From Pedobacter cryoconitis (GTDB taxonomy: Bacteria; Bacteroidota; Bacteroidia; Sphingobacteriales; Sphingobacteriaceae), in contig NZ_CP014504.1 of assembly GCF_001590605.1 (NCBI RefSeq), positions 4,464,001 through 4,528,000 of the forward strand: a stretch of DNA of 64,000 nucleotides, written 5' to 3'. Position numbers and translations under genes: made by a program. The notes under the pieces are model-generated. The model saw nothing but the letters and a program-made list of their open reading frames with translations. It did not search any database and was not told where the DNA came from. Below are positions 1-64,000 of this stretch, piece after piece (position 1 is the first letter of the stretch; each line of letters starts with the position of its first letter).

Positions 1-26
1 AAGATTAAATACTTTTAAACTAATTG

Positions 27-62
27 AAAGGCTTTCCTGAAGGGGGAAGCCTTTTTTTTTTT
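27..62 (+). terminator. Rho-independent terminator of a gene left of the window
   Basis: An 8-bp stem (AAAGGCTT at 27-34 with AAGCCTTT at 47-54) is followed by a T-run reaching 62. It probably ends a plus-strand gene lying before position 1. A G-run follows immediately at 63-70. Confidence 0.7.
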
Positions 63-86
63 GGGGGGGGCGGGTATGTAAGGAGG

Positions 87-177
87 AAATCAAAAACAGG
101 GAACATAGTTTTGCGGCCGCGCGTTCCCTCTGCGAGGATCCTAATGCCCGCAAAACTATGTTCCCTGTTTTTGATTT
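87..177. repeat. Hairpin element E1: 30-bp perfect palindrome with conserved tip
   Basis: Arms at 87-116 and 148-177 are perfectly complementary over 30 bp and enclose a 31-nt tip (117-147). Each arm has an A5 tract toward its outer end, so either transcript leaves a strong hairpin with a foot reading TGTTTTT, as in a bidirectional terminator. The tip contains CGCGCGTTCC, a mini-hairpin CCTC-TGC-GAGG and ATCCTAATGC. On the opposite strand it is almost the same as the tip of the element at 8257-8347, although the arms are unrelated. It lies in the gap before the end of a minus-strand gene. Confidence 0.9.
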
Positions 178-341
178 ATCACCATGTTGGGAGGTTAAAA
201 AAAGGCATTTCCATTGTGAAAGATGGAATTAGTTTGAAAAGGTATTTTGTTTGGTGGTTGGTTGGGAAGAAGAATAGAAGGAAGAAAGAGAAGAAAAAAC
301 AGAAAGAAAGATCAGGTGAATAGCTGGATGCTTTAGAGGTG
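178..341. other. Intergenic stretch, G-rich on plus strand
   Basis: No credible gene was seen. Plus-strand composition is strongly asymmetric: bases 241-300 hold 21 G and 1 C. Reading frames that cross this stretch also run through the E1 hairpin and look accidental. Confidence 0.6.
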
Positions 342-980
342 TTAAAAAAGACGTTTATGGATTTCGTCCAGGTCTTCGGGGTTTGAGGCTTTTGGGTGTT
401 GTTTCCAATAGTCCAGGCCTTTTTGCAATGCTTGGAGGGATTTTTCGGGATTACCGGCAAGCTGAAAAAAATCACTGGCTTTGTGGTGGTCGCTGTTTTT
501 TGAGAGTAAATTATTTGCAGCATTTTCCCAGTTAGAGAAATGGTTCAGGGTAAGTATTCCAATGTTAAGGATGTTGTTCTTCAGGATTGTCAATACTTCT
601 GGCCTTTGCGTTTCTTCTATGATTTGGAAATGATATTCTTGTTTGTTATTGATGACCGGGAACTCCCAATTTTCGATATTCCAATCCGGTTCGGTAAATA
701 TGTGGTCATTGAGGGGCTTGGTTCCGTATTTGACTTTGTACCATTTTGAGTATGCTTTTGAAGTTATGCTCCATATTGTCCGGAATTCTGCCGATATACC
801 GGTTTCATTATAGCGGTTAAGCTGAAAGGTAATGTTCTGGGTGAAGTCACCGGAGTTTCTTTTGAAGGTTAAGGAACTTTTGGAAAATGTAAATCCTGAT
901 TGAATTAAGGGTTCCAGCAGGGTTTCTGTTATGCTTGTTGTAATTAATTCTCTGGGGGTTGGTTGTCTGGTATTTTCCAA
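342..980 (-). CDS. DUF4304-like hypothetical protein
   Basis: A 212-residue soluble protein with no signal peptide or membrane segment. The N-terminal half, with hydrophobic-aromatic strands such as SGFTFSKSSLTFKRN and a WSI/WYK block, resembles DUF4304-type proteins of unknown function. The C-terminal 60 residues are helical and TPR-like (SDFFQLAGNPEKSLQALQKG). The start is a TTG at 980; I found no better ATG. The gene is transcribed toward hairpin E1, which could serve as its terminator. The family call rests on pattern only and the function is unknown. Confidence 0.6.
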   Translation of the reverse strand: MENTRQPTPRELITTSITETLLEPLIQSGFTFSKSSLTFKRNSGDFTQNITFQLNRYNETGISAEFRTIWSITSKAYSKWYKVKYGTKPLNDHIFTEPDWNIENWEFPVINNKQEYHFQIIEETQRPEVLTILKNNILNIGILTLNHFSNWENAANNLLSKNSDHHKASDFFQLAGNPEKSLQALQKGLDYWKQHPKASNPEDLDEIHKRLF

Positions 981-1238
981 TTTTATTCCTGTATTTATTG
1001 ATTCAAGGTAAAGAATAATAATTAATTGTGAATCTTTTGCCGGAGTATGGAATCAGCAAAAGCAGCTTGTGATGATATAATGGGTCTGATTTACAGCGGA
1101 TTTTTATGAACAAAATAAATAAAGGCTGGCCAGGAGAATATTCTTAATTTGCAGGAAATTAAAATTCCTCAATTATTGTTATGGAATCGGCATGGTTTTT
1201 ACATCTAATCTGTAAATACACACAAATAGAAAATTATT
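981..1238. other. Divergent intergenic region
   Basis: AT-rich spacer between a minus-strand gene (start 980) and a plus-strand gene (start 1239). It should hold both promoters, but I could not pick a convincing -33/-7 pair. Confidence 0.4.
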
Positions 1239-1940
1239 ATGAGAAAGTTATTCGTCTTTGCATTTGCTACCTTAATCAGTATTAGTGCTATGGCACAACA
1301 AGTAGATTTACGCAAAAAGATCACCGTTAGCGGAACAGCTGAAATGGAAGTTACCCCGGATATTATTTATTTAAGCATTTCGCTGAAAGAGTATCTGAAG
1401 GATGGTAATAGCAAGAAAAAAGTGGAGATTACAGATTTGGAGAATCAGTTATATAAAGCTATTCAGGCGGCAGGTATTCCTAAGGAGAATTTAATGATCA
1501 ATAGTTTATCCAGTTTCAATACTGCTCCGGAGAAAAAGAAAAATCCTGATTTCTTAGTAAGCAAACAATATCGTTTAAAGGTTACTGACCTGAACAAGTG
1601 GAATGAGATCATTGGTTCGGTTGATCCTAAAGGAGTAGCTTATACAAATGTGGATAGTTATGATTATTCTAAGATTGAGGCTTTAAAGAAAGATTTAAAA
1701 ATTAAAGCTTTACAGGCTGCTAAAGTGAAAGCTACTTACCTGGTTGAGGCTTTAGGTGAGCAATTGGGTGGTGTAATTGATATTCAGGAGCAAGGGAATG
1801 AGAATTATCCTGTTTACCGTGCAAGTGGAATGATGATGAAGTCTGCTATGGTTGATGACAATGGTGGTTCGGCTCCGGAGATCGACTTCAAGAAAATTAA
1901 ATTAAGCTATGTAATGAATACAGTTTTCCAAATTAAATAG
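1239..1940 (+). CDS. SIMPL domain (DUF541) periplasmic protein
   Basis: A 233-residue protein with a clear signal peptide (MRKLFVFAFATLISISAMAQ, cleavage after Ala-Gln near residue 20). The mature part starts with KITVSGTAEMEVTPDIIYL, the typical opening of SIMPL/DUF541 proteins, followed by alternating strands and helices. Family members are periplasmic or surface oligomeric proteins (the human IRAK1-binding SIMPL and bacterial BP26/YggE); their cellular role is not settled. A stand-alone gene followed by a terminator at 2050. Confidence 0.85.
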   Translation: MRKLFVFAFATLISISAMAQQVDLRKKITVSGTAEMEVTPDIIYLSISLKEYLKDGNSKKKVEITDLENQLYKAIQAAGIPKENLMINSLSSFNTAPEKKKNPDFLVSKQYRLKVTDLNKWNEIIGSVDPKGVAYTNVDSYDYSKIEALKKDLKIKALQAAKVKATYLVEALGEQLGGVIDIQEQGNENYPVYRASGMMMKSAMVDDNGGSAPEIDFKKIKLSYVMNTVFQIK

Positions 1941-2049
1941 TGACTATTACTGTATACAGTATCTTTAAATTTGACTACCTATTTATTGTTTTTTGATCAT
2001 TATCGATTTAGATAATACATTAATAATCATCTATTCAGGAACAGACGGG

Positions 2050-2078
2050 AAACCTACCAACATTTTGGTAGGTTTTTT
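2050..2078 (+). terminator. Rho-independent terminator
   Basis: An 11-bp stem (2050-2060 with 2065-2075), ATTT-type loop and T-run to 2078. It lies 110 bases after the SIMPL-domain gene. Confidence 0.8.
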
Positions 2079-2124
2079 GTTATAGCATGAGTCTGTCAAT
2101 AACCACACAATTTAAATTATAACC

Positions 2125-2433
2125 ATGAAAAAATTAATCTACTCATTCTTGTTAATCTTCGTTGTAGGATTAAGTGTTAACACAGTATCTGCTGCCACAG
2201 TTAAGGACAAAGTTGAAATGACTACTGAGCAAAAAGTTCAGTTAGAAAGAATCACAAACCGTGTGGAAGAAATCAAAGCTATGGACAAATCTAATTTGTC
2301 AAGAGCTGAGAAAAAAGAGTTGCGCAAAGAGTTAAGAACAATGAAAAAAGAAGCCCGTGCTATGGGTGGAGGTGTTTATCTTTCTGTTGGTGCAATCATC
2401 ATCATTATCTTATTATTGATCCTGATTTTATAA
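2125..2433 (+). CDS. Small exported membrane-anchored protein
   Basis: 102 residues: a signal peptide or N-terminal membrane segment (residues 1-23, ending SAA), a charged helical middle (about 30-75, rich in K/E/R: LSRAEKKELRKELRTMKKEARAMGGG) and a very hydrophobic C-terminal segment (VGAIIIIILLLILIL). The Gly-rich turn before the C-terminal helix is common in a family of small Bacteroidota proteins of unknown role. A monocistronic unit between two terminators. Confidence 0.8.
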   Translation: MKKLIYSFLLIFVVGLSVNTVSAATVKDKVEMTTEQKVQLERITNRVEEIKAMDKSNLSRAEKKELRKELRTMKKEARAMGGGVYLSVGAIIIIILLLILIL

Positions 2434-2455
2434 TCAAGTCAAGGTTAACTTAAAT

Positions 2456-2492
2456 AAAAGCGGGTGTTTCTTAATTGAAATACCCGCTTTTT
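2456..2492. terminator. Bidirectional terminator
   Basis: A stem of AAAAGCGGGT and TTTC against GAAA and TACCCGCTTTT around a TTAATT loop. A and T tracts on both sides fit termination of the plus-strand small protein gene and of minus-strand serS, which converge here. Confidence 0.85.
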
Positions 2493-2514
2493 AAGTTTAA
2501 TGCTTTAAGAAGAA

Positions 2515-3786
2515 TTAATCTATACGGTCGAATCCAGTATATTTCACTAAAACTTCTGGAATGATAATACCATCTTCTGTTTGATAGTTTTCAAGGATAG
2601 CAGCTACAATACGTGGTAAAGCCAAAGCACTACCATTTAAGGTGTGTGCCAACTGAGTTTTTCCGCCGTTTCCTTTAAATCTTAATTTCAAACGGTTCGT
2701 CTGGAAAGATTCGAAGTTAGAAACAGAAGAAACTTCCAGCCAGCGTTGTTGTGCCGCACTCCATACCTCCATATCGTAAGTCATGGCTGAAGTAAAGCCC
2801 ATGTCGCCACCGCATAAACGCAATACGCGGAAGTGTAAGCCTAAATCTTTCAGTAAAGACTGTACATAAGCGCTCATTTCTTCCAGTACTTCGTAAGATT
2901 TATCCGGATGTACCACCTGTACCAATTCCACTTTATCAAACTGGTGCAATCTGTTTAAGCCACGTACATGTGCGCCGTATGATCCTGCCTCACGACGGAA
3001 ACAAGGAGTATATGCAGTATTTTTAACAGGCAGTTCTTCCTCTTTTAAAATTACATCACGGTAAAGGTTAGTGACAGGGACTTCAGCAGTAGGGATCAGG
3101 AAAAGATTATCTACTGTAGAATGATACATCTGTCCTTCTTTATCTGGTAGCTGACCTGTTCCAAAACCAGAGGCTTCGTTAATCATCAAAGGCACCTGCA
3201 TCTCTCTATACCCCTGTTCTGTTGCACGGTCCAGGAAGAAGTTGATCAATGCGCGCTGTAAACGGGCTCCTTTACCTTTGTAAACAGGAAAACCTGCACC
3301 GGTAATTTTAGTACCCAGTTCAAAGTCTATAATGTCGTATTTGGTAGTCAGTTCCCAATGTGGCAGTGCTTTCCCATGCAATTCTGCCGGAGCACCATGC
3401 GTAAGTACGACCTCATTTTCTTCTGGTGTAGCGCCCGCAGGAACCAGTTCACCAGGTAAGTTCGGTAATTGTACCAATGCATTGTATAAATGCTGTTCTA
3501 CCACATTCAATTGATCTGAAAGGGTCTTGATATGTTCTTTGTTAGAAGTCGTCTCGGCTTTAATTGCTTCAGCTTCCTCTTTTTTACCACTGCGCATCAG
3601 TTCACCAACCTGTTTAGCATTGGCATTTGCAATAGCAGATAAGTTATCCAGCGAGGTTTGAGTCTGTCTGCGTTCTTCATCTAATTTGATAATTTCATCA
3701 ACCAGTTCAGGTTGTTTGAAATTACGGACGCCTAAGCGTTCTAAAACTTTCTCTCTATTTTCGCGGATATAGTTAACTTGCAGCAT
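2515..3786 (-). CDS. serS: Serine--tRNA ligase
   Basis: 423 residues, the usual length. The N-terminal 110 residues form the antiparallel coiled-coil arm that binds the long variable arm of tRNA-Ser. The class II catalytic core follows, with motif 2 (FRREAGSYGAHVRGLNRLHQF) and motif 3 (LNGSALALPRIVAAILENYQ). The enzyme charges tRNA-Ser, and tRNA-Sec where present. It is divergent from rsmI with 44 bases between the starts. Confidence 0.98.
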   Translation of the reverse strand: MLQVNYIRENREKVLERLGVRNFKQPELVDEIIKLDEERRQTQTSLDNLSAIANANAKQVGELMRSGKKEEAEAIKAETTSNKEHIKTLSDQLNVVEQHLYNALVQLPNLPGELVPAGATPEENEVVLTHGAPAELHGKALPHWELTTKYDIIDFELGTKITGAGFPVYKGKGARLQRALINFFLDRATEQGYREMQVPLMINEASGFGTGQLPDKEGQMYHSTVDNLFLIPTAEVPVTNLYRDVILKEEELPVKNTAYTPCFRREAGSYGAHVRGLNRLHQFDKVELVQVVHPDKSYEVLEEMSAYVQSLLKDLGLHFRVLRLCGGDMGFTSAMTYDMEVWSAAQQRWLEVSSVSNFESFQTNRLKLRFKGNGGKTQLAHTLNGSALALPRIVAAILENYQTEDGIIIPEVLVKYTGFDRID

Positions 3787-3830
3787 TATTTAATTTTTTT
3801 AACAAATATAACAAGAGTTTGGAGAATACT

Positions 3831-4541
3831 ATGGGCGGTAAACTATTTCTGGTTCCTACACCAATCGGTAATCTGGAAGATATGACTTTCAGGGCTGTCC
3901 GCGTTCTAAAGGAAGCAGATGTTATCCTGGCTGAGGATACCCGTACAAGTGCGCCTTTATTGAAGCATTTCGGCATTGATAAAAAAGCTTATTCGCATCA
4001 CCAGCATAATGAGCATAAGGCAACTTCAGAAATCATCAGGTTTCTGAAGGAAGGTAAAAATGTAGCCCTGATTTCGGATGCCGGAACACCAGCGATCTCT
4101 GATCCGGGCTTCTTTCTGGTCAGAGAAGTGTTAAAAAATGATTTACCGGTAGAATGTTTACCGGGTGCAACAGCTTTTGTACCTGCATTGGTCAACTCTG
4201 GTTTACCTACAGATTCATTTGTCTTTGAAGGGTTCCTGCCAGTTAAAAAAGGCAGACAAACCCGTTTAAAGAAGCTGGCTGACGAGGAGAGAACAATCAT
4301 CCTTTATGAAAGTCCACACCGTTTATTGAAGACACTGGAAGAATTCGCACAGTTTTTTGGGGAAGAAAGACAAGCTTCAGTAAGCAGGGAACTGACTAAA
4401 ATGTATGAAGAAACCGTTAGAGGTACACTGGTAGAAATAAAATCTTACTTCGAAAACAATATTTTAAAAGGTGAGTTCGTAATTTGTGTGGCTGGTAAAG
4501 AAGAAACTAAAAAAGAAAAACGCTCTTACGAAAAGGATTAA
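3831..4541 (+). CDS. rsmI: 16S rRNA (cytidine-1402 2'-O)-methyltransferase
   Basis: A 236-residue protein of the tetrapyrrole-methylase fold. Visible family motifs are PTPIGNLEDMT near the N-terminus, AEDTRTS, SDAGTPAISDPG and YESPHR. RsmI methylates C1402 in the P-site region of 16S rRNA using S-adenosylmethionine. I chose the ATG at 3831 over an in-frame TTG at 3819 because GGAG lies 6 bases upstream and the next residues (GGKLFLVPTPIGN) match the usual family start. Confidence 0.95.
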   Translation: MGGKLFLVPTPIGNLEDMTFRAVRVLKEADVILAEDTRTSAPLLKHFGIDKKAYSHHQHNEHKATSEIIRFLKEGKNVALISDAGTPAISDPGFFLVREVLKNDLPVECLPGATAFVPALVNSGLPTDSFVFEGFLPVKKGRQTRLKKLADEERTIILYESPHRLLKTLEEFAQFFGEERQASVSRELTKMYEETVRGTLVEIKSYFENNILKGEFVICVAGKEETKKEKRSYEKD

Positions 4542-4604
4542 CCCCCAAAGAGCCCCTTTAATTATAGACTAAAACAGGCTCATGAGAGCTTAAAATAAAA
4601 TAAT

Positions 4605-5261
4605 ATGATTTTAATAGATAGATTTTTGAGCGATGAGCAAGATCCTAAAGCTGTTGAAAAAGTTTTAGGTAAGCTGAACGATATGCTGACTACCAATGAG
4701 GAACTGATCTACCTTGCGGTACAAAAAAGACCTGCAGTAAATCTTCTTCCTGATTGCATCGTAGTGAGTAATAAACGCATTTTTTATTGTGAGCCAGCTA
4801 ACTTCGGCATCACAATGAACTTCAAGGATATCTCCTGGAAAAGCATCAAAGAAATCTCTTTCAAAGAAGAAATTTTCGGTTCTAAATTCATCTGTGTTCC
4901 GCAGCATGGGGAGAACATCATTACAGAATATATCCCTAAGGTACAGGCCAGAAAACTTTATCAGGCTGCTTATGAACAACTGGAAGCTTTTAAAGAGCAA
5001 CAAAGACAAACTGAACTGGAAGAGAAAAGAGCACAGCAGCCAGCATCGGCAGCCCCTATTGCTCCAGTAGCAGACCTCCCTGTTCAGGAAAACATTCCTG
5101 CCGAAGAGCCTGTGGAAGTTTATGCAGCTCCTGTAATTGTGGAAGAACCAGAAGATGAAACGACCTTGAAATTAAGGAAACTTAAGACCCTATATGACAA
5201 ACAATTAATTACCCAGGCTGAATACGAGGCTAAAAAAGCCGATATACTAGATACTTTTTAA
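4605..5261 (+). CDS. PH domain and SHOCT domain protein
   Basis: 218 residues. The N-terminal 130 residues form a bacterial PH-like fold (LVVSNKRIFY-type strand at residues 50-60: CIVVSNKRIFYCEP). A Pro/Ala/Glu-rich linker spans about 140-185, and a C-terminal SHOCT helix pair follows (LRKLKTLYDKQLITQAEYEAKKADIL). SHOCT segments are short C-terminal modules often found on membrane-associated or oligomeric proteins. There is no signal peptide, so it is cytoplasmic. It lies between rsmI (63-base gap) and lnt (17-base gap) and is probably cotranscribed with lnt. Exact function unknown. Confidence 0.8.
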   Translation: MILIDRFLSDEQDPKAVEKVLGKLNDMLTTNEELIYLAVQKRPAVNLLPDCIVVSNKRIFYCEPANFGITMNFKDISWKSIKEISFKEEIFGSKFICVPQHGENIITEYIPKVQARKLYQAAYEQLEAFKEQQRQTELEEKRAQQPASAAPIAPVADLPVQENIPAEEPVEVYAAPVIVEEPEDETTLKLRKLKTLYDKQLITQAEYEAKKADILDTF

Positions 5262-5278
5262 AGCGCACATCCCAATCC

Positions 5279-6907
5279 ATGAAAGCGACACAAACCTACC
5301 TGCTTGCCTTATTAAGTGCATTTTTATTATGGCTGGCATGGCCGCCGCATACTTTTGCAGCTCCCCTTTTATTAGTCGGTCTTGTGCCACTCTTTATTGC
5401 ACTTGATCAGTTAATAGCCAAAAGAGAGCCAAAAACAGGCAAAAAGGTTTTCCTGACTGCGGGCCTGACTTTCCTGGTCTGGAATACAGCTTGCATTTAT
5501 TGGGTATACAATGCGATCAGTGCCTATAATAATCCGGCTGTCGCTTTGGTCATCTCTCTGATTCCTTATGGACTCGGAGCTTTACTAATGACTTTCGCCT
5601 TCTGGCTTTATTACCGTTTCAGAACTGTAGTCAGCAACAAACGTATTGCCTACCTGGCCCTGGTTAGCTTTTGGGTAGGTATGGAATATTTGCATGCCAC
5701 CTGGGACCTTGCTTTCCCCTGGATGACATTGGGTAACGGACTTGCCGGAATGCATCAGCTTGCGCAATGGTACGAGACTACCGGCGTATATGGTGGGTCA
5801 ATCTGGATACTGGTCAGTAATATCCTTGCTTTTGAGGCCTATAAAGCCTTTAAAGCAAACACTGGTTATCTCAAAATCAGACCTGCCCTTGGCTGGCTGA
5901 TCTTTCTGATCGTACCTGCCGGGATTTCCCTGATCAAGTACTATGGGTATAAAGAAAAAACTTTGCCCATTAACGTAGTGGTGGTACAACCAAACATCGA
6001 TCCTTATGAGAAAATGGGCGGCATTACTCCTGCAGAACAACTCAAAACCCTTGTTCATCTTTCGGATTCTGTAGCGCAAGTCAATACCGAATATTTTATC
6101 TGGCCTGAAACCGCTATTCCGAGTTATGCGAACGAAGACCGTATCCGCAGCACCACGGAGTACATGGCTGCACAATCTTTCCTGAACAAATACAAAAACG
6201 GGACGCTGATCACCGGAATAGAGAGTCTTAAATTCTACAACGATAAAAGCACGCTCTCTGCTAAATTCGATCCGGACAATAATCAATACTACGACAATTT
6301 TAATTCTGCGATGCAGGTGGAGAACTCCGCAAACGTTCAGTTCTACCATAAATCCAAACTCGTACCCGGCGTAGAAAAAATGCCTTTCCCAAAAACCCTA
6401 TCCTTCCTTGCTCCGGTATTTGCTGGTCTTGGAGGTACAGTTTCTGGCTGGGGATGGCAGGAAAACCCCGGTGTATTTTACTCTCAGAATGGTGTAGGCG
6501 TAGCTCCGGTAATCTGTTATGAATCCCTGTGGGGAGGCTGGATTGGAGAGTCCGTTAAAAATGGTGCACAGCTCATCGCGATCATCACCAATGATGGCTG
6601 GTGGGGAAATACTTCGGGTAAAGATCAGCACTTCCTTTATGCTAAACTTCGTGCCATAGAAACCCGCAGATGGGTAGTACGCTCAGCCAATACTGGAATT
6701 TCGGGCTTCATTAACCAACGTGGAGACATCGTTAAACAATCCGCATGGTGGACACGTGATGCCTTGAAAAGGGATGTAAACTTAAACGATCAACTTACAT
6801 TTTATGTAAAAAGCGGAGATATCATCCCGCAGATCCTGAGCCTGATTGGCATTGTACTGGCCTTATTCATTCCTTATCAAACTTACTTCAAAAAGAAAAA
6901 AGCATAA
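5279..6907 (+). CDS. lnt: Apolipoprotein N-acyltransferase
   Basis: 542 residues with about six N-terminal membrane helices (1-225), a periplasmic nitrilase-like domain (about 230-500) and one C-terminal helix. The catalytic triad is visible: Glu277 in WPETA, Lys358 in HKSKLVPGVE and Cys413 in VICYESL. Lnt adds the third acyl chain to the N-terminal Cys of lipoproteins in the inner membrane. This fits a window with many lipoproteins (GldB, GldK, SprE, the OmpA-like protein). Confidence 0.95.
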   Translation: MKATQTYLLALLSAFLLWLAWPPHTFAAPLLLVGLVPLFIALDQLIAKREPKTGKKVFLTAGLTFLVWNTACIYWVYNAISAYNNPAVALVISLIPYGLGALLMTFAFWLYYRFRTVVSNKRIAYLALVSFWVGMEYLHATWDLAFPWMTLGNGLAGMHQLAQWYETTGVYGGSIWILVSNILAFEAYKAFKANTGYLKIRPALGWLIFLIVPAGISLIKYYGYKEKTLPINVVVVQPNIDPYEKMGGITPAEQLKTLVHLSDSVAQVNTEYFIWPETAIPSYANEDRIRSTTEYMAAQSFLNKYKNGTLITGIESLKFYNDKSTLSAKFDPDNNQYYDNFNSAMQVENSANVQFYHKSKLVPGVEKMPFPKTLSFLAPVFAGLGGTVSGWGWQENPGVFYSQNGVGVAPVICYESLWGGWIGESVKNGAQLIAIITNDGWWGNTSGKDQHFLYAKLRAIETRRWVVRSANTGISGFINQRGDIVKQSAWWTRDALKRDVNLNDQLTFYVKSGDIIPQILSLIGIVLALFIPYQTYFKKKKA

Positions 6908-6946
6908 GCAGAGCAGTCACACAAAGAAAACGATCTGATTTTCCTG

Positions 6947-8068
6947 CTATAAAGACGGAACAGGTCTTATACCGATAATGTGACTGGCATAATTCAACAT
7001 AAAAGAATTTTCTAAAAAGAAGTTAATCCCTATAATAGACACCGATTTACTCTTGCGTGAATCGAGTGTCGTTTTATAATTGCTATTGTTAGCAGCATAA
7101 TCATAAATAGTACCCTCATCACTCACAAACCGGATAACGATACCAGCATTCATTCTTCCTTTTTTAGCTGCATCCGGCTCATAAATCACCCCTCCTGCAG
7201 GATTCCCAGAATCAAATAAAACATAAGACGGTGAAATCACCAAACCATTATAACTGATAATTCCCCTTACATAAGGATAAAAGCGGCCATTCTGCAATAG
7301 CTGCCGATGCAATACAAATCCTTCCTTTGCCTGTTCGGTTATGCCCACCGTCAATAAAGGCACTGCTGATTTCCCTTCCATAGAAGAAACCCCTTCCCAT
7401 TTTACCTGATCAAGCGGCGCAAGGATAAACCCAGCCTCCACACGGTTGCCAAAACTCAAATAATTAAAAGGGCTAACTACATTCTCCCTTTTCATGACCA
7501 GTCCCGCTTTAAGCTCTCCACCAGAATTCACGCCAGCAATCCCATCACAATGCTGGTCTACCTGAGCAGGCTTCCCAGTCTGGTCATAAACACCATGATA
7601 AACTAAAATAAAAGGCATTCTCTTCGTTCTCACCTGGCCCATCTTATCCCCGATCACAATCGAAGCATAAGCGATATTCCCATCATACGAACGCGTACCA
7701 CCATAACGCGACTTCGTTTTATTCCGCGTCACAGTGATCCCATCCAACACTAAAGAATCCTTGTCCCCAATTACAATTCCAGTGTCTGCCACCAATGAAG
7801 CCGGCAGTAATCGCTTAGCATCCAGAATAAGCCCCTGAGAGCCCGTATCAAATACTACTCTAAGCTTTACCTTAGCTGCCCCAATATATCGGATAGGAAG
7901 ATATAACCTTCTTCCAAGCGTTTTCATATTTTGTCCCGGCATTAAATTAATCCTCACCGGACTAACAATACTTGCCACAGAATCCATAGGGTCAGAAATC
8001 CCAAAAGCCATAGACTCCACAGTAAAAAAACACAAAACAACAATAACACCGAATAATCTGTTCATCAC
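6947..8068 (-). CDS. Predicted exported pepsin-like aspartic protease
   Basis: 373 residues with a signal peptide (1-21). Two aspartic-protease signatures are present: VVFDTGSQGL around Asp74 and VLFDSGNPAG around Asp286, each followed by hydrophobic strands. The spacing of 212 residues fits a two-lobed A1-type (pepsin) enzyme rather than a single-lobed retropepsin. Other parts also fit: a GG-Y-G strand region at 123-130, CDGIAG at 174-179 (compare DGILG in pepsins) and a C-terminal IIGINFF...IIGI segment like the pepsin C-lobe end. Likely exported. Coding-strand composition becomes strongly skewed toward its start, next to E2. Confidence 0.7.
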   Translation of the reverse strand: MMNRLFGVIVVLCFFTVESMAFGISDPMDSVASIVSPVRINLMPGQNMKTLGRRLYLPIRYIGAAKVKLRVVFDTGSQGLILDAKRLLPASLVADTGIVIGDKDSLVLDGITVTRNKTKSRYGGTRSYDGNIAYASIVIGDKMGQVRTKRMPFILVYHGVYDQTGKPAQVDQHCDGIAGVNSGGELKAGLVMKRENVVSPFNYLSFGNRVEAGFILAPLDQVKWEGVSSMEGKSAVPLLTVGITEQAKEGFVLHRQLLQNGRFYPYVRGIISYNGLVISPSYVLFDSGNPAGGVIYEPDAAKKGRMNAGIVIRFVSDEGTIYDYAANNSNYKTTLDSRKSKSVSIIGINFFLENSFMLNYASHIIGIRPVPSL

Positions 8069-8093
8069 AAAACATTAACACAACTACCACCAG

Positions 8094-8209
8094 GCAATCC
8101 AAAAAACCAACCACAAATCAAGCCAAAAGCCCCGCTAACAAGCAATCCTGAAAGCCAAACCAACAGGCAATCCTGAGAGCCGAACCAAAAAGCAATCCAA
8201 CAACTCTGG
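8094..8209. repeat. Degenerate 25-bp tandem repeat
   Basis: Units starting with GCAATCC begin at 8142, 8167 and 8192, an exact 25-base period (unit GCAATCCTGAAAGCCAAACC plus 5 bases). A further copy of the start lies at 8094, about two periods upstream. The plus strand is A/C-rich. It lies just upstream of the protease gene and 48 bases from hairpin E2. No coding potential was seen. Confidence 0.75.
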
Positions 8210-8256
8210 TTATACTATTTAGCTTACACCCTGTCATGGTGGAAAAAAACTGTGAA

Positions 8257-8347
8257 ATTAAAAAAACACCCTGTAGTGTATTACTGGCATTAGGATCCTC
8301 GAAGAGGGAACGCGCGCCAGTAATACACTACAGGGTGTTTTTTTAAT
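8257..8347. repeat. Hairpin element E2: 31-bp perfect palindrome with conserved tip
   Basis: Arms at 8257-8287 and 8317-8347 pair perfectly over 31 bp around a 29-nt tip (8288-8316). The tip has CATTAGGAT, then a mini-hairpin CCTC-GAA-GAGG, then GAACGCGCG. It matches the reverse complement of the E1 tip at 28 of 29 positions, while the arms share nothing beyond the A/T-tract foot (CACCC preceded by A7; mirror GGGTGTTTTTTT). It sits 28 bases after the end of nadE on that gene's strand, so it could act as its terminator. Confidence 0.9.
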
Positions 8348-8375
8348 CCGGGTGGAAAACCCCACCCTTTCACCC

Positions 8376-10013
8376 TTAAGCTAAATACTTCCCAACAATT
8401 GGCATTCTCCTCCCACTCCCAAAAGCCTTTGGAGAAACCCTTAAAATAGGCGGAGTCTGATACCTTTTAAACTCCGCCCCATTCACCATTTTAATAATCC
8501 TTCTCACTAACCCCTCCTCATAACCCATCGCAATAATATCCTTAGAACTCTTCTTCAACTCAATAAACTGAAAAAGGATCGTATCCAGCGTATCATAATC
8601 AGGCAGCGAATCAGAATCCTTCTGGCCCGGTCTTAACTCCGCTGAAGGCGGCTTAACAATCGTATTCACGGGAATAACGACCTCATCCTTATTTATATAT
8701 GCTGCCAGCTCATAAATCTGAGTCTTATAAACATCACCAATCACCCCAATCGCACCACACATATCGCCATACAAAGTACCATACCCTACTGCACACTCAC
8801 TCTTATTTGAAGTATTCAGTAAAATATAACCAAACTTATTAGACATTGCCATCACCACAATTCCCCTGCTTCTCGCCTGAATGTTCTCTTCCGTCAAATT
8901 AAAAGGCAAACCCTTAAAAGCACCTGCCATCATACTATCAAAAGCATCCGCAGCTTCCGCAATAGAAATAACCTCGTGCATACACCCAAAATTCTCCACT
9001 AAATCCAGTGCGTCTTTAATAGAATGATCCGAAGAATACTTGCTCGGCATCAAGACCGCCATTACATTCTCCGCACCCAGTGCCCGGCAAGCCAACGCAC
9101 ATACAATCGCAGAATCAATCCCACCAGACAAACCTAATACCGCTTTAGAAAACCCGGACTTCACAAAATAATCCTTGATCCCTAACACCAATGCATCATG
9201 AATCTGAGCGATATCAGACATCGGCTGATGCACAAAAACATCACCCTCAATCTTTCCATCAGCAAAAGTATAGGTCTTCAGCTGCTCCTTGAAATAATCC
9301 ATTTCATCCAGCATATTCCCATCCTGATCAAAGACCATAGAACCACCATCAAAAATGATTTCCGTCTGTGCGCCAACCTGGTTTACATACAACAAAGGCA
9401 AATTATATTTCTTCGCATTATCTGCTAATACAACCCTGCGCTCATCATCATGCTGATAAGAAAACGGAGAAGCGGCAATATTAATCATCACATCTGGATT
9501 CTCTTTAATCAGTTCATCCATCGGATTAGAAACATATAATGGATTATTATTAATATTCCAAAGATCCTCACAAATCGTCAATGCAATTTTAACTCCTTTA
9601 AAATCAATACACTCAAAAGAAGTAGCAGGCTCAAAATAACGATACTCATCAAAAACATCATAATTAGGCAACAACGCCTTCCGCGCAATAGATTTAATCT
9701 GTTTTTCTTCTATAAAATAAGCCGCATTGTACAAATCTTTACCCGCTGCCTGTTCATTTCTGACCGGCAACCCGACAATACAGGCAATCCCCGTACAATG
9801 TTCAGCAATCTCTTTTCCCGCTTCTTCACAAAGAGAAATAAACTCTTCGAACTCCAGGAAATCACGCGGAGGATAACCACAAACGGCAAGTTCTGCGAAT
9901 ACAACCAGGTCAGCCCCATCAGCTTTAGCCAACTGGATATGCGCTATTATTTTTTTTATGTTCAGCTCAAAATTACCAATATGGTAATTCAGCTGCGCTA
10001 ATGCTATCTTCAT
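8376..10013 (-). CDS. nadE: Glutamine-dependent NAD+ synthase
   Basis: 545 residues: an N-terminal nitrilase-type glutaminase domain (1-270; triad Glu41, Lys112, Cys148) and a C-terminal synthetase domain with the ATP pyrophosphatase loop LGLSGGIDSAIV. The glutaminase releases ammonia for amidation of deamido-NAD+. The gene starts 6 bases after the stop of the upstream outer-membrane protein gene, so the two are probably cotranscribed. The 3' end has unusual strand composition: plus-strand bases 8461-8520 hold 24 C and 1 G. Confidence 0.97.
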   Translation of the reverse strand: MKIALAQLNYHIGNFELNIKKIIAHIQLAKADGADLVVFAELAVCGYPPRDFLEFEEFISLCEEAGKEIAEHCTGIACIVGLPVRNEQAAGKDLYNAAYFIEEKQIKSIARKALLPNYDVFDEYRYFEPATSFECIDFKGVKIALTICEDLWNINNNPLYVSNPMDELIKENPDVMINIAASPFSYQHDDERRVVLADNAKKYNLPLLYVNQVGAQTEIIFDGGSMVFDQDGNMLDEMDYFKEQLKTYTFADGKIEGDVFVHQPMSDIAQIHDALVLGIKDYFVKSGFSKAVLGLSGGIDSAIVCALACRALGAENVMAVLMPSKYSSDHSIKDALDLVENFGCMHEVISIAEAADAFDSMMAGAFKGLPFNLTEENIQARSRGIVVMAMSNKFGYILLNTSNKSECAVGYGTLYGDMCGAIGVIGDVYKTQIYELAAYINKDEVVIPVNTIVKPPSAELRPGQKDSDSLPDYDTLDTILFQFIELKKSSKDIIAMGYEEGLVRRIIKMVNGAEFKRYQTPPILRVSPKAFGSGRRMPIVGKYLA

Positions 10014-10019
10014 AATCTG

Positions 10020-10694
10020 CTAAAAGAATACCCCGAAATTTAAACCCACATAATGATTACGTACACTTCGGCCCGGAGCAGAAGAAATATCAGTAAATCC
10101 ATTATTAAATGTTAATCCTGTAGTAACACTTGTATTTCTTGCGACATCATATTCCAGTCCGGCACCAATAATCAGCCCCGCACGGTAAAAGTTTGTATTC
10201 TTCTTGATATGATCATCTTCTACAATGCTTTTTCCGGCAATTGATACATCTTGTCTTGCTCCGATATTAAAACCATTAGAGAGACCGAACTGTCCATACC
10301 AACGTACATCTCCTATCTTTTCAGTTTTCAACTTTAAAGTCAAAGGAACCTCCAGGTACTGCAACTTATACTTCAGATCGTAAGGTGTTGGGTTCGGATA
10401 AGCCGCAGCATCATAATAAGGACTTGGATTAATCTCTGTGGTTTTACCATTAATGGTTGTAATCGTCAATCCTGTTGAAAGACTATAGTTTTCTGCGAAG
10501 TTCAGGTCAGCCAGCAAACCATAAGAAAAACCCATACTAAAACCATTGCCTTTACCATTTTCAGGTTTAGCCCAGCCAAAAGTAGGATGTGCTGTTAAGC
10601 CAAGTCTGAAACCATAATAAGGATCAGCTCCTTGTTGTGCAAAAGCAGTAGTTGTTAAAAATGTCAGTAAAAGTCCGGCCAATATTTGTTTCAT
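10020..10694 (-). CDS. Outer-membrane beta-barrel protein (PorT/OmpW-like)
   Basis: 224 residues with a signal peptide (MKQILAGLLLTFLTTTAFAQ) and repeated amphipathic strands with Gly and aromatic residues, ending HYVGLNFGVFF, as usual for small outer-membrane barrels. I chose the ATG at 10694 because the signal peptide starts there; a second ATG three codons upstream (10703) is equally possible. A longer reading would overlap gldB on the other strand. It is divergent from gldB and upstream of nadE. Substrate or function unknown. Confidence 0.8.
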   Translation of the reverse strand: MKQILAGLLLTFLTTTAFAQQGADPYYGFRLGLTAHPTFGWAKPENGKGNGFSMGFSYGLLADLNFAENYSLSTGLTITTINGKTTEINPSPYYDAAAYPNPTPYDLKYKLQYLEVPLTLKLKTEKIGDVRWYGQFGLSNGFNIGARQDVSIAGKSIVEDDHIKKNTNFYRAGLIIGAGLEYDVARNTSVTTGLTFNNGFTDISSAPGRSVRNHYVGLNFGVFF

Positions 10695-10766
10695 TTGTAT
10701 CATATTTAATTGTAATGAGTGCTGGAGCAGCGTAAAGATAGTTTCAATCTTTTTTTGAAGCCGGCC

Positions 10767-10801
10767 TTTGCTGGTTTCCTCCCGTGATCTGTTTATATTT
10801 G
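10767..10801 (+). promoter_or_regulatory. Bacteroidota promoter of gldB, apparently leaderless
   Basis: TTTG at 10767-10770 and a perfect -7 box TATATTTG at 10794-10801, 23 bases apart. The ATG of gldB is at 10808, so transcription would begin at or next to the start codon. Confidence 0.65.
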
Positions 10802-10807
10802 TTATCA

Positions 10808-11839
10808 ATGAACTATAACGTTAAACATCTTCAAATCTATCTAATTTTTCTGTGTGTCGCCACATTTTTTTCCTGTAAACAGGCAGGGAAGCCCAACGTG
10901 GATGATATAAAGCTCGATATTAAGGTCGAAAGGTTCGATCAGGATTTGTATGCGGGAAAGAACAAAAAATTAGCAGAGGCAGATTTAATGCTGCGTAAAA
11001 AGTACAATTACTTTTACGATGACTATATCCACAGGATGGTCGGTGACAGAAGTTATAGCGATGCTGAGATCTTAACAACACTATATAAAGATCAGGCTTA
11101 TACCGATCTGAATCAGGAAGCAGACAGTGTATTCCGGGATATAAAACCTATAGAAAAGGACTTGACCCAGACCTTCAAATACATTAAATATTACTACCCT
11201 AAAACCAGGATTCCCCGGTTTATCTCTTTTGTTTCCGGTTTTGCCGTTCAAACCCCTATTGGAGACGGTTATATGGGAATCGGCCTGGACATGTTTTTAG
11301 GTAAAAACAGCAAATTTTACAGCGCGATTGTAAAAAGCGTTCCTTTATATTTATCACAGCGGTTCACGCCTGATTATGTGGTACCACGGATCACGGAGAC
11401 TTTTGCCAGAGAAGAACTCTTCCCTCAAAAAGATGAAGACCATTCTCTTTTAGCCAAAATGGTAGAGAATGGAAAGATTTTGTATTTCATGGACAAAGTA
11501 CTGGATGACAAAACTCCGGACACCCTTAAAATAGGGTATACAGCAAAGCAACTGGAATGGTGTAAAACCTTTGAAGGAAATATCTGGGCATACCTGATTG
11601 AAAACAAACTATTGTTTGAAACCGACAATCAGAAAATACAAATGTATGTGAGTGAAGCTCCTTTTACCCCTGGTTTAGGGGTGAAAAATGAATCTGCTCC
11701 CAAACTGGGCGTATGGATAGGCTGGCAGATGGTCAGAAAATACATGGCTGAAAATCCAAGGGTTACTTTGCAGGAACTGATGAAAGAGCCAGATCCGCAA
11801 AAGATATTAAATGGGGCAAAATACAAACCCAAAATTTAA
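10808..11839 (+). CDS. gldB: Gliding motility lipoprotein GldB
   Basis: 343 residues. A lipoprotein signal ends at Cys23 (TFFSC). The mature start VDDIKLDIKVERFDQDLYA and the internal RIPRFISFVSGF and GDGYMGIGLDMFLG segments are typical of GldB. GldB is a membrane lipoprotein required for gliding in Flavobacterium johnsoniae and is also kept in non-gliding Bacteroidota; its biochemical role is unclear. A frame extending upstream to 10784 was rejected because the promoter box lies there. The patatin gene starts 4 bases downstream. Confidence 0.92.
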   Translation: MNYNVKHLQIYLIFLCVATFFSCKQAGKPNVDDIKLDIKVERFDQDLYAGKNKKLAEADLMLRKKYNYFYDDYIHRMVGDRSYSDAEILTTLYKDQAYTDLNQEADSVFRDIKPIEKDLTQTFKYIKYYYPKTRIPRFISFVSGFAVQTPIGDGYMGIGLDMFLGKNSKFYSAIVKSVPLYLSQRFTPDYVVPRITETFAREELFPQKDEDHSLLAKMVENGKILYFMDKVLDDKTPDTLKIGYTAKQLEWCKTFEGNIWAYLIENKLLFETDNQKIQMYVSEAPFTPGLGVKNESAPKLGVWIGWQMVRKYMAENPRVTLQELMKEPDPQKILNGAKYKPKI

Positions 11840-11843
11840 AATT

Positions 11844-12644
11844 ATGAGGAAGAAAGTAGGACTTGTTTTATCGGGAGGCGGAATCAGAGGGATTGCTCAC
11901 CTTGGTGTTTTAAAAGCATTAAAGAATGCAGGAGTTACCTTTAGCCATATTAGCGGAACAAGTGCGGGTGCGATAGTAGGTGCGTTTTATGCTGCCGGAA
12001 TTGATCCGGAACATGCATTGGATATCTTTATTAAAACCAGGTTGTTGCGATTTGTAAGGCCATCTTTAGGTGCATTGGGCTTGGTGAGTATTGAACATAC
12101 CGAGCAATTGCTGATGGAATATTTTCCGGATAATAAGATAGAGAACCTCAAGATCCCGCTCACTATTGCGGCAACGAATTTTAGTGAAGGCAAACTGGTC
12201 TATTTTACAGCAGGACATTTAATCAAAGCTGTGCAGGCTTCCTCTTGTATTCCGGGGATCTTCAAGCCGATTATGATTGATGGAAAGATGTATGTAGACG
12301 GTGGAATTCTGAATAACTTCCCAATTGAGCCTTTGCTGAATAACTGTGATTTTATTATCGGGTCTTCTTGTAATCACTTAAAGCCTGTAGACGTAATGAC
12401 AAATATTACCGCTTTAATGTCCAGAGCAGGATTAATGTCTGTCAATAAGGATATGGAACAAAAATCAGCTTTCTGTAACCTCTTGATTGAGCCTAAGGGA
12501 ATGGGTGAAATTGGTACATTTGATATGAAGAAAGCTGAAACCATTTACTGGCTGGCTTATGAGGAAACACTGAAAACTATTCAGCACAATGAAGCTTTTA
12601 AAGAGTTAATCAAAGAGATTAACACGCCTGACGAAGACTTATAA
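11844..12644 (+). CDS. Patatin-like phospholipase
   Basis: 266 residues with the patatin signature: oxyanion-hole loop SGGGIRGIAHLGVL, nucleophile elbow GTSAG, and the Asp of the catalytic dyad in DGGILNNFP. Such enzymes hydrolyse acyl esters in lipids. There is no signal peptide, so it probably acts on the cytoplasmic face. I chose the ATG at 11844 because the upstream in-frame ATG lies inside gldB. Its stop overlaps the convergent comB stop within the palindrome TTATAA. Confidence 0.92.
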   Translation: MRKKVGLVLSGGGIRGIAHLGVLKALKNAGVTFSHISGTSAGAIVGAFYAAGIDPEHALDIFIKTRLLRFVRPSLGALGLVSIEHTEQLLMEYFPDNKIENLKIPLTIAATNFSEGKLVYFTAGHLIKAVQASSCIPGIFKPIMIDGKMYVDGGILNNFPIEPLLNNCDFIIGSSCNHLKPVDVMTNITALMSRAGLMSVNKDMEQKSAFCNLLIEPKGMGEIGTFDMKKAETIYWLAYEETLKTIQHNEAFKELIKEINTPDEDL

Positions 12645-13361
12645 ACTTGTTTTTAAAGCAACCAGCTGGTCACCTTCCAATACAGGGATTGTCTGGCAGA
12701 TATTAGTCTGTAAACAGAACTTCACATCTTCCTCAATATTCAGTGCAACCATGCGGTGGCTGTGAGATGATTTGTGGATATAGGCCCTTAGATCGTCCTT
12801 AGCCAGCAAATAAAGATCTTCTGCTGCTACACTTGCGTCATCATAATGCGTAAATCCACTGCGAAGCTGGTTCACTACTGCGCCTGCAAAGATGGTATCT
12901 TCCAGGTTAAACTGGTCCTTCCAGCCTGCGCAAAGCAATAAAACATCTTTTTCCTGAGTTTTAAGCCATTCACATAAAGCTTCTAAATTCAGGAAAGAAC
13001 CGATCACTACCTGACTGGCACGCTTTCTTGCTAAATGAAGCGCTTTTGTACCGTTCGTAGTCGTGAGCACAATTGTTTTTCCAGCCACTTTTTCGGCGGT
13101 ATAAGAAAACGGGGAATTACCGAAGTCATAGCCTTCAACTACTTCCCCGTTTCGCTCTGCTGCCAGCAAATAACCTTTACCTGCATAGTTCATGCATTCT
13201 TCGACCTGCGCTACCGGGATAATCGCCTGTGCACCATTGTCAATTCCATAAACCATGGAAGAAGTTGCTCTTAAAATATCAATCACTACGACAATACTAT
13301 TTTCAATAGCGTATAAATCAATAAGGGCAGGTGTCAAACAGACTTCTATCTTTCTTTGCAT
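12639..13361 (-). CDS. comB: 2-phosphosulfolactate phosphatase (ComB family)
   Basis: 240 residues with ComB motifs: VVIDILRATSSM, AERNGEVVEGYDFGNSP and TTTNGTKAL. The founding enzyme acts in archaeal coenzyme M synthesis on 2-phosphosulfolactate. Bacteria with this gene usually lack coenzyme M, so the natural substrate here is uncertain (a sulfonate pathway or another Mg-dependent phosphoester). It lies 19 bases downstream of gcvT on the same strand. Confidence 0.9.
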   Translation of the reverse strand: MQRKIEVCLTPALIDLYAIENSIVVVIDILRATSSMVYGIDNGAQAIIPVAQVEECMNYAGKGYLLAAERNGEVVEGYDFGNSPFSYTAEKVAGKTIVLTTTNGTKALHLARKRASQVVIGSFLNLEALCEWLKTQEKDVLLLCAGWKDQFNLEDTIFAGAVVNQLRSGFTHYDDASVAAEDLYLLAKDDLRAYIHKSSHSHRMVALNIEEDVKFCLQTNICQTIPVLEGDQLVALKTSL

Positions 13362-13380
13362 GGTCAGGGAGGGCGGCAGC

Positions 13381-14460
13381 TTATTTATAAAATGGGAACT
13401 TTACTACTTTTGCTTTAATGGAGGTATTACGGATGCTGATATAGATCTCATTTCCTTCTTTAGCATGTTCTTTCGTTACATAACCAATTCCTATTGCTTT
13501 TTGTAATGATGGGGATTGTGTACCTGAAGTTACTTTTCCGATTACGTTTCCTGCTGCATCAACGATTTCATAATCATGACGGGGAATACCACGGTCTATC
13601 ATTTCAAAACCAATCAGACGACGTTTAACACCAGCTTCTTTCTCTGCAAGCAAGGCTTCTGAATTGGTGAATGTTTTAGTGAATTTAGTCACCCATCCTA
13701 AACCAGCTTCAATTGGAGAAGTCGTATCATCGATGTCATTTCCATATAAACAGAAACCCATTTCCAAACGTAAAGTATCACGTGCACCTAAACCAATTGG
13801 TTTAATATTAAAAGCTGCACCTGCTTCGAAAACGGCATTCCAGACAGTTTCTGCATGCTCATTGTCGCAATACAACTCAAAACCACCTGCACCAGTATAA
13901 CCAGTTGCAGAAACGATCACGTTAGCTACACCAGCAAACATCCCTTTAGTAAATGTATAGTATTCCATAGAAGCCAGGTCAATATCAGTTAAGCTTTGTA
14001 AAGCTTCTGCTGCTTTTGGTCCCTGAACTGCTAATAGAGAAGTTTTATCAGAGATATTGTGCATTTCTACACCCTGTGTATTGAATTTTTGAATCCAGTT
14101 CCAGTCTTTTTCTATGTTTGAAGCGTTAACAACCAACATATAAGTTTTTTCGTCAATTCTGTAGATCAGTAAATCATCTACAATACCACCATCTTCATTT
14201 GGAAGATAAGCATACTGAACTTTACCATCATATAATTTTGAAGCATCATTGCTGCTTACACGTTGAATCAGGTCCAGTGCATTTTCACCCTTCAGGATGA
14301 ATTCACCCATGTGGCTTACGTCAAAAACGCCTACGGCTTTTCTAACTGTAGCATGTTCTGCATTAATGCCTTCGTATTGAACGGGCATATTGTATCCTGC
14401 AAATGGAACCATTTTGGCTCCTAATGAAATATGTTTCTCTGTTAATGCGGTATTATTCAT
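13381..14460 (-). CDS. gcvT: Aminomethyltransferase, glycine cleavage T protein
   Basis: 359 residues. Family motifs include [45 protein letters not shown] and [20 protein letters not shown]. GcvT moves the methylene group from the H-protein-bound intermediate to tetrahydrofolate and releases ammonia. No glycine riboswitch was seen in the short leader. The gene is at the head of a unit with comB. Confidence 0.97.
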
Positions 14461-14485
14461 GCGCTATTGCTCTTAAAATTGAGGG

Positions 14486-14493
14486 CAAAAGTA
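14486..14493 (-). promoter_or_regulatory. Putative -7 box for gcvT
   Basis: The minus strand reads TACTTTTG, a full match to TAnnTTTG, 25 bases upstream of the gcvT start. No clear -33 TTTG was seen. Confidence 0.45.
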
Positions 14494-14501
14494 CATAAAA
14501 A

Positions 14502-15704
14502 TTATCCATTTACTAATCGCTGATAGACATTCAGCATCCTTTGTGAAATAGTGGCCAGGTTATGATCTCTTTCTGCTGTCTTGCGGGCATTCCCGCCGAT
14601 TTCGCGCCACCGGTTCGGATGGGTGATACATTGCAGAATACAACGGTAAAACTCATCAGCGGTGTCCGCAATCAGGATATCTTTTCCATTTTCACAGTTC
14701 AGTCCTTCTGCGGCATAGGTTGTGGCAATAATACATTTCTTCATTGCCATGCCTTCAATAATCTTCACCCGCATCCCGCTTCCCGAAAGTAAAGGCACAA
14801 TCATGATCGCCTTGGAATTCATAAAATCAATCGCATCGAACACTTCTCCTTCTACCACCAGGTTATCGAAGTCATATTCATAAAAATGCTGCGGCATACT
14901 TTTACCGGCTACATAAAACCGGAGCTCAGAGCTGAGTTTTTCTATATCGGGCCAGATTTCTTCTATAAACCATTCCAGTCCTTCTTTATTGGGCCGCCAA
15001 TCCATCGCACCCAGGTGAAATAAAGTTGGGAAGCTTGTTTTGGACAGGTCAATCGTATATTTCTCAAAATCCAGGGCTACAGGAAATACTTCTATTCCTA
15101 CTTCACAGCCAAAAGAGAGGATGCTCTGCCTGTCGGGATTACTGATGGCAAAAATCTGGTGAAAGCGGTTCATCTGCCCGGTCTCATAGATTTTTAGCCG
15201 GCGTGCTAAAAACTGCAGGTATTTACGCCTTGGGGTAAACCGTTCAGAAGTTGCCAGGCGTTCCCATACATCAAAAACAATATTGTGTGCCCGGTAAATC
15301 AGCTTAGCTTTACTATAGCTTTTAACTACTTCCAGATAGGGTACTACAAATAACCCCTCGAACTGAATAATATCGAACTCATTTTCCCGGAGGATATTCT
15401 CCAGCAATTTTGCCGCATCGTCATCATAAAACCTGGAAACGTTGTAAGACTCATTGGAGAAGATATTGAAAAAAGCACCCCACAAATTAACCTCTGTATC
15501 CAGATCAAAAGAATGAAATTTGATCTGGTCATAAACCGGATCATAGATATCATCCACATCCACCCGGTGTTTATTGGTGTTGATACTGAACAAAGTAATT
15601 TCCACACCCAGGTTCAGCAATCCTTTCATCGTATTATAGACTACAATCGGATAACCACTGTTGGGAGGAAATGGGACTCTGTTGCTAAGTATAAGTGTTT
15701 TCAA
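14502..15704 (-). CDS. Glycosyltransferase, GT4 type
   Basis: 400 residues, GT-B fold. The N-terminal LSNRVPFPPNSGYPIVVYNTMKGL is typical of GT4 acceptor domains. The C-terminal half has DFEKYTIDL...FHLGAMDWRPNKEGLEWF, then SGSGMRVKIIEGMAMKKCIIATTYAAEGL with the nucleotide-sugar binding Glu. The start codon is TTG at 15704. No signal peptide, so cytoplasmic or peripheral. Sugar donor and acceptor cannot be told from sequence. It shares its strand with rnhB upstream (17-base gap). Confidence 0.9.
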   Translation of the reverse strand: MKTLILSNRVPFPPNSGYPIVVYNTMKGLLNLGVEITLFSINTNKHRVDVDDIYDPVYDQIKFHSFDLDTEVNLWGAFFNIFSNESYNVSRFYDDDAAKLLENILRENEFDIIQFEGLFVVPYLEVVKSYSKAKLIYRAHNIVFDVWERLATSERFTPRRKYLQFLARRLKIYETGQMNRFHQIFAISNPDRQSILSFGCEVGIEVFPVALDFEKYTIDLSKTSFPTLFHLGAMDWRPNKEGLEWFIEEIWPDIEKLSSELRFYVAGKSMPQHFYEYDFDNLVVEGEVFDAIDFMNSKAIMIVPLLSGSGMRVKIIEGMAMKKCIIATTYAAEGLNCENGKDILIADTADEFYRCILQCITHPNRWREIGGNARKTAERDHNLATISQRMLNVYQRLVNG

Positions 15705-15721
15705 TAAGGTGAAAATACGAA

Positions 15722-16333
15722 TTATCCCGCATTATCTACAACGAGAATTCTTTCCGGATCACTTATTGCAAAAGTTTTACGGTGATAGGGAGTCAGCCCA
15801 TGCACTAAAGCAGCAGAGCGGTGAACTTTAGTCGGATAACCTTTGTTGTTCTTCCATTGGTAAACAGGATATTCATCTGCCAGATTATCCATGTATTCAT
15901 CCCGGTGTGTTTTTGCCAGGATAGACGCAGCAGCAATATTTAAATATTTACCATCCCCTTTGATGACACAGCTATGCGCAATACCTGGATAAATTTTAAA
16001 CCGGTTTCCATCGATACTTAAAAAGCCAGGCTGCACAGTCAGTTTTTCAATCGCCCTGTGCATTGCCAGAAATGAAGCGTTCAGGATATTTATTTCATCA
16101 ATTTCATGGTTATCTACAAAGCCGACAGCCCATGCAATTGCTTCTTTCTCTATAATTGCTCTTAGCGCTACCCGCTGTTTATGCGTTAGTTTTTTCGAGT
16201 CATTCAGTTCTCCGGCAACAAAATCCAGCGGTAAAATTACTGCGGCTGCGTAAACAGGCCCGGCTAAACAACCTCTGCCAGCTTCATCGCAACCCGCTTC
16301 TAAAAATTCTTGTTGAAAACAGTTTAATAACAT
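15722..16333 (-). CDS. rnhB: Ribonuclease HII
   Basis: 203 residues with the type 2 RNase H signature: AGCDEAGRGCLAGPVYAAAV near residues 13-32 (catalytic Asp16, Glu17), LNDSKKLTHKQR, and AAASILAKTHRDEYM with the later catalytic Asp. It removes ribonucleotides from RNA-DNA hybrids. Its start is 22 bases downstream of the ABC permease stop. Confidence 0.96.
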   Translation of the reverse strand: MLLNCFQQEFLEAGCDEAGRGCLAGPVYAAAVILPLDFVAGELNDSKKLTHKQRVALRAIIEKEAIAWAVGFVDNHEIDEINILNASFLAMHRAIEKLTVQPGFLSIDGNRFKIYPGIAHSCVIKGDGKYLNIAAASILAKTHRDEYMDNLADEYPVYQWKNNKGYPTKVHRSAALVHGLTPYHRKTFAISDPERILVVDNAG

Positions 16334-16354
16334 CCTGTAAAGTTAAGGGATTTT

Positions 16355-17464
16355 TTAAACCAGTGTACCTGGAGATTTAACTTTAAAGGCATCACTTAAT
16401 CCGATAGCCATTAAATTAAAAGCATATACAGTCAGCATAATCGCCATCCCAGGCAGAATCGCCAGGTAAGCTGCATCCATCACAATATAGCCGTAGTTTT
16501 CTTTGATCATCCCTCCCCAGCTGGGCATAGGTGGCTGTGCGCCGAATCCAAGAAAACTCAGGCCGGTTTCCAGTAAGATGGCAGAAGCAAAATTGGCAGA
16601 GGCGATCACCAGTACAGGGCCTGCAATGTTGGGTAAAATATGACGCGTAAGAATACGGAAAGTTGGAAAACCTAATGCCCTGGCCGCTTCTACAAACTCA
16701 GCTTCTTTAAGCGCCATTACCTGTCCGCGGACTAACCTGGATACGTCTACCCAGGTAGATAAGCCTACTGCAATAAAGATCTGCCAGAATCCTTTTCCTA
16801 AAGCAAATGAAATAGCAATTACTAGTAACAGCGAGGGTAAGGACCAGATTACATTCATCAGCCAGCTAACTACTGAATCTGTCATGCCCCCGAAATAACC
16901 GGCCATTGCCCCCAGACTTAAACCGATACTCATAGAGATGAGTACGGCCAGTAAACCTACTGATAAAGAAACCCGGATACCCAGAATGAGGCGGCTCAGT
17001 AAATCTCTTCCATAGCCGTCTGTACCTAACCAGAAGGTTTGCTGGTAAAGATGTTGCTTTAAATAGGATTGATGATTAACAGGAAGCCGGATACTGCTTT
17101 CAGCAGCTTCTTCGTCATCGCCAATATATTCTTTGATCCACAAATGGTTTCCTGCGATTCTGTAGCCTGTAATCGGGATGCTTTTGAATTCAGCTTCTTG
17201 CCCGTATAGCATTTTCTCCAGGAAATTTACTTTTCTGAAATCCGGGTTCTGACTAATGACCAGAAACTGAAATGATCTGCCCGGTTTTTTATTGCTTAAT
17301 TGTAAGTGCATGGTATTGGCCATTGGTGTCTGGTCGGGCGTAATCAAATAGCCCAGTATACCCATCACCAAAAGCAAGAGAATAAACAGGAGTCCTCCAA
17401 CGGCAGGTTTATTTCTTTTAAACCTGCCCCATATTCTTTCTGAGGGACTCTTACTATTCTCCAT
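16355..17464 (-). CDS. ABC transporter permease, OppC/DppC type
   Basis: 369 residues. One N-terminal membrane helix (about 20-40), then a long extracytoplasmic stretch (about 45-150), then five C-terminal helices. The ATPase-coupling loop is EFVEAARALGFPTFRILTRHILPNI, as in peptide/nickel permeases. No partner permease, ATPase or binding protein is encoded in this window, so the rest of the transporter must be elsewhere. The ATG overlaps the stop of the upstream glycosyltransferase (TAATG). Confidence 0.9.
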   Translation of the reverse strand: MENSKSPSERIWGRFKRNKPAVGGLLFILLLLVMGILGYLITPDQTPMANTMHLQLSNKKPGRSFQFLVISQNPDFRKVNFLEKMLYGQEAEFKSIPITGYRIAGNHLWIKEYIGDDEEAAESSIRLPVNHQSYLKQHLYQQTFWLGTDGYGRDLLSRLILGIRVSLSVGLLAVLISMSIGLSLGAMAGYFGGMTDSVVSWLMNVIWSLPSLLLVIAISFALGKGFWQIFIAVGLSTWVDVSRLVRGQVMALKEAEFVEAARALGFPTFRILTRHILPNIAGPVLVIASANFASAILLETGLSFLGFGAQPPMPSWGGMIKENYGYIVMDAAYLAILPGMAIMLTVYAFNLMAIGLSDAFKVKSPGTLV

Positions 17465-18600
17465 TATTTAACCATTCTACCCTTCCAGTTGTATTTACCC
17501 GAGTTACCTGCAATACCAATATAGATGATATACAATACATGCAGCACATTCAATACAGGTAATAATACCATCAGGCTTCTTCTTTTAGCGAATTTAGTGA
17601 CATCAAGCAGGAATATAAACTCTATAATTATTTTCAGCAGTAATTGTATCAGTGCAATTTTCAGGAAGCCAAAGAAGAACAAGCCAATAAGCAGGTTCAA
17701 CAAAATACTGACATTGAAAAACCAGATAAATACACCCAGTACAATGATAGATTTATTTTTATAGCGTGTGCTTTTGGAAGCCCAGCGTTTACGTTGTTGT
17801 AAAAACTCTCCAAGGTTAGGCTTTGCATGGGTGTAAACCATGGCATCCCGACTTCTCAGAAACCCAATATGATTGTCATAACGGGCCGCAATTTTATGTA
17901 AAAGCAGCTCATCATCTCCAGAAGCCAGATCATCTATTCCCTGGAAACCACCAACTTCATAAAAAGCTGCTTTTTCATAGGCTAAATTGGCCCCATTACA
18001 GGTAGAAGGTTTTTTATTCCCTATTGTGGAGGCTCCCAAACCTATCAGGTAAAGGAATTCTAAGGACTGTGCTCTTTCAAAAAAGCTTTTCTCTTCATCA
18101 TAAGCCACAGGCGATGAAATCATTTTATAGCGTTTCTCTTCGTAAAAGGCAATGATTGTAGTGAGCCAGGCTGTTCCCATCCGGCAATCTGCATCTGTGG
18201 TGATGATCAAATCTCCAGTCGATTGTCCAATCGCCGTCTGAATAGCTTTTTTCTTATAAGAATTTAAAGCCTGGCTTTCTTTCAGGGAGATCAGCTTTAC
18301 ACCCGATGCAGCGTATGACCTGACAATTTCGGCTGTATTGTCTGTGGAGTGATCATCAATAAAAATGATTTCTGTCAATGCTTTATTATAGTCCTGTGCC
18401 AGTAATGCTTCCAGGGTACGGTGAATATTATCGGCCTCATTACGTGCCGCAACGATGATAGAAACAGCAGTAGAACCCTTAGTTTGCTTATACTTAAAGG
18501 GGATCAATTTATGCCAGCCACGAATAAATCCGGCAACAACAAGAAGATAAATGAGGGTTAAAAATGCGGATAGGTAACTAACGACGATTAAGACTTCCAA
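17464..18600 (-). CDS. Glycosyltransferase family 2, membrane-associated
   Basis: 378 residues. An N-terminal membrane helix (5-25) precedes a GT-A domain with VSIIVAARNEADNI, FIDDHSTDNT, TTDADC and the QRKRW motif (residues about 270-274) of processive GT2 enzymes. Three C-terminal helices follow (about 285-365). The start is a TTG at 18600 that overlaps the end of the upstream flippase-like gene by 23 bases. Together with that gene it suggests assembly of a membrane glycoconjugate; the sugar is unknown. Confidence 0.9.
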   Translation of the reverse strand: MEVLIVVSYLSAFLTLIYLLVVAGFIRGWHKLIPFKYKQTKGSTAVSIIVAARNEADNIHRTLEALLAQDYNKALTEIIFIDDHSTDNTAEIVRSYAASGVKLISLKESQALNSYKKKAIQTAIGQSTGDLIITTDADCRMGTAWLTTIIAFYEEKRYKMISSPVAYDEEKSFFERAQSLEFLYLIGLGASTIGNKKPSTCNGANLAYEKAAFYEVGGFQGIDDLASGDDELLLHKIAARYDNHIGFLRSRDAMVYTHAKPNLGEFLQQRKRWASKSTRYKNKSIIVLGVFIWFFNVSILLNLLIGLFFFGFLKIALIQLLLKIIIEFIFLLDVTKFAKRRSLMVLLPVLNVLHVLYIIYIGIAGNSGKYNWKGRMVK

Positions 18601-19555
18601 AAAAATTTAATTTAAAAACAAAATATGAACCTAATATAGCAGGAATAATAATATTTATGAGCCAGATGCTTGCGGTACATGCAATCACGGCAACATCCTG
18701 TTTGGTTACAAAGCTAAAAAAATAAGACGCAGTTGCGCTTCTTATCCCAATATCAAATAAATCCAGAGAGGGCAGCGTAGATTGTACAAAAAAGAGGATA
18801 CAAACCATCATCAGGATGTCCAGGTAATGAATGTCAGCAATCAGCCAGTAAAACATAATGAAGTATTGTGTACTAAACACGATATAACGTGCCAGGCAAA
18901 ACATCAGAATCTGAAAAAGTTCTTTTTTCTGGTAACGCCCAAGGATACTGTAGAACTTCTTATATTTCCTGGTAAAGCGCATGGATAGCAATAAGCCATT
19001 TAACCAGCGGATGTTAAAGAAGAACGTTAAGAAAAACAGGCAGAACATGGCTGCAAGTACTATAATCGCATAGTTGAGCCGGTAATCTAAATGCAGGAAA
19101 CGCAGCAGAAAAATGCTAAGCGCAATTGCTCCGAAAATATTAGTCAGAACCATTTGGCCAATATTACCTACTGCCATAGCTACAACGCCGATAATCCTGC
19201 GTTTTGGGGAAAGAAAAAACACTCTCCCGCCGTACTCTCCCAACCTGTTCGGTGTAAAGATAGCCAGTGTTAAACCACAAAATACGGACTCAATAGATTG
19301 CCATAAACTCAGCTTCTCTATCTTACGCAACAGTCTTTTCCATTTGAGTGCTTCCAGCCCCCAGTTCACCAGCATTAACAACAATACTAAGGAAATTACA
19401 GCCATGATTTCTGTACGCGGGATCGTAGATATGATCTTCCTGAAACTTTCAAGGTTCGCATTTGAAGTGAGTTTATGATAGATAAACCAGAATGCAAAAG
19501 CAACTATAGTTACTTTTATAGCATAGGAAAATATACGTTTATAGTCAGATCTCAA
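18578..19555 (-). CDS. Lysylphosphatidylglycerol synthase/flippase-like membrane protein
   Basis: 325 residues if started at the TTG at 19555. About eight membrane helices; the pattern LGEYGGRVFFLSPKRRIIGVVAMAVGNIGQM is typical of the UPF0104/LPG synthase transmembrane family (YbhN-like). The longest open frame continues to 19744, but that would run across ruvC and its promoter, so I rejected it; no ATG lies between. The family includes lipid flippases and proteins next to glycosyltransferases, which fits the overlapping GT2 gene downstream. Confidence 0.8.
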   Translation of the reverse strand: MRSDYKRIFSYAIKVTIVAFAFWFIYHKLTSNANLESFRKIISTIPRTEIMAVISLVLLLMLVNWGLEALKWKRLLRKIEKLSLWQSIESVFCGLTLAIFTPNRLGEYGGRVFFLSPKRRIIGVVAMAVGNIGQMVLTNIFGAIALSIFLLRFLHLDYRLNYAIIVLAAMFCLFFLTFFFNIRWLNGLLLSMRFTRKYKKFYSILGRYQKKELFQILMFCLARYIVFSTQYFIMFYWLIADIHYLDILMMVCILFFVQSTLPSLDLFDIGIRSATASYFFSFVTKQDVAVIACTASIWLINIIIPAILGSYFVFKLNFFGSLNRR

Positions 19556-19600
19556 ATTATCGTTTCTTTTATATTGTGCAAATATGCTTAATATTGTTCT

Positions 19601-20164
19601 ATGTTGGCTGAAAAAAAGGAGCGGGTAATCATGGGTATCGACCCCGGAACCGCAGTGATGGGTTACGGTGTAATCCTGGAGAAAGGGAGTAAGATTGAAC
19701 TGATTGCGATGGGCATTGTGAAGATGAATCATCTGGATGATCATTTTTTAAAATTACAGCGTATTTTCGCCAAAACGGTAGGTTTAGTAGAGCAGTATAA
19801 ACCAGATGTAATGGCATTGGAAGCTCCGTTTTATGGAAAGAATATACAAGTTATGCTTAAACTGGGCAGAGCACAGGGAATTTGTATGGCGGCAGCATTA
19901 TCCAAAGATATACCTATCACGGAGTATGCGCCAAGAAAAATTAAACAAGCGATTACAGGAAATGGAAGTGCCGGAAAAGAGCAGGTTGCCGCTATGCTGC
20001 AGCAATTACTGAAGTTCAGAGAGACACCTGAATTCCTGGATGCGACCGATGGGTTAGCTGTTGCGGTGTGCCATTCTTTCCAAAGGATACCAACTGGTGG
20101 CAGTGGTAAATCTTATTCCGGATGGGATGCTTTTGCGAAAGACAATCAGAAAAGAGTGAAATAG
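19601..20164 (+). CDS. ruvC: Holliday junction endodeoxyribonuclease RuvC
   Basis: 187 residues. Catalytic acidic residues lie in MGIDPGTAVMGYG (Asp14) and ALEAPFYGKN (Glu74), with ATDGLAVAVCH near the C-terminus (Asp). RuvC resolves Holliday junctions with RuvAB. The ATG at 19601 gives the short MLAEKKERVI lead common in Bacteroidota; an internal ATG at 19631 follows AAGGAG but would begin directly at the active site. Divergent from the flippase-like gene. Confidence 0.95.
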   Translation: MLAEKKERVIMGIDPGTAVMGYGVILEKGSKIELIAMGIVKMNHLDDHFLKLQRIFAKTVGLVEQYKPDVMALEAPFYGKNIQVMLKLGRAQGICMAAALSKDIPITEYAPRKIKQAITGNGSAGKEQVAAMLQQLLKFRETPEFLDATDGLAVAVCHSFQRIPTGGSGKSYSGWDAFAKDNQKRVK

Positions 20165-20194
20165 TAGTACATTTGAATTTAATCAATTTCAATT

Positions 20195-20839
20195 TTGGAT
20201 AATAACATATCAAAACTAAGCTTATTTAATCCCAGCAAATTACGCACGTTATTGTCACTTGGGTTTAAGGGATATTTAGCAGATCAAGGCTGGTTTAAGG
20301 CCCGTGAAACAAAATCAGCAGTAGATCAGAATGGGGAAGCAATTCCTTGGGTAACTTATGCTTTTATTGACTTTATTAAAGACAGGATCACCAAACAGCA
20401 TGACATATTTGAATTTGGCTGTGGAAACTCCACGATCTTTTACGCAAAAAACGCCAATTCTGTAACTGCCGTAGAACATGATAAAGCATGGTATGAAAGA
20501 AATGCAGCAATCAAAATACCAAATGTAGAAATGATTTATTGCGAGCTGGTCCGTGGAGGCGCTTATTCTAAAAGTGCAGTGACGACCAATAAAAAGTTCA
20601 ATATTATCATTGTAGATGGCAGAGACCGCGTCAACTGCTGCAGAGAATCTGTATTGTCTTTAACAGAGGATGGAGTAATTGTACTGGACAACTCAGAACG
20701 TCCGGATTATGCAGAAGCCTTTACTTTTTTTAAAGCCAAAGGATTTAAACACTTACCTTTTACAGGGATGAGCCCTGGAGTTACGACTTCAAACTGTACT
20801 TCGGTATTTTATAAAAGCAATAACTGTTTAGGGATTTAA
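20195..20839 (+). CDS. SAM-dependent methyltransferase-like protein
   Basis: 214 residues. A Rossmann-type motif I (FEFGCGNSTIF, about 71-81), then VTAVEHDKAWYE (acidic residue after strand 2) and IIIVDGRDRVNC suggest a class I methyltransferase fold, as in FkbM-like or surface-glycan methyltransferases. The start is a TTG at 20195, 30 bases after ruvC; no ATG is available. No membrane segments. Substrate unknown. Confidence 0.75.
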   Translation: MDNNISKLSLFNPSKLRTLLSLGFKGYLADQGWFKARETKSAVDQNGEAIPWVTYAFIDFIKDRITKQHDIFEFGCGNSTIFYAKNANSVTAVEHDKAWYERNAAIKIPNVEMIYCELVRGGAYSKSAVTTNKKFNIIIVDGRDRVNCCRESVLSLTEDGVIVLDNSERPDYAEAFTFFKAKGFKHLPFTGMSPGVTTSNCTSVFYKSNNCLGI

Positions 20840-20883
20840 TCAGACGGGAAATTGTAGAATCCCTCAAACTATAAACGCATAAA

Positions 20884-20917
20884 AAAGCCTTCTGCAATAC
20901 ATGTTACAGAAGGCTTT
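20884..20917. terminator. Bidirectional terminator
   Basis: An 11-bp stem (AAAGCCTTCTG with CAGAAGGCTTT) with an A-run on the left and T-rich right flank, between converging genes. Confidence 0.85.
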
Positions 20918-20944
20918 CTATTTAAAAGCTTATATTTTCTGGAA

Positions 20945-21160
20945 TTATGAACCTAGTATTTTGAATACTGCTTTACAGCAAATAAATGCACCAAGGAATA
21001 ATACGATCCATGATACCAGAGATAAAGTAGTTGAGTCAAATGCGAAACGCAGATAAACTCCTAACATGCTCACAACTATACCCGCAACCAATAATTTATA
21101 TATTGATGTTTGATTTGCATTTTGCATGCTTTTAGTATTGTGTTTTGGCGTTTGCTCCAT
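20945..21160 (-). CDS. Small two-helix membrane protein
   Basis: 71 residues: a polar N-terminal 20, then two membrane helices (about 22-42 and 47-67) joined by a short loop (RFAFDSTTL). No conserved catalytic residues. A -7 box lies 23 bases upstream, and a shared terminator follows. Function unknown, but the promoter, terminator and membrane design argue that it is real. Confidence 0.75.
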   Translation of the reverse strand: MEQTPKHNTKSMQNANQTSIYKLLVAGIVVSMLGVYLRFAFDSTTLSLVSWIVLFLGAFICCKAVFKILGS

Positions 21161-21183
21161 TTTTTTATTTTTTAATTCTGCTG

Positions 21184-21191
21184 CAAAATTA
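21184..21191 (-). promoter_or_regulatory. Putative -7 box for small membrane protein
   Basis: The minus strand reads TAATTTTG, matching TAnnTTTG, 23 bases before the ATG at 21160. Confidence 0.45.
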
Positions 21192-21245
21192 ATATTATTC
21201 CAGCAAAAAAAGCATGTTCAACTAAGAATTTATTGAATAATGTTC

Positions 21246-22031
21246 CTAATAGCTTTTTAAGCCCTTGATTCTTTGCTTTGACCTTTCAGTTTCGCTCAGA
21301 TGGCCACCTTTATACAATAGTTTTTCCCAATCGCCGTACATTGGATTAGGCAATACAATGAAGTGATTCCCAAATTCTTGCTGTGCTTTATCCACTTCTT
21401 CTTTCGTATTCTTTCCTTCCCTGTAAAAGACATTGGAAAAGTCACTTAAATTATCTCCGCAAAGCAGCAATATATTATATTTTCCCAATACCTGTTGTCT
21501 TCGTGCTTCTTTGTCAGAAGTTTCTTGTTTAACCATTAAATGCGCCTCGTCAGCATAAGGAAATCCTAAACGCTGTAAGTTAGTCAGGGTAGCTTTATAA
21601 TCCACCTGATCGCGGTTAGTGATATAAAATGTCTCTACTTTTTGAGTATGTGCATATTTTAAAAACCCCAATGCTCCAGGTACCGTATCTGCCGCTGCTT
21701 TAGCTGTCCATTCCGACCAGTCTTTAGGTGCATAACTTAAACCCTTTTGAATTTCATGCCCCTGAAAAGGAGAATTGTCCAGAACAGTTTCATCAATATC
21801 CACCACCACACAACTTGGCTTGGTCGTATCCGCACCTTTTAAGCGTTCCTGTAAAGAAAGTTTAGCGAAGTTATAAGCCTGAAAAGACAGTGCCCTGTAT
21901 TCTCCTGAATGTTGTTGCCAGGCTACAGCAATGGTATAGTCTTTGGCGGCCTGTACTGTTGGATTGGTTTGCGCCATTAAACCTAAAGGAAGCAATAAAG
22001 CTAAGGCCACCGGAAAAGAGATTTTGATCAT
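21246..22031 (-). CDS. Acid phosphatase, lipoprotein e(P4)/HAD class B-C family
   Basis: 261 residues with a signal peptide (MIKISFPVALALLLPLGLMAQ). The HAD nucleophile motif is VVVDIDETVLDNSP, followed by YITNRDQ and a C-terminal LLLCGDNLSDF acidic motif. Family members are secreted or membrane-bound nucleotidases/phosphatases that salvage phosphate or NAD. The ATG at 22031 is chosen because the signal peptide begins there and a -7 box lies just upstream. The signal ends without a lipobox Cys, unlike Haemophilus e(P4), so it is probably periplasmic. Confidence 0.88.
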   Translation of the reverse strand: MIKISFPVALALLLPLGLMAQTNPTVQAAKDYTIAVAWQQHSGEYRALSFQAYNFAKLSLQERLKGADTTKPSCVVVDIDETVLDNSPFQGHEIQKGLSYAPKDWSEWTAKAAADTVPGALGFLKYAHTQKVETFYITNRDQVDYKATLTNLQRLGFPYADEAHLMVKQETSDKEARRQQVLGKYNILLLCGDNLSDFSNVFYREGKNTKEEVDKAQQEFGNHFIVLPNPMYGDWEKLLYKGGHLSETERSKQRIKGLKSY

Positions 22032-22047
22032 GATAGAAATGTTTACG

Positions 22048-22055
22048 CAAAAATA
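22048..22055 (-). promoter_or_regulatory. Putative -7 box for the acid phosphatase gene
   Basis: The minus strand reads TATTTTTG, 16 bases upstream of the chosen ATG. It supports that start over the longer frame. Confidence 0.45.
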
Positions 22056-22089
22056 ATTATTCACAACCCGCAAAAAGTTATTTATATGT

Positions 22090-22127
22090 AAAAAGGCCGT
22101 TATCAATTGACAACGGCCCTTTTATTA
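22090..22127 (-). terminator. Terminator of the ATP synthase operon
   Basis: On the minus strand a stem AAAAGGGCCGTTGTC pairs with GATAACGGCCTTTTT (one bulge, one wobble pair) and ends in a T-run. It lies about 20 bases after the atpG stop. Confidence 0.8.
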
Positions 22128-22145
22128 TAGTTTTTAATGTGAGTA

Positions 22146-23027
22146 TTATCCGTTCAATGCAGCAGCACCACTTACAATCTCTGTAAGCTCTGTGGTAATT
22201 GCAGCCTGACGTGCCTGGTTGTATGAAAGTTTTAAGGCTTTCAACAGGTCACCCGCGTTTTCTGTTGCTTTATCCATTGAAGTCATCCTTGCTCCGTGTT
22301 CTGAAGCATGAGAATCCAATACCGCTTTGAATAACTGAATCTTAATCGACTTAGGAATTAATTCTTTAACAATTTCTTCTTTTGAAGGCTCAAGAATATA
22401 ATCTACCTGGTGCTGATGAGTTTCTTCTGCTTTTTCATTTTGTGGTAAAGGCAATAATTGCTCAGTAGTCAAAATTTGTACAGCAGCATTTTTGAAGCGG
22501 TTATAAACCAATTCTACTTTATCGTAATCACCGTTTTTAAAGCCGGCCATTATTGAATCAGTAATTTTAGTTACGTTTTCAAATGTTAATGCAGTATAAA
22601 CCTCGTTGTTGTTTCCAATAACGTTGTAGTTTCTCTTTTCGTAGAAATCCTGAGACTTCTTACCAATAGCTAAAATACTTACATTACCATTTTTATACTG
22701 CTCACTGTATTTCTCAGCGATCAGGTTATTAGTTGCCTTGATTACATTCATGTTGAATGCACCAGCTAAACCACGGTTTGAAGAAACCACTACGATTAAC
22801 ACCTTGTTAGGCTCGCGTTCCTCAGTATATGGTGATGAAGATCCTTCCAGGTTGGCAGAAAGATTCCCTAAGATCTCTTTTAGCTTCGTAGCATACGGAC
22901 GTAACTGTATAATAGCATTAGTTGCACGCTTCAGCTTAGCTGCCGAAACCATTTTCATGGCTTTGGTGATCTGCTGCGTAGACTGCACTGATGATATACG
23001 AATTCTTACTTCTTTTAAATTAGCCAT
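22146..23027 (-). CDS. atpG: ATP synthase F1 gamma subunit
   Basis: 293 residues. The N-terminal helix MANLKEVRIRISSVQSTQQITKAMKMVSAAKL and the C-terminal helix ARMTSMDKATENAGDLLKALKLSYNQARQAAITTELTEIVSGAAAL are the two coiled-coil strands of the rotor shaft. VVSSNRGLAGAFN is also typical. Last gene of the operon; a stem-loop separates it from atpA. Confidence 0.98.
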   Translation of the reverse strand: MANLKEVRIRISSVQSTQQITKAMKMVSAAKLKRATNAIIQLRPYATKLKEILGNLSANLEGSSSPYTEEREPNKVLIVVVSSNRGLAGAFNMNVIKATNNLIAEKYSEQYKNGNVSILAIGKKSQDFYEKRNYNVIGNNNEVYTALTFENVTKITDSIMAGFKNGDYDKVELVYNRFKNAAVQILTTEQLLPLPQNEKAEETHQHQVDYILEPSKEEIVKELIPKSIKIQLFKAVLDSHASEHGARMTSMDKATENAGDLLKALKLSYNQARQAAITTELTEIVSGAAALNG

Positions 23028-23046
23028 TCTTTTTTAATCTTCTTTA

Positions 23047-23071
23047 AGCCTGTTTAAAAATTAAACAGGCT
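23047..23071. other. Stem-loop between atpA and atpG
   Basis: An 11-bp perfect stem (AGCCTGTTTAA with TTAAACAGGCT) around a 3-nt loop. In the operon direction it is followed by AAAGAAG rather than a T-run, so it is more likely an RNA stability or processing element than a terminator. Confidence 0.65.
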
Positions 23072-23083
23072 CTTTTATTTTAT

Positions 23084-24658
23084 TTAGTATTTACCTGCTA
23101 ATTCTTTAGCTACAGTTTCTAATACAGATGTAATTGCATCATCCAGTTTACCAGCTTTTAAAGCAGCTAATGTTTGTGGGTGACGTAATTCCAATTGTTG
23201 TAAATATTCAGCTTCAAATGCTCTGATTTTATTTACAGGAACTGAACGCATCAGGTTTTTAGTACCAATATAAATGATCGCCACTTGTTTCTCAACAGTC
23301 ATTGGAGAGAACTGACCTTGCTTTAAAATCTCAACGTTTCTTGAACCTTTATCCAATACAGATTTTGTTGCTGCATCTAAATCAGATCCGAATTTAGAGA
23401 AGGCCTCTAATTCACGGTATTGAGCCTGGTCTAATTTCAAAGTACCAGCTACCTTTTTCATTGATTTAATTTGTGCGTTACCACCAACACGTGATACCGA
23501 GATACCTACGTTGATCGCCGGACGTACACCTGCGTTAAACAAGTTAGATTCCAGGAAGATCTGTCCGTCAGTAATCGAAATTACGTTAGTTGGGATATAA
23601 GCAGAAACGTCACCAGCCTGAGTTTCGATAATAGGTAAAGCAGTTAATGAACCACCACCTTTAACGATACCTTTCAGAGATTCAGGTAAATCATTCATCG
23701 CTTGTGCGATCTCATCGTTAGCGTTGATTTTAGCCGCACGTTCTAATAAACGACTGTGCAGGTAAAACACGTCTCCAGGATAAGCCTCACGTCCCGGTGG
23801 ACGACGAAGTAATAAAGATACCTCACGGTAAGCTACTGCCTGTTTAGATAAATCATCATAAACGATCAGTGCCGGACGACCTGTATCACGGAAGTACTCA
23901 CCAATTGCTGCACCAGAGAACGGAGCATAAAACTGCAATGGAGCAGGATCAGCAGCCGAAGCAGAAACAACAACTGTATAAGCCATTGCACCGTTTTCTT
24001 CAAGCGTACGCACAACGTTTGCTACAGTACTTGCTTTCTGACCACAAGCAACATATATACATAAAACAGGGTTACCTGCTTCATAAAATTCTTTTTGATT
24101 GATGATGGTATCAATACAAACAGCACTCTTACCTGTCTGACGGTCACCAATAACCAGCTCACGCTGACCACGACCGATAGGAATCATCGCGTCAATAGCT
24201 TTGATACCTGTTTGAAGAGGCTCATTAACAGGCTGACGGTAGATTACACCAGGAGCTTTACGTTCGATTGGCATTTCGTAAGTCTGACCAATGATTGGTC
24301 CCTTACCGTCGATAGGTTCACCTAATGTATTCACTACACGGCCTAACATACCTTCACCAACTTTAATAGAGGCAATTTTTTTAGTACGTTTAATTGTATC
24401 GCCTTCTTTGATCGTGCTCGATGGGCCTAATAAAACCACACCAACATTATCTTCTTCAAGGTTCAAAACAATACCTTGCAAGCCTGTTTCAAATTCAACT
24501 AGCTCACCTGATTGAACTTTAGTCAAACCATAAACACGGGCAATACCATCACCCACTTGTAATACGGTACCAACTTCTTCAAGTTCGGCTTCTGATTTAA
24601 AGCCCGACAATTGTTGCCTGATAATTGCCGATACTTCGTCTGGTCTTACCTCTACCAT
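23084..24658 (-). CDS. atpA: ATP synthase F1 alpha subunit
   Basis: 524 residues. P-loop GDRQTGKSA, the alpha-specific [15 protein letters not shown] and [29 protein letters not shown] are all present. It is the non-catalytic nucleotide-binding subunit of the F1 hexamer. The catalytic beta subunit (atpD) and epsilon (atpC) are not in this operon, as is usual in Bacteroidota. Confidence 0.99.
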
Positions 24659-24702
24659 AATTTTATATTATTTCTTTTGTAATTCTGTATATTGTTATCG
24701 GA

Positions 24703-25251
24703 CTAAACCACGCCGTGGGCCAATTCCTTTTTTAATTTGTTTAGACTACCAGCAATACTGGCATCAAATTGTTTGTCTCCAACTTTAAGAATGAAACCAC
24801 CGATTAGTTTATCGCTGATCTTTTCTTTGATGATCACTTCATTTGCACCAATCTCTCTTTTAACAACGCTGATAATCTCTGCTTTATTCGCATCAGTCAA
24901 TGCTATAGCTGATAATACTTCTGCAGTTACAATACCTTTAATCGTATTATATTGTCTGACAAATGCTTTCGTAGTATCAAATAAAATAGCAGCACGACCT
25001 TTACTGACAAGCAATTTCAGATAAGATATAGTAATTGCGTGAACGCTCTTACTGAAGATCCCTTCCAAAATAGAATATTTTTTATCCAGAGGAATCACAG
25101 GATTCTGAAGAATAGCCTCTAGCTCACTGTTTTGATCAATAACCTGCTCAATAAGAACCATATCATTTTTCATCTCTTCCAAAGCATTTTGCTCCGTAGA
25201 AAGATCAATTAATGATTTGGCGTATCTTGATGCTGCTTTATTTTCTGACAT
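24703..25251 (-). CDS. atpH: ATP synthase F1 delta subunit
   Basis: 182 residues. N-terminal helical domain (SRYAKSLIDLS) that caps the alpha subunits, and the C-terminal IKEKISDKLIGGFILKVGDKQFDASIAGSLNKLKKEL segment typical of delta/OSCP. Part of the peripheral stalk. It starts 25 bases after the atpF stop. Confidence 0.96.
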   Translation of the reverse strand: MSENKAASRYAKSLIDLSTEQNALEEMKNDMVLIEQVIDQNSELEAILQNPVIPLDKKYSILEGIFSKSVHAITISYLKLLVSKGRAAILFDTTKAFVRQYNTIKGIVTAEVLSAIALTDANKAEIISVVKREIGANEVIIKEKISDKLIGGFILKVGDKQFDASIAGSLNKLKKELAHGVV

Positions 25252-25276
25252 GTTATTTTAATTTGTAGGCAAGGAA

Positions 25277-25771
25277 TTAATTCAATTCAATATCTTTCAA
25301 TAAATCAGCAACGAAATCCTGTTGCTTAGCTTTATCAGCTAACTGATTGCGCAATACGCGTTCAGCAATATCAATTGATAATGATGAAACCTGATCTTTC
25401 AATTCAGCTAAAGCAGCTTTCTTTTGATTTTCAATTTCAATTCTTGCTTTTTCAATTAATTTAGCGCCTTCAGTCTGTGCCTGATGTTTCGCTTCATTAA
25501 CGATTGAATCTTTTAACGTTTTCGCTTCTTTCAGCATCAAGTCTCTTTCTGCACGGGCTTCTTTCATCAATTCCTCGTTCTGTGCAGCTAAGCGTACCAT
25601 TTCCTGTTTCGCTAACTCAGCTTTGTTTAAAGCTTCATCAATATTATGCTCACGTTCTTTGATAGCCGCTAATACAGGTTTCCATGCAAACTTGGCCAAA
25701 ACAAACATCAACAATAGAAATGCTATTGTCTGAAAAACAACTAAACCAATTTCCGGTACTAATAATTCCAT
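25277..25771 (-). CDS. atpF: ATP synthase F0 b subunit
   Basis: 164 residues: one N-terminal membrane helix (about 8-26, LVVFQTIAFLLLMFVLAKFAW) followed by a long charged coiled coil (KPVLAAIKEREHNIDEALNKAE...). It is the peripheral stalk dimer that holds F1 against rotation. Confidence 0.97.
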   Translation of the reverse strand: MELLVPEIGLVVFQTIAFLLLMFVLAKFAWKPVLAAIKEREHNIDEALNKAELAKQEMVRLAAQNEELMKEARAERDLMLKEAKTLKDSIVNEAKHQAQTEGAKLIEKARIEIENQKKAALAELKDQVSSLSIDIAERVLRNQLADKAKQQDFVADLLKDIELN

Positions 25772-25812
25772 CTAAGTATATATATTAAATCTTTATTTCT
25801 TAAATCATAGTA

Positions 25813-25841
25813 TGTACTTTGCAGCAATCCTGCAAAGTACA
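25813..25841. other. Stem-loop between atpE and atpF
   Basis: A 12-bp perfect stem (TGTACTTTGCAG at 25813-25824 with CTGCAAAGTACA at 25830-25841) and a 5-nt loop. It lies 12 bases after the atpE stop in the operon direction and has no T-run on that side. A stabilising 3' structure for the atpE message is plausible. Confidence 0.7.
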
Positions 25842-25853
25842 TGACCATTTTTT

Positions 25854-26084
<231 letters not shown>

Positions 26085-26098
26085 TTAAAAAATTCTAA

Positions 26099-27229
26099 TT
26101 AATGGTGTTCTTCTATCGCCATTCCAATGAATAACGCAGATAACATTGTAAAAATAAACGCTTGTATAAAGGCAACCAGCAATTCAATTGCTCCGATAAA
26201 CAATGCAAATGGAACCGATACAAGGGAAACATAAACAGAGTTGAATACGAAGATCAAACCAATCAGTGATAACATTAAAATGTGACCAGCGGTGATGTTT
26301 GCAAATAAACGTATGGCAAGTGCAATAGGTTTAGTGAATACACCAATGATCTCAACTGGTACCAATACGATATATAACCACCATGGTACATCAGGTGTAA
26401 AGATGTGTTTCCAGTAATATTTATTACCGTTGGTTACCACAATGATTAAAGTGATTACTGACAATACCGCAGTAACTGCAATATTCCCTGTTAAGTTAGC
26501 TCCTCCCGGAAGGAATGGAACCAGACCCAGCATGTTGTTGATCCAGATAAAGAAAAACACAGTTAGCAGGTATGGCATGAAACGCTCATACTTGTGTCCT
26601 AAGTTTGGTCTTGCAATATCATCACGTACAAACAGGATAAGTGGCTCAACCCAGGATTGTAATCCTTTTGGAGATTTACCCGCTCTCTTTTTGTAACCGT
26701 TAGCGACATTAAGAAATACTAAAAGCATGACAACGACCGAAAGTATTAAAGTACATACGTTCTTAGTAATAGAGAAATCAAGAGGACGTGCATTTGTTGC
26801 GTGGTGATCAGCACCAAGTTCTACATACTCTCCTTCTGCATTTGCAGTTTCAGAAGCATAATAAATCTTTTCGTGCAATTTCACAAAACGCTGGCCGGCA
26901 CGCTCGATTACTAATTTAGCTTCATCGTCTCCGTGAAACTCATTAGAATTGAACATCACCAATCCACCTTGCGAATACAAAATGACAGGCAGGCCAATAA
27001 AGGTATCCCCGATTACATGCCAGCTATGCGAATCCGCAATGTGGTGTAAGGCGAACTTACCTAAATTGAACTTTTTCTCAGCCTCTGGTTCGGCGTGAGC
27101 GGTTACGGTTGCTTTCGATGTGTCTTCCTGTGCATATAACAGGGGTGTTACAAAGAATAACGCTAAAAAAAGCGTAAAAACAAGGGTTAACCTATTAACT
27201 TTAAAATCAAAAACGTGGCTACAATCCAT
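26099..27229 (-). CDS. atpB: ATP synthase F0 a subunit
   Basis: 376 residues. An N-terminal signal-like segment (about 12-33, ending LLYAQ) and an extracytoplasmic region of about 120 residues precede the helices. The conserved rotor-facing Arg lies in IALAIRLFANITAGHI. C-terminal QAFIFTMLSALFIGMA is typical. The long N-terminal extension with a signal-like start is usual for Bacteroidota a subunits. Confidence 0.97.
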   Translation of the reverse strand: MDCSHVFDFKVNRLTLVFTLFLALFFVTPLLYAQEDTSKATVTAHAEPEAEKKFNLGKFALHHIADSHSWHVIGDTFIGLPVILYSQGGLVMFNSNEFHGDDEAKLVIERAGQRFVKLHEKIYYASETANAEGEYVELGADHHATNARPLDFSITKNVCTLILSVVVMLLVFLNVANGYKKRAGKSPKGLQSWVEPLILFVRDDIARPNLGHKYERFMPYLLTVFFFIWINNMLGLVPFLPGGANLTGNIAVTAVLSVITLIIVVTNGNKYYWKHIFTPDVPWWLYIVLVPVEIIGVFTKPIALAIRLFANITAGHILMLSLIGLIFVFNSVYVSLVSVPFALFIGAIELLVAFIQAFIFTMLSALFIGMAIEEHH

Positions 27230-27243
27230 TTACTGGCAGATTT

Positions 27244-27633
27244 TTACTTATTATTTTGGTGGCGCAAGTTACATAACAGCGAGTATATTTCAAAGAAGCT
27301 GAACAATAAATATAAAGAAAAAAAGTTGAGCGCGAAAACTAACCCCTTTTCTTTAGTGTTCAGGCTGTAAATCAGTACAAAAGCCATAGAAAATATCATT
27401 TTCAAAACAATTGACCCCATAATCGCTATAATACCCGTCTCCGGATCCATTTTTATCCCCAGATAAGCCATTATATAAGCTATATAGGTGAGCCCGCCTA
27501 TAAAACCAAATAGTAACCAGAACTTATTAACGAGTAAGGTAACATTTGGAAATAATACAGGTAAGGCAAAGGCAGCTCCGGCAAGGAGCAGCGAATAAAT
27601 CAGATAGTACAATGTAAACTTTAAAACACTCAA
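27244..27633 (-). CDS. Membrane protein of the ATP synthase operon, AtpI-like position
   Basis: 129 residues, four membrane helices (about 5-27, 35-57, 66-90, 98-120). No motif I recognise. It sits between the AtpZ-like gene and atpB, where other bacteria carry atpI, and has similar size and topology. I infer a role in F0 assembly or a magnesium/ion function, as proposed for AtpI, but sequence support is weak. Confidence 0.75.
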   Translation of the reverse strand: MSVLKFTLYYLIYSLLLAGAAFALPVLFPNVTLLVNKFWLLFGFIGGLTYIAYIMAYLGIKMDPETGIIAIMGSIVLKMIFSMAFVLIYSLNTKEKGLVFALNFFSLYLLFSFFEIYSLLCNLRHQNNK

Positions 27634-27740
27634 AATACTTAATTTTTGACAAAAGTATGAGAATCTGTTTGAATTCAGATAATAAAATTATTTATTAGTT
27701 CATTTTAAACAGTTTCTGCAATTAACACAGATTACGAGAA

Positions 27741-27959
27741 TTAGTCTTTACTATTCAGTTGTCTGATAACCTGATATAAGGAAATAATCACACCTAAAAG
27801 GCCGAGCAATGCCGCATAAATCATTTGAGCATTATTTCTATATTGGTCAATTTTATAACCTGCGAAAGCAAATACACCGATGGTCGCCAGCATCTGGAAA
27901 CCCATCCCGGTATACTTTACAAAATTTGCTGATTTTTTTTCTTTTGGCTCGTCATTCAT
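27741..27959 (-). CDS. atpZ: AtpZ/AtpI family protein
   Basis: 72 residues. A charged start (MNDEPKEKKSANFVKYTGMGFQM) and two membrane helices with FAGYKIDQY in the loop, the hallmark of AtpZ-type proteins. First gene of the ATP synthase operon; proposed assembly or ion-handling factor for F0. It is divergent from the sprE gene with 146 bases between starts. Confidence 0.88.
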   Translation of the reverse strand: MNDEPKEKKSANFVKYTGMGFQMLATIGVFAFAGYKIDQYRNNAQMIYAALLGLLGVIISLYQVIRQLNSKD

Positions 27960-28048
27960 GAGGTTAATATATTTAGCGGCTATAAAAACAGATAGAGGTA
28001 ATAAATTTATAACAGCTTCTTAAACGGGCTCTTATAAAAAATTAATAA

Positions 28049-28083
28049 TTTGCACAGAAATATTGATGAATAAAATATTTTTG
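28049..28083 (+). promoter_or_regulatory. Bacteroidota promoter of the sprE-PBP1A-uvrC unit
   Basis: TTTG at 28049-28052 and a perfect -7 box TATTTTTG at 28076-28083, 23 bases apart. The ATG follows 22 bases later. Confidence 0.55.
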
Positions 28084-28105
28084 CATACATTCTAGTCTAT
28101 TTTAA

Positions 28106-31100
28106 ATGTTGACTCAAACTACTTATTTGAAGAATCTCCAACGCTCCAGTTTGAAATTGTTATTATTTTACCTGGGAAGCTCTTTATTAGTGGCTTGTAG
28201 TACGCCTAAAGATACGGCAACAAGCAGGGCTATGCAAAATTTAACTGCACGTTATAACTATATTTATAACGCGAATGTTATTCTCAATAATTACGAAGAA
28301 GAGTCGTATAATTCCTATATCGACAACTACAGTGACGTTTTACCAATCTATACTGATCCTGAAAAATTCAGTTCAGAAAGTGTTCTTCATGCACCAGCCA
28401 ATGACAGAGCACTGGACGCCATCGTCAAAAAATCAAGAGCCATTATTGCCGATAAAGCTTTCAGTAATTATATAGATGATGCCTACCTGCTATTGGGTAA
28501 AGCTTATTACCTTAAAACCAATTATTTCGTAGCCGAAGAATACTTCGATTATACCGCCAAAACCTATACCAAAGATATGAACGTGCTGATTACAGCACAA
28601 AACTGGAAAGCAAGAAGTTTGATGCAGCTCAACAATATGGAGGACGCTGCAATCATCCTGGATACTGTTTATGACAACCTGGAACTGGTGAAGAAGAAAA
28701 GGTCTGAGCCTTACGCAACTATTGCGCAGTCCTACATTTATCAGAACAGGTACAACGATGCCATTCCCATCCTGGAAAAAGCAGTCAAAGAAAGTCAATT
28801 GCACCGTAACAGTATCCGCTGGACTTTTATCCTTGCCCAATTATATGAGCGTCAGAAGAAATACAAAGAAGCTTTGGCGCTTTACACCAAAGTACAAAAA
28901 AGTAATGCTGGCTTTGAGTTGTATTTCAATGCAAACCTGAACAGGATCAAAGTTACCGGTATCCTCAATGGAGAACACCTGAGCCGGAAGAAGGAATTAC
29001 AAGCCTTGTTGAAAGATGACAAGAACCTGGACTACCATGATCAGATTTATTATCAGATTGCAGAAGACTATGCTGAAGAAGATAATATTACCGAAGCAGA
29101 AAAGTTTTACAAATTATCTATCAGGAACAGCACCAAGAACAATTATCAGAAAGGATTGTCCTATTTAAAGATGGCCGATCTGAATTTTAACAAACACAAA
29201 GATTTCCTGAAAGCAAAAGCGTACTATGATAGTACGGTAACCGTATTGCCTAAAAACTATCCGGGTTATGCACAGATCGTAAAAAAGAGCCAGAACCTGG
29301 AATATATTACTGACAGGTATGCTGTTATTGCTTACCAGGACACCCTGCAAATGCTGGCTGAACTCCCTGAGACAGACCGTATCGCTAAGATTAAAAAACT
29401 AACGAAAATTAAAGCAGCCTCTGTGGCCACGAATAACGGAACTTTCAGAAATGATCTTTTTCCTGAAGCTGGGAGGCGTAACAATACCGGTACACCAATT
29501 ACAGGTTCGTTCTATTTTAGTAATCCAGCGGCTTTGAGCAGGGGTTATACAGACTTTCTGACTAAATGGGGTAACAGGAAACAAGAGGATAACTGGAGAC
29601 AAAGTATTAAATCATCTTTACAAACCACTTCCGAAAGCATTGCCAAAGTAGAGAATGATGGCTATCCGACAGACAAATTAGGGATAGAGAAAACTATTGC
29701 TGATAAAGATACGACAGGTAAAAAATACATGGCAGCCGTTCCCCTGACTGCTGAGGCCGTTAAAGCTTCAAATGTAAAAATCATTGACGCTTATTATGAA
29801 ATTGCAAGTTTCTATCAGCAGGAGCTGGATGATCAGCCTGAGGCTATCCGGATCTATCAATTGATATTAAGCAGGTTTCCTGATAACAATCACCTGGGTT
29901 CTGTTTATTATAGCTTATACCTTGCCTATCAAAAAACAGACCCTGCGAATGCAGCCAGGTATAAAGCACTGGTGCTGGATAAATTTTCGGCAAGTGTTTA
30001 TGCCAAAACTATCCTTGACCCCTACTATTCTATGAAACAGTCTGACCTGGAAGCTGCAGGTATTAAAAGATATAACCAGGTATTCGAATTGTATGAAGGA
30101 AAAGCATTCCCGTCAGTGATTACTGAAGTGAATACTACTATTCAGCAATATCCGGCTGGTTCAATCAATCCTCAATTAAGTTATCTGAGAGCTATAGCAA
30201 TTGGAAGAACACAGCAAATTGATAGTCTGACAGCAGCCTTTAAAGCAATTACCAATATATATCCGGACGATAAATTAATCGTTCCATTGGTGAAAGAACA
30301 CCTGGCTTACATTGCTACACATCAGGGTGAATTCCGCAAAAGAAGAGTTGCTTTACCAGACTTTGATCCGGCAGAGCCTCGTTTCTTTACTTCAGCTCCT
30401 GTAACCGAAAAGGTTGTTCAACCGAATACACAACCAGATCTTCAGTCTATTGCACAACCAGCAAAAGAGAATCAGACTGCAGTTGTTAAACCACAAGCTG
30501 TTCCACCAGCAGTTATGAAGGAACAAACTGCTATTACCAAACAGATTCCGTTTGTTGAACCTGTAACCACTAAAGACGTTCCGGTTAACCAGCCACAGGT
30601 AGCTGTCGCAACTCCTGTTACCCCACCCGTTAAAATTGATGTGCCACCTGTTGGAACAGTTGTGCCGCCAGTTACTCCGCCTGTTCAGGTTGAAACGCCT
30701 GTCGCAGCTGTTGTCACTCCGGAAGTTACGCTGCCTGTTCCAGTAAAAACAGCTGAAGTTCCAGCTCCCCGCCCGGTTATTAAAGACAAAACCTTCAGTA
30801 CAGAAATAGCTAAAGTTTATTATTTTGTGATTGACGTGGCAGATGCCAGCCTGACCCTAAGTTCCTCGCGATTTGGGATCGGTCAATTTAATCGTGGAAA
30901 CTTCCCTGGAGGAGGTTTGAAACACCAATTAACAGAATTTGACAATGATCAACTGATATATGTTGGGAACTTTCTTAGTTTTGCAGAAGCAAAAAGTTAC
31001 GCTGACGGAATAACTCCTCAATTAAAACAGATCATGAAAGTCCCTGCTGGCACGTACAGCAGCTTTATTATCAGTAAGGAGAATTTCGAAAAGCTCCGGA

Positions 31101-31150
31101 GCAAGGATCTGGTAACTAAATATTTAGATTTCTACAAAAACAACTACTAA
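28106..31150 (+). CDS. sprE: SprE/PorW-like TPR lipoprotein of the type IX secretion system
   Basis: 1014 residues. A lipoprotein signal ends at Cys31 (LLVAC), followed by the family's NLTARYNYIYNANV segment. Many TPR-like helical repeats cover about 90-740. A Pro/Val/Thr-rich linker covers about 760-900. A C-terminal alpha/beta domain (KVYYFVIDVADAS to the end) closes the protein as in SprE. SprE/PorW is an outer-membrane-associated lipoprotein that links parts of the type IX system. The TPR-rich length and the nearby gldKLMN support the call. PBP1A starts 2 bases after its stop. Confidence 0.88.
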   Translation: MLTQTTYLKNLQRSSLKLLLFYLGSSLLVACSTPKDTATSRAMQNLTARYNYIYNANVILNNYEEESYNSYIDNYSDVLPIYTDPEKFSSESVLHAPANDRALDAIVKKSRAIIADKAFSNYIDDAYLLLGKAYYLKTNYFVAEEYFDYTAKTYTKDMNVLITAQNWKARSLMQLNNMEDAAIILDTVYDNLELVKKKRSEPYATIAQSYIYQNRYNDAIPILEKAVKESQLHRNSIRWTFILAQLYERQKKYKEALALYTKVQKSNAGFELYFNANLNRIKVTGILNGEHLSRKKELQALLKDDKNLDYHDQIYYQIAEDYAEEDNITEAEKFYKLSIRNSTKNNYQKGLSYLKMADLNFNKHKDFLKAKAYYDSTVTVLPKNYPGYAQIVKKSQNLEYITDRYAVIAYQDTLQMLAELPETDRIAKIKKLTKIKAASVATNNGTFRNDLFPEAGRRNNTGTPITGSFYFSNPAALSRGYTDFLTKWGNRKQEDNWRQSIKSSLQTTSESIAKVENDGYPTDKLGIEKTIADKDTTGKKYMAAVPLTAEAVKASNVKIIDAYYEIASFYQQELDDQPEAIRIYQLILSRFPDNNHLGSVYYSLYLAYQKTDPANAARYKALVLDKFSASVYAKTILDPYYSMKQSDLEAAGIKRYNQVFELYEGKAFPSVITEVNTTIQQYPAGSINPQLSYLRAIAIGRTQQIDSLTAAFKAITNIYPDDKLIVPLVKEHLAYIATHQGEFRKRRVALPDFDPAEPRFFTSAPVTEKVVQPNTQPDLQSIAQPAKENQTAVVKPQAVPPAVMKEQTAITKQIPFVEPVTTKDVPVNQPQVAVATPVTPPVKIDVPPVGTVVPPVTPPVQVETPVAAVVTPEVTLPVPVKTAEVPAPRPVIKDKTFSTEIAKVYYFVIDVADASLTLSSSRFGIGQFNRGNFPGGGLKHQLTEFDNDQLIYVGNFLSFAEAKSYADGITPQLKQIMKVPAGTYSSFIISKENFEKLRSKDLVTKYLDFYKNNY

Positions 31151-31152
31151 AA

Positions 31153-33378
31153 ATGACCAAAAATATTTCGGCTGCAGAGATAAAAAGCTATAACATTACG
31201 CTCTGGAAGTTACTGATAGGTGCCATGATCCTGTTTGCAATCTTTATTGTTGCAATCGGTTTTGGGCTATTTGGTACCCTGCCATCCTTCAGAGATATTG
31301 AACACCCTAAAAGCAATCAGGCTACTGAAATATTAACTGAAGACAAAAGGGTATTAGGTACCTATTTTGTACAAAACCGCTCTAATGTAACTTACCCTGA
31401 GATCTCTCCAAATGTAATCAATGCCCTGATCTCTACAGAAGACACCAGGTTTAAAGAACATTCAGGGATTGACTTTAAACGTACATTCACCATTATCTTC
31501 TACAATTTAGTGGGTAAAAAACAAGGGGCAAGTACCATCACTCAGCAGCTGGCTCTTAACCTTTTCTCAGAAGAAGGCCGTCAAAAGAACTTCTTCAAAC
31601 GTTTAATGCAAAAATTCCAGGAATGGATTGTTGCGGTAAAACTGGAACGTAACTTTACCAAAGAAGAAATTATTACCATGTACCTGAATACCGTAGATTT
31701 TGGTAACCAGGCTTATGGAATTAAATCTGCAGCAAGAGTTTATTTCAATACAACGCCAGATCAGCTTACCGTTGCACAAGCTGCAACATTGGTTGGACTG
31801 CAAAAAGGAATTACCCGCTACTCTCCTACCCGTAACCCGGAAAGATCATTAGCCAGACGAAATACAGTCATGTCAAATATGGTCAAAGAAGATTTGCTGA
31901 CCCAACAACAATATGACGAAGAAAAAGCAAAACCATTAGCTCTTAAGTTCAGTGCAGCAACTGTAAATGATGGAATTGCTCCATATTTCAGAGCAGTGCT
32001 GAAAAATGATATTAAGAAAATCTTCCAGGAACGTTCTATCTTAAAAGCAGATGGTACACCATACGATCTGGACAGAGATGGCCTGAAGATTATCACGACC
32101 ATCAATTACGACATGCAGGTTTATGCCGAAGAAGCGCAAAAAGATGCCATGCGGGTATTACAAGCCCAATTTACAAAAGGCTGGAAAGGCAGAAACCCAT
32201 TCAAGGATAAAGAACTGCAAATTGAGCAGGGTATTAAAAGATCTGACCGTTATAAAGCTTTGCAGCTGGAAGGAAAATCAGAATCAGAAATTAAAGCAGA
32301 TTTCAATACCCCGGCCGAAATGAGCATTTTTACGTGGAAAGGAAATCTGGATACGCTGATGAAGCCTATAGATTCTGTAAAATATTATAAATTATTGTTA
32401 AGAAATGCCATGATGGCGATGGATCCGAAAACCGGCTATGTTAAAGCGTGGGTTGGTGGTATTAACTACGAACATTTCAAATACGACCAGGTAAAAATGG
32501 GAACCAGGCAAGTAGGTTCAACAGCTAAACCTTTTACCTATTCGGTAGCGATAGAAAATGGTTACTCACCATGTTATCAGGTCTTGAATGAGCCGGTAAC
32601 GATTGAAGTTCCGGGCAGTGCGCCATGGACGCCAAAGTCTGGCGGTACCTTACCGGGTTACATTACTTTGCAGAAAGCCCTTGCCTTTTCTCAGAATTAC
32701 ATTGCTGCTTACCTGATGAAACAAGTAGGCCCTACAGCAGTCGCTACACTGGCCAAAAGAATGGGGATCACTTCTAATGTACCTGCATATCCATCTATCG
32801 CATTAGGCTCTTTTGATGCCTCTGTATTTGATATGGTAGGTGCTTACAGTGTATTTGCCAATAAAGGAGTGTGGACACAGCCAACTTATATTTTAAGGAT
32901 TGAAGATAAAAACGGTGTGGTCCTGTTCTCTCAAACACCACAAAAACACCCTGCAATGAACGAAGACGTCGCTTATGTGATGACACGTATGCTGGAAGGT
33001 GTAGTGAAAAACGGTTATGGCTATGGTCTGATCGGTAAATACGGACTAAAGAACCCTATTGGTGGTAAAACCGGAACAACACAGAATAATTCTGATGGAT
33101 GGTTTGTAGGGATTACCCCTGATCTTGTTGCTGGGGTATGGACAGGTTGTGAAGACCGCGCATTTCACTTTATCAATACCAGAGAAGGTGAGGGTTCAAA
33201 AACAGCTATGCCTATTTTTGGTGGCTTCTTCAAGAAAGTATATGCCAATCCTAAATTAAAAATAAGTAAAGGCGACTTTGAAGTACCGAAAAGCGGTGTA
33301 TCTATCACTTACGATTGTAACCAATATCAACAGCAACAAACTGATACCACAGAACTGGACAAGAAGCTGGGTTTTTAA
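31153..33378 (+). CDS. Penicillin-binding protein 1A, bifunctional
   Basis: 741 residues. One N-terminal membrane helix (about 18-42), a GT51 glycosyltransferase domain with catalytic Glu96 (STEDTRFKEHSGID) and GASTITQQLALNLF, and a transpeptidase domain with Ser456-Lys459 (GSTAKPF), Ser513-Asn515 (SQN) and Lys639-Thr-Gly. It polymerises and cross-links peptidoglycan in the periplasm. It lies between sprE and uvrC with almost no spacing, so it is probably cotranscribed. Confidence 0.96.
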   Translation: MTKNISAAEIKSYNITLWKLLIGAMILFAIFIVAIGFGLFGTLPSFRDIEHPKSNQATEILTEDKRVLGTYFVQNRSNVTYPEISPNVINALISTEDTRFKEHSGIDFKRTFTIIFYNLVGKKQGASTITQQLALNLFSEEGRQKNFFKRLMQKFQEWIVAVKLERNFTKEEIITMYLNTVDFGNQAYGIKSAARVYFNTTPDQLTVAQAATLVGLQKGITRYSPTRNPERSLARRNTVMSNMVKEDLLTQQQYDEEKAKPLALKFSAATVNDGIAPYFRAVLKNDIKKIFQERSILKADGTPYDLDRDGLKIITTINYDMQVYAEEAQKDAMRVLQAQFTKGWKGRNPFKDKELQIEQGIKRSDRYKALQLEGKSESEIKADFNTPAEMSIFTWKGNLDTLMKPIDSVKYYKLLLRNAMMAMDPKTGYVKAWVGGINYEHFKYDQVKMGTRQVGSTAKPFTYSVAIENGYSPCYQVLNEPVTIEVPGSAPWTPKSGGTLPGYITLQKALAFSQNYIAAYLMKQVGPTAVATLAKRMGITSNVPAYPSIALGSFDASVFDMVGAYSVFANKGVWTQPTYILRIEDKNGVVLFSQTPQKHPAMNEDVAYVMTRMLEGVVKNGYGYGLIGKYGLKNPIGGKTGTTQNNSDGWFVGITPDLVAGVWTGCEDRAFHFINTREGEGSKTAMPIFGGFFKKVYANPKLKISKGDFEVPKSGVSITYDCNQYQQQQTDTTELDKKLGF

Positions 33379-35184
33379 ATGAGCATTTTTGATTATAAAA
33401 AGGCGTTAGCCGATATTCCGCACAAACCCGGTGTTTATCAATACTGGGACCAGGAAGATACGCTTATTTATATTGGCAAGGCCAAAGATTTAAGAAACCG
33501 TGTCGGCTCTTATTTCAACCAGGATAACCAGATGAATGGTAAAACACGGGTATTGGTTTCCAAAATCCGCAAGATTACTTTTACTATTGTTGATACCGAA
33601 ATTGATGCCTGGCTGCTGGAAAACAGCCTGATTAAAAAACATCAGCCAAGGTATAATATCATGCTGAAAGATGATAAGACCTATCCATGGATTATTATCA
33701 AAAAAGAACCCTTTCCACGCTTGTACTGGACACGGAAAATGATCAAAGACGGATCTACCTATTTTGGTCCTTATGCCTCTGTAGGGATGATGCACACCAT
33801 ACTTGACCTGATTAAAGAAACTTATCCGCTGCGTACCTGTAACCTTCCGCTTACGGACGAGAACATCCACGCCGGAAAATTCAAGGTTTGCCTTGAATAT
33901 CAGATTGGCAATTGTAAAGGTCCTTGTCAGGCTTATCAATCGGACGAAGATTATGACCAGAGTATCGCAGAAATTAAAGATATCCTGAACGGAAAAATCG
34001 GTAACGTTATCAAAGACGTTAAACTAGTGATCAAAAAAGCAGTCGATGAACTGAATTTTGAATATGCCCATCAGTATCAGAAAAAATTACTGGTCTTGGA
34101 AAAGTATCAAAGTAAATCAACTGTAGTCAACAGCTCTATTACGAATGTAGATGTGGTGAGTATTGCTTCTGATGAGCGTTATGCTTTTGTCAATTATTTA
34201 AAGATTATGAATGGAAGTATCATTCAGACGCAGACCATAGAGATCAAAAAACGACTTGATGAATCTGATGAGGAACTGCTTACCCTGGCTATTACCGAAT
34301 TCAGGACGAAGTTCAATAGTACTTCCAAAGAGATTATCGTCCCTTTTGATATCAAATTAAAAGATGAAAATTTAAAGTTTACTGTTCCTAAACTAGGTGA
34401 AAAGAAAAACCTGCTGGAACTTTCTCATAAAAACGTATTGTTCTTTAGACGTGAAAAGCTGAATCAATATGAAAAACTAAACCCGGATTTAAGGTCTGAA
34501 CGTATTTTAACACAAATGCAGAAAGATCTGATGCTGACACAGCTGCCTGTCCATATTGAATGTTTTGATAACTCGAACTTTCAGGGCGCTTATCCTGTTT
34601 CAGCGATTGTGGTTTTCAAGGATGCTAAACCTTCTAAAAAAGATTACAGGCATTTTAACGTGAAAACGGTAGAGGGCCCTAATGATTTTGCAACGATGGA
34701 GGAAGCTGTTTACAGGCGATATAAGCGCATGTTAGAAGAAGAGGAATCATTGCCTCAACTGATCATCATTGACGGCGGTAAGGGCCAGCTATCATCTGCA
34801 GTAAGCAGTTTAAAGAAATTAGGAATAGAACATAAGGTTACTGTCATTGGTATCGCTAAAAGACTCGAGGAATTATATTATTCCGGAGATAGCTATCCGC
34901 TGCACCTGGATAAGAAATCAGAGACATTAAAAGTTATTCAGCAGCTCCGTGATGAGGCTCACCGTTTTGGGATTACCTTCCACAGAAAGAAAAGAGATCA
35001 GGGCACTTTAAAGACCGAACTGGAAGATATTCCGGGTATTGGCAAAACAACAGCCGACAAGCTTTTACGCCAGTTTAAATCCGTTAAAAAAATCAGAGAG
35101 GCTACAGAAGCTGAATTGGAGAAAGTGCTGAACAAGGCACAGGTTAAAACCCTGCTGGCACATTTCACTCCAAAAATCACTTAA
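33379..35184 (+). CDS. uvrC: Excinuclease ABC subunit C
   Basis: 601 residues. GIY-YIG nuclease domain at the start (PGVYQYWDQEDTLIYIGKAKDLRNRV), a Cys-containing region (CLEYQIGNCKGPCQAY), a UVR segment, an RNase H-like domain (IECFDNSNFQGAYPVSAIVVF; IIIDGGKGQLSSA) and C-terminal helix-hairpin-helix (LEDIPGIGKTTADKLLRQF). It makes both incisions in nucleotide excision repair. Its ATG directly follows the PBP1A stop. Confidence 0.98.
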   Translation: MSIFDYKKALADIPHKPGVYQYWDQEDTLIYIGKAKDLRNRVGSYFNQDNQMNGKTRVLVSKIRKITFTIVDTEIDAWLLENSLIKKHQPRYNIMLKDDKTYPWIIIKKEPFPRLYWTRKMIKDGSTYFGPYASVGMMHTILDLIKETYPLRTCNLPLTDENIHAGKFKVCLEYQIGNCKGPCQAYQSDEDYDQSIAEIKDILNGKIGNVIKDVKLVIKKAVDELNFEYAHQYQKKLLVLEKYQSKSTVVNSSITNVDVVSIASDERYAFVNYLKIMNGSIIQTQTIEIKKRLDESDEELLTLAITEFRTKFNSTSKEIIVPFDIKLKDENLKFTVPKLGEKKNLLELSHKNVLFFRREKLNQYEKLNPDLRSERILTQMQKDLMLTQLPVHIECFDNSNFQGAYPVSAIVVFKDAKPSKKDYRHFNVKTVEGPNDFATMEEAVYRRYKRMLEEEESLPQLIIIDGGKGQLSSAVSSLKKLGIEHKVTVIGIAKRLEELYYSGDSYPLHLDKKSETLKVIQQLRDEAHRFGITFHRKKRDQGTLKTELEDIPGIGKTTADKLLRQFKSVKKIREATEAELEKVLNKAQVKTLLAHFTPKIT

Positions 35185-35230
35185 ATTTACCAACCCTTTC
35201 AGTAGAAAGAATTTAAAATTTAAACCTTAC

Positions 35231-35269
35231 AAAAAAGCGCTGCTATCTAATGATAACAACGCTTTTTTT
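35231..35269. terminator. Bidirectional terminator
   Basis: A-run and T-run flank an imperfect stem (GCGCTGCTATC with GATAACAACGC, two mismatches). It serves uvrC and gldN, which converge here. Confidence 0.75.
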
Positions 35270-35292
35270 ATGTTTTGATATTGATAAAGGTC

Positions 35293-36393
35293 TTAGTATT
35301 CCCACAAACTTTGTTCGTAGTCTGCCATTCCTTTTTTAATCCGTTCTGATTCATACAATTTTCTAGGATCTTTAGGATCGGTCTGATTCAAAATCTCTAT
35401 AATAGTTTTATTGGCCGGGTTTGTTTCTTTCACGATATTACTGGAAAACAACCTTCTCACAAAGAAATCATCGAAAGTTAGTACCGATGCATCATTTGAT
35501 GGATCCTGTAGTTTCTTCTTGCTCAATATCGTTCTGGCTTCATCATAATAAATCCAGAATACGGGTTGCCAGTTCCCCTCAACCATTTTCATGGGTGCAA
35601 GCCCCACAATACGTGGTTCAAAGATTGAGCGCTTCACGTCCAGAATCCAATCTTCCTTAATTCTGTATTTTAGGAATTCATCTGCTCTTAAACGTTTCAA
35701 TACAGGATCTCCGATTTTACCTTTCTCATCAGCTTCTCCTTCAGAAGTCCCTCTTGCATTTCTCAATGCCTCGGCCGAAGTCAGCGCAATCTTGAAAGCG
35801 TCATTATCTTCCAGCACTTTTCCAGCAGTGGTATCTTTAGGTGAATAAGCTGTTAATTCCTCGTTTCCAATGGCTTCCAACAGAACTTCTATCAGTTTAG
35901 AGTTCTCTGTATTCAACACTGAATTGATCGTATCCCGTAAATCAAGCTCTCTCCAGATACGTTTAGAATAAAATACATCTTCTTCTCTGACATCTGCATA
36001 AGGAACCATTACACTGCTATCTACATCTTTTCTTGCAAAAAAACCATCTTTTGGAGGGGTCTTGATCTTAGATTTTTTAAGCAAAGGCGTAGTGGCGGCA
36101 GCAGCTGTTGTAGCAACTGGTGTATTAAATGATGGTGTATTTGCAGCAGGAGTATTCACCGAAGGTGTACTAACTGCTGGTGTAGCAATTGGTGTAACCG
36201 TTTCAGGTACTGGCTTCGTTACTTCTGTAGCCGGTACTGCAACCGCATCCGGAGCTGGTGTAACTGCTGCAGGAGTTGAGTTTGTTGGTTTTATCTTCGG
36301 ACGCTGACTAACAACTGGTTTTACAGGTTTACTCTGCGCGAACGCCTCGGTTCCCACGAACAACAGGATAATCAGATATAAAAATTGTTTCAT
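35293..36393 (-). CDS. gldN: Gliding motility/type IX secretion protein GldN
   Basis: 366 residues. A signal peptide (1-19, ending AFAQ), a Pro/Thr/Val-rich low-complexity linker (about 20-105, with repeated TPxxNTP), then the GldN domain with YADVREEDVFYSKRIWRELDLRDTIN and IKEDWILDVKRSIFEPRIVGLAPM. GldN/PorN is a periplasmic partner of GldK in the ring under the outer membrane. The linker is longer than I expect for the family. Last gene of the gldKLMN operon. Confidence 0.95.
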   Translation of the reverse strand: MKQFLYLIILLFVGTEAFAQSKPVKPVVSQRPKIKPTNSTPAAVTPAPDAVAVPATEVTKPVPETVTPIATPAVSTPSVNTPAANTPSFNTPVATTAAAATTPLLKKSKIKTPPKDGFFARKDVDSSVMVPYADVREEDVFYSKRIWRELDLRDTINSVLNTENSKLIEVLLEAIGNEELTAYSPKDTTAGKVLEDNDAFKIALTSAEALRNARGTSEGEADEKGKIGDPVLKRLRADEFLKYRIKEDWILDVKRSIFEPRIVGLAPMKMVEGNWQPVFWIYYDEARTILSKKKLQDPSNDASVLTFDDFFVRRLFSSNIVKETNPANKTIIEILNQTDPKDPRKLYESERIKKGMADYEQSLWEY

Positions 36394-36400
36394 CTTGATT

Positions 36401-37939
36401 CTATTTAGCTGTAAATGTTATACCATCTAAATTCTTTTGTCTGCCGTCAGGTCCTTCAGCAATGATATCTTTAAAGATTACAGTTGCTCCTGGTTTAATC
36501 GAATTCAAAGCCCCTTTGATCTGACCGCTGAATGAACCACCACTGTTAGGGATATTCACCGCATCCGATCTTGGATTAATAAAGGTAGCGTTAAACCTGA
36601 TTACTTTATATTTAATGTCAAACACGAAATCATCCAGTTGCGTCTCAATTGCGCCAGACCTTGCTAACCATTCCAACTCAACATTTCCACCAGATTTACC
36701 TTTTATAAAGGCTTTTGGCGTTGGTAATGCTTTTACTCTGAATTGTTGTGAGCCCAAATTCACTGTTTTACCAGCATTGTTCGCAGTTACATTAATATTC
36801 AGTGTTTTACCAATCTGATCACCGCCTACGCTCACTGAATATTTACCATTCGAACCGCTCATTGAACCGCCAGAAATACTTGCTTTCACACTTTCCAAAG
36901 GAAACCCTGCTGCAGAAACAGAGAACGGATTCGGAATACCGGCATAAATTACGTTCATCTTATCTGGTGAAACCGTAGCCGATGGCTTGGCAACCTGGTA
37001 AGTTTGTTCAGGAGTTCTGTATTCTTTAATCTGCCCGTCAGTTTGTTTTACACGGATTGTTCCAACCCATTTAAACACGCCTACAGAACCAGTTCCACCT
37101 GTATAAGTTCCTTTACCGTCTTTAATGGCCAATCTGCCACCGCCAACACTAATTTCAGGACTTGATTTAGAGTCACTAGCTGTTAAAAATACCTGGGCAC
37201 TGTAAGGTTGTCCCTGAATTACGTAAGAAGTCGGCGCAACCGCTACAGCTGCAAACTGATCCAGATTAACCAGTGACTTGTCCATGTTTCCGAATAACTT
37301 TTTAACAATTTCTGCTTCAGCATTTCTTGTATCTGACTGAATTTTAGTTAATACGGTATTTGCAGCAGTTAAAGGGGTACCTTCTCCGAAGTTAATGTCT
37401 TCCCACTTCTTTTTACCTTCTATGCTTTTCTCTGCATCTTTTGCTTCCAGAGAGAAAGAAACATGTTTACGGTCTTCGGCCTCTAACAGGGCAATTAATT
37501 TTTCACGTGTTTCATTAATCTTTGCTTTAAGCTTTTCGCCTTCTTTCGCATTGATCATAATACCCTGAGCGATATCCTGGTTTCCTCTTTCTTTAAGGTC
37601 ACCTGTTTCAGGGTCGATACCACCACCGGCAGTATTGAATTGTTGTTTCAATTGCTGAATATAACCGTTCAGGTCATCCGCATATTTTTTTGCCTGATTG
37701 GCTTTGTCCCAAATCGGCTGTGCCCTTCCAGGCTCCTCTTTAAGTTTAGTATTCTGAAATGCAGTGAACAACTGATCAATGCTCGTACTTACATTCGTGC
37801 GTGACGAATCCAAACTATCATTGATATTCTTAAAGGCATTCAGTATAGTATCAGATACGTTTAGCGCAAGCATAGCTAACAATACCAAATACATGATATT
37901 GATCATCTTCTGCCTCGTTGTTTCTTTTCCTCCGGCCAT
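36401..37939 (-). CDS. gldM: Type IX secretion motor protein GldM
   Basis: 512 residues. The short cytoplasmic start MAGGKETTRQKMINIMYLVLLAMLALNVSDTIL leads into one membrane helix (about 12-30). A helical periplasmic part (to about 220) and several beta domains follow. GldM with GldL forms the proton-driven rotary motor that powers type IX secretion and gliding. It starts 42 bases after gldL and ends 7 bases before gldN. Confidence 0.97.
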   Translation of the reverse strand: MAGGKETTRQKMINIMYLVLLAMLALNVSDTILNAFKNINDSLDSSRTNVSTSIDQLFTAFQNTKLKEEPGRAQPIWDKANQAKKYADDLNGYIQQLKQQFNTAGGGIDPETGDLKERGNQDIAQGIMINAKEGEKLKAKINETREKLIALLEAEDRKHVSFSLEAKDAEKSIEGKKKWEDINFGEGTPLTAANTVLTKIQSDTRNAEAEIVKKLFGNMDKSLVNLDQFAAVAVAPTSYVIQGQPYSAQVFLTASDSKSSPEISVGGGRLAIKDGKGTYTGGTGSVGVFKWVGTIRVKQTDGQIKEYRTPEQTYQVAKPSATVSPDKMNVIYAGIPNPFSVSAAGFPLESVKASISGGSMSGSNGKYSVSVGGDQIGKTLNINVTANNAGKTVNLGSQQFRVKALPTPKAFIKGKSGGNVELEWLARSGAIETQLDDFVFDIKYKVIRFNATFINPRSDAVNIPNSGGSFSGQIKGALNSIKPGATVIFKDIIAEGPDGRQKNLDGITFTAK

Positions 37940-37981
37940 TAGTTATGGTTCTCTGTGGTTATAAATAAATTGATTACCTGG

Positions 37982-38788
37982 TTATGGACGTGGCTGGTTC
38001 ATCGCTGTCAACATGTTGCCATAAATAGCATTCAGCGAAGAAAGATTTTTTGCCAGTTTACCTACTTCTTCCTTAAATTGTTTCGAATCATCCATCGATT
38101 CATTGAAATTATTCATTGTCGCAGAAAGGTTCTGATAGAATTTGTTCATTGACTTAAGGTGTGTAGTAGAATCCTGTAATTCTAATTCATAAACTGCGTT
38201 AAGGGCAGAAAGATTTTTAGAAAGGTTGTTCACCTGCTCATGGTAAGATTTTGAAGCATTTCCACTTTCGCCCAGTTCTACCAGTTGAGAAGTCGCTTTA
38301 CTAAATGCGCCGTTCAGCTGATCGAAACCTGCAGAAGCTTGTTTTACTTTTCCGGTGAAATCATTCGTTGCAACTGCTGCATCAGCAACTGTAGAAATGG
38401 TCGCTACTTTGTCTCCGAAGTTACGTAACCCATTGCCCAGGCTTTCGATTAATTCAGGGCCGATTTTAGCATCGCCCAGCATTTTATCCAATGCTGCTGT
38501 AGAAGAAGGCCCTGCCACAGCAACTGGTCTTGCAGTAGCTACAGGCAATTCGCCTTTAAAATCATCTCTTAATTCAGGATATACTTTTTCCCAGGCCAAT
38601 TCTGGTTCTGGTGGAAAAAATCCGGTGATAAAGAATAAGGCTGCTTCCACCCCCAAACCTATACCGATTGCATAACTTCCCCAAATACCTCCAATGTGAA
38701 GGATTTTACATAATGCCCCCAAAATTACAATACTCGCTCCCCATGAGATTGCCGAGTGTAACCAATTAGAATTCTTTTTAGCTGCCAT
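37982..38788 (-). CDS. gldL: Type IX secretion motor protein GldL
   Basis: 268 residues. Two membrane helices near the N-terminus (about 10-30 and 36-57) with Lys28 in the first and the conserved buried Glu48 in the second (GLGVEAALFF), then FFPPEPE and a long helical cytoplasmic tail. The membrane Glu is the proposed proton site of the GldLM motor. The tail has several repeated segments ending LAKNLSSLNAIYGNML and LSKNLSALNAVYELEL, suggesting internal duplication. Confidence 0.97.
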   Translation of the reverse strand: MAAKKNSNWLHSAISWGASIVILGALCKILHIGGIWGSYAIGIGLGVEAALFFITGFFPPEPELAWEKVYPELRDDFKGELPVATARPVAVAGPSSTAALDKMLGDAKIGPELIESLGNGLRNFGDKVATISTVADAAVATNDFTGKVKQASAGFDQLNGAFSKATSQLVELGESGNASKSYHEQVNNLSKNLSALNAVYELELQDSTTHLKSMNKFYQNLSATMNNFNESMDDSKQFKEEVGKLAKNLSSLNAIYGNMLTAMNQPRP

Positions 38789-38842
38789 ATTACTACTAGA
38801 TAGATGTTATTTTTAAAATTTTATAATTGAGATTGAATCAAC

Positions 38843-40213
38843 TTAATTTTTGAAGTGGATGTCAGTACCCGCATAAGAAGAAACACATCTGAATCCGATG
38901 TATGATCTCGCCTGATCCTGGTATTCGTAAGTACCAACTGAGTTCTGAAGGAAGAAACCGATGTCTTTCCACGATCCACCTCTAACTACTTTACGTTTAA
39001 GGTATTTACTATCTGTAGTTTTAGCTACATAAGTGAAATTAGGGTTGAAATCCAGCAATTGAGGTGCTGCTGAATTGTTGTAAGCTGTTACTGTCCATTC
39101 CGCAACGTTACCAGCCATGTTATACAGCCCGTAATCGTTAGGGAAATAAGATTTCACATTAACAGTGTATAAACCACCGTCATCAGAGTAATTTCCTCTG
39201 CCTACTTTAAAGTTGGCTTGCATACATCCCTTTGTATTTCTGACATAAGGACCGCCCCATGGGTATTTCGTTTTCACATTGCCACCTCTTGCTGCATATT
39301 CAAATTCAGCATCAGTAGGCAATCTGTACTCAGGACGTGAGCTTAAAGGAATTTTTCTGGAAGCTGCAACCGGCTCATATAAGCGGGTACGCCAAAAACA
39401 AAATGCATTGGCTTGTTCCCAGGTTACCCCTACAACAGGATAGTTATCATAAGAAGGATGATTGAAATAAGATTTCACCATCGGATCGTTCTGGGAATAA
39501 GAATAATCCACTTTCCAAACCATTGTATCCGGGTAAACGCTCACCGAAGGAAACTGGTTCGGGTTATTCGGATCTGGTGAATCCACATAACTTTCAATAA
39601 AGTCTTTACGTTTTTTTGTCGGATCTTTTCTTCCGGCTTCTGCCAGGTCAAGATTTACAAAACTATAAGAATATCTTAATTTTCTGATGTCTAAGTCATT
39701 GCGGCCGGGTAATGCGTCATCACCTGCATAATACATGTCCTTGAATTTATTGCTCAGGCCACCTTTTTTATCGTTCCACATCGCAGAACCATTACCAACT
39801 TTCTTCCAGTCAATATTTTTCTGTCCTGAGGTAAGGCTTGCGCCACCTGCAGTCTGGCCTTTAGGCGTAATGAAATAGCCTGGTGCTCCGCTTGGGCCGA
39901 CAGAAGTTAAAGCAACTGAGTCTCTTACCCAGTTTACAAACTGTCTGTACTTTGCGTTGGTGATCTCAGTTTCGTCCATATAAAACGCACTGAATGAGGT
40001 CATCTTACTGGGAGAAGTCTGTGAGTTGTTAATATCCTCGTCAGACATACCAATAAGCGTCTTACCCTGAGGAATGTAAACCATTCCCCTTGGCATTTTC
40101 TTGTTGTTAAATTTCTTATTGTATACACCAACAAGCTCTCCCTGCCCACCTTTTCCGCAGCTTGAAAACAATGCTGTAATTAATAAAAAACCCAGTGTGT
40201 AAATTTTCCTCAT
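38843..40213 (-). CDS. gldK: Gliding motility/type IX secretion lipoprotein GldK
   Basis: 456 residues. A lipoprotein signal (LFSSC, Cys19) precedes a formylglycine-generating-enzyme-like domain: MVYIPQGKTLIGM, YMDETEITNAKYRQFV, PVVGVTWEQANAFCFWRTRL, YRLPTDAEFEYAARGG, NVAEWTVTAY, RKVVRGGSWKD and SYIGFRCV. GldK/PorK forms an outer-membrane-linked ring with GldN. First gene of the operon. Confidence 0.97.
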   Translation of the reverse strand: MRKIYTLGFLLITALFSSCGKGGQGELVGVYNKKFNNKKMPRGMVYIPQGKTLIGMSDEDINNSQTSPSKMTSFSAFYMDETEITNAKYRQFVNWVRDSVALTSVGPSGAPGYFITPKGQTAGGASLTSGQKNIDWKKVGNGSAMWNDKKGGLSNKFKDMYYAGDDALPGRNDLDIRKLRYSYSFVNLDLAEAGRKDPTKKRKDFIESYVDSPDPNNPNQFPSVSVYPDTMVWKVDYSYSQNDPMVKSYFNHPSYDNYPVVGVTWEQANAFCFWRTRLYEPVAASRKIPLSSRPEYRLPTDAEFEYAARGGNVKTKYPWGGPYVRNTKGCMQANFKVGRGNYSDDGGLYTVNVKSYFPNDYGLYNMAGNVAEWTVTAYNNSAAPQLLDFNPNFTYVAKTTDSKYLKRKVVRGGSWKDIGFFLQNSVGTYEYQDQARSYIGFRCVSSYAGTDIHFKN

Positions 40214-40303
40214 AAGCCCTGGAGCAATTTTACAACAATTTTATCAAATATGATTGATATAAACAATTATTATGAGATAAATATAAGTCTTAAACACAAA
40301 AAA

Positions 40304-40343
40304 AGCAAGATGTTAATAATTATATAACATCTTGCTTACTAGA
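40304..40343 (-). terminator. Terminator of the HemD-like/DUF4271 unit
   Basis: A 12-bp perfect stem (AGCAAGATGTTA with TAACATCTTGCT). On the minus strand it ends in a T7 run. It separates this unit from the gldKLMN operon downstream. Confidence 0.8.
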
Positions 40344-40405
40344 TTAAAAGAATTTAGCAGGCCATTTGATTCCCCAATTTGGGAAAATTTATCAACAGTA
40401 CTATT

Positions 40406-41176
40406 TTACTTATTTGATTTCTTAATATAATTTTCAATAGCCATGATCATCGAAGGTGATTCCGGTGATGGCGCGGCGATGTCAACAATCAGGTTATTAT
40501 CCATAATCGCTTTATGTGTATTTACTCCAAATACTGCAATCCGCGTATTATTTTGCTGGAAAGTAGAGAAGTTTATATAAAGCGATTGAATACTTGACGG
40601 GCTAAAAAAGGCAATCATGTCATAAGTCACTTCAGCAAGATCTGAAAGATCGCTTACTACGGTCTTAAACAATACTGCAGGGGTCAGATCGTATCCATTT
40701 TTCAACAGGAAATTCATAGTATCTTCCGTCGCTACGTCAGAACATGGGTAAAGAAACTTCTCTCCTGCATGTTTCTTCAGTACTTCCGATAAATCGGCAG
40801 CAGTCTGCTTGCCAAAAAAGATCTTCCGTTTCCGGTACTGGATATATTTTTGAAGATATAGGGCGGTTGATTCCGAAATACAAAAGTATTTCAGATCTGC
40901 AGGCACTTCGTACCGCATTTCCTCACTAATTCTAAAAAAATGATCCACCGCATTCCTGCTTGTAAAAACTACAGCAGTAAAATCAGCTAATGTGATCTTG
41001 TCTTTTCTGAAGTCCCTTGCCGGAATACCTTCCACATGAATGAAGGATCTGAAATCAATTTTTAAATTGTATTTCTTAGCCAAATCAAAGTATGGGGACT
41101 TCTCTGTTTCGGGCTTTGGCAAAGTTATCAGTATACTTTTTACTTTACGCAACCTATCTTCTGTTTTTTCTTGCAT
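40406..41176 (-). CDS. Uroporphyrinogen-III synthase-like protein (HemD family)
   Basis: 256 residues with two-lobed HemD features: ILITLPKPETEKSPYFDLAKKYNL at the start, AVVFTSRNAVDHFFRI, FLYPCSDVATED and MIAFFSPSSIQSLY near the C-lobe. HemD closes the tetrapyrrole ring, but no other heme synthesis gene is nearby, and a paired DUF4271 gene sits just upstream. It may be a HemD-fold protein with another role. The pair lies directly upstream of gldK but behind a terminator. Confidence 0.8.
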   Translation of the reverse strand: MQEKTEDRLRKVKSILITLPKPETEKSPYFDLAKKYNLKIDFRSFIHVEGIPARDFRKDKITLADFTAVVFTSRNAVDHFFRISEEMRYEVPADLKYFCISESTALYLQKYIQYRKRKIFFGKQTAADLSEVLKKHAGEKFLYPCSDVATEDTMNFLLKNGYDLTPAVLFKTVVSDLSDLAEVTYDMIAFFSPSSIQSLYINFSTFQQNNTRIAVFGVNTHKAIMDNNLIVDIAAPSPESPSMIMAIENYIKKSNK

Positions 41177-41185
41177 TTTACCTAA

Positions 41186-42172
41186 TTACAGCTCCAATCC
41201 TATGGCCTTGATTAATATCAAAATAGGACATATTTCGAGGGCACAAAAGTACATAAATAAATAGAACTTAGAAAACCGATAATGAGATAAAATATTTATT
41301 CCTGCTCTTATAAATTGAAACGTGAAGATAATCCCCAACAAAATAAATGAGATAACTATGTAGTATATACCATATTTCATTGGCGATAAAGCAAAAGCGA
41401 CAACCAATGGAATGAAGATTAAAGAGATGTTAAAATAACTCAAATATAATATAGAAACGTACTCGTGGACGGCTTTTTGGATGTTAAACAGATGTCCTAG
41501 CACACGCAATAAAAGAATTTTCGTCGCATATAATACGACAATAAGAATGGAAACACTAACGAAAAAACGAAAGCCCTGATGTACGTAAGCGAGCTGATAA
41601 TATTGTGCAACGAGATAAAAAAACATCCCGATTGTGAAGCCAAATTGTATAAATAAAAATAAAAATGGCCAGGAACTGAACACATTATCTTCTTTATTCA
41701 GGTTATTTAATCCGCGATTACTGTAAAAAGATTGGATAATACTCTGTAATTGTTTCGCAAAAGAGATCCTGAGGATGGCAAAAACAACCAGCAACAGGAC
41801 AATAAATCCAAGTACCCAGGTCTGTCCTTTGTGCAAAGGATTACCCGTCCTGAACTTGCTCACTTTTTTCAGTTTACTGTACTTTTTAAACCAGGCATCG
41901 AGGTCTAGTTTCTCAAAAACATTGGCTTTGAGAATACTGTCAATCAAAATATGTTTGTTGATCAAAGAGTCCGGAAGGATCCAGGTGTGCGTCATGATGG
42001 AATCGGTGACGAACTTTTGCCGCGCCAAAAATGCAGAGTCTCTGACCACACGAGGTTTATAAACCCTGCGTTGTATGGTAGAATCTCTGACAACTGGCAA
42101 ATTCTGCGCATTCGCCTTTCCAAAGCCCGCGGTGCACAGCAGGAAAAAAGTCATCAAAAAGTATTTATACAT
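41186..42172 (-). CDS. DUF4271 membrane protein
   Basis: 328 residues. A signal peptide (1-22), a periplasmic segment of about 100 residues, then about six membrane helices (from residue 120 to the end). The short hydrophilic start includes VRDSTIQRRVYKPRVVRDSAF. DUF4271 proteins are confined to Bacteroidota and have no proven function. It starts the unit with the HemD-like gene, 9 bases away. Confidence 0.85.
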   Translation of the reverse strand: MYKYFLMTFFLLCTAGFGKANAQNLPVVRDSTIQRRVYKPRVVRDSAFLARQKFVTDSIMTHTWILPDSLINKHILIDSILKANVFEKLDLDAWFKKYSKLKKVSKFRTGNPLHKGQTWVLGFIVLLLVVFAILRISFAKQLQSIIQSFYSNRGLNNLNKEDNVFSSWPFLFLFIQFGFTIGMFFYLVAQYYQLAYVHQGFRFFVSVSILIVVLYATKILLLRVLGHLFNIQKAVHEYVSILYLSYFNISLIFIPLVVAFALSPMKYGIYYIVISFILLGIIFTFQFIRAGINILSHYRFSKFYLFMYFCALEICPILILIKAIGLEL

Positions 42173-42206
42173 CGACCTATTAATGTAACGGGATTATTCC
42201 TTTGTG

Positions 42207-42214
42207 CAAATCTA
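42207..42214 (-). promoter_or_regulatory. -7 box for the DUF4271 gene
   Basis: The minus strand reads TAGATTTG followed by CAC, a perfect TAnnTTTG, 34 bases upstream of the ATG. Confidence 0.55.
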
Positions 42215-42265
42215 AGATATTATTATTTCACATTCATGCTTTGCTACAGAATACCACGGCTGGGA

Positions 42266-42364
42266 TGACTAGGGTCTTAGTTAAGTACGTATCCACATCA
42301 GGTCAGTAATGAGTCATAGTGAGCCCACGTATTTACGGGAAAAAGTGGACTCACGCCCTAGTCA
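42266..42364. other. Nested inverted-repeat structure in an intergenic region
   Basis: Outer arms TGACTAGGG (42266-42274) and CCCTAGTCA (42356-42364) enclose inner arms GTGAGCCCAC (42319-42328) and GTGGACTCAC (42345-42354, 9 of 10 pairs). A smaller palindrome CGTATTTACG lies between the inner arms. No T-run follows, so it is not a terminator. A structured RNA or the remnant of a small mobile element is possible. Confidence 0.55.
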
Positions 42365-42431
42365 ACCAGACGCGTGTAATAACCTCCTCTTTACAAAAGC
42401 AGGTAGAAATTCAGGAATAAATAAGGAATTT

Positions 42432-42980
42432 TTAAAAGATTGGGCAATCAGCGACAGGCAAGATCCCTTCCTGATCTGTTTTCAGCACTTTGTCTTTGCC
42501 ACTGCCTGTAATGATCCAGATGGAGTCGAAATCCTTTGGATTCCAGCTTAGTTTTTGGTGCTTGATTCCGAGCGCTTTGGCTAATGCAGGAATATTGCCA
42601 TGGTTCCAAACTAATAGTACCGTTCCTTTTTTATGTTTAAGTTCTTTAGCAATACTGGCGTAATCTGCGCCATCAAAACTGCTGTTGATACTTAAATCGT
42701 ATTTAACAGCAAAAGGGGTAATAGTCTGAAACATGCGCGAATGGCTGGTTTGGTTCCCATTCCCTAAAGAAGGTACATAGATCGCAGCTGGAACTCCAAT
42801 CTTTTTAGCGAGTACATTGGCTAATTTTAAAGACCGGTTAAGCCCTTTACAGTTGAGGTTTTCATTCTTTTCTTGTTTTTCTCCATGACGGATGATGAAA
42901 ATTTTAGTTTGCGATTTTACGAATAATGGTAAAATCAGGGTGTATATTATACAAAGAATGGTGAAGGCGGTTTTTTTCAT
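42432..42980 (-). CDS. Histidine phosphatase family protein
   Basis: 182 residues with a signal peptide (1-24). The nucleophile motif is IFIIRHGEKQ (His in RHG), with a second His in LVWNHGNIP and an Arg in SHSRMFQT. Branch 1 phosphoglycerate-mutase-like fold; probably an exported phosphatase. It starts 11 bases after the Fic gene stop, so it probably belongs to the same transcript and control. Confidence 0.85.
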   Translation of the reverse strand: MKKTAFTILCIIYTLILPLFVKSQTKIFIIRHGEKQEKNENLNCKGLNRSLKLANVLAKKIGVPAAIYVPSLGNGNQTSHSRMFQTITPFAVKYDLSINSSFDGADYASIAKELKHKKGTVLLVWNHGNIPALAKALGIKHQKLSWNPKDFDSIWIITGSGKDKVLKTDQEGILPVADCPIF

Positions 42981-42991
42981 GGGGTTTAATA

Positions 42992-44098
42992 TTATTTCAA
43001 TTGTAATTCGTAATGCACATTTCTCCCTGCTCCAAAGGAAGTTAAAATACCCATTTCGGCCAATGTTTGCAAATCACGTGTTGCGGTTGCTTTTGAAGTT
43101 TTAACTATGCTCATATATTTCTTAGCAGTCATCCCTCCTTGAAAACCATCCAGACCAGCTTCAAATATCCTGTTGATCACTTTTAGCTGCCTTTCATTTA
43201 ATATTTTCATGTAACGATCAAAAAACATCGTTTTTTTCAATGTGAAGTCTATAGTTTGACGTGCCTCCTGTTGCGCTTTCAACACAATATTAACAAAGTA
43301 TGTCAACCAATCTGTAATTTCATTATGCTGTTGTGCATCTCCCAAAGCTTTGTAGTAAGCTTTTCTATCAGCTTCAATCGTTTTTGAAAGACTCATCATA
43401 ATTGGCTTAGTCAGTGTTTGTGACAAGGCTTTTTCTGCAATTGCCCGCCCTAAGCGCCCATTACCATCTTCAAAAGGATGAATACTTTCAAAATATAAAT
43501 GTGCAATAGCAGCTCTTACCGGAGCACTGTAAATTTCTCCTTTTCCATTTGGCCCAGTTTCATTAAACCAGGTCACAAATTTCTCCATTTCTGCGTTAAC
43601 CTCGTCAGATGGTGGTGCCTGAAAATGTATTTTTATCCTACCCATAGCACCTGAGATCACCTGCATGGGTTCTTTACCTTTCCTCCAAACTCCTTTATTT
43701 ATTGTACTATAAGAAGACATCAATATTTCATGCCAGCTCCACAGTTTCTCGCAACTTAGTGGCTCTTTATACGTTTTCCGGACATCGACCATCAATTGTC
43801 CCACTCCCATAGCCTTTCGATCGAGAATAGCCTCTTGCTTTTCATTTAGTCCTAAATTATTACGGATAGAAGACATCAGATCTTGTCTGCTTAAAAATTC
43901 ACCTTCGATCTCTGAAGTTTTGATAGCTTCGAGCAAAATAATTTCCAACAAGGCTTCTTGCTGTACATAAGCAGGAAGAGCTTGCAGCATTCCATCTATC
44001 ACTCCTGCTTCTGTTGCAAAAGTATAAAGCACAGGTTCAATTGTATCGAGCCGATAACGAAAGTATGGCCAGTCAGGTAATTCCCAATTATAGAGCAT
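42992..44098 (-). CDS. Fic family protein with N-terminal DUF4172-type domain and C-terminal winged helix
   Basis: 368 residues. The start WELPDWPYFRY is typical of DUF4172 attached to Fic. An inhibitory helix motif TSEIEG (residues 61-66) fits the S/T-xxx-E-G class of intramolecularly inhibited Fic proteins. The catalytic motif HPFEDGNGRLGR begins at His207. A winged-helix segment (TAKKYMSIVKTSKATATRDLQTLAEMGIL) is at the C-terminus. Fic proteins add AMP to target hydroxyls; the target here is unknown. Two palindromes overlap the start region and suggest autoregulation. Confidence 0.92.
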   Translation of the reverse strand: MLYNWELPDWPYFRYRLDTIEPVLYTFATEAGVIDGMLQALPAYVQQEALLEIILLEAIKTSEIEGEFLSRQDLMSSIRNNLGLNEKQEAILDRKAMGVGQLMVDVRKTYKEPLSCEKLWSWHEILMSSYSTINKGVWRKGKEPMQVISGAMGRIKIHFQAPPSDEVNAEMEKFVTWFNETGPNGKGEIYSAPVRAAIAHLYFESIHPFEDGNGRLGRAIAEKALSQTLTKPIMMSLSKTIEADRKAYYKALGDAQQHNEITDWLTYFVNIVLKAQQEARQTIDFTLKKTMFFDRYMKILNERQLKVINRIFEAGLDGFQGGMTAKKYMSIVKTSKATATRDLQTLAEMGILTSFGAGRNVHYELQLK

Positions 44099-44167
44099 GA
44101 GCCGATTAAATAATTATTCGGCTCAAATATACAGAATAAATGAGCCGATTAATTATTTCATCAGCTC
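44099..44167. promoter_or_regulatory. Operator-like double palindrome upstream of the Fic gene
   Basis: Two 26-bp imperfect palindromes, 44099-44124 and 44142-44167, both begin GAGCCGATTAA and end in CGGCTC or CAGCTC. Their starts are 43 bp apart, about four helical turns. The first touches the Fic start codon region. A likely binding site for the protein's own winged helix. Confidence 0.7.
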
Positions 44168-44284
44168 GTTAGCTTGTCCATTTCAAGTCTTGCTTAATTT
44201 TGGTAAGATTCAGCATTAACCACTTTAATTTCGGATTGGGGTCATCTTTACAAATACAGATGCCTCAAAACACATAATTGCACT

Positions 44285-44292
44285 TACCTTTG
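44285..44292 (+). promoter_or_regulatory. -7 box for hemW, apparently leaderless
   Basis: A perfect TACCTTTG followed by CCCC and the hemW ATG at 44297, leaving 4 bases. No clear -33 element. Transcription would start at the ATG. Confidence 0.5.
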
Positions 44293-44296
44293 CCCC

Positions 44297-45442
44297 ATGG
44301 CAGGAATTTATATCCATATCCCCTTTTGTAAACAAGCTTGTAATTATTGCGATTTTCATTTCAGCACCTCTCTGCAACATGTAGATGAAATGACGGATGC
44401 GATTTGCAAAGAAATCCTTTTAAAAAAGAGCAGAATAGCTGATGAGCACATAGGGAGTATTTATTTTGGTGGTGGTACACCTTCTCTTTTACCGGAGAAA
44501 TCATTGGCCAGAATCTTTGACACTTTAACTTCTAATTTTTCTATCGCAGCCGATGCTGAGATTACGATTGAAACTAATCCTGATGATTTAGACGCAAAAA
44601 AGATCGCACAGTTGCGTCAGCTTCCTGTGAACCGCTTCAGCATTGGCGTACAATCTTTCTTTAATGATGACCTGGTCTGGATGAACAGGGCACATACTGC
44701 TAACGAAGCAGAAACTTGTATTAAACGGAGTCAGGATGCCGGGTTTGAGAATCTGAGCATCGATCTTATTTATGGATTTCCCTTGCTGACAGATGAAAAA
44801 TGGCTGAGTAATATCAACAAAGCAATCAGTTTGCAAACACCGCATATTTCGGCCTACTCCTTAACTGTTGAACCTAAAACTGCTTTAGCCGCAGCGATAA
44901 AAAAGGGAAAGCAAATTCCTGTAAATGATGAGCAAAGTGCAGCGCAGTTTATCACACTGACGGAGAAGCTGGCTATTGCTGGTTTTGATCATTATGAAAT
45001 ATCAAATTATAGTTTACCTGGTCGTCACGCGGTGCACAATACCAATTATTGGAGAGGTATTCCCTACTTGGGAATCGGCCCTTCGGCACATGGATTCAAC
45101 GGAAATGTAAGGTATCTGAACATCGCAAACAATGCTAAATATATGCAGCAGTTAGCGCTGGGTAAACTGGCAGAAACGATAGAAGAACTGGATAGCTATG
45201 ACCGCTTTAATGAGTATATCATGACTTCGCTCCGCACCATGTGGGGTACAGATTTACAAAAGATAGGCAACGAATTTGGTAAAATATTTTTAGAAGACAC
45301 GCTAAAAAACATCATTCCGTTTTTACAGCGTGATTGGTTGAAAAACGAGAATAACAGGTTAATATTAACACCGGACGGCAAATTATTTGCTGACTATATC
45401 GCTTCAGAATTATTCCTTTTAGACGAACATCCGGAAGATTAA
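44297..45442 (+). CDS. hemW: Radical SAM heme chaperone HemW
   Basis: 381 residues. Iron-sulfur motif CKQACNYC (Cys11, Cys15, Cys18) in the order C-x3-C-x2-C. The chaperone-type features GGGTPSLLP, VNRFSIGVQSF and NYWRGIPYLGIGPSAHGF are present. HemW-type proteins bind heme and insert it into respiratory enzymes. They resemble coproporphyrinogen oxidase HemN but lack its substrate residues. An SDR gene follows 23 bases later. Confidence 0.94.
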   Translation: MAGIYIHIPFCKQACNYCDFHFSTSLQHVDEMTDAICKEILLKKSRIADEHIGSIYFGGGTPSLLPEKSLARIFDTLTSNFSIAADAEITIETNPDDLDAKKIAQLRQLPVNRFSIGVQSFFNDDLVWMNRAHTANEAETCIKRSQDAGFENLSIDLIYGFPLLTDEKWLSNINKAISLQTPHISAYSLTVEPKTALAAAIKKGKQIPVNDEQSAAQFITLTEKLAIAGFDHYEISNYSLPGRHAVHNTNYWRGIPYLGIGPSAHGFNGNVRYLNIANNAKYMQQLALGKLAETIEELDSYDRFNEYIMTSLRTMWGTDLQKIGNEFGKIFLEDTLKNIIPFLQRDWLKNENNRLILTPDGKLFADYIASELFLLDEHPED

Positions 45443-45465
45443 TCCTGAATAATTAATAAAAAACA

Positions 45466-46269
45466 ATGAAGAATAAAGTAATCTGGATCACGGGAGCTTC
45501 TTCGGGTATCGGTGAAGCACTCGTTTATGCTTATAATAATTCAGGGGCAAACCTTATTATTTCTGCCCGCAACAGAGATGAACTTTTCAGGGTAAAAGGA
45601 AACTGTAAAAATCAGATTAATGTCCATGTCCTTTCTTTTGACCTGGAAGACACTGCCTTATTAGCAGACAAAGTCAGAGATGCACAGAAAATATTTGGCC
45701 ATATTGATATGCTGATCAACAGCGGAGGATTGAGTCAACGGTCATTAGCCCTGGAAACTGCTTTAAACGTAGAACAAAAGCTGATGAATGTTAACTTTTG
45801 GGGTACAGTCGCTTTGAGTAAAGCAGTATTGCCTCAGATGATTGCTAAAGGTGGGGGTAAAATTGTCTGCATCAGCAGTCTGACAGGTAAATTCGGTACT
45901 GCTTACCGCTCCGCTTATGCAGCTTCCAAACATGCTTTACATGGGTATTTTGATTCATTACGTTCAGAAGTATTTGATAAAAACATCCAGATCACCATGG
46001 TTTGTCCAGGTTATATTAAAACAAATATTTCGCTGCATGCAATGACTGCCGATGGCCAGCTGCATAACCAAATGGACGAGAATCAGGAGCACGGTCTTGC
46101 CGCGGCTGAGTGCGCAAATTTAATTGTCAAAGCTATTCAGCAAAATAAGGAAGAAGTCTATATGGGTGGCAAAGAAGTGAAGGGGATTTTGTTCAAACGC
46201 TTTTTTCCACTGAGGTTCTCCAAACACATGCGAACAAAAAATTTAGCTATTCAGAAAACCAAGCACTAG
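45466..46269 (+). CDS. Short-chain dehydrogenase/reductase
   Basis: 267 residues. The cofactor loop TGASSGIG starts at residue 9, the NNAG motif is altered to NSGG (85-88), and the catalytic Ser137/Ser138, Tyr151 and Lys155 (YAASK) are in place. It is a classical SDR acting with NAD(P) on an unknown alcohol or ketone. It is cotranscribed with hemW by distance. The C-terminus is short and basic. Confidence 0.92.
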   Translation: MKNKVIWITGASSGIGEALVYAYNNSGANLIISARNRDELFRVKGNCKNQINVHVLSFDLEDTALLADKVRDAQKIFGHIDMLINSGGLSQRSLALETALNVEQKLMNVNFWGTVALSKAVLPQMIAKGGGKIVCISSLTGKFGTAYRSAYAASKHALHGYFDSLRSEVFDKNIQITMVCPGYIKTNISLHAMTADGQLHNQMDENQEHGLAAAECANLIVKAIQQNKEEVYMGGKEVKGILFKRFFPLRFSKHMRTKNLAIQKTKH

Positions 46270-46302
46270 TATTCGCCGTATCTCCTGCTATAAAACAAAA
46301 TC

Positions 46303-46854
46303 ATGAAAAGATTCATCTTACCTGTATTTGTCATAGTAGCTATGGCATTTTCAACTTCAGTTTACGCCCAAAAAAATCCAATGGTTGGTGGTGCAGCTAT
46401 GTACGCCAATAAAGATATTGTTGACAATGCGGTGAACTCAAAAGACCACACTACATTGGTTGCTGCTGTTAAAGCTGCTGGCCTTGTAGAAACTTTAAAA
46501 AGTGCCGGCCCTTTCACTGTATTTGCTCCAACGAATGAAGCTTTTGACAAATTGCCTGCTGGTACGGTGGAAACAGTTTTGAAACCAGAAAACAAAGCAA
46601 TGTTAACTAAAATCCTTACTTACCATGTTGTTGCTGGAAAAATGGATTCAAAAGCAATCGCTAAAGCAATTAAAATGGGTAATGGTAAAGCAGAATTAAC
46701 TACTGTTGCTGGTGGAAAATTATGGGCTTCTATGGACGGAGACAAATTAATTCTAACTGACGAAAAAGGCGGAACAGCTACCGTAACTATTGCCAATGTA
46801 ATGCAAAAAAATGGTGTAATTCACGTTATTGACAGTGTTTTAATGCCTAACTAA
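46303..46854 (+). CDS. Exported fasciclin (FAS1) domain protein
   Basis: 183 residues: a signal peptide (1-22, ending VYA) and one FAS1 domain (TVFAPTNEAFDKLPAGTVETVL...LTYHVVAGKMDS...NGVIHVIDSVLMP). FAS1 proteins often mediate adhesion or cell-surface contacts. It is 33 bases after the SDR stop and is closed by a terminator at 46883. Confidence 0.93.
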   Translation: MKRFILPVFVIVAMAFSTSVYAQKNPMVGGAAMYANKDIVDNAVNSKDHTTLVAAVKAAGLVETLKSAGPFTVFAPTNEAFDKLPAGTVETVLKPENKAMLTKILTYHVVAGKMDSKAIAKAIKMGNGKAELTTVAGGKLWASMDGDKLILTDEKGGTATVTIANVMQKNGVIHVIDSVLMPN

Positions 46855-46882
46855 TTCTTTTAGTTTATTTTTTATAACAGTG

Positions 46883-46912
46883 AAAACACAGCAACTTATG
46901 CTGTGTTTTTTT
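46883..46912 (+). terminator. Rho-independent terminator
   Basis: An 11-bp stem (AAAACACAGCA with TGCTGTGTTTT) with a T-run to 46912. Confidence 0.85.
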
Positions 46913-46997
46913 ATTGTCAGAATTTTTTATTTTCCATTGACCTGTTGGTAAGAAAAGTCAAATTCTATAGTTTTACATGAATTAACATTATTTTAAC

Positions 46998-47879
46998 ATG
47001 AAGTTTGATTTAACTCAGATTGATTGCGTTGATGATATCTCCAAAGAGGACTTTGAAAAAAACTATCTCAATGCGCGCAGACCATTAGTCATCAAAAACA
47101 TGGCTAAAAACTGGCCGGCATATGAGAAATGGTCTATGGATTACATGAAAACTGTAGTTGGAGATAGACTAGTGCCGCTCTACGATAGTTCTAAAGCTGA
47201 TCCGTCCAAGCCAATTAATGCTGCTGCTACAGAGATGAAGTTTGCAGATTATATTGACCTGATTAAAACTACGCCTACTGACCTTCGGATTTTCTTATTT
47301 GATCCGATCAAACAAGCGCCTAAGTTATTGAATGATTATATCGCTCCTAAAGATTTGATGGGTGGTTTTCTGGATAGTTATCCTAATATGTTCTTCGGTG
47401 GAAAAGGCTCTGTTACCTTCCTTCATTATGATATAGACATGGCGCATATTTTCCATACGCATTTTAACGGCCGCAAGCATGTCATTTTATTTGAGAACAA
47501 ATGGAAGGAGCGCCTTTATCAAATTCCATATGCAACATATGCTTTAGAAGATTATGATATTGAAAACCCCGATTTTGATAAGTTCCCTGCTTTAAAAGGA
47601 GTAAAGGGTATAGAAGCTTATCTTGAACATGGAGATACGCTGTTTATGCCTACAGGCTACTGGCATTGGATGAAATATCTGGACGGTTCTTTTTCTATCA
47701 GTTTGCGGGCCTGGGATAAGTCATGGGCAGTAAAAGCGAAGAGCTTATACAACCTGACTATCCAACGTAAATTCGATGATTTCATGAAGGCCAATTTCAG
47801 AGAGAAATATATGGCATGGAAAGAGCGGCTGGCTATAAAAAGGGCGAATAAAGCATTGGCAGAACATGCTCCATTCTAA
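46998..47879 (+). CDS. Cupin-like (JmjC-type) protein, first of a tandem pair
   Basis: 293 residues. Iron-site signature HYDIDMAHIFHTHF (HxD near residue 145), a second His in GYWHWMKYLDGSFSISLRAW, and an N-terminal RRPLVIKNMAKNWPAYEKWS segment typical of cupin_8/JmjC-like dioxygenases. There is no signal peptide. It resembles its downstream neighbour throughout, about two thirds identity by eye. Substrate unknown; family members hydroxylate proteins or small molecules. Confidence 0.85.
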   Translation: MKFDLTQIDCVDDISKEDFEKNYLNARRPLVIKNMAKNWPAYEKWSMDYMKTVVGDRLVPLYDSSKADPSKPINAAATEMKFADYIDLIKTTPTDLRIFLFDPIKQAPKLLNDYIAPKDLMGGFLDSYPNMFFGGKGSVTFLHYDIDMAHIFHTHFNGRKHVILFENKWKERLYQIPYATYALEDYDIENPDFDKFPALKGVKGIEAYLEHGDTLFMPTGYWHWMKYLDGSFSISLRAWDKSWAVKAKSLYNLTIQRKFDDFMKANFREKYMAWKERLAIKRANKALAEHAPF

Positions 47880-47995
47880 TTAAGAATCAGTTTAATTTCA
47901 TATAGTATATTTTTTCTGCGTCATACCTTGCGTTTTTATATAAATAAATAGATTTTAATTTACACTTTTGTTGTCAAACAAGATCTTTTTTGATT

Positions 47996-48880
47996 ATGAG
48001 CTTTATATTAAAGCCGGTAGATACCGTTGAGAATATCAGTCCCGCAGATTTTAAAAAAAACTATTTAGACCCTAGAAAACCTCTAATCATAAAAGGTTTA
48101 ACAAAGACCTGGCCTGCAAGAGAAAAGTGGACAACTGAGTACCTGAAAGAAATTGCTGGTAACCTGGAGGTTCCATTATATGACAATGCAAAAGTAGACC
48201 CATCCAAGCCTATCAATTCGGCGGCAGCGCATATGCGTTTCGGTGATTATCTTGACTTGATTAAGTCAGAGCCTACAGAACTCCGTATATTTTTCTTCAA
48301 TTTATTCAAGCATGTACCAAGTCTGATCAAGGACATCGTATTGCCTAAAGATTTAATGGGTGGTTTCATTGAGAGTATGCCTGCCATGTTTTTTGGTGGT
48401 TCAAATTCTGTGACCTTCCTGCATTATGATATCGATCTTCCACATCTTTTCCATACACACTTTGGTGGCAGAAAGCATATTATATTATTTGATAACAAGT
48501 GGAAAGACCGTCTTTATTGTATTCCAAATGCTACTTATGCGCTGGAAGACTATGATGTGGCCAATCCTGATTTCGATAAGTTCCCTGCACTAAGGGGGGT
48601 TGAGGGATATGAGGTTTTCCTTGAGCATGGCGATACGCTGTTTATGCCTACAGGAATGTGGCATTGGATGAAATATCTGGATGGTTCTTTCTCTTTGAGT
48701 TTAAGAGCATGGGATGCCTCTCCGATCAGAAAAGCGCAAAGTTTATTCAATCTTGCAATTAAAGGCGGTTTAGACAGTGTGTTGAAAATGGCCTTGAAAG
48801 CCCCTTACGCAGAATTCAGAGAAAAGCTAGCTATTAAAAGAGCAGAAAAGGCTTTAGCTAGAGGCTTGCCAAAAAAATAA
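47996..48880 (+). CDS. Cupin-like (JmjC-type) protein, second of a tandem pair
   Basis: 294 residues. Same architecture as the gene 117 bases upstream: RKPLIIKGLTKTWPAREKWT, HYDIDLPHLFHTHFGGRKHIILF and MPTGMWHWMKYLDGSFSLSLRAW. The ATG at 47996 is chosen over an in-frame TTG at 47990. The gap to the first copy is AT-rich and may hold its own promoter. Tandem duplication followed by divergence, strongest at the two ends. Confidence 0.85.
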   Translation: MSFILKPVDTVENISPADFKKNYLDPRKPLIIKGLTKTWPAREKWTTEYLKEIAGNLEVPLYDNAKVDPSKPINSAAAHMRFGDYLDLIKSEPTELRIFFFNLFKHVPSLIKDIVLPKDLMGGFIESMPAMFFGGSNSVTFLHYDIDLPHLFHTHFGGRKHIILFDNKWKDRLYCIPNATYALEDYDVANPDFDKFPALRGVEGYEVFLEHGDTLFMPTGMWHWMKYLDGSFSLSLRAWDASPIRKAQSLFNLAIKGGLDSVLKMALKAPYAEFREKLAIKRAEKALARGLPKK

Positions 48881-48942
48881 AGGCACAATTTTGTGTCATA
48901 ATTCCTTTTTAAATTAAAGGTTGTCTATAGCCTTTTCGTCAT

Positions 48943-48978
48943 AAAACCAGTATTCTTAAATCTGAATGCTGGTTTTTT
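48943..48978 (+). terminator. Rho-independent terminator
   Basis: A stem AAAACCAGTATTC pairing with GAATGCTGGTTTT (one wobble pair) and a T-run to 48978. Confidence 0.8.
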
Positions 48979-49070
48979 TGCTTTTAAGACTCCGGAGGGT
49001 ATTTTTACAAGCAGGTAACATTAGTTGTCTGGCAAACTTTTACCTTCGATATTCCGTTATATACTCACAT

Positions 49071-50168
49071 ATGAAAGGTTTCCATTTTTCTAATTTTCAA
49101 GCAGATGACAAGCCTAAGGGCGGGTTTGATGAAATGCTGAAGTTATTTACACAGCTATTGAATTACACTGCAGGTGATGCAGGTGAAACATTGGCCTGGA
49201 TGAATGAACTGGACAAGCAATATAAGTTTACCACGGGCGATTACGGCATGGGTGATTTTATTGATGAGCTGAAAGATAAAGGCTATATCAAAGAAGATCC
49301 TAAGGATGGAAGTGTGGATATTACTTCCAAAACTGAACAGGTAATCCGGAAGTCTGCACTGGAGGAAATTTTCGGTAAATTGAAGAAGGCCGGAAAGGGT
49401 AATCACAATAGTAATATCTCTGGTATCGGGGAAGAGAAGAATGCCGATCGCCGTGAATATACATTTGGTGATAGCCTGGATCAGATTGACATGACTGCAT
49501 CGATACAAAATGCACAGATCAATCATGGTATCGGCAATTTCACTTTAACTGAGGGTGACCTGGAAGTAGAGGAAAAAGATTACAAGACGCTTACCTCGAC
49601 AGTGCTGATGATTGATATCTCCCATTCTATGATTTTATATGGAGAAGATAGGATTACCCCGGCTAAAAAGGTAGCGATGGCCTTGGCGGAGCTGATCAAA
49701 ACCCGTTATCCTAAAGATACACTCGACATTGTAGTATTTGGAAATGATGCCTGGCCGATTACGGTGAAGGATCTTCCCTACCTGCAGGTTGGGCCTTATC
49801 ACACCAATACCCTTGCTGGTTTGGAACTGGCTGCAGATTTATTGCGCCGGCGTAAAACACATAACAAACAGATTTTCATGATTACTGATGGTAAACCAAC
49901 CTGCTTGAAAGAGAATGGGCGTTACTATAAAAACAGTATGGGACTGGATAGAAAGGTAATTAATAAAACCTTGAACATGGCAGCACAGTGCAAACGCCTG
50001 AATATCCCGATTACGACCTTTATGATTGCCCAGGACCCCTATTTACAACAATTTGTAAGGGAGTTTACAGAAATAAACGGTGGAAGGGCATTTTACAGCT
50101 CTTTAACTGGTTTAGGCGAGTACATTTTTGAAGATTATATTAAAAACCGAAGAAAAATAGTCCGTTAA
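49071..50168 (+). CDS. VWA-domain protein of a MoxR-type pair
   Basis: 365 residues. The N-terminal 170 residues are mainly helical with no membrane segment. The VWA domain starts near 175, with metal-site MIDISHSMI (Asp182, Ser184, Ser186) and FMITDGKPTC. Such proteins act with an adjacent AAA+ ATPase (next gene, 18 bases on) in chaperone or metal-insertion systems. The ATG at 49071 is chosen because the frame upstream runs through the preceding terminator. Confidence 0.85.
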   Translation: MKGFHFSNFQADDKPKGGFDEMLKLFTQLLNYTAGDAGETLAWMNELDKQYKFTTGDYGMGDFIDELKDKGYIKEDPKDGSVDITSKTEQVIRKSALEEIFGKLKKAGKGNHNSNISGIGEEKNADRREYTFGDSLDQIDMTASIQNAQINHGIGNFTLTEGDLEVEEKDYKTLTSTVLMIDISHSMILYGEDRITPAKKVAMALAELIKTRYPKDTLDIVVFGNDAWPITVKDLPYLQVGPYHTNTLAGLELAADLLRRRKTHNKQIFMITDGKPTCLKENGRYYKNSMGLDRKVINKTLNMAAQCKRLNIPITTFMIAQDPYLQQFVREFTEINGGRAFYSSLTGLGEYIFEDYIKNRRKIVR

Positions 50169-50186
50169 TACGGACGAATACAACCT

Positions 50187-51686
50187 ATGGAGCAAAACTC
50201 AATTAAAACTCTTGGCGAATTAAAAGCCTCAAATTACATCTCCTTAACAGTAAAAGACGAATTGCGTAAGAACCTTATTCAGCAGCTTCAAAATAAAGAT
50301 GCTGGTTTTGAGGGTATTGTGGGTTATGATGAAACTGTTATTCCAGAACTTCAGACTGCAATTTTATCCAGACACAACATTTTACTCCTGGGCTTAAGGG
50401 GCCAGGCTAAAACACGTATTGCGCGTTTAATGGTTAACCTCCTTGATGAATATATCCCTTACATTACAGGAAGTGAAATCTTTGATGATCCTTTAAATCC
50501 AATTTCATGGTTTGGGAAACAGGAAGTTGCTGCACATGGTGATGCTACACCGATCAGCTGGCAGCACCGTTCTGAGCGTTATACAGAGAAATTAGCGACG
50601 CCGGATGTGACTGTGGCCGATTTAATTGGCGATATGGACCCGATTAAGGCCGCTACACTAAAGTTAACTTATAACGATGAGCGTGTGATCCACTTTGGGC
50701 TAATTCCAAGAGCACACCGAAGCATTTTTGTTATCAATGAGCTTCCCGATTTACAGGCAAGGATACAGGTAGCATTATTTAATATGCTTCAGGAAAAAGA
50801 TATTCAAATCAGAGGTTTCAAATTACGTCTTCCTTTAGATGTACAATTTGTATTTACGGCCAACCCTGAGGATTATACCAACAGGGGATCAATTGTGACT
50901 CCATTGAAGGACAGGATAGAAAGTCAGATCCTTACTCACTATCCTAAAACGATAGCGATCTCCCGGAAAATTACTTTTCAGGAGGCAAAAATCACTGCAG
51001 CACAAAAACTAATCGAAGCCGATGGTTTGGTGAAAGATTTGATTGAGCAGGTTGCTTTTGAGGCACGTAAGAGTGAGTTCATCGATCAAAAATCTGGTGT
51101 ATCTGCACGTTTAACAATTTCTGCTTACGAAAACCTGATCAGTACTGCTGAAAGAAGGATGCTGATCAACGGCGAGAAGAAAACCTTTGTAAGACTTGCC
51201 GACCTGACAGGAATTATACCGGCAGTAACTGGTAAAATAGAATTGGTTTATGAAGGTGAGCTTGAAGGGCCTGCAAAAGTGGCCAATATCTTAATTGGTA
51301 AAGCTATCAAAAGTCTGTTCAACCGTTATTTTCCTGATCCTGAAAAGGCAAAGAAAAGCAAAACTGCAAATCCTTATCAATTGATCACAGATTGGTTCAC
51401 GGATGGCAATACACTGGACATTGCTGATAACCTGACAGAGTCTCAGTATAAGAAGGAGCTGATGCAAGTTGGAGGTCTGAATGAATTGGTTAAACAATTT
51501 CATCCTAAACTAAGTGCCAATCAAACCCTTTTATTAATGGAGTTTGCTTTACATGGCCTGGCAGAATATTCTCAGTTGAACAAAAAATACCTGAGTGGTG
51601 GTTTCGGTTTCTCTGATATGTTTGACAGCTTATTTAATACTGATCCTGAAGAGGACGAAGATGATGACATCGATTTCAATGCTTAG
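50187..51686 (+). CDS. AAA+ ATPase of MoxR/magnesium-chelatase type
   Basis: 499 residues. P-loop GLRGQAKT (69-76) lacks the usual Gly before Lys (GxGKT), and the Walker B block ends in Asn184-Glu185 (FVINELPD). The arginine-finger region and C-terminal helices are typical of the ChlI/MoxR branch. C-terminal acidic tail (EEDEDDDIDFNA). It works with the VWA protein upstream; the client protein is unknown. No magnesium-chelatase pathway genes are nearby. Confidence 0.85.
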   Translation: MEQNSIKTLGELKASNYISLTVKDELRKNLIQQLQNKDAGFEGIVGYDETVIPELQTAILSRHNILLLGLRGQAKTRIARLMVNLLDEYIPYITGSEIFDDPLNPISWFGKQEVAAHGDATPISWQHRSERYTEKLATPDVTVADLIGDMDPIKAATLKLTYNDERVIHFGLIPRAHRSIFVINELPDLQARIQVALFNMLQEKDIQIRGFKLRLPLDVQFVFTANPEDYTNRGSIVTPLKDRIESQILTHYPKTIAISRKITFQEAKITAAQKLIEADGLVKDLIEQVAFEARKSEFIDQKSGVSARLTISAYENLISTAERRMLINGEKKTFVRLADLTGIIPAVTGKIELVYEGELEGPAKVANILIGKAIKSLFNRYFPDPEKAKKSKTANPYQLITDWFTDGNTLDIADNLTESQYKKELMQVGGLNELVKQFHPKLSANQTLLLMEFALHGLAEYSQLNKKYLSGGFGFSDMFDSLFNTDPEEDEDDDIDFNA

Positions 51687-51725
51687 TCTATTTTAAGAAG
51701 TATCTTTTAATATTAATATAAATAA

Positions 51726-53051
51726 ATGGGCCGATTACCCTTTCTTATTATAGGATGCCTTTTAATCATCGCATTCGATTTTTACTTCGTTAAGGCTATT
51801 TTATCTGCTTTTAAAAATTGGAGTGAAACAGCAAAAAATAGGTTTACCCGCATCTATTGGGGGATTACCACGGTATTGATTGCTGGCGTTTTTGCGGGTA
51901 TCTTCTTAAATCTCTTTTTATCCCTGCGTGCGGTAATCTTGGTCATTTTTTTCCTGACCACAGCCTGCAAAATCGTGATGCTGCCTTTTCTGCTGGTTGA
52001 TGACCTCCGCAGATTAGCTATTACAATATTCAGACGTATCAAAAGATCAGAAAACAATAGTGCATTAGTAGCAGGAAACTCAAATGATCAGGATAACGCA
52101 GTAGATTCATCCCGTAAAACAAGCACCATTAGTAAAACCGGTTTAGCTATCGAAGAACCAATCAGCCGTTCTTCATTTATCGTCAAAGCCGGGCTGGTTG
52201 CGGCTGCAATCCCGCTGACTTCATTGTCCTGGGGTATTGTATCCGGAGCGTATGATTACCAGGTTCGCAGAAAAACACTGATCCTCCCCAATTTACCTGC
52301 TGCCTTTGATGGCATCACTATGGGGCAAATTTCTGATATCCATTCGGGAAGCTTTTACAATAAAACTGCTGTAAAAGGTGGGATAGAAATGCTGCTTGGT
52401 GAAAAACCTGATTTCATCTTTTTCACTGGTGATATCGTTAATGATATGGCTACTGAGATGCGCGACTATCAGGATATCTTCAGTAAAATAAAAGCTCCCC
52501 TTGGTGTCTATTCATCCCTTGGGAATCATGACTACGGAGATTATCATTTTGGCAAAGAGCCCTCTCCTGCTAAAGCAAAAAACCTGAAGGATGTAATCAA
52601 AACCCACGAACTTATGGGCTGGGATCTATTAATGAATGAGAACCGCAGGTTAAAGATTGACGGAGAGGAAATCGGGATCCTGGGTATCGAGAACTGGGGC
52701 ATGGGACGTTTCCCGAAATACGGTCGTATGGACCTTGCTGTTAAAAACACCGATGATCTTCCCGTAAAGCTTTTACTTTCTCATGACCCTTCACACTGGC
52801 GCGCAGAAGTACTGCCTAAATATCCTCAGATAGACGCCATGTTTAGTGGCCACACGCATGGTATGCAATTCGGTGTCCGCACAGAAAAGTATCAATGGAG
52901 TCCTATAGAGTATATCTATAAAGAATGGGCAGGATTATACCAGGAACAAAAACAGCAACTCTACGTGAATGTAGGTTACGGTTTCCTCGGTTATCCGGGA
53001 AGAGTAGGTATTTTACCGGAAATCACCATCTTCACACTCAAAAGAGCATAA
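51726..53051 (+). CDS. Membrane-anchored metallophosphoesterase
   Basis: 441 residues. Three N-terminal membrane helices (about 3-25, 42-66, 68-92) and another hydrophobic stretch (about 155-175) precede a calcineurin-like domain: GQISDIHSG, FFTGDIVND, SLGNHDYGD, LLSHDP and MFSGHTHGMQFG. It probably hydrolyses a phosphoester at the outer face of the membrane. Monocistronic; a hairpin follows 20 bases on. Confidence 0.88.
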   Translation: MGRLPFLIIGCLLIIAFDFYFVKAILSAFKNWSETAKNRFTRIYWGITTVLIAGVFAGIFLNLFLSLRAVILVIFFLTTACKIVMLPFLLVDDLRRLAITIFRRIKRSENNSALVAGNSNDQDNAVDSSRKTSTISKTGLAIEEPISRSSFIVKAGLVAAAIPLTSLSWGIVSGAYDYQVRRKTLILPNLPAAFDGITMGQISDIHSGSFYNKTAVKGGIEMLLGEKPDFIFFTGDIVNDMATEMRDYQDIFSKIKAPLGVYSSLGNHDYGDYHFGKEPSPAKAKNLKDVIKTHELMGWDLLMNENRRLKIDGEEIGILGIENWGMGRFPKYGRMDLAVKNTDDLPVKLLLSHDPSHWRAEVLPKYPQIDAMFSGHTHGMQFGVRTEKYQWSPIEYIYKEWAGLYQEQKQQLYVNVGYGFLGYPGRVGILPEITIFTLKRA

Positions 53052-53070
53052 AAAAGAATCCATAAAAACG

Positions 53071-53131
53071 TCCCTGTAATTTCTGATCCCTTTGTATAGT
53101 TCACAAAAACGAAGGCTGGAAATTACAGGGA
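53071..53131. terminator. Long-loop hairpin after the metallophosphoesterase gene
   Basis: A 13-bp perfect stem (53071-53083 with 53119-53131) around a 35-nt loop holding TTTGT and ACAAA as possible inner pairing. The T-run is weak, so termination is uncertain. The tip is unlike E1-E3. Confidence 0.5.
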
Positions 53132-53227
53132 TTTGTATATCCGGGAATTTATCCCTGTACTCAGGACAATCCGGTTAATTTATCATAGAAACTAACTATT
53201 AAGCGTAACTAAGTTATTCTGCCAGTT
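53132..53227. other. Intergenic spacer
   Basis: Part of the 493-base gap between two plus-strand genes. No gene or clear signal was seen; it leads into a C-rich stretch with direct repeats and hairpin E3. Confidence 0.4.
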
Positions 53228-53340
53228 TTCCAACAAGTTCTTCTATTTATCATCCAACAAACTTTCACAGTTTTCCGTATAAAGCTATCACAACTAATCT
53301 TTCCAACAAGTTCTTCCTTTTAACCATCCAACAAACTTCC
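53228..53340. repeat. Two imperfect direct repeats beside E3
   Basis: Copies at 53228-53266 and 53301-53340 share TTCCAACAAGTTCTTC and CATCCAACAAACTT, spaced 73 bases apart. They are C-rich on the plus strand (53281-53340: 19 C, 2 G). They lie 18 bases before E3. Confidence 0.75.
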
Positions 53341-53357
53341 TCTATGTATGGATATCG

Positions 53358-53448
53358 AAAAAAAACAAGTATGCTAATGTGAGGGCATTCGTTCCGAGCC
53401 TCTTCAGGCGAAGGCAATGCCGGCCGAACATAGTATGCTTGTTTTTTG
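53358..53448. repeat. Hairpin element E3: wobble-paired stem with conserved-type tip
   Basis: Arms at about 53358-53380 and 53428-53448 pair with two G-T (G-U in RNA) wobbles and one bulge. They are flanked by A8 and T6 runs (foot GCTTGTTTTTT). The 47-nt tip (53381-53427) holds GGCATT/AATGCC pairing, CGTTCC, and a mini-hairpin GCCT-CTTC-AGGC. On the opposite strand it reads GAAGAGG then GGAACG, as in the E2 tip. Confidence 0.75.
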
Positions 53449-53544
53449 CGAAACCGGACATCCCCCCACACTGTTAATAACTCACTAACAACTTATTCAA
53501 ACTCGTTAAAATTAATTTATTACATTATAAATAAATTAAACGCT

Positions 53545-54258
53545 ATGAAAACTCACTTTATAACCTATGGAGACGATAAATACAGAGCGCAGAGAAAATT
53601 TCTCAAAAAAACAGCCATAGACTCCAACTTTTTCGACGAAGTAAAAATCTTCAGTCCAGCCGCCATTGACCCAATCTTTGCCAAACGCTTTAAAACCATC
53701 CTTGAACAATCAAAAGGCGGTGGATACTGGATCTGGAAACCCTACCTCATCAAAAAAATACTCGATACCCTTCCCGAAGATGACATCTTAATTTATGCCG
53801 ACGCAGGATGCCTCATTAATAAAAGCGGTAAAAAACGTTTCCACGATTACTTAACGCTTCTAAAAGCAACCGACACCGGTACAATTGCCTTTGAACTACC
53901 CCACAAAGAAAATGAATATACCAAACAAGAAGTATTCGATTACTTTAATACCACCACAGAAATCATCAATTCTAATCAATTAATAGCGACTGTGATCATG
54001 CTGAGGAAATGTCAGCATGCCACACATCTTATAGACAAATGGTACGACACCCTCTATGAAAACCTATCCCTTTTTACAGATCAGAAAGACGCAGCCCTAC
54101 AGCAAAAATCCTTCATAGACCACCGCCATGACCAAAGCATATTCAGCGTGCTCAGAAAAACCCACGGAACCCTCATTCTGCCCGACGAAACTTATTTCCC
54201 CAATTTCATGCAAGACGGTGCAAAATACCCCTTTTGGGCAACACGCCTGAGAGACTAA
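53545..54258 (+). CDS. Predicted glycosyltransferase-like protein
   Basis: 237 residues. The motifs GGGYWIWKPYLI (about 57-68) and ILIYADAGC (DxD-like, about 79-87) match a family of predicted capsule/glycan glycosyltransferases; the C-terminal NFMQDGAKYPFWATRLRD is also typical. No membrane helices. The ATG at 53545 is chosen; the longer frame runs back into E3. C-rich synonymous codons on the coding strand differ from neighbours and match the skew around E3. Donor and acceptor unknown. Confidence 0.75.
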   Translation: MKTHFITYGDDKYRAQRKFLKKTAIDSNFFDEVKIFSPAAIDPIFAKRFKTILEQSKGGGYWIWKPYLIKKILDTLPEDDILIYADAGCLINKSGKKRFHDYLTLLKATDTGTIAFELPHKENEYTKQEVFDYFNTTTEIINSNQLIATVIMLRKCQHATHLIDKWYDTLYENLSLFTDQKDAALQQKSFIDHRHDQSIFSVLRKTHGTLILPDETYFPNFMQDGAKYPFWATRLRD

Positions 54259-54295
54259 TCTTAACTAAAAAATTAACTCCTCTAAAAAACTAACC

Positions 54296-54332
54296 AAAAA
54301 AATAGCGCATTCCTGTAAAAAGACTGCGCTAT
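54296..54332 (-). terminator. Terminator of the two-component system genes
   Basis: An 8-bp stem (ATAGCGCA with TGCGCTAT). On the minus strand it ends in a T7 run. Confidence 0.7.
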
Positions 54333-54354
54333 CCTGTATAACAGTTAAAAAAAC

Positions 54355-55044
54355 CTATCCCGCATTAAAACGGTATCCGATACCTCTGACAGTTTGCAAC
54401 AACTGAGGATTATCAGGATTCAATTCAATCTTCTTTCTTAAACGAACAATATGCATATCAAGCGTACGCGTATTCACATCAGAATTGTATCCCCAAACAA
54501 CCAGCATCAACTCATCACGGTTAATCACCTTATTCGGATTTCTCAGGAAATACAATAGAATCCTGTTCTCTAATATCGTCAACTCAATCTTTCTTCCACT
54601 TCTGTAAAGCGTATGAATATTTGGATGATGCTCCATATCGCCAAAACGGTGAATCTCTGACTTATCATTATTCAGCAAAAACTTCACCTTACTCTCCAGC
54701 ATCGCCACCAAAACATCCATATTAAACGGCTTGGTTACATAATCAGATACACCAAAAGTATAAGCATCGATCTTATCCACATCCTGTGCCTTCGCAGTCA
54801 TCATGATAATCAGGTTCTCAAAACCTTGCTTACGCACCTCCTGACAAACATCCGATCCCTGCTTTCCTGGCAACATCCAGTCCAGCAAAACAATATCCGG
54901 CTTCTCATCCATGATAGTTTTTACCGCCAGCTCACCATCTCCGGTTTCCAGTACATCATAACCTTCAGACTTTAGCCTGTGTACAACTAAAAACCTTAAA
55001 TTTTCATCATCCTCAACTATCAGTATTTTAATTCCTTTAGACAT
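54355..55044 (-). CDS. OmpR-type response regulator
   Basis: 229 residues: receiver domain with the acidic pocket EDD (11-13), phosphorylation site Asp55 (LLDWMLPG) and Lys104 (VTKPFN), and a C-terminal winged-helix DNA-binding domain (NRDELMLVVWGYNSDVNTRTLDMHIVRLRKKIE). Partner of the histidine kinase 4 bases upstream. It resembles the RprY group of Bacteroidota by pattern; the regulon is unknown. Confidence 0.95.
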   Translation of the reverse strand: MSKGIKILIVEDDENLRFLVVHRLKSEGYDVLETGDGELAVKTIMDEKPDIVLLDWMLPGKQGSDVCQEVRKQGFENLIIMMTAKAQDVDKIDAYTFGVSDYVTKPFNMDVLVAMLESKVKFLLNNDKSEIHRFGDMEHHPNIHTLYRSGRKIELTILENRILLYFLRNPNKVINRDELMLVVWGYNSDVNTRTLDMHIVRLRKKIELNPDNPQLLQTVRGIGYRFNAG

Positions 55045-55048
55045 ATCA

Positions 55049-56716
55049 TTAATTATTATAAGGCAGTACTATTTTAAACTCTGTTCCTTTATTTACTTTG
55101 CTCTTTACCGAAATCTCACCCTTCATGAAATTCACCAGTTCTTTACAGAAAGCTAATCCCAATCCAACACTACCATTCTGATTATACTGATTCTGTATCC
55201 GGTAAAATTTCTTAAAGATATTATTAATTTCTGGTGTAGGAATACCTATCCCCTGATCTACAAACCTGAATACAACTTTTCCCTTAATCATTCTCGCTAC
55301 AATATGCAGCCGCTTATGTTCAGGACGTGAATACTTGTAAGCATTCTCCGCCAAATTATCAAAAAGGCTGCCCAGCAATACCGGATCAGTGATAAACGTC
55401 CCAAAACCAGTAACTTCATAGGTAACTACAAAATCAGGATGCTTCAAGGTATGAGACTCTATCGTACTCTCTATAAAATCTACAATATTGATTTCATCAT
55501 GATTCAACTGAATAGCTCTGTTTTCAATCTGTGTAAAAGCCAGTAACTTGTTCATCAATCCATTCAACTTATCGGCTTCCTCATCCAGGATCTTACCGTA
55601 TAACTTTAGCTCTCTTTCTGTGAGTACACTCGCACTTTTAATATTATTACCTGCTATTTTAATCACACTCACGGGCGTTTTAAACTCATGCGTCAGATTA
55701 TTCACAAAATCATACTGCAATTTAAACATCTTATGATTAATATTCAGATTTCTGTAAATCAAAACAGTTACCAGAACCAGAATCCCATAGAAAAGTAACA
55801 AGACCAAGGCAATAGGCATAAAATAGTTCAGGATTCCACGAGCTACAAACGACTTTGCAGAAATGAAATAAAGCTTATAATCTGAAAATGGGCCCGGTAA
55901 GGTGATCTCTGTAGCTACATAATCTGCAGACGTATTTAAAGGATCATAAGTAAGCGGTTCAATTCTTATATTTTGATACAATAGCGGACGCGTATTGATA
56001 ATTTTGATCTTATAAGGATCAAGATGAAAAGATAACATATCCTGCTGATAAACCGGAGATGGACTCAGTTGCTGCCTTAACATCTGCTTGTAGACTTTTA
56101 AATCTTCAAATCCAGGAATATTCAGATAGGATATTTTATTGGAACGGATAATGCTGAAATTGGTAAAAAGCTCCTCCTGGCTAGGCACAATAGTCGTATC
56201 CAGACTCTCAATGTAAGAAATCAACTTGATCCCCAGCGCATTAAAGTCATCTCCCCTGCTGAACTTCTTCGTATCATCTCTCGAAAACAACTTGACAGAA
56301 TCCAAAGGTACCAGATCACCGAACTGATATATTTTTTTAGGGCCAAAAGAGAAATGCCCTGTATTTAATCCATCTCTGACTGGTGTATTTCCAATCTCTG
56401 AATCATAAAAAACCACCTTTGAAACAAAGGGATAGGCATTAATAATCGTATCGACAAACTTAGATGCCGTAGCAGAATCAAGATACCCGTTGTAGTAAGA
56501 GATTTCAGGAACCTTATTCTGAAAAAATTCATTGTAAGGCTTGATACTTTCTTCCAGCACCTTTACCTTTTCAGAGACAAATTCACTCTCTATAAATTTT
56601 TTGCTAAAATTATAAGCTAAAAATAGCGACAAGATGAACAGCACAGAGATCAGCACAATAAAGGTGACGATCAGTGAAAAGTTCTTACGATAGCCGCTAG
56701 TTTTTTCCGGAGCCAT
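55049..56716 (-). CDS. Sensor histidine kinase
   Basis: 555 residues from the ATG at 56716; a GTG three codons upstream, touching the stop of the preceding gene, is the alternative. Membrane helices at about 13-37 and 300-325 bracket a periplasmic sensor region of about 260 residues. The His box LTHEFKTPVSVI (about residue 345) and ATP-site boxes NLAENAYKY, DQGIGIP and GSVGLGLAFC are all present. It pairs with the response regulator downstream. Confidence 0.94.
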   Translation of the reverse strand: MAPEKTSGYRKNFSLIVTFIVLISVLFILSLFLAYNFSKKFIESEFVSEKVKVLEESIKPYNEFFQNKVPEISYYNGYLDSATASKFVDTIINAYPFVSKVVFYDSEIGNTPVRDGLNTGHFSFGPKKIYQFGDLVPLDSVKLFSRDDTKKFSRGDDFNALGIKLISYIESLDTTIVPSQEELFTNFSIIRSNKISYLNIPGFEDLKVYKQMLRQQLSPSPVYQQDMLSFHLDPYKIKIINTRPLLYQNIRIEPLTYDPLNTSADYVATEITLPGPFSDYKLYFISAKSFVARGILNYFMPIALVLLLFYGILVLVTVLIYRNLNINHKMFKLQYDFVNNLTHEFKTPVSVIKIAGNNIKSASVLTERELKLYGKILDEEADKLNGLMNKLLAFTQIENRAIQLNHDEINIVDFIESTIESHTLKHPDFVVTYEVTGFGTFITDPVLLGSLFDNLAENAYKYSRPEHKRLHIVARMIKGKVVFRFVDQGIGIPTPEINNIFKKFYRIQNQYNQNGSVGLGLAFCKELVNFMKGEISVKSKVNKGTEFKIVLPYNN

Positions 56717-56725
56717 ATTGTTCAC

Positions 56726-58618
56726 CTATTTTCTGGATAAATTTACAGACAAAAATTGCTCCAGGGAAGCATATAATTTCTGGCGCATATCTTCGCCCTG
56801 TGGAGAAAACTCACTATGTTCTTTTTCCAGATAAGTTACATTCACGTTTCTTTTTTTAAGCTCTTTTACAAACTGGACCGCTTCGCCCGAATTGCTTCTC
56901 GGATCCTTTGGACTTTGTGCCAGAAACACAGGAACCCTGAACTTATCTGCATGAAAAACCGGAGATACCTGGCGCATCCGGTCACCTTCTGTTACTGGAT
57001 TACCGATCACCTCATAATACATTTGCAAATTGGTCTTTAAAAATGGAGGAATAGACTTCAGATAACTGAATAAATTGATCACTCCTGAATTAGATCCACC
57101 GCAAACATACATTCCCGGACTCGAATATAAACTATTCAGTGCAATATAGCCGCCAAAGCCAGAGCCATATATAGCTATTTTTCTTGGGTTCGCTATCTTA
57201 TTTTCAATGAGCCATCTCACGCCATCATTAATATCATCTTTAATTTTACCCCCCCATTGACCGGACCCTGCAGCCGCAAAAGACTTCCCATAACCGGATG
57301 AGCCTCTGTAGTTAACCTGAAAAACTGCATATCCTCTATTCGCCAGGAATTGTACTTCTGCTTTATAACCCCAGGAGTCTCTGCGCCCTGGCCCATCATG
57401 TGGCAATACAACTACAGGAAGGTTAGAAGACGGTTTATTAATCGGTAAAGTGAGGTATCCCTGTATTTTTAAGCCGTCACGTGCAGTATAAGAAATAGGT
57501 TTCATCTCACACATTTCAGCCTCTTTAACGTAAGGATTAAAATCGCTTAGTTTTCTGATCGTGCCTTTATCGGCGATATATAAATAGTAAGACCCTGGAT
57601 TTCTATCTGTAAACGTCCTGACAATAAATGTATTTTCTGCTTTATCTCTGTCAATAATCCTGGATTCTGTGCCTGGTAATAACTTATCCAGCTTTTCATA
57701 CAGTTTTTTAACAGAGGGATCAAGATAATGCTTCTCCTTTTTCCAGGTTTCGCAAATTACAAAGGCTATTGTTTTCTTGGATTCGGAATATTGAGCATCC
57801 ACCACATTCAGCGTATCATTACTAAAAAGCACTTTGCTTTCTTTTCCCGTTGCACAGTTCAATTCTATCAATGCATTTTTATCTCTTTTGACGTTAGAAA
57901 TCGCATAAACAATATTTGGTCTTACGTCTGAAATCGCAATAGGTGTGAAAGTAGTTTTAAAATTATTGGTCACAACAGCTCTGAAAGCTTGGTTTTCTGT
58001 CTCTCTGTACAGTAAAGTCTGGTTCACACCATCACTGGTAGTAGCCAGCCGGATTTGCCCTTTTGAGTCTGTAACCCAGTTTGTGATATTTCCAGGATTC
58101 CTGGCCGCCATATCCATCTGTCCATCCCGTACATTTAAGCGGTAAACATCAAATACTGTAGAATCTCTCTTATTGGAGGAAACCAATAAGAATTTACCAT
58201 CAATCAATTGATCTTTGAGTACGTGCATCCTGCTTTTTCCATTATCACTAAGCTGACGTTCATTTTCTCCGTTTTTATTGATAATAAAGATATCAGATAA
58301 CCGCTCCGCACCCGCCTTCTCTTTATAATAAACGATCTCATCGTTACTTACCCAGAAATAATAATTGATATTTTTTTCATTTAATTGTGTAATCTGTGAT
58401 GATCTGCCGGTAGTCAGATCTTCGACAAACAGGTTTTGTTTTTTACCCTGCGATTTTAGGTAAGACATAGTTTTACCGTCCAGAGAGATTGCATAATACC
58501 CTTTATCTTGAGCTTTAAAGAATTCTGCTACAGGAATAACCCTTACTTGCCTGTTTTGCCGGCAAGCACTGAAAAGGGCGAGAAGAACAATCAATAAATA
58601 TCTTTTCTTTAAGGTCAT
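56726..58618 (-). CDS. S9 family peptidase-like lipoprotein with altered nucleophile elbow
   Basis: 630 residues. A lipoprotein signal ends at Cys19 (ALFSAC). A beta-propeller-like part (about 40-370) precedes an alpha/beta-hydrolase domain. The elbow reads YGSGFGGY (Gly485-Ser486-Gly487) where active members usually have GGSYGGY, so the expected serine position is Gly487. Asp572 (SPKDPR) and His601 (EKEHSEF) are present. It may be inactive, or Ser486 may serve. The ATG at 58618 is chosen from the signal and the -7 box upstream. Confidence 0.85.
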   Translation of the reverse strand: MTLKKRYLLIVLLALFSACRQNRQVRVIPVAEFFKAQDKGYYAISLDGKTMSYLKSQGKKQNLFVEDLTTGRSSQITQLNEKNINYYFWVSNDEIVYYKEKAGAERLSDIFIINKNGENERQLSDNGKSRMHVLKDQLIDGKFLLVSSNKRDSTVFDVYRLNVRDGQMDMAARNPGNITNWVTDSKGQIRLATTSDGVNQTLLYRETENQAFRAVVTNNFKTTFTPIAISDVRPNIVYAISNVKRDKNALIELNCATGKESKVLFSNDTLNVVDAQYSESKKTIAFVICETWKKEKHYLDPSVKKLYEKLDKLLPGTESRIIDRDKAENTFIVRTFTDRNPGSYYLYIADKGTIRKLSDFNPYVKEAEMCEMKPISYTARDGLKIQGYLTLPINKPSSNLPVVVLPHDGPGRRDSWGYKAEVQFLANRGYAVFQVNYRGSSGYGKSFAAAGSGQWGGKIKDDINDGVRWLIENKIANPRKIAIYGSGFGGYIALNSLYSSPGMYVCGGSNSGVINLFSYLKSIPPFLKTNLQMYYEVIGNPVTEGDRMRQVSPVFHADKFRVPVFLAQSPKDPRSNSGEAVQFVKELKKRNVNVTYLEKEHSEFSPQGEDMRQKLYASLEQFLSVNLSRK

Positions 58619-58635
58619 AGCATTCTGGTAGCCTG

Positions 58636-58643
58636 CAAAAATA
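58636..58643 (-). promoter_or_regulatory. -7 box for the S9-like gene
   Basis: The minus strand reads TATTTTTG followed by CAGG, 17 bases upstream of the ATG, with a TTG about 24 bases before it. Confidence 0.5.
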
Positions 58644-58805
58644 CGCAACACCTTCTGTCTAAACAGGCAATACACTAATATTGTTACCTGATTGCAAATG
58701 GAGAGCGTCTCAAAATAGGAATATTTTATCGCTGACAAAGAAATGTGTGGTAACATTTAAAATACGGGTAATCGGGAATGATGGAAAACCACAATTTAGT
58801 ATCTT

Positions 58806-58813
58806 TATTTTTG
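58806..58813 (+). promoter_or_regulatory. Putative -7 box for the TPR gene
   Basis: TATTTTTG, a perfect TAnnTTTG, 39 bases upstream of the ATG at 58853. Confidence 0.4.
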
Positions 58814-58852
58814 AGAACAGTTTCTTTGCTGTTCAGGTAGCTTCAGAATATT

Positions 58853-60664
58853 ATGATAAAAACAATATTGGCGATTATACTCTGCTTTACAGGTTCATTA
58901 TCATTATTAGCACAAAGTAATAATGATAATGAGATGGCGATGCTGTACTATCAAAATGGAGATTATCAAAAAGCTGCTGTTTTATTGGAAAAGATAGTCT
59001 TTAAAATAAAAAACGAAGCTTATGTGGACCTGTACTTCAACGCCCTGCTTAAATCAAAACAATATGAAATTGCCGATAAAGCCATTAAAAAGCTGATCAG
59101 GCAAAGTCCTGAATCTTCAAAATACCTGACTATACAAGGCAGGATTTACAAAGAAAAAGGAGAATTGGAAAATGCAAAAAAGACTTTTGACCAGCTTTTA
59201 CATTCTCTTCCTGATGACGAGTCAAAAATAAGAGCACTTGCCAATGATTTATATCAGATGGCTGAGTATGAGCTGGCTGCTGATGTGTTTCTGCAAGCCA
59301 GAAAAAACCTGAAAAATGAGCAGATCTTTACTTTTGAATTGCTAAGTATTTATCGTTTCAAGAAGGACAAGATTAAACTGGGAGAAGAATATTTGAATGC
59401 GTTGTCAACCATGCCGCAAATGCTCCAGCAGGCTGAAACAGTATTGCCTTCAGTGTTTGAAACGAATGCAGATTATCTGATGCTTCAAAATTCATTATTT
59501 AAAAGGATACAGAAGGATCCTCAGAATGAATCTTATTCAAAGCTGCTGATCTGGCAATTTTTGCAGCAAAAAGAATATGATATGGCTTTACGCCAACTAA
59601 TTGCACAAGATAAAAGGATTAAGGATGATGGCACAATCTTATTCGGGCATGCACAAATATTTGCTTCCAACAAGGCTTATGATACAGCTATAAAGGCATA
59701 CACCTATTTAGCGCTTAAAGGCAAGGATAGCCCATATTATCTGCCTGCTAAATTAGCTTTGATTGATGCCAGTTATCAAGCACTTTTATTGGGCAAAAAT
59801 GATCAAAAAGATATTATTACACTGGCGGCCCAATATCAGGAAATCCTGGATGAATACGGTAAAAATGCAAAAACTCTTTTTGCACTCAGGAAATGGGCAA
59901 ATCTACAAGCTTATTATCTAAAGGATCTAAAAAAGGCAGAATCGGCTTTAGAAGAAGCGATAAAGATTCCAGGTATTACCAATGCTGATTTAGGTGAGAT
60001 GAAACTTGAACTCGGAGACATTTACAGACTTACGCAACAGCCATGGGAAGCCATTTTAATGTATGAACAGGTTGCTAAGGAATTTGAAAATCAAAACATA
60101 GGAACTGAGGCCAAATACAGGTCTGCAAGGTTATCATTTGAGCAAGGAAATTTTAGTTATGCCAAGTCTCAAGCCGATGTATTAAAGGCTTCGACGGAAC
60201 AATTAATAGCAAATGATGCGCTAAATCTGAGTCTTTTGATTTCAGATCATCTGGAAACTAAAACGGATACACTAGCGCTTAAAATGTATGCTGCTGCTGA
60301 AGCGCTACAATTCAGAAACCTTAACAAAGAAGCAATAGCCAAAGTGGACAGCATTGCGTTGCTATATCCTAAAAATGGCCTGGCTGATGATATTCTAATG
60401 TTTAAATCAAACATTTATATCAAAAACAGAGATTTTATACTTGCCGTACCACTGCTTAAGGAATTGATTGGGCACCAGCAAAAAGGGAATTGGGCAGATG
60501 AAGCCTTATTTATTCTTGCCGGAATCTATGAAGATCAGCTGAATGATACTGTGCAGGCTAAAGTATGCTATCAAAAACTGATTGCAGACTTCCCGGGCAG
60601 CATGTTCGTAACCGAGGCACGCAAGCATTTCAGGAAGCTGAGAGGTGATCCTGCTGAGTCCTGA
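58853..60664 (+). CDS. Exported TPR-repeat protein
   Basis: 603 residues with a signal peptide (1-20, ending LLAQ). The rest is almost all helix pairs of TPR type (for example YYQNGDYQKAAVLLEKIV at about 30-47, repeated to residue 590). No catalytic domain. Probably a periplasmic or outer-membrane-associated scaffold. Its role cannot be read from the sequence, and the neighbours (DUF4286, rfbC) do not clarify it. Confidence 0.85.
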   Translation: MIKTILAIILCFTGSLSLLAQSNNDNEMAMLYYQNGDYQKAAVLLEKIVFKIKNEAYVDLYFNALLKSKQYEIADKAIKKLIRQSPESSKYLTIQGRIYKEKGELENAKKTFDQLLHSLPDDESKIRALANDLYQMAEYELAADVFLQARKNLKNEQIFTFELLSIYRFKKDKIKLGEEYLNALSTMPQMLQQAETVLPSVFETNADYLMLQNSLFKRIQKDPQNESYSKLLIWQFLQQKEYDMALRQLIAQDKRIKDDGTILFGHAQIFASNKAYDTAIKAYTYLALKGKDSPYYLPAKLALIDASYQALLLGKNDQKDIITLAAQYQEILDEYGKNAKTLFALRKWANLQAYYLKDLKKAESALEEAIKIPGITNADLGEMKLELGDIYRLTQQPWEAILMYEQVAKEFENQNIGTEAKYRSARLSFEQGNFSYAKSQADVLKASTEQLIANDALNLSLLISDHLETKTDTLALKMYAAAEALQFRNLNKEAIAKVDSIALLYPKNGLADDILMFKSNIYIKNRDFILAVPLLKELIGHQQKGNWADEALFILAGIYEDQLNDTVQAKVCYQKLIADFPGSMFVTEARKHFRKLRGDPAES

Positions 60665-60706
60665 ATTTATTCCTGTAATTTATAAAGTTACACAAGCTCT
60701 TAATTA

Positions 60707-60714
60707 TATCTTTG
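60707..60714 (+). promoter_or_regulatory. -7 box for the DUF4286 gene, apparently leaderless
   Basis: A perfect TATCTTTG ends 4 bases before the ATG at 60719. Confidence 0.45.
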
Positions 60715-60718
60715 TCTT

Positions 60719-61021
60719 ATGTTATTATACAATGTAACCCTGATTATTGAAGATGCCTCTGCTGCAGCATGGCTGCAATGGATGCAAGAAGAACATATTC
60801 CTGAAGTAATGGCTACTGGATTATTCGTTTCCAACAGATTATTAAAGGTGGTTGATTCACCAAATGAAGGTGTAACTTATTGCGCACAATATGTTGTACA
60901 GTCCATTGAAGATTATGATGCTTATCAGTTAACGTATGCAAATGCGCTGGCAGCAGAATTAAATAGTCGTTTTAAGGATAAATTTGTTTCTTTCACTACC
61001 GTAATGGAATATATAGCCTAA
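60719..61021 (+). CDS. DUF4286 protein
   Basis: 100 residues. LYNVTLIIEDASAAAWLQWMQEEHIPEVMATGLFVSNRLLKV and YVVQSIEDYDAYQLTYANAL fit the small ferredoxin-like DUF4286 family of unknown function. No membrane segment. rfbC starts 2 bases after its stop. Confidence 0.88.
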   Translation: MLLYNVTLIIEDASAAAWLQWMQEEHIPEVMATGLFVSNRLLKVVDSPNEGVTYCAQYVVQSIEDYDAYQLTYANALAAELNSRFKDKFVSFTTVMEYIA

Positions 61022-61023
61022 CT

Positions 61024-61578
61024 ATGAATATAATACAAACACCTATAGCTGATCTTTTTGTCATCGAACCTAAAGTATGGAAAGATAACCGCGGCTATTT
61101 TTTTGAAAGTTTTAGTGCACGCGCATTTGCAGAAGCCGGCATTCAGGCCGACTTTGTACAAGACAACCAGTCTTTCTCACAAAAGGGTACTTTGCGTGGC
61201 TTACATGCACAGAAAGCCCCTTTTGCACAAGGGAAATTGGTAAGGGTTATACAGGGTAAAGTTCTTGATGTTGCTGTAGATGCGAGAAAAGAATCTGCTA
61301 CTTATGGCCAGCATTTCAGCATCGTCCTGAGTGGGGACAATCATAAGCAATTATGGGTTCCGCCAGGGTTTCTTCATGGTTTTTTAACGCTTGAAGATGA
61401 TACTATTTTCACGTACAAAGTGACTAACTATTATGACAAAGAATCTGAATGCGGGGTAATCTGGAATGATCCGGATTTGAATATTAACTGGAGTGAGGAA
61501 CTTACAAAAGAAGAACTTTTACTTTCTGATAAAGATTTGATACTTCCTTCTTTTAAAGATTTCTCAAGTCCTTTTTAA
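61024..61578 (+). CDS. rfbC: dTDP-4-dehydrorhamnose 3,5-epimerase
   Basis: 184 residues, cupin fold. DNRGYFFESF, DNQSFSQKGTLRGLHAQ with catalytic His61, VPPGFLHGFLTLEDDTIFTYKVTNYYDKE and IWNDPDLNINW are typical. It epimerises the sugar ring at C3 and C5 in dTDP-L-rhamnose synthesis. The other rfb genes are not in this window. A terminator follows. Confidence 0.95.
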   Translation: MNIIQTPIADLFVIEPKVWKDNRGYFFESFSARAFAEAGIQADFVQDNQSFSQKGTLRGLHAQKAPFAQGKLVRVIQGKVLDVAVDARKESATYGQHFSIVLSGDNHKQLWVPPGFLHGFLTLEDDTIFTYKVTNYYDKESECGVIWNDPDLNINWSEELTKEELLLSDKDLILPSFKDFSSPF

Positions 61579-61620
61579 TTCACGGACCTAAGTCTTCCCA
61601 TGTTAAAAGAAGCTATAAAA

Positions 61621-61656
61621 AAATGGCATCCGGATAGTCCGGATGCCATTTTTTTT
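61621..61656. terminator. Bidirectional terminator
   Basis: A 14-bp perfect stem (61621-61634 with 61638-61651), A-run before and T-run after, between the converging rfbC and OmpA-like genes. Confidence 0.9.
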
Positions 61657-61667
61657 ATAATGATAAC

Positions 61668-62510
61668 TTATTTTTTGATCAGGTTGTACAGTTCATCCAG
61701 TTTAGGCGAGAGTACAATTTCAATTCTGCGGTTTTTGCTTCTTCCTTCAGGAGTAGTATTCTGCTCTAATGGCTGGAACTCACCTTTTCCAGTGGCGGTT
61801 AACCTTACACCAGGAACTTTTTCAGTTTCGGTCAGGTAACGCACCACAGAAGTAGAACGCAGCACACTTAAGTCCCAGTTATCTTTGATCTGACCCAGAT
61901 TCGTTATTTTCTGTGAGTCTGTATGTCCTTCTACGGCGATGATAATTTCTGGCTGCTCCTTTAATACTTTAGCAAGCTGGGCCAATGCTTGTTTCCCTTT
62001 TTCATCAATAATGATACTTCCTGAAGGAAATAATAATTTGTCCATCAGAGAAACATAGACTTTACCGTTTTTCATTTCAACCGTTAATCCGTTCTTAGAG
62101 AATCCCAGCAGTGCTTGCTCCAATTTCTCTTTTAATTGATTAGAGGCTTCATCACGTTTGCGTAAAATGTCTTCTACTTCTTTAAGGCGTTGTTCACGCT
62201 TTTTAAGATCATCTGAGAGCTTACTGATTGCTGAAGAACTATTGTCCTTTAGCTTGGCATAATTGCCGTCTATGGCTTTATATTTACCCTGAAGCTCATT
62301 AAGCTTACCATTCAGGTTGGCTGTGTCACGCTGTAATTTAGCAATAGCGCTTTGCAGCTTATCCATGGATTCTTGCGCTCCACTCCAACCGGTACCTAAA
62401 GAATCTTGTTTAGCCAGCAGGGCCTTATATTTTTTTGGGGACAGAACTACACAGGAACTAAATGCACTGGCTAATAGCACAATGCTCAAAAACAAAATAA
62501 CTTTCTTCAT
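61668..62510 (-). CDS. OmpA-family lipoprotein
   Basis: 280 residues. A lipoprotein signal ends at Cys20 (AFSSC). A coiled-coil region covers about 45-130. The peptidoglycan-binding OmpA domain follows (about 155-275: LLFPSGSIIIDEKGKQALAQLA, VEGHTDSQKI, NWDLSVLRSTSVVRYL and GRSKNRRIEIVL). It likely tethers the outer membrane to the cell wall. Its ATG is 2 bases after the DUF2461 stop. Confidence 0.93.
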   Translation of the reverse strand: MKKVILFLSIVLLASAFSSCVVLSPKKYKALLAKQDSLGTGWSGAQESMDKLQSAIAKLQRDTANLNGKLNELQGKYKAIDGNYAKLKDNSSSAISKLSDDLKKREQRLKEVEDILRKRDEASNQLKEKLEQALLGFSKNGLTVEMKNGKVYVSLMDKLLFPSGSIIIDEKGKQALAQLAKVLKEQPEIIIAVEGHTDSQKITNLGQIKDNWDLSVLRSTSVVRYLTETEKVPGVRLTATGKGEFQPLEQNTTPEGRSKNRRIEIVLSPKLDELYNLIKK

Positions 62511-62512
62511 AA

Positions 62513-63175
62513 TTATGGTGCTATAGCTCCTCTCAGGAAGCGGATAAATGGGTATATCCCTATAAATGCCTTTTTTAAATGATTGACTAATGCAGGTTTT
62601 AGTAGTTCCGCATCTGTAAGCGGAAGTACAGCAATATAGCTTTTGAGTTTTAACAAATCAATATGAGGATGTTCCGGATCATATCCTTTAGGAGCTTTCT
62701 TCAGTGTATCATTTTTACTCAATTCAAACTGGTCTTTAAAACCTTTTGCTGCTATAATTTCAAGGAAATCTGAAGTATTATAGTCTATTTCTTCTCTTAT
62801 TTTTTTTAGCAGGGATGCCTCCGGCATCCAATAGCCACCGGCAAAAAACGAATTCCCTGGTTGCAGGTGTAAGTAAAATTCCGGTCCGTTCCCTTCTGAG
62901 TTTTTCACAGAAAAGGAGATTCCAAAGTTATTCTTGTAAGGGTCTTTGTTTTTACTGAACCGCACATCTCTGTAAATGCGCATCACGCATTTCTTAGCTT
63001 GTGTTTCGAGTGGGAATTGTGGGTCAACGTTTGCAAGAATAGGAATAAGTTCTTCAACCAGGCTAATTACATCAGCCTTTGCTGTTTCATAAACTTCCTT
63101 GTTCAGGGCAAACCATTCCCTGTTATTATTTGCTGCTACTGCGCTTAAAAAAGCTAGTGTTTCTGGCTTAATCAT
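62513..63175 (-). CDS. DUF2461 (TIGR02453-type) protein
   Basis: 220 residues. LAFLSAVAANNNREWFALNKEVYETAK, IYRDVRFSKNKDPYKNNFGISF and EFYLHLQPGNSFFAGGYWMPEA are typical of this conserved family of unknown function. It starts within the DUF983 stop (ATGA overlap). Confidence 0.92.
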   Translation of the reverse strand: MIKPETLAFLSAVAANNNREWFALNKEVYETAKADVISLVEELIPILANVDPQFPLETQAKKCVMRIYRDVRFSKNKDPYKNNFGISFSVKNSEGNGPEFYLHLQPGNSFFAGGYWMPEASLLKKIREEIDYNTSDFLEIIAAKGFKDQFELSKNDTLKKAPKGYDPEHPHIDLLKLKSYIAVLPLTDAELLKPALVNHLKKAFIGIYPFIRFLRGAIAP

Positions 63176-63570
63176 GGTCTGTCGTAATAGGCGTTATAAC
63201 TAATTTTAGGGGAGAGCCAATGTAATAAAATCACGCGTGAATAACGATAGTTAAATGGTGCAAGAACTAAGCATCCACTAAAAATCACACCTACATACAT
63301 CCATAAGGAATCAAATTCCAGATTACCTCCAGAAAAAATATAGGTCGCAATACCCACGGCAATCATTTCCATCACATTCATTGCATAGCTGACATACATA
63401 GCGGCATAAAAGTAGCCTGGCTCTATCTCATACCGCTGTCCGCAATGACTGCAGATCTCATTTGTGCGTTGTAAATCGAAACCATATAATGTACCAGTAA
63501 AGATATTTCCTCTGCGGCAATGCGGACATTTACCTTGTACCAATGCATATAGTTTTGTTGTTTTCTCCAT
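63172..63570 (-). CDS. DUF983 membrane protein
   Basis: 132 residues. Two zinc-ribbon-like Cys pairs (CPHC at about 15-18 and CSHC at about 40-43), then two membrane helices (about 60-80 and 90-110). DUF983 proteins are small membrane proteins of unknown role, sometimes found near cytochrome oxidase genes. The stop overlaps the DUF2461 start. Confidence 0.9.
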   Translation of the reverse strand: MEKTTKLYALVQGKCPHCRRGNIFTGTLYGFDLQRTNEICSHCGQRYEIEPGYFYAAMYVSYAMNVMEMIAVGIATYIFSGGNLEFDSLWMYVGVIFSGCLVLAPFNYRYSRVILLHWLSPKISYNAYYDRP

Positions 63571-63585
63571 CTAAGCTGAAGGAGA

Positions 63586-63837
63586 TCAGGAACGCAGGGA
63601 AGCTTGTGAACGACGGTATCTTTTATACCACAGGAAGCCAATAGCAGCGATCATCAGGTAAGGAATTGCCATCAGATACAAAACACCGGTGTTTAGTCCG
63701 ACAGCTTGTGTATTCCCATTTTGAGTTCCCTGTTCTGCACTGATTGTACACATGGCACATTGTGCTGCAGCTTTCTGCAGACCAGCTCCTGCTGTTACAG
63801 CAACCAAAAGAATAAAGAAGATAATAGCTCTTTTCAT
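63586..63837 (-). CDS. Small exported Cys-motif membrane protein
   Basis: 83 residues: a signal peptide (1-25), mature start QCAMCTISAEQGTQNG with a CxxC pair, and one membrane helix (about 50-70) ending in a basic tail (WYKRYRRS). A small family found near heme/cytochrome genes in Bacteroidota. First gene of a four-gene unit with DUF983, DUF2461 and the OmpA-like gene. Function unknown. Confidence 0.8.
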   Translation of the reverse strand: MKRAIIFFILLVAVTAGAGLQKAAAQCAMCTISAEQGTQNGNTQAVGLNTGVLYLMAIPYLMIAAIGFLWYKRYRRSQASLRS

Positions 63838-63900
63838 TGGATTTTATTGTTTATAAACCTTATCAAAAGCAAGGTTCACTATGTGAATTGGTAACGCTAA

Positions 63901-63908
63901 CAAATATA
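63901..63908 (-). promoter_or_regulatory. -7 box for the Cys-motif protein unit
   Basis: The minus strand reads TATATTTG followed by TTAGC, a perfect match, 63 bases upstream of the ATG. Confidence 0.45.
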
Positions 63909-64000
63909 AAGATTAAACGAACAATTAAGCCTGACATTACATAAGCCTAATGTAAAAATGCCAGATGTTGTTTAAAAATTATAATATGGTGAAATCATCA

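Follow-up and report, generated by a model that had tools for sequence, protein, structure and literature searches.

Long terminator-like hairpins with variable paired stems and a conserved, oriented tip in part of the genus Pedobacter

Element E2 and its locus

The window analysed here (64,000 nucleotides of Pedobacter cryoconitis contig NZ_CP014504.1, positions 4,464,001 to 4,528,000) encodes on its minus strand a NAD synthetase of 545 aa (8376-10013) and, next downstream on the same strand, a protein of 373 aa (6947-8068). Hairpin element E2 (8257-8347) is located between them, 28 nt from the stop codon of the former gene; the latter lies 188 nt past it. E2 is a perfect 32-bp inverted repeat enclosing a tip, and an inverted-repeat search of the window returned arms of 32 nt at 8257-8288 and 8316-8347, with 27 nt between. 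As read from the sequence, a left A-rich foot (8257-8266) and a right T-rich foot (8338-8347) frame a left stem arm that differs between copies (8267-8286) and a right stem arm (8318-8337), which in turn enclose a 31-nt tip (8287-8317), the outermost two bases of which pair too at each side. Within the tip, a mini-hairpin of 4 bp with a 3-nt loop is found (8297-8307). The tip is the part of E2 to which a strand is assigned; its sense strand is the same as for the NAD synthetase gene, namely minus. RNA folding of E2 gave z = -13.1 against 200 shuffles; the sense strand folds at -57.9 kcal/mol into a stable hairpin with a T-run directly after it, as expected of an intrinsic terminator. The sequence ACACCCTGT from the E2 stem (8266-8274) is repeated at 8226-8234, 40 nt outside and in the same orientation, which may be chance.

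A sister element, E1 (87-177), has arms of 30 nt (87-116 and 148-177) with 31 nt between (tip, 117-147), and the two elements are the longest perfect inverted repeats in the window's repeat listing. A whole-genome BLAST with E2 recovered the E1 tip (E = 5.7e-8) and a third copy, E3 (E = 1.6e-5), in the same genome (G000:85789-85859). The 31-nt tip register is identical in four copies: E1, E2, E3 and one in genome G022. The preliminary description of E2 as a hairpin with a conserved tip was thus correct, as was its figure of 30 bp for the E1 stem; the 31 bp given for E2 becomes 32 bp as measured. The outer feet that it reported are present, but in the family they are an A-run and a T-run, not TG followed by a T-run. 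Of the 31 tip positions, 29 are identical in E1 and E2. Their stems, held to be unrelated, are indeed unlike each other (similarity 0.47), but each has a more similar stem at the orthologous locus of another species (0.64-0.67) and an inner consensus emerges over many copies, so that the stem homology named in advance as an argument against the family does exist in part.

Distribution of the family

Model R1, built from the above four copies, had matches with E values up to 1 in 14 of the 145 genomes of the genus, which disposes of the possibility that the tips match only here; some of the weak matches are probably chance, e.g., a group of three in G010 at a spacing of 45 nt. Model R2, built from 26 diverse copies, matched E2 at 8267-8337 (80.2 bits) and E1 at 97-167 on the minus strand (76.3 bits) and, with a cutoff of E = 0.01, recognised at least 14 of 16 chosen genomes. 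Among 399 genomes sampled across the taxonomic family, at least nine had R2 matches, a lower bound in view of the stricter filters and the 12 candidates scored per listed genome; all matches listed belong to one of 25 genera, Pedobacter. As far as searched, the elements are confined to a part of this genus.

The working set came from a model-independent hairpin finder run on the fetched stretches. Hairpins with loops below 20 nt were removed, with three exceptions retained by hand, and six elements that the finder had missed or trimmed were added by hand; three of the four elements failing the A-rich-foot filter were restored. The final set comprises 138 distinct elements, drawn from 14 genomes. 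Searching by pattern or by model favours copies in which the tip is conserved and the stem is paired.

No match at the gathering score was obtained in an Rfam 15 search of the window. In eight element loci, ten Rfam matches at E up to 5 were all below the gathering scores (the best, MIR171_2, at 34.2 bits versus 65); most are miRNA-like and snoRNA models, which long hairpins attract. A Pedobacter motif, Pedo-repair (RF01715), figures in a passage of PMC2864571, and it gave no match in the window or the eight loci. We did not find the family described in the titles and abstract starts of the open-access literature. A viral, plasmid or phage origin appears unsupported: the exact class-A tip pattern occurred in none of the viral contigs, and plasmids and phages had no match to E2 with 30-nt flanks at E 0.01.

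Pairing and conservation of stem, feet and tip

Family stems measure about 20-32 bp and are mostly perfect. In the 26-sequence alignment, the structure of which was drawn from the same sequences and therefore favours pairing, 95.8% of the stem cells hold standard pairs (87.5% for the whole structure), and 213 two-sided changes were counted against a shuffled mean of 60.3, a number reached in none of 500 shuffles; that of further pair types was reached in 4 of 500, and two-sided changes amounted to 35-65 when the partner was slid. Outer-stem cells of the 138 elements are Watson-Crick in 2970 of 3030 cases (24 G.T, 24 A.C and 12 other) and 95 elements have a mismatch-free outer stem, values biased upwards by a hairpin finder that penalises mismatches. 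Near the tip, the inner stem follows a consensus of about TGCTRTATTTCTGGC. The tip itself contains an asymmetric internal loop and the mini-hairpin, the columns of which are just 64.2% paired over the diverse tips of the alignment.

A second tip type, TGCATTAATTYGCKNCGCRAAAGAACG, has 15, 23 and 10 copies in G018, G065 and G122, respectively, and none in G120 and G106; its reversed control pattern had no match in any of these five genomes. Over the 48 copies, tip positions carry 1.2-2.0 bits (one exception, 0.6), values inflated by the tip-based search; orthologues among the 48 do not count as independent. Counted from the tip, positions 10-20 of the stem have 0.1-0.6 bits and are 81-96% Watson-Crick; the innermost nine carry 0.5-2.0 bits in the left arm at 69-98% pairing, and foot positions about 0.8-1.8 bits. 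These copies, the 26-sequence alignment and the 14 of 145 genomes bear out the three-part family that had been proposed, i.e., a foot, a stem that varies but pairs, and a conserved tip containing a mini-hairpin. ‘Foot, variable paired stem, fixed tip’ sums the elements up fairly, provided that the inner stem consensus is added; wholly free stem variation, as originally suggested, does not hold, since this weak consensus exists and stems are related at orthologous loci.

The alternative suggestion of mobile tips entering palindromes was not borne out. Both tips found by pattern in G000 sit on stems, as do those of the second type: 47 of these 48 have ungapped pairing along 15 or more positions, and the remaining one pairs only in a shifted register recognised by eye. 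The patterns searched revealed neither a mobile tip nor one lacking a stem.

Gene context

The elements are typically found behind genes: of the 138, 72 lie between convergent and 55 between tandem genes, three between divergent ones, four at a locus edge and four inside called ORFs, counts that rest on crude ORF calls. The nearest upstream stop codon is at a median distance of 22 nt (up to 40 nt in 97 of 127). Being placed behind genes and almost never between divergent ones, as terminators are, they agree with the terminator role considered from the start.

The region 3' of the NAD synthetase gene was inspected in 30 of the 142 genomes having this gene. Family-type hairpins were present there in seven, with stems related to that of E2 (G000) in G132, G022 and G072 and unlike it in G023, G106 and G109. 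None was found at this place in the close relatives G013 and G049, nor in G006. In G013 and G049 the missing stretch exceeds the hairpin, so that the absence looks like a loss and not like an empty insertion site. A common regulon was considered and rejected: 20 upstream proteins were scanned, 17 of them with a Pfam family, and no common theme was seen.

Orientation of the tip

R2 discriminates between both tip orientations, and 112 of 114 listed places were entered. In the 87 copies for which the two orientations differed by 5 bits or more in score and a suitable stop codon lay no farther than 100 nt away, the tip has the same orientation relative to the gene in 80 and the opposite one in seven. 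Counted per orthologous locus group, the ratio is 32 to 4, with one tie. The second tip type (n = 48) has 34 sense and 13 antisense copies and one undecided, and its T-tract is richer on the sense side in 32 versus 8 cases. E2 obeys the rule. E1 was left out of the count since the nearer of its genes falls beyond the window; the orthologous elements L037 and L057 obey the rule. E3 violates it: the protein that it adjoins is an orthologue 96% identical to that of P. cryoconitis, and its tip (L055 2996-3076) is opposite to that of the orthologous element (L039 3001-3071), perhaps through tip inversion. A fixed orientation argues against random entry of tips into palindromes.

Stem mismatches have no strand preference (18 G.U and 16 A.C on the sense strand of the 87 copies; 23 and 17 in the second type), and a sense-RNA role for the stem by itself is thus not indicated. 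The stem stays paired on both strands, whereas the tip is oriented. This strand specificity suggests that the tip probably acts in the mRNA 3' end. In its sense apical region, GAA occurs in 60 of the 87 copies and TTC in nine.

Evolution of stems and tips

Changes at the same locus in different species were followed in 55 orthologous pairs from four close genomes (three others were skipped for low identity; loci were reused across pairs). Out of 1516 pair cells, 1436 were unchanged, 45 had changed in both arms to another Watson-Crick pair, 33 in one arm and two otherwise, and the compensatory stem changes anticipated in the preliminary description were thereby found. The two-arm changes comprise 24 transitions and 21 transversions; paired transversions cannot go via G.U intermediates. 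That nearly half are transversions suggests maintenance by template switching, strong selection being a possible alternative. The idea that stems evolve faster than tips was dismissed for close relatives, in which the divergence per site is about equal (stem 4.2%, tip 3.7%). Stems of distant orthologues resemble each other slightly more than random pairs do (0.555 versus 0.508, s.d. 0.008).

Between species, the tips of E1 and E2 have changed jointly. In six sequences (both elements and their orthologues in G132 and G022), five tip columns distinguish the genomes at both loci and none distinguishes the loci; the corresponding quartets have a tip likeness of 0.95 within genomes and 0.77-0.78 between them, which falls short of the strict threshold. 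Concerted evolution of all tips was rejected as a rule: over 241 quartets of distant orthologues, mean tip likeness was 0.604 between orthologues versus 0.559 within genomes (145 versus 91 quartets), and at the strict threshold two quartets were concerted and 12 vertical. Over all loci, tips are thus mostly inherited vertically, and joint change is restricted to some tip types.

Proposed function and alternatives

On balance, we favour the view that the NAD synthetase gene has in E2 a long 3'-terminal intrinsic terminator that could work from both sides, and that E2 is a member of a family present in part of Pedobacter. Termination is deduced from position and anatomy: like intrinsic (Rho-independent) terminators, including bidirectional ones between convergent genes, the elements form a hairpin followed by a T-run on either strand just 3' of stop codons, almost never between divergent genes; unlike them, they combine a mostly perfect stem of ~20-32 bp with a conserved 31-nt tip that has a mini-hairpin and a fixed orientation. 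The feet would supply a U-tract on either strand. The stem would mainly have to pair, so that its sequence could drift, a mutation in one arm being reverted or copied to the other, probably by template switching in replication with the tip hairpin as the fold-back point. C-GNA-G DNA triloops (GAA in E2, GCA in E1, on one strand) are presumably extra-stable and could act as a fold-back primer. According to passages in PMC8794818, hairpins are made and mended by template switching, which stable loops are likely to prime. Our elements share with them perfect stems, simultaneous paired changes and a conserved loop, but the hairpins treated there belong to rRNA and microRNA genes and not to a multi-locus terminator family. 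The tip, conserved within tip types and fixed in orientation, would most likely act in the sense RNA, as a folding nucleus of the terminator and/or as the site of an RNA-binding factor.

A bolder extension, which we consider conceivable but doubtful, is that the tip is an oriented 3'-end label of mRNA, read by an RNA-binding partner with lineage-shifted specificity. Tips of unrelated terminators would follow this partner as a species dialect, and stems would drift as self-correcting palindromes.

A similarly modest chance is given to the simpler idea that these are ordinary strong terminators sharing ancestry, the tip being a good folding loop oriented by loop preferences of the RNA strand, with no special factor involved. 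The prevalence of GAA over TTC in the sense apical region would fit, as would the lack of a common function among the upstream proteins scanned and the similar loop of an ordinary terminator at 26-55 of the window. However, the conserved part of ~31 nt exceeds a loop and includes an internal loop, the stems are very long, and the joint change of five tip columns at two loci would go unaccounted for.

Less probable is a DNA-level element, i.e., a cruciform or single-stranded hairpin bound by a nucleoid, gyrase-like or recombination protein and harmlessly placed behind genes. Stem pairing kept equally on both strands and the stable mini-hairpin of the tip would suit it, but a tip orientation that tracks transcription would be needless for a purely DNA-level site.

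Still more improbable is a non-autonomous mobile element of REP/BIME-like or MITE-like kind that spread near gene ends and whose stems diverged later. Tens of copies of one tip per genome, inverted copy pairs 130-250 bp apart, as in some repeat families, and tip types found at different loci in different genomes recall such elements, and REP/BIME and other stem-loop families, as far as PMC2267715 outlines them, are likewise short, extragenic, palindromic, near gene ends, lineage-specific and sometimes in inverted pairs. There, however, the whole repeat is conserved; here the outer and middle stem sequences vary from copy to copy (0.1-0.6 bits per position) and do not provide the shared terminal inverted repeats of MITEs or IS ends. 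The Y1 transposase of REP/RAYT systems (PF01797) was absent from six of six genomes tested (G065 and G122 are outside these six), in a search that as a control detects 5 of 14 known genomes, and the larger gap at the E2 locus of G013 and G049 is no clean empty site. An integron attC site, which would go with an integrase and have conserved R boxes at its ends, is unlikely given the scattered chromosomal places.

A DNA uptake signal housed in terminators, as in Neisseria and Pasteurellaceae, is very improbable: lineage-specific sequences recur in terminator hairpins and are enriched between convergent genes there as well, but in the systems sketched in PMC1852404 the arms are the conserved signal and copies number about 1,000 or more, whereas here the arms vary, the tip is conserved and oriented relative to the gene, and there are tens of copies at most per genome (two in G000, 10-23 in three others). 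Of the features that define mobile elements and uptake signals, the family shows few.

A single element of 90 nt unites three constraints, with feet held by composition, the stem mainly by pairing and the tip by sequence and strand. Since a palindrome should readily allow its tip to invert, the preserved orientation speaks for selection acting on the RNA. Dozens of loci would be usable for measuring template-switch repair of bacterial palindromes, and if the tip has a partner, this would be a new way to mark mRNA 3' ends in Bacteroidota.

Clusters and neighbouring repeats

One locus of G109 (L185 1996-2490) has a cluster of three hairpins, spread over no more than 500 bp, in which the same tip is set on stems that all differ. 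Second-type copies of G018, G065 and G122 often form inverted pairs ~130-250 bp apart (L194, L196, L204, L208, L212, L216 and L218; L195 in reverse order), each hairpin sitting behind its own convergent gene. Six loci (L194, L196, L202, L207, L211 and L216) share sequence outside the stems, approximately CTKCGCTGAAAAA to the left and AGATGATCCTGTAGCATGATGG to the right, which may represent a second repeat of intergenic regions. A different type of long and perfect palindrome, with a 31-bp stem, a loop of 3-5 nt and a G-rich arm, is found near some elements (L112 1247-1313, L113 3723-3789, L170 2333-2399, L041 3240-3304 and L152 2383-2447). A further palindrome consists of GTTTGATACGGG-like repeats with a loop of 13-15 nt (L052 3419-3501, L115 2381-2469, L053 3283-3371 and L045 2476-2548).
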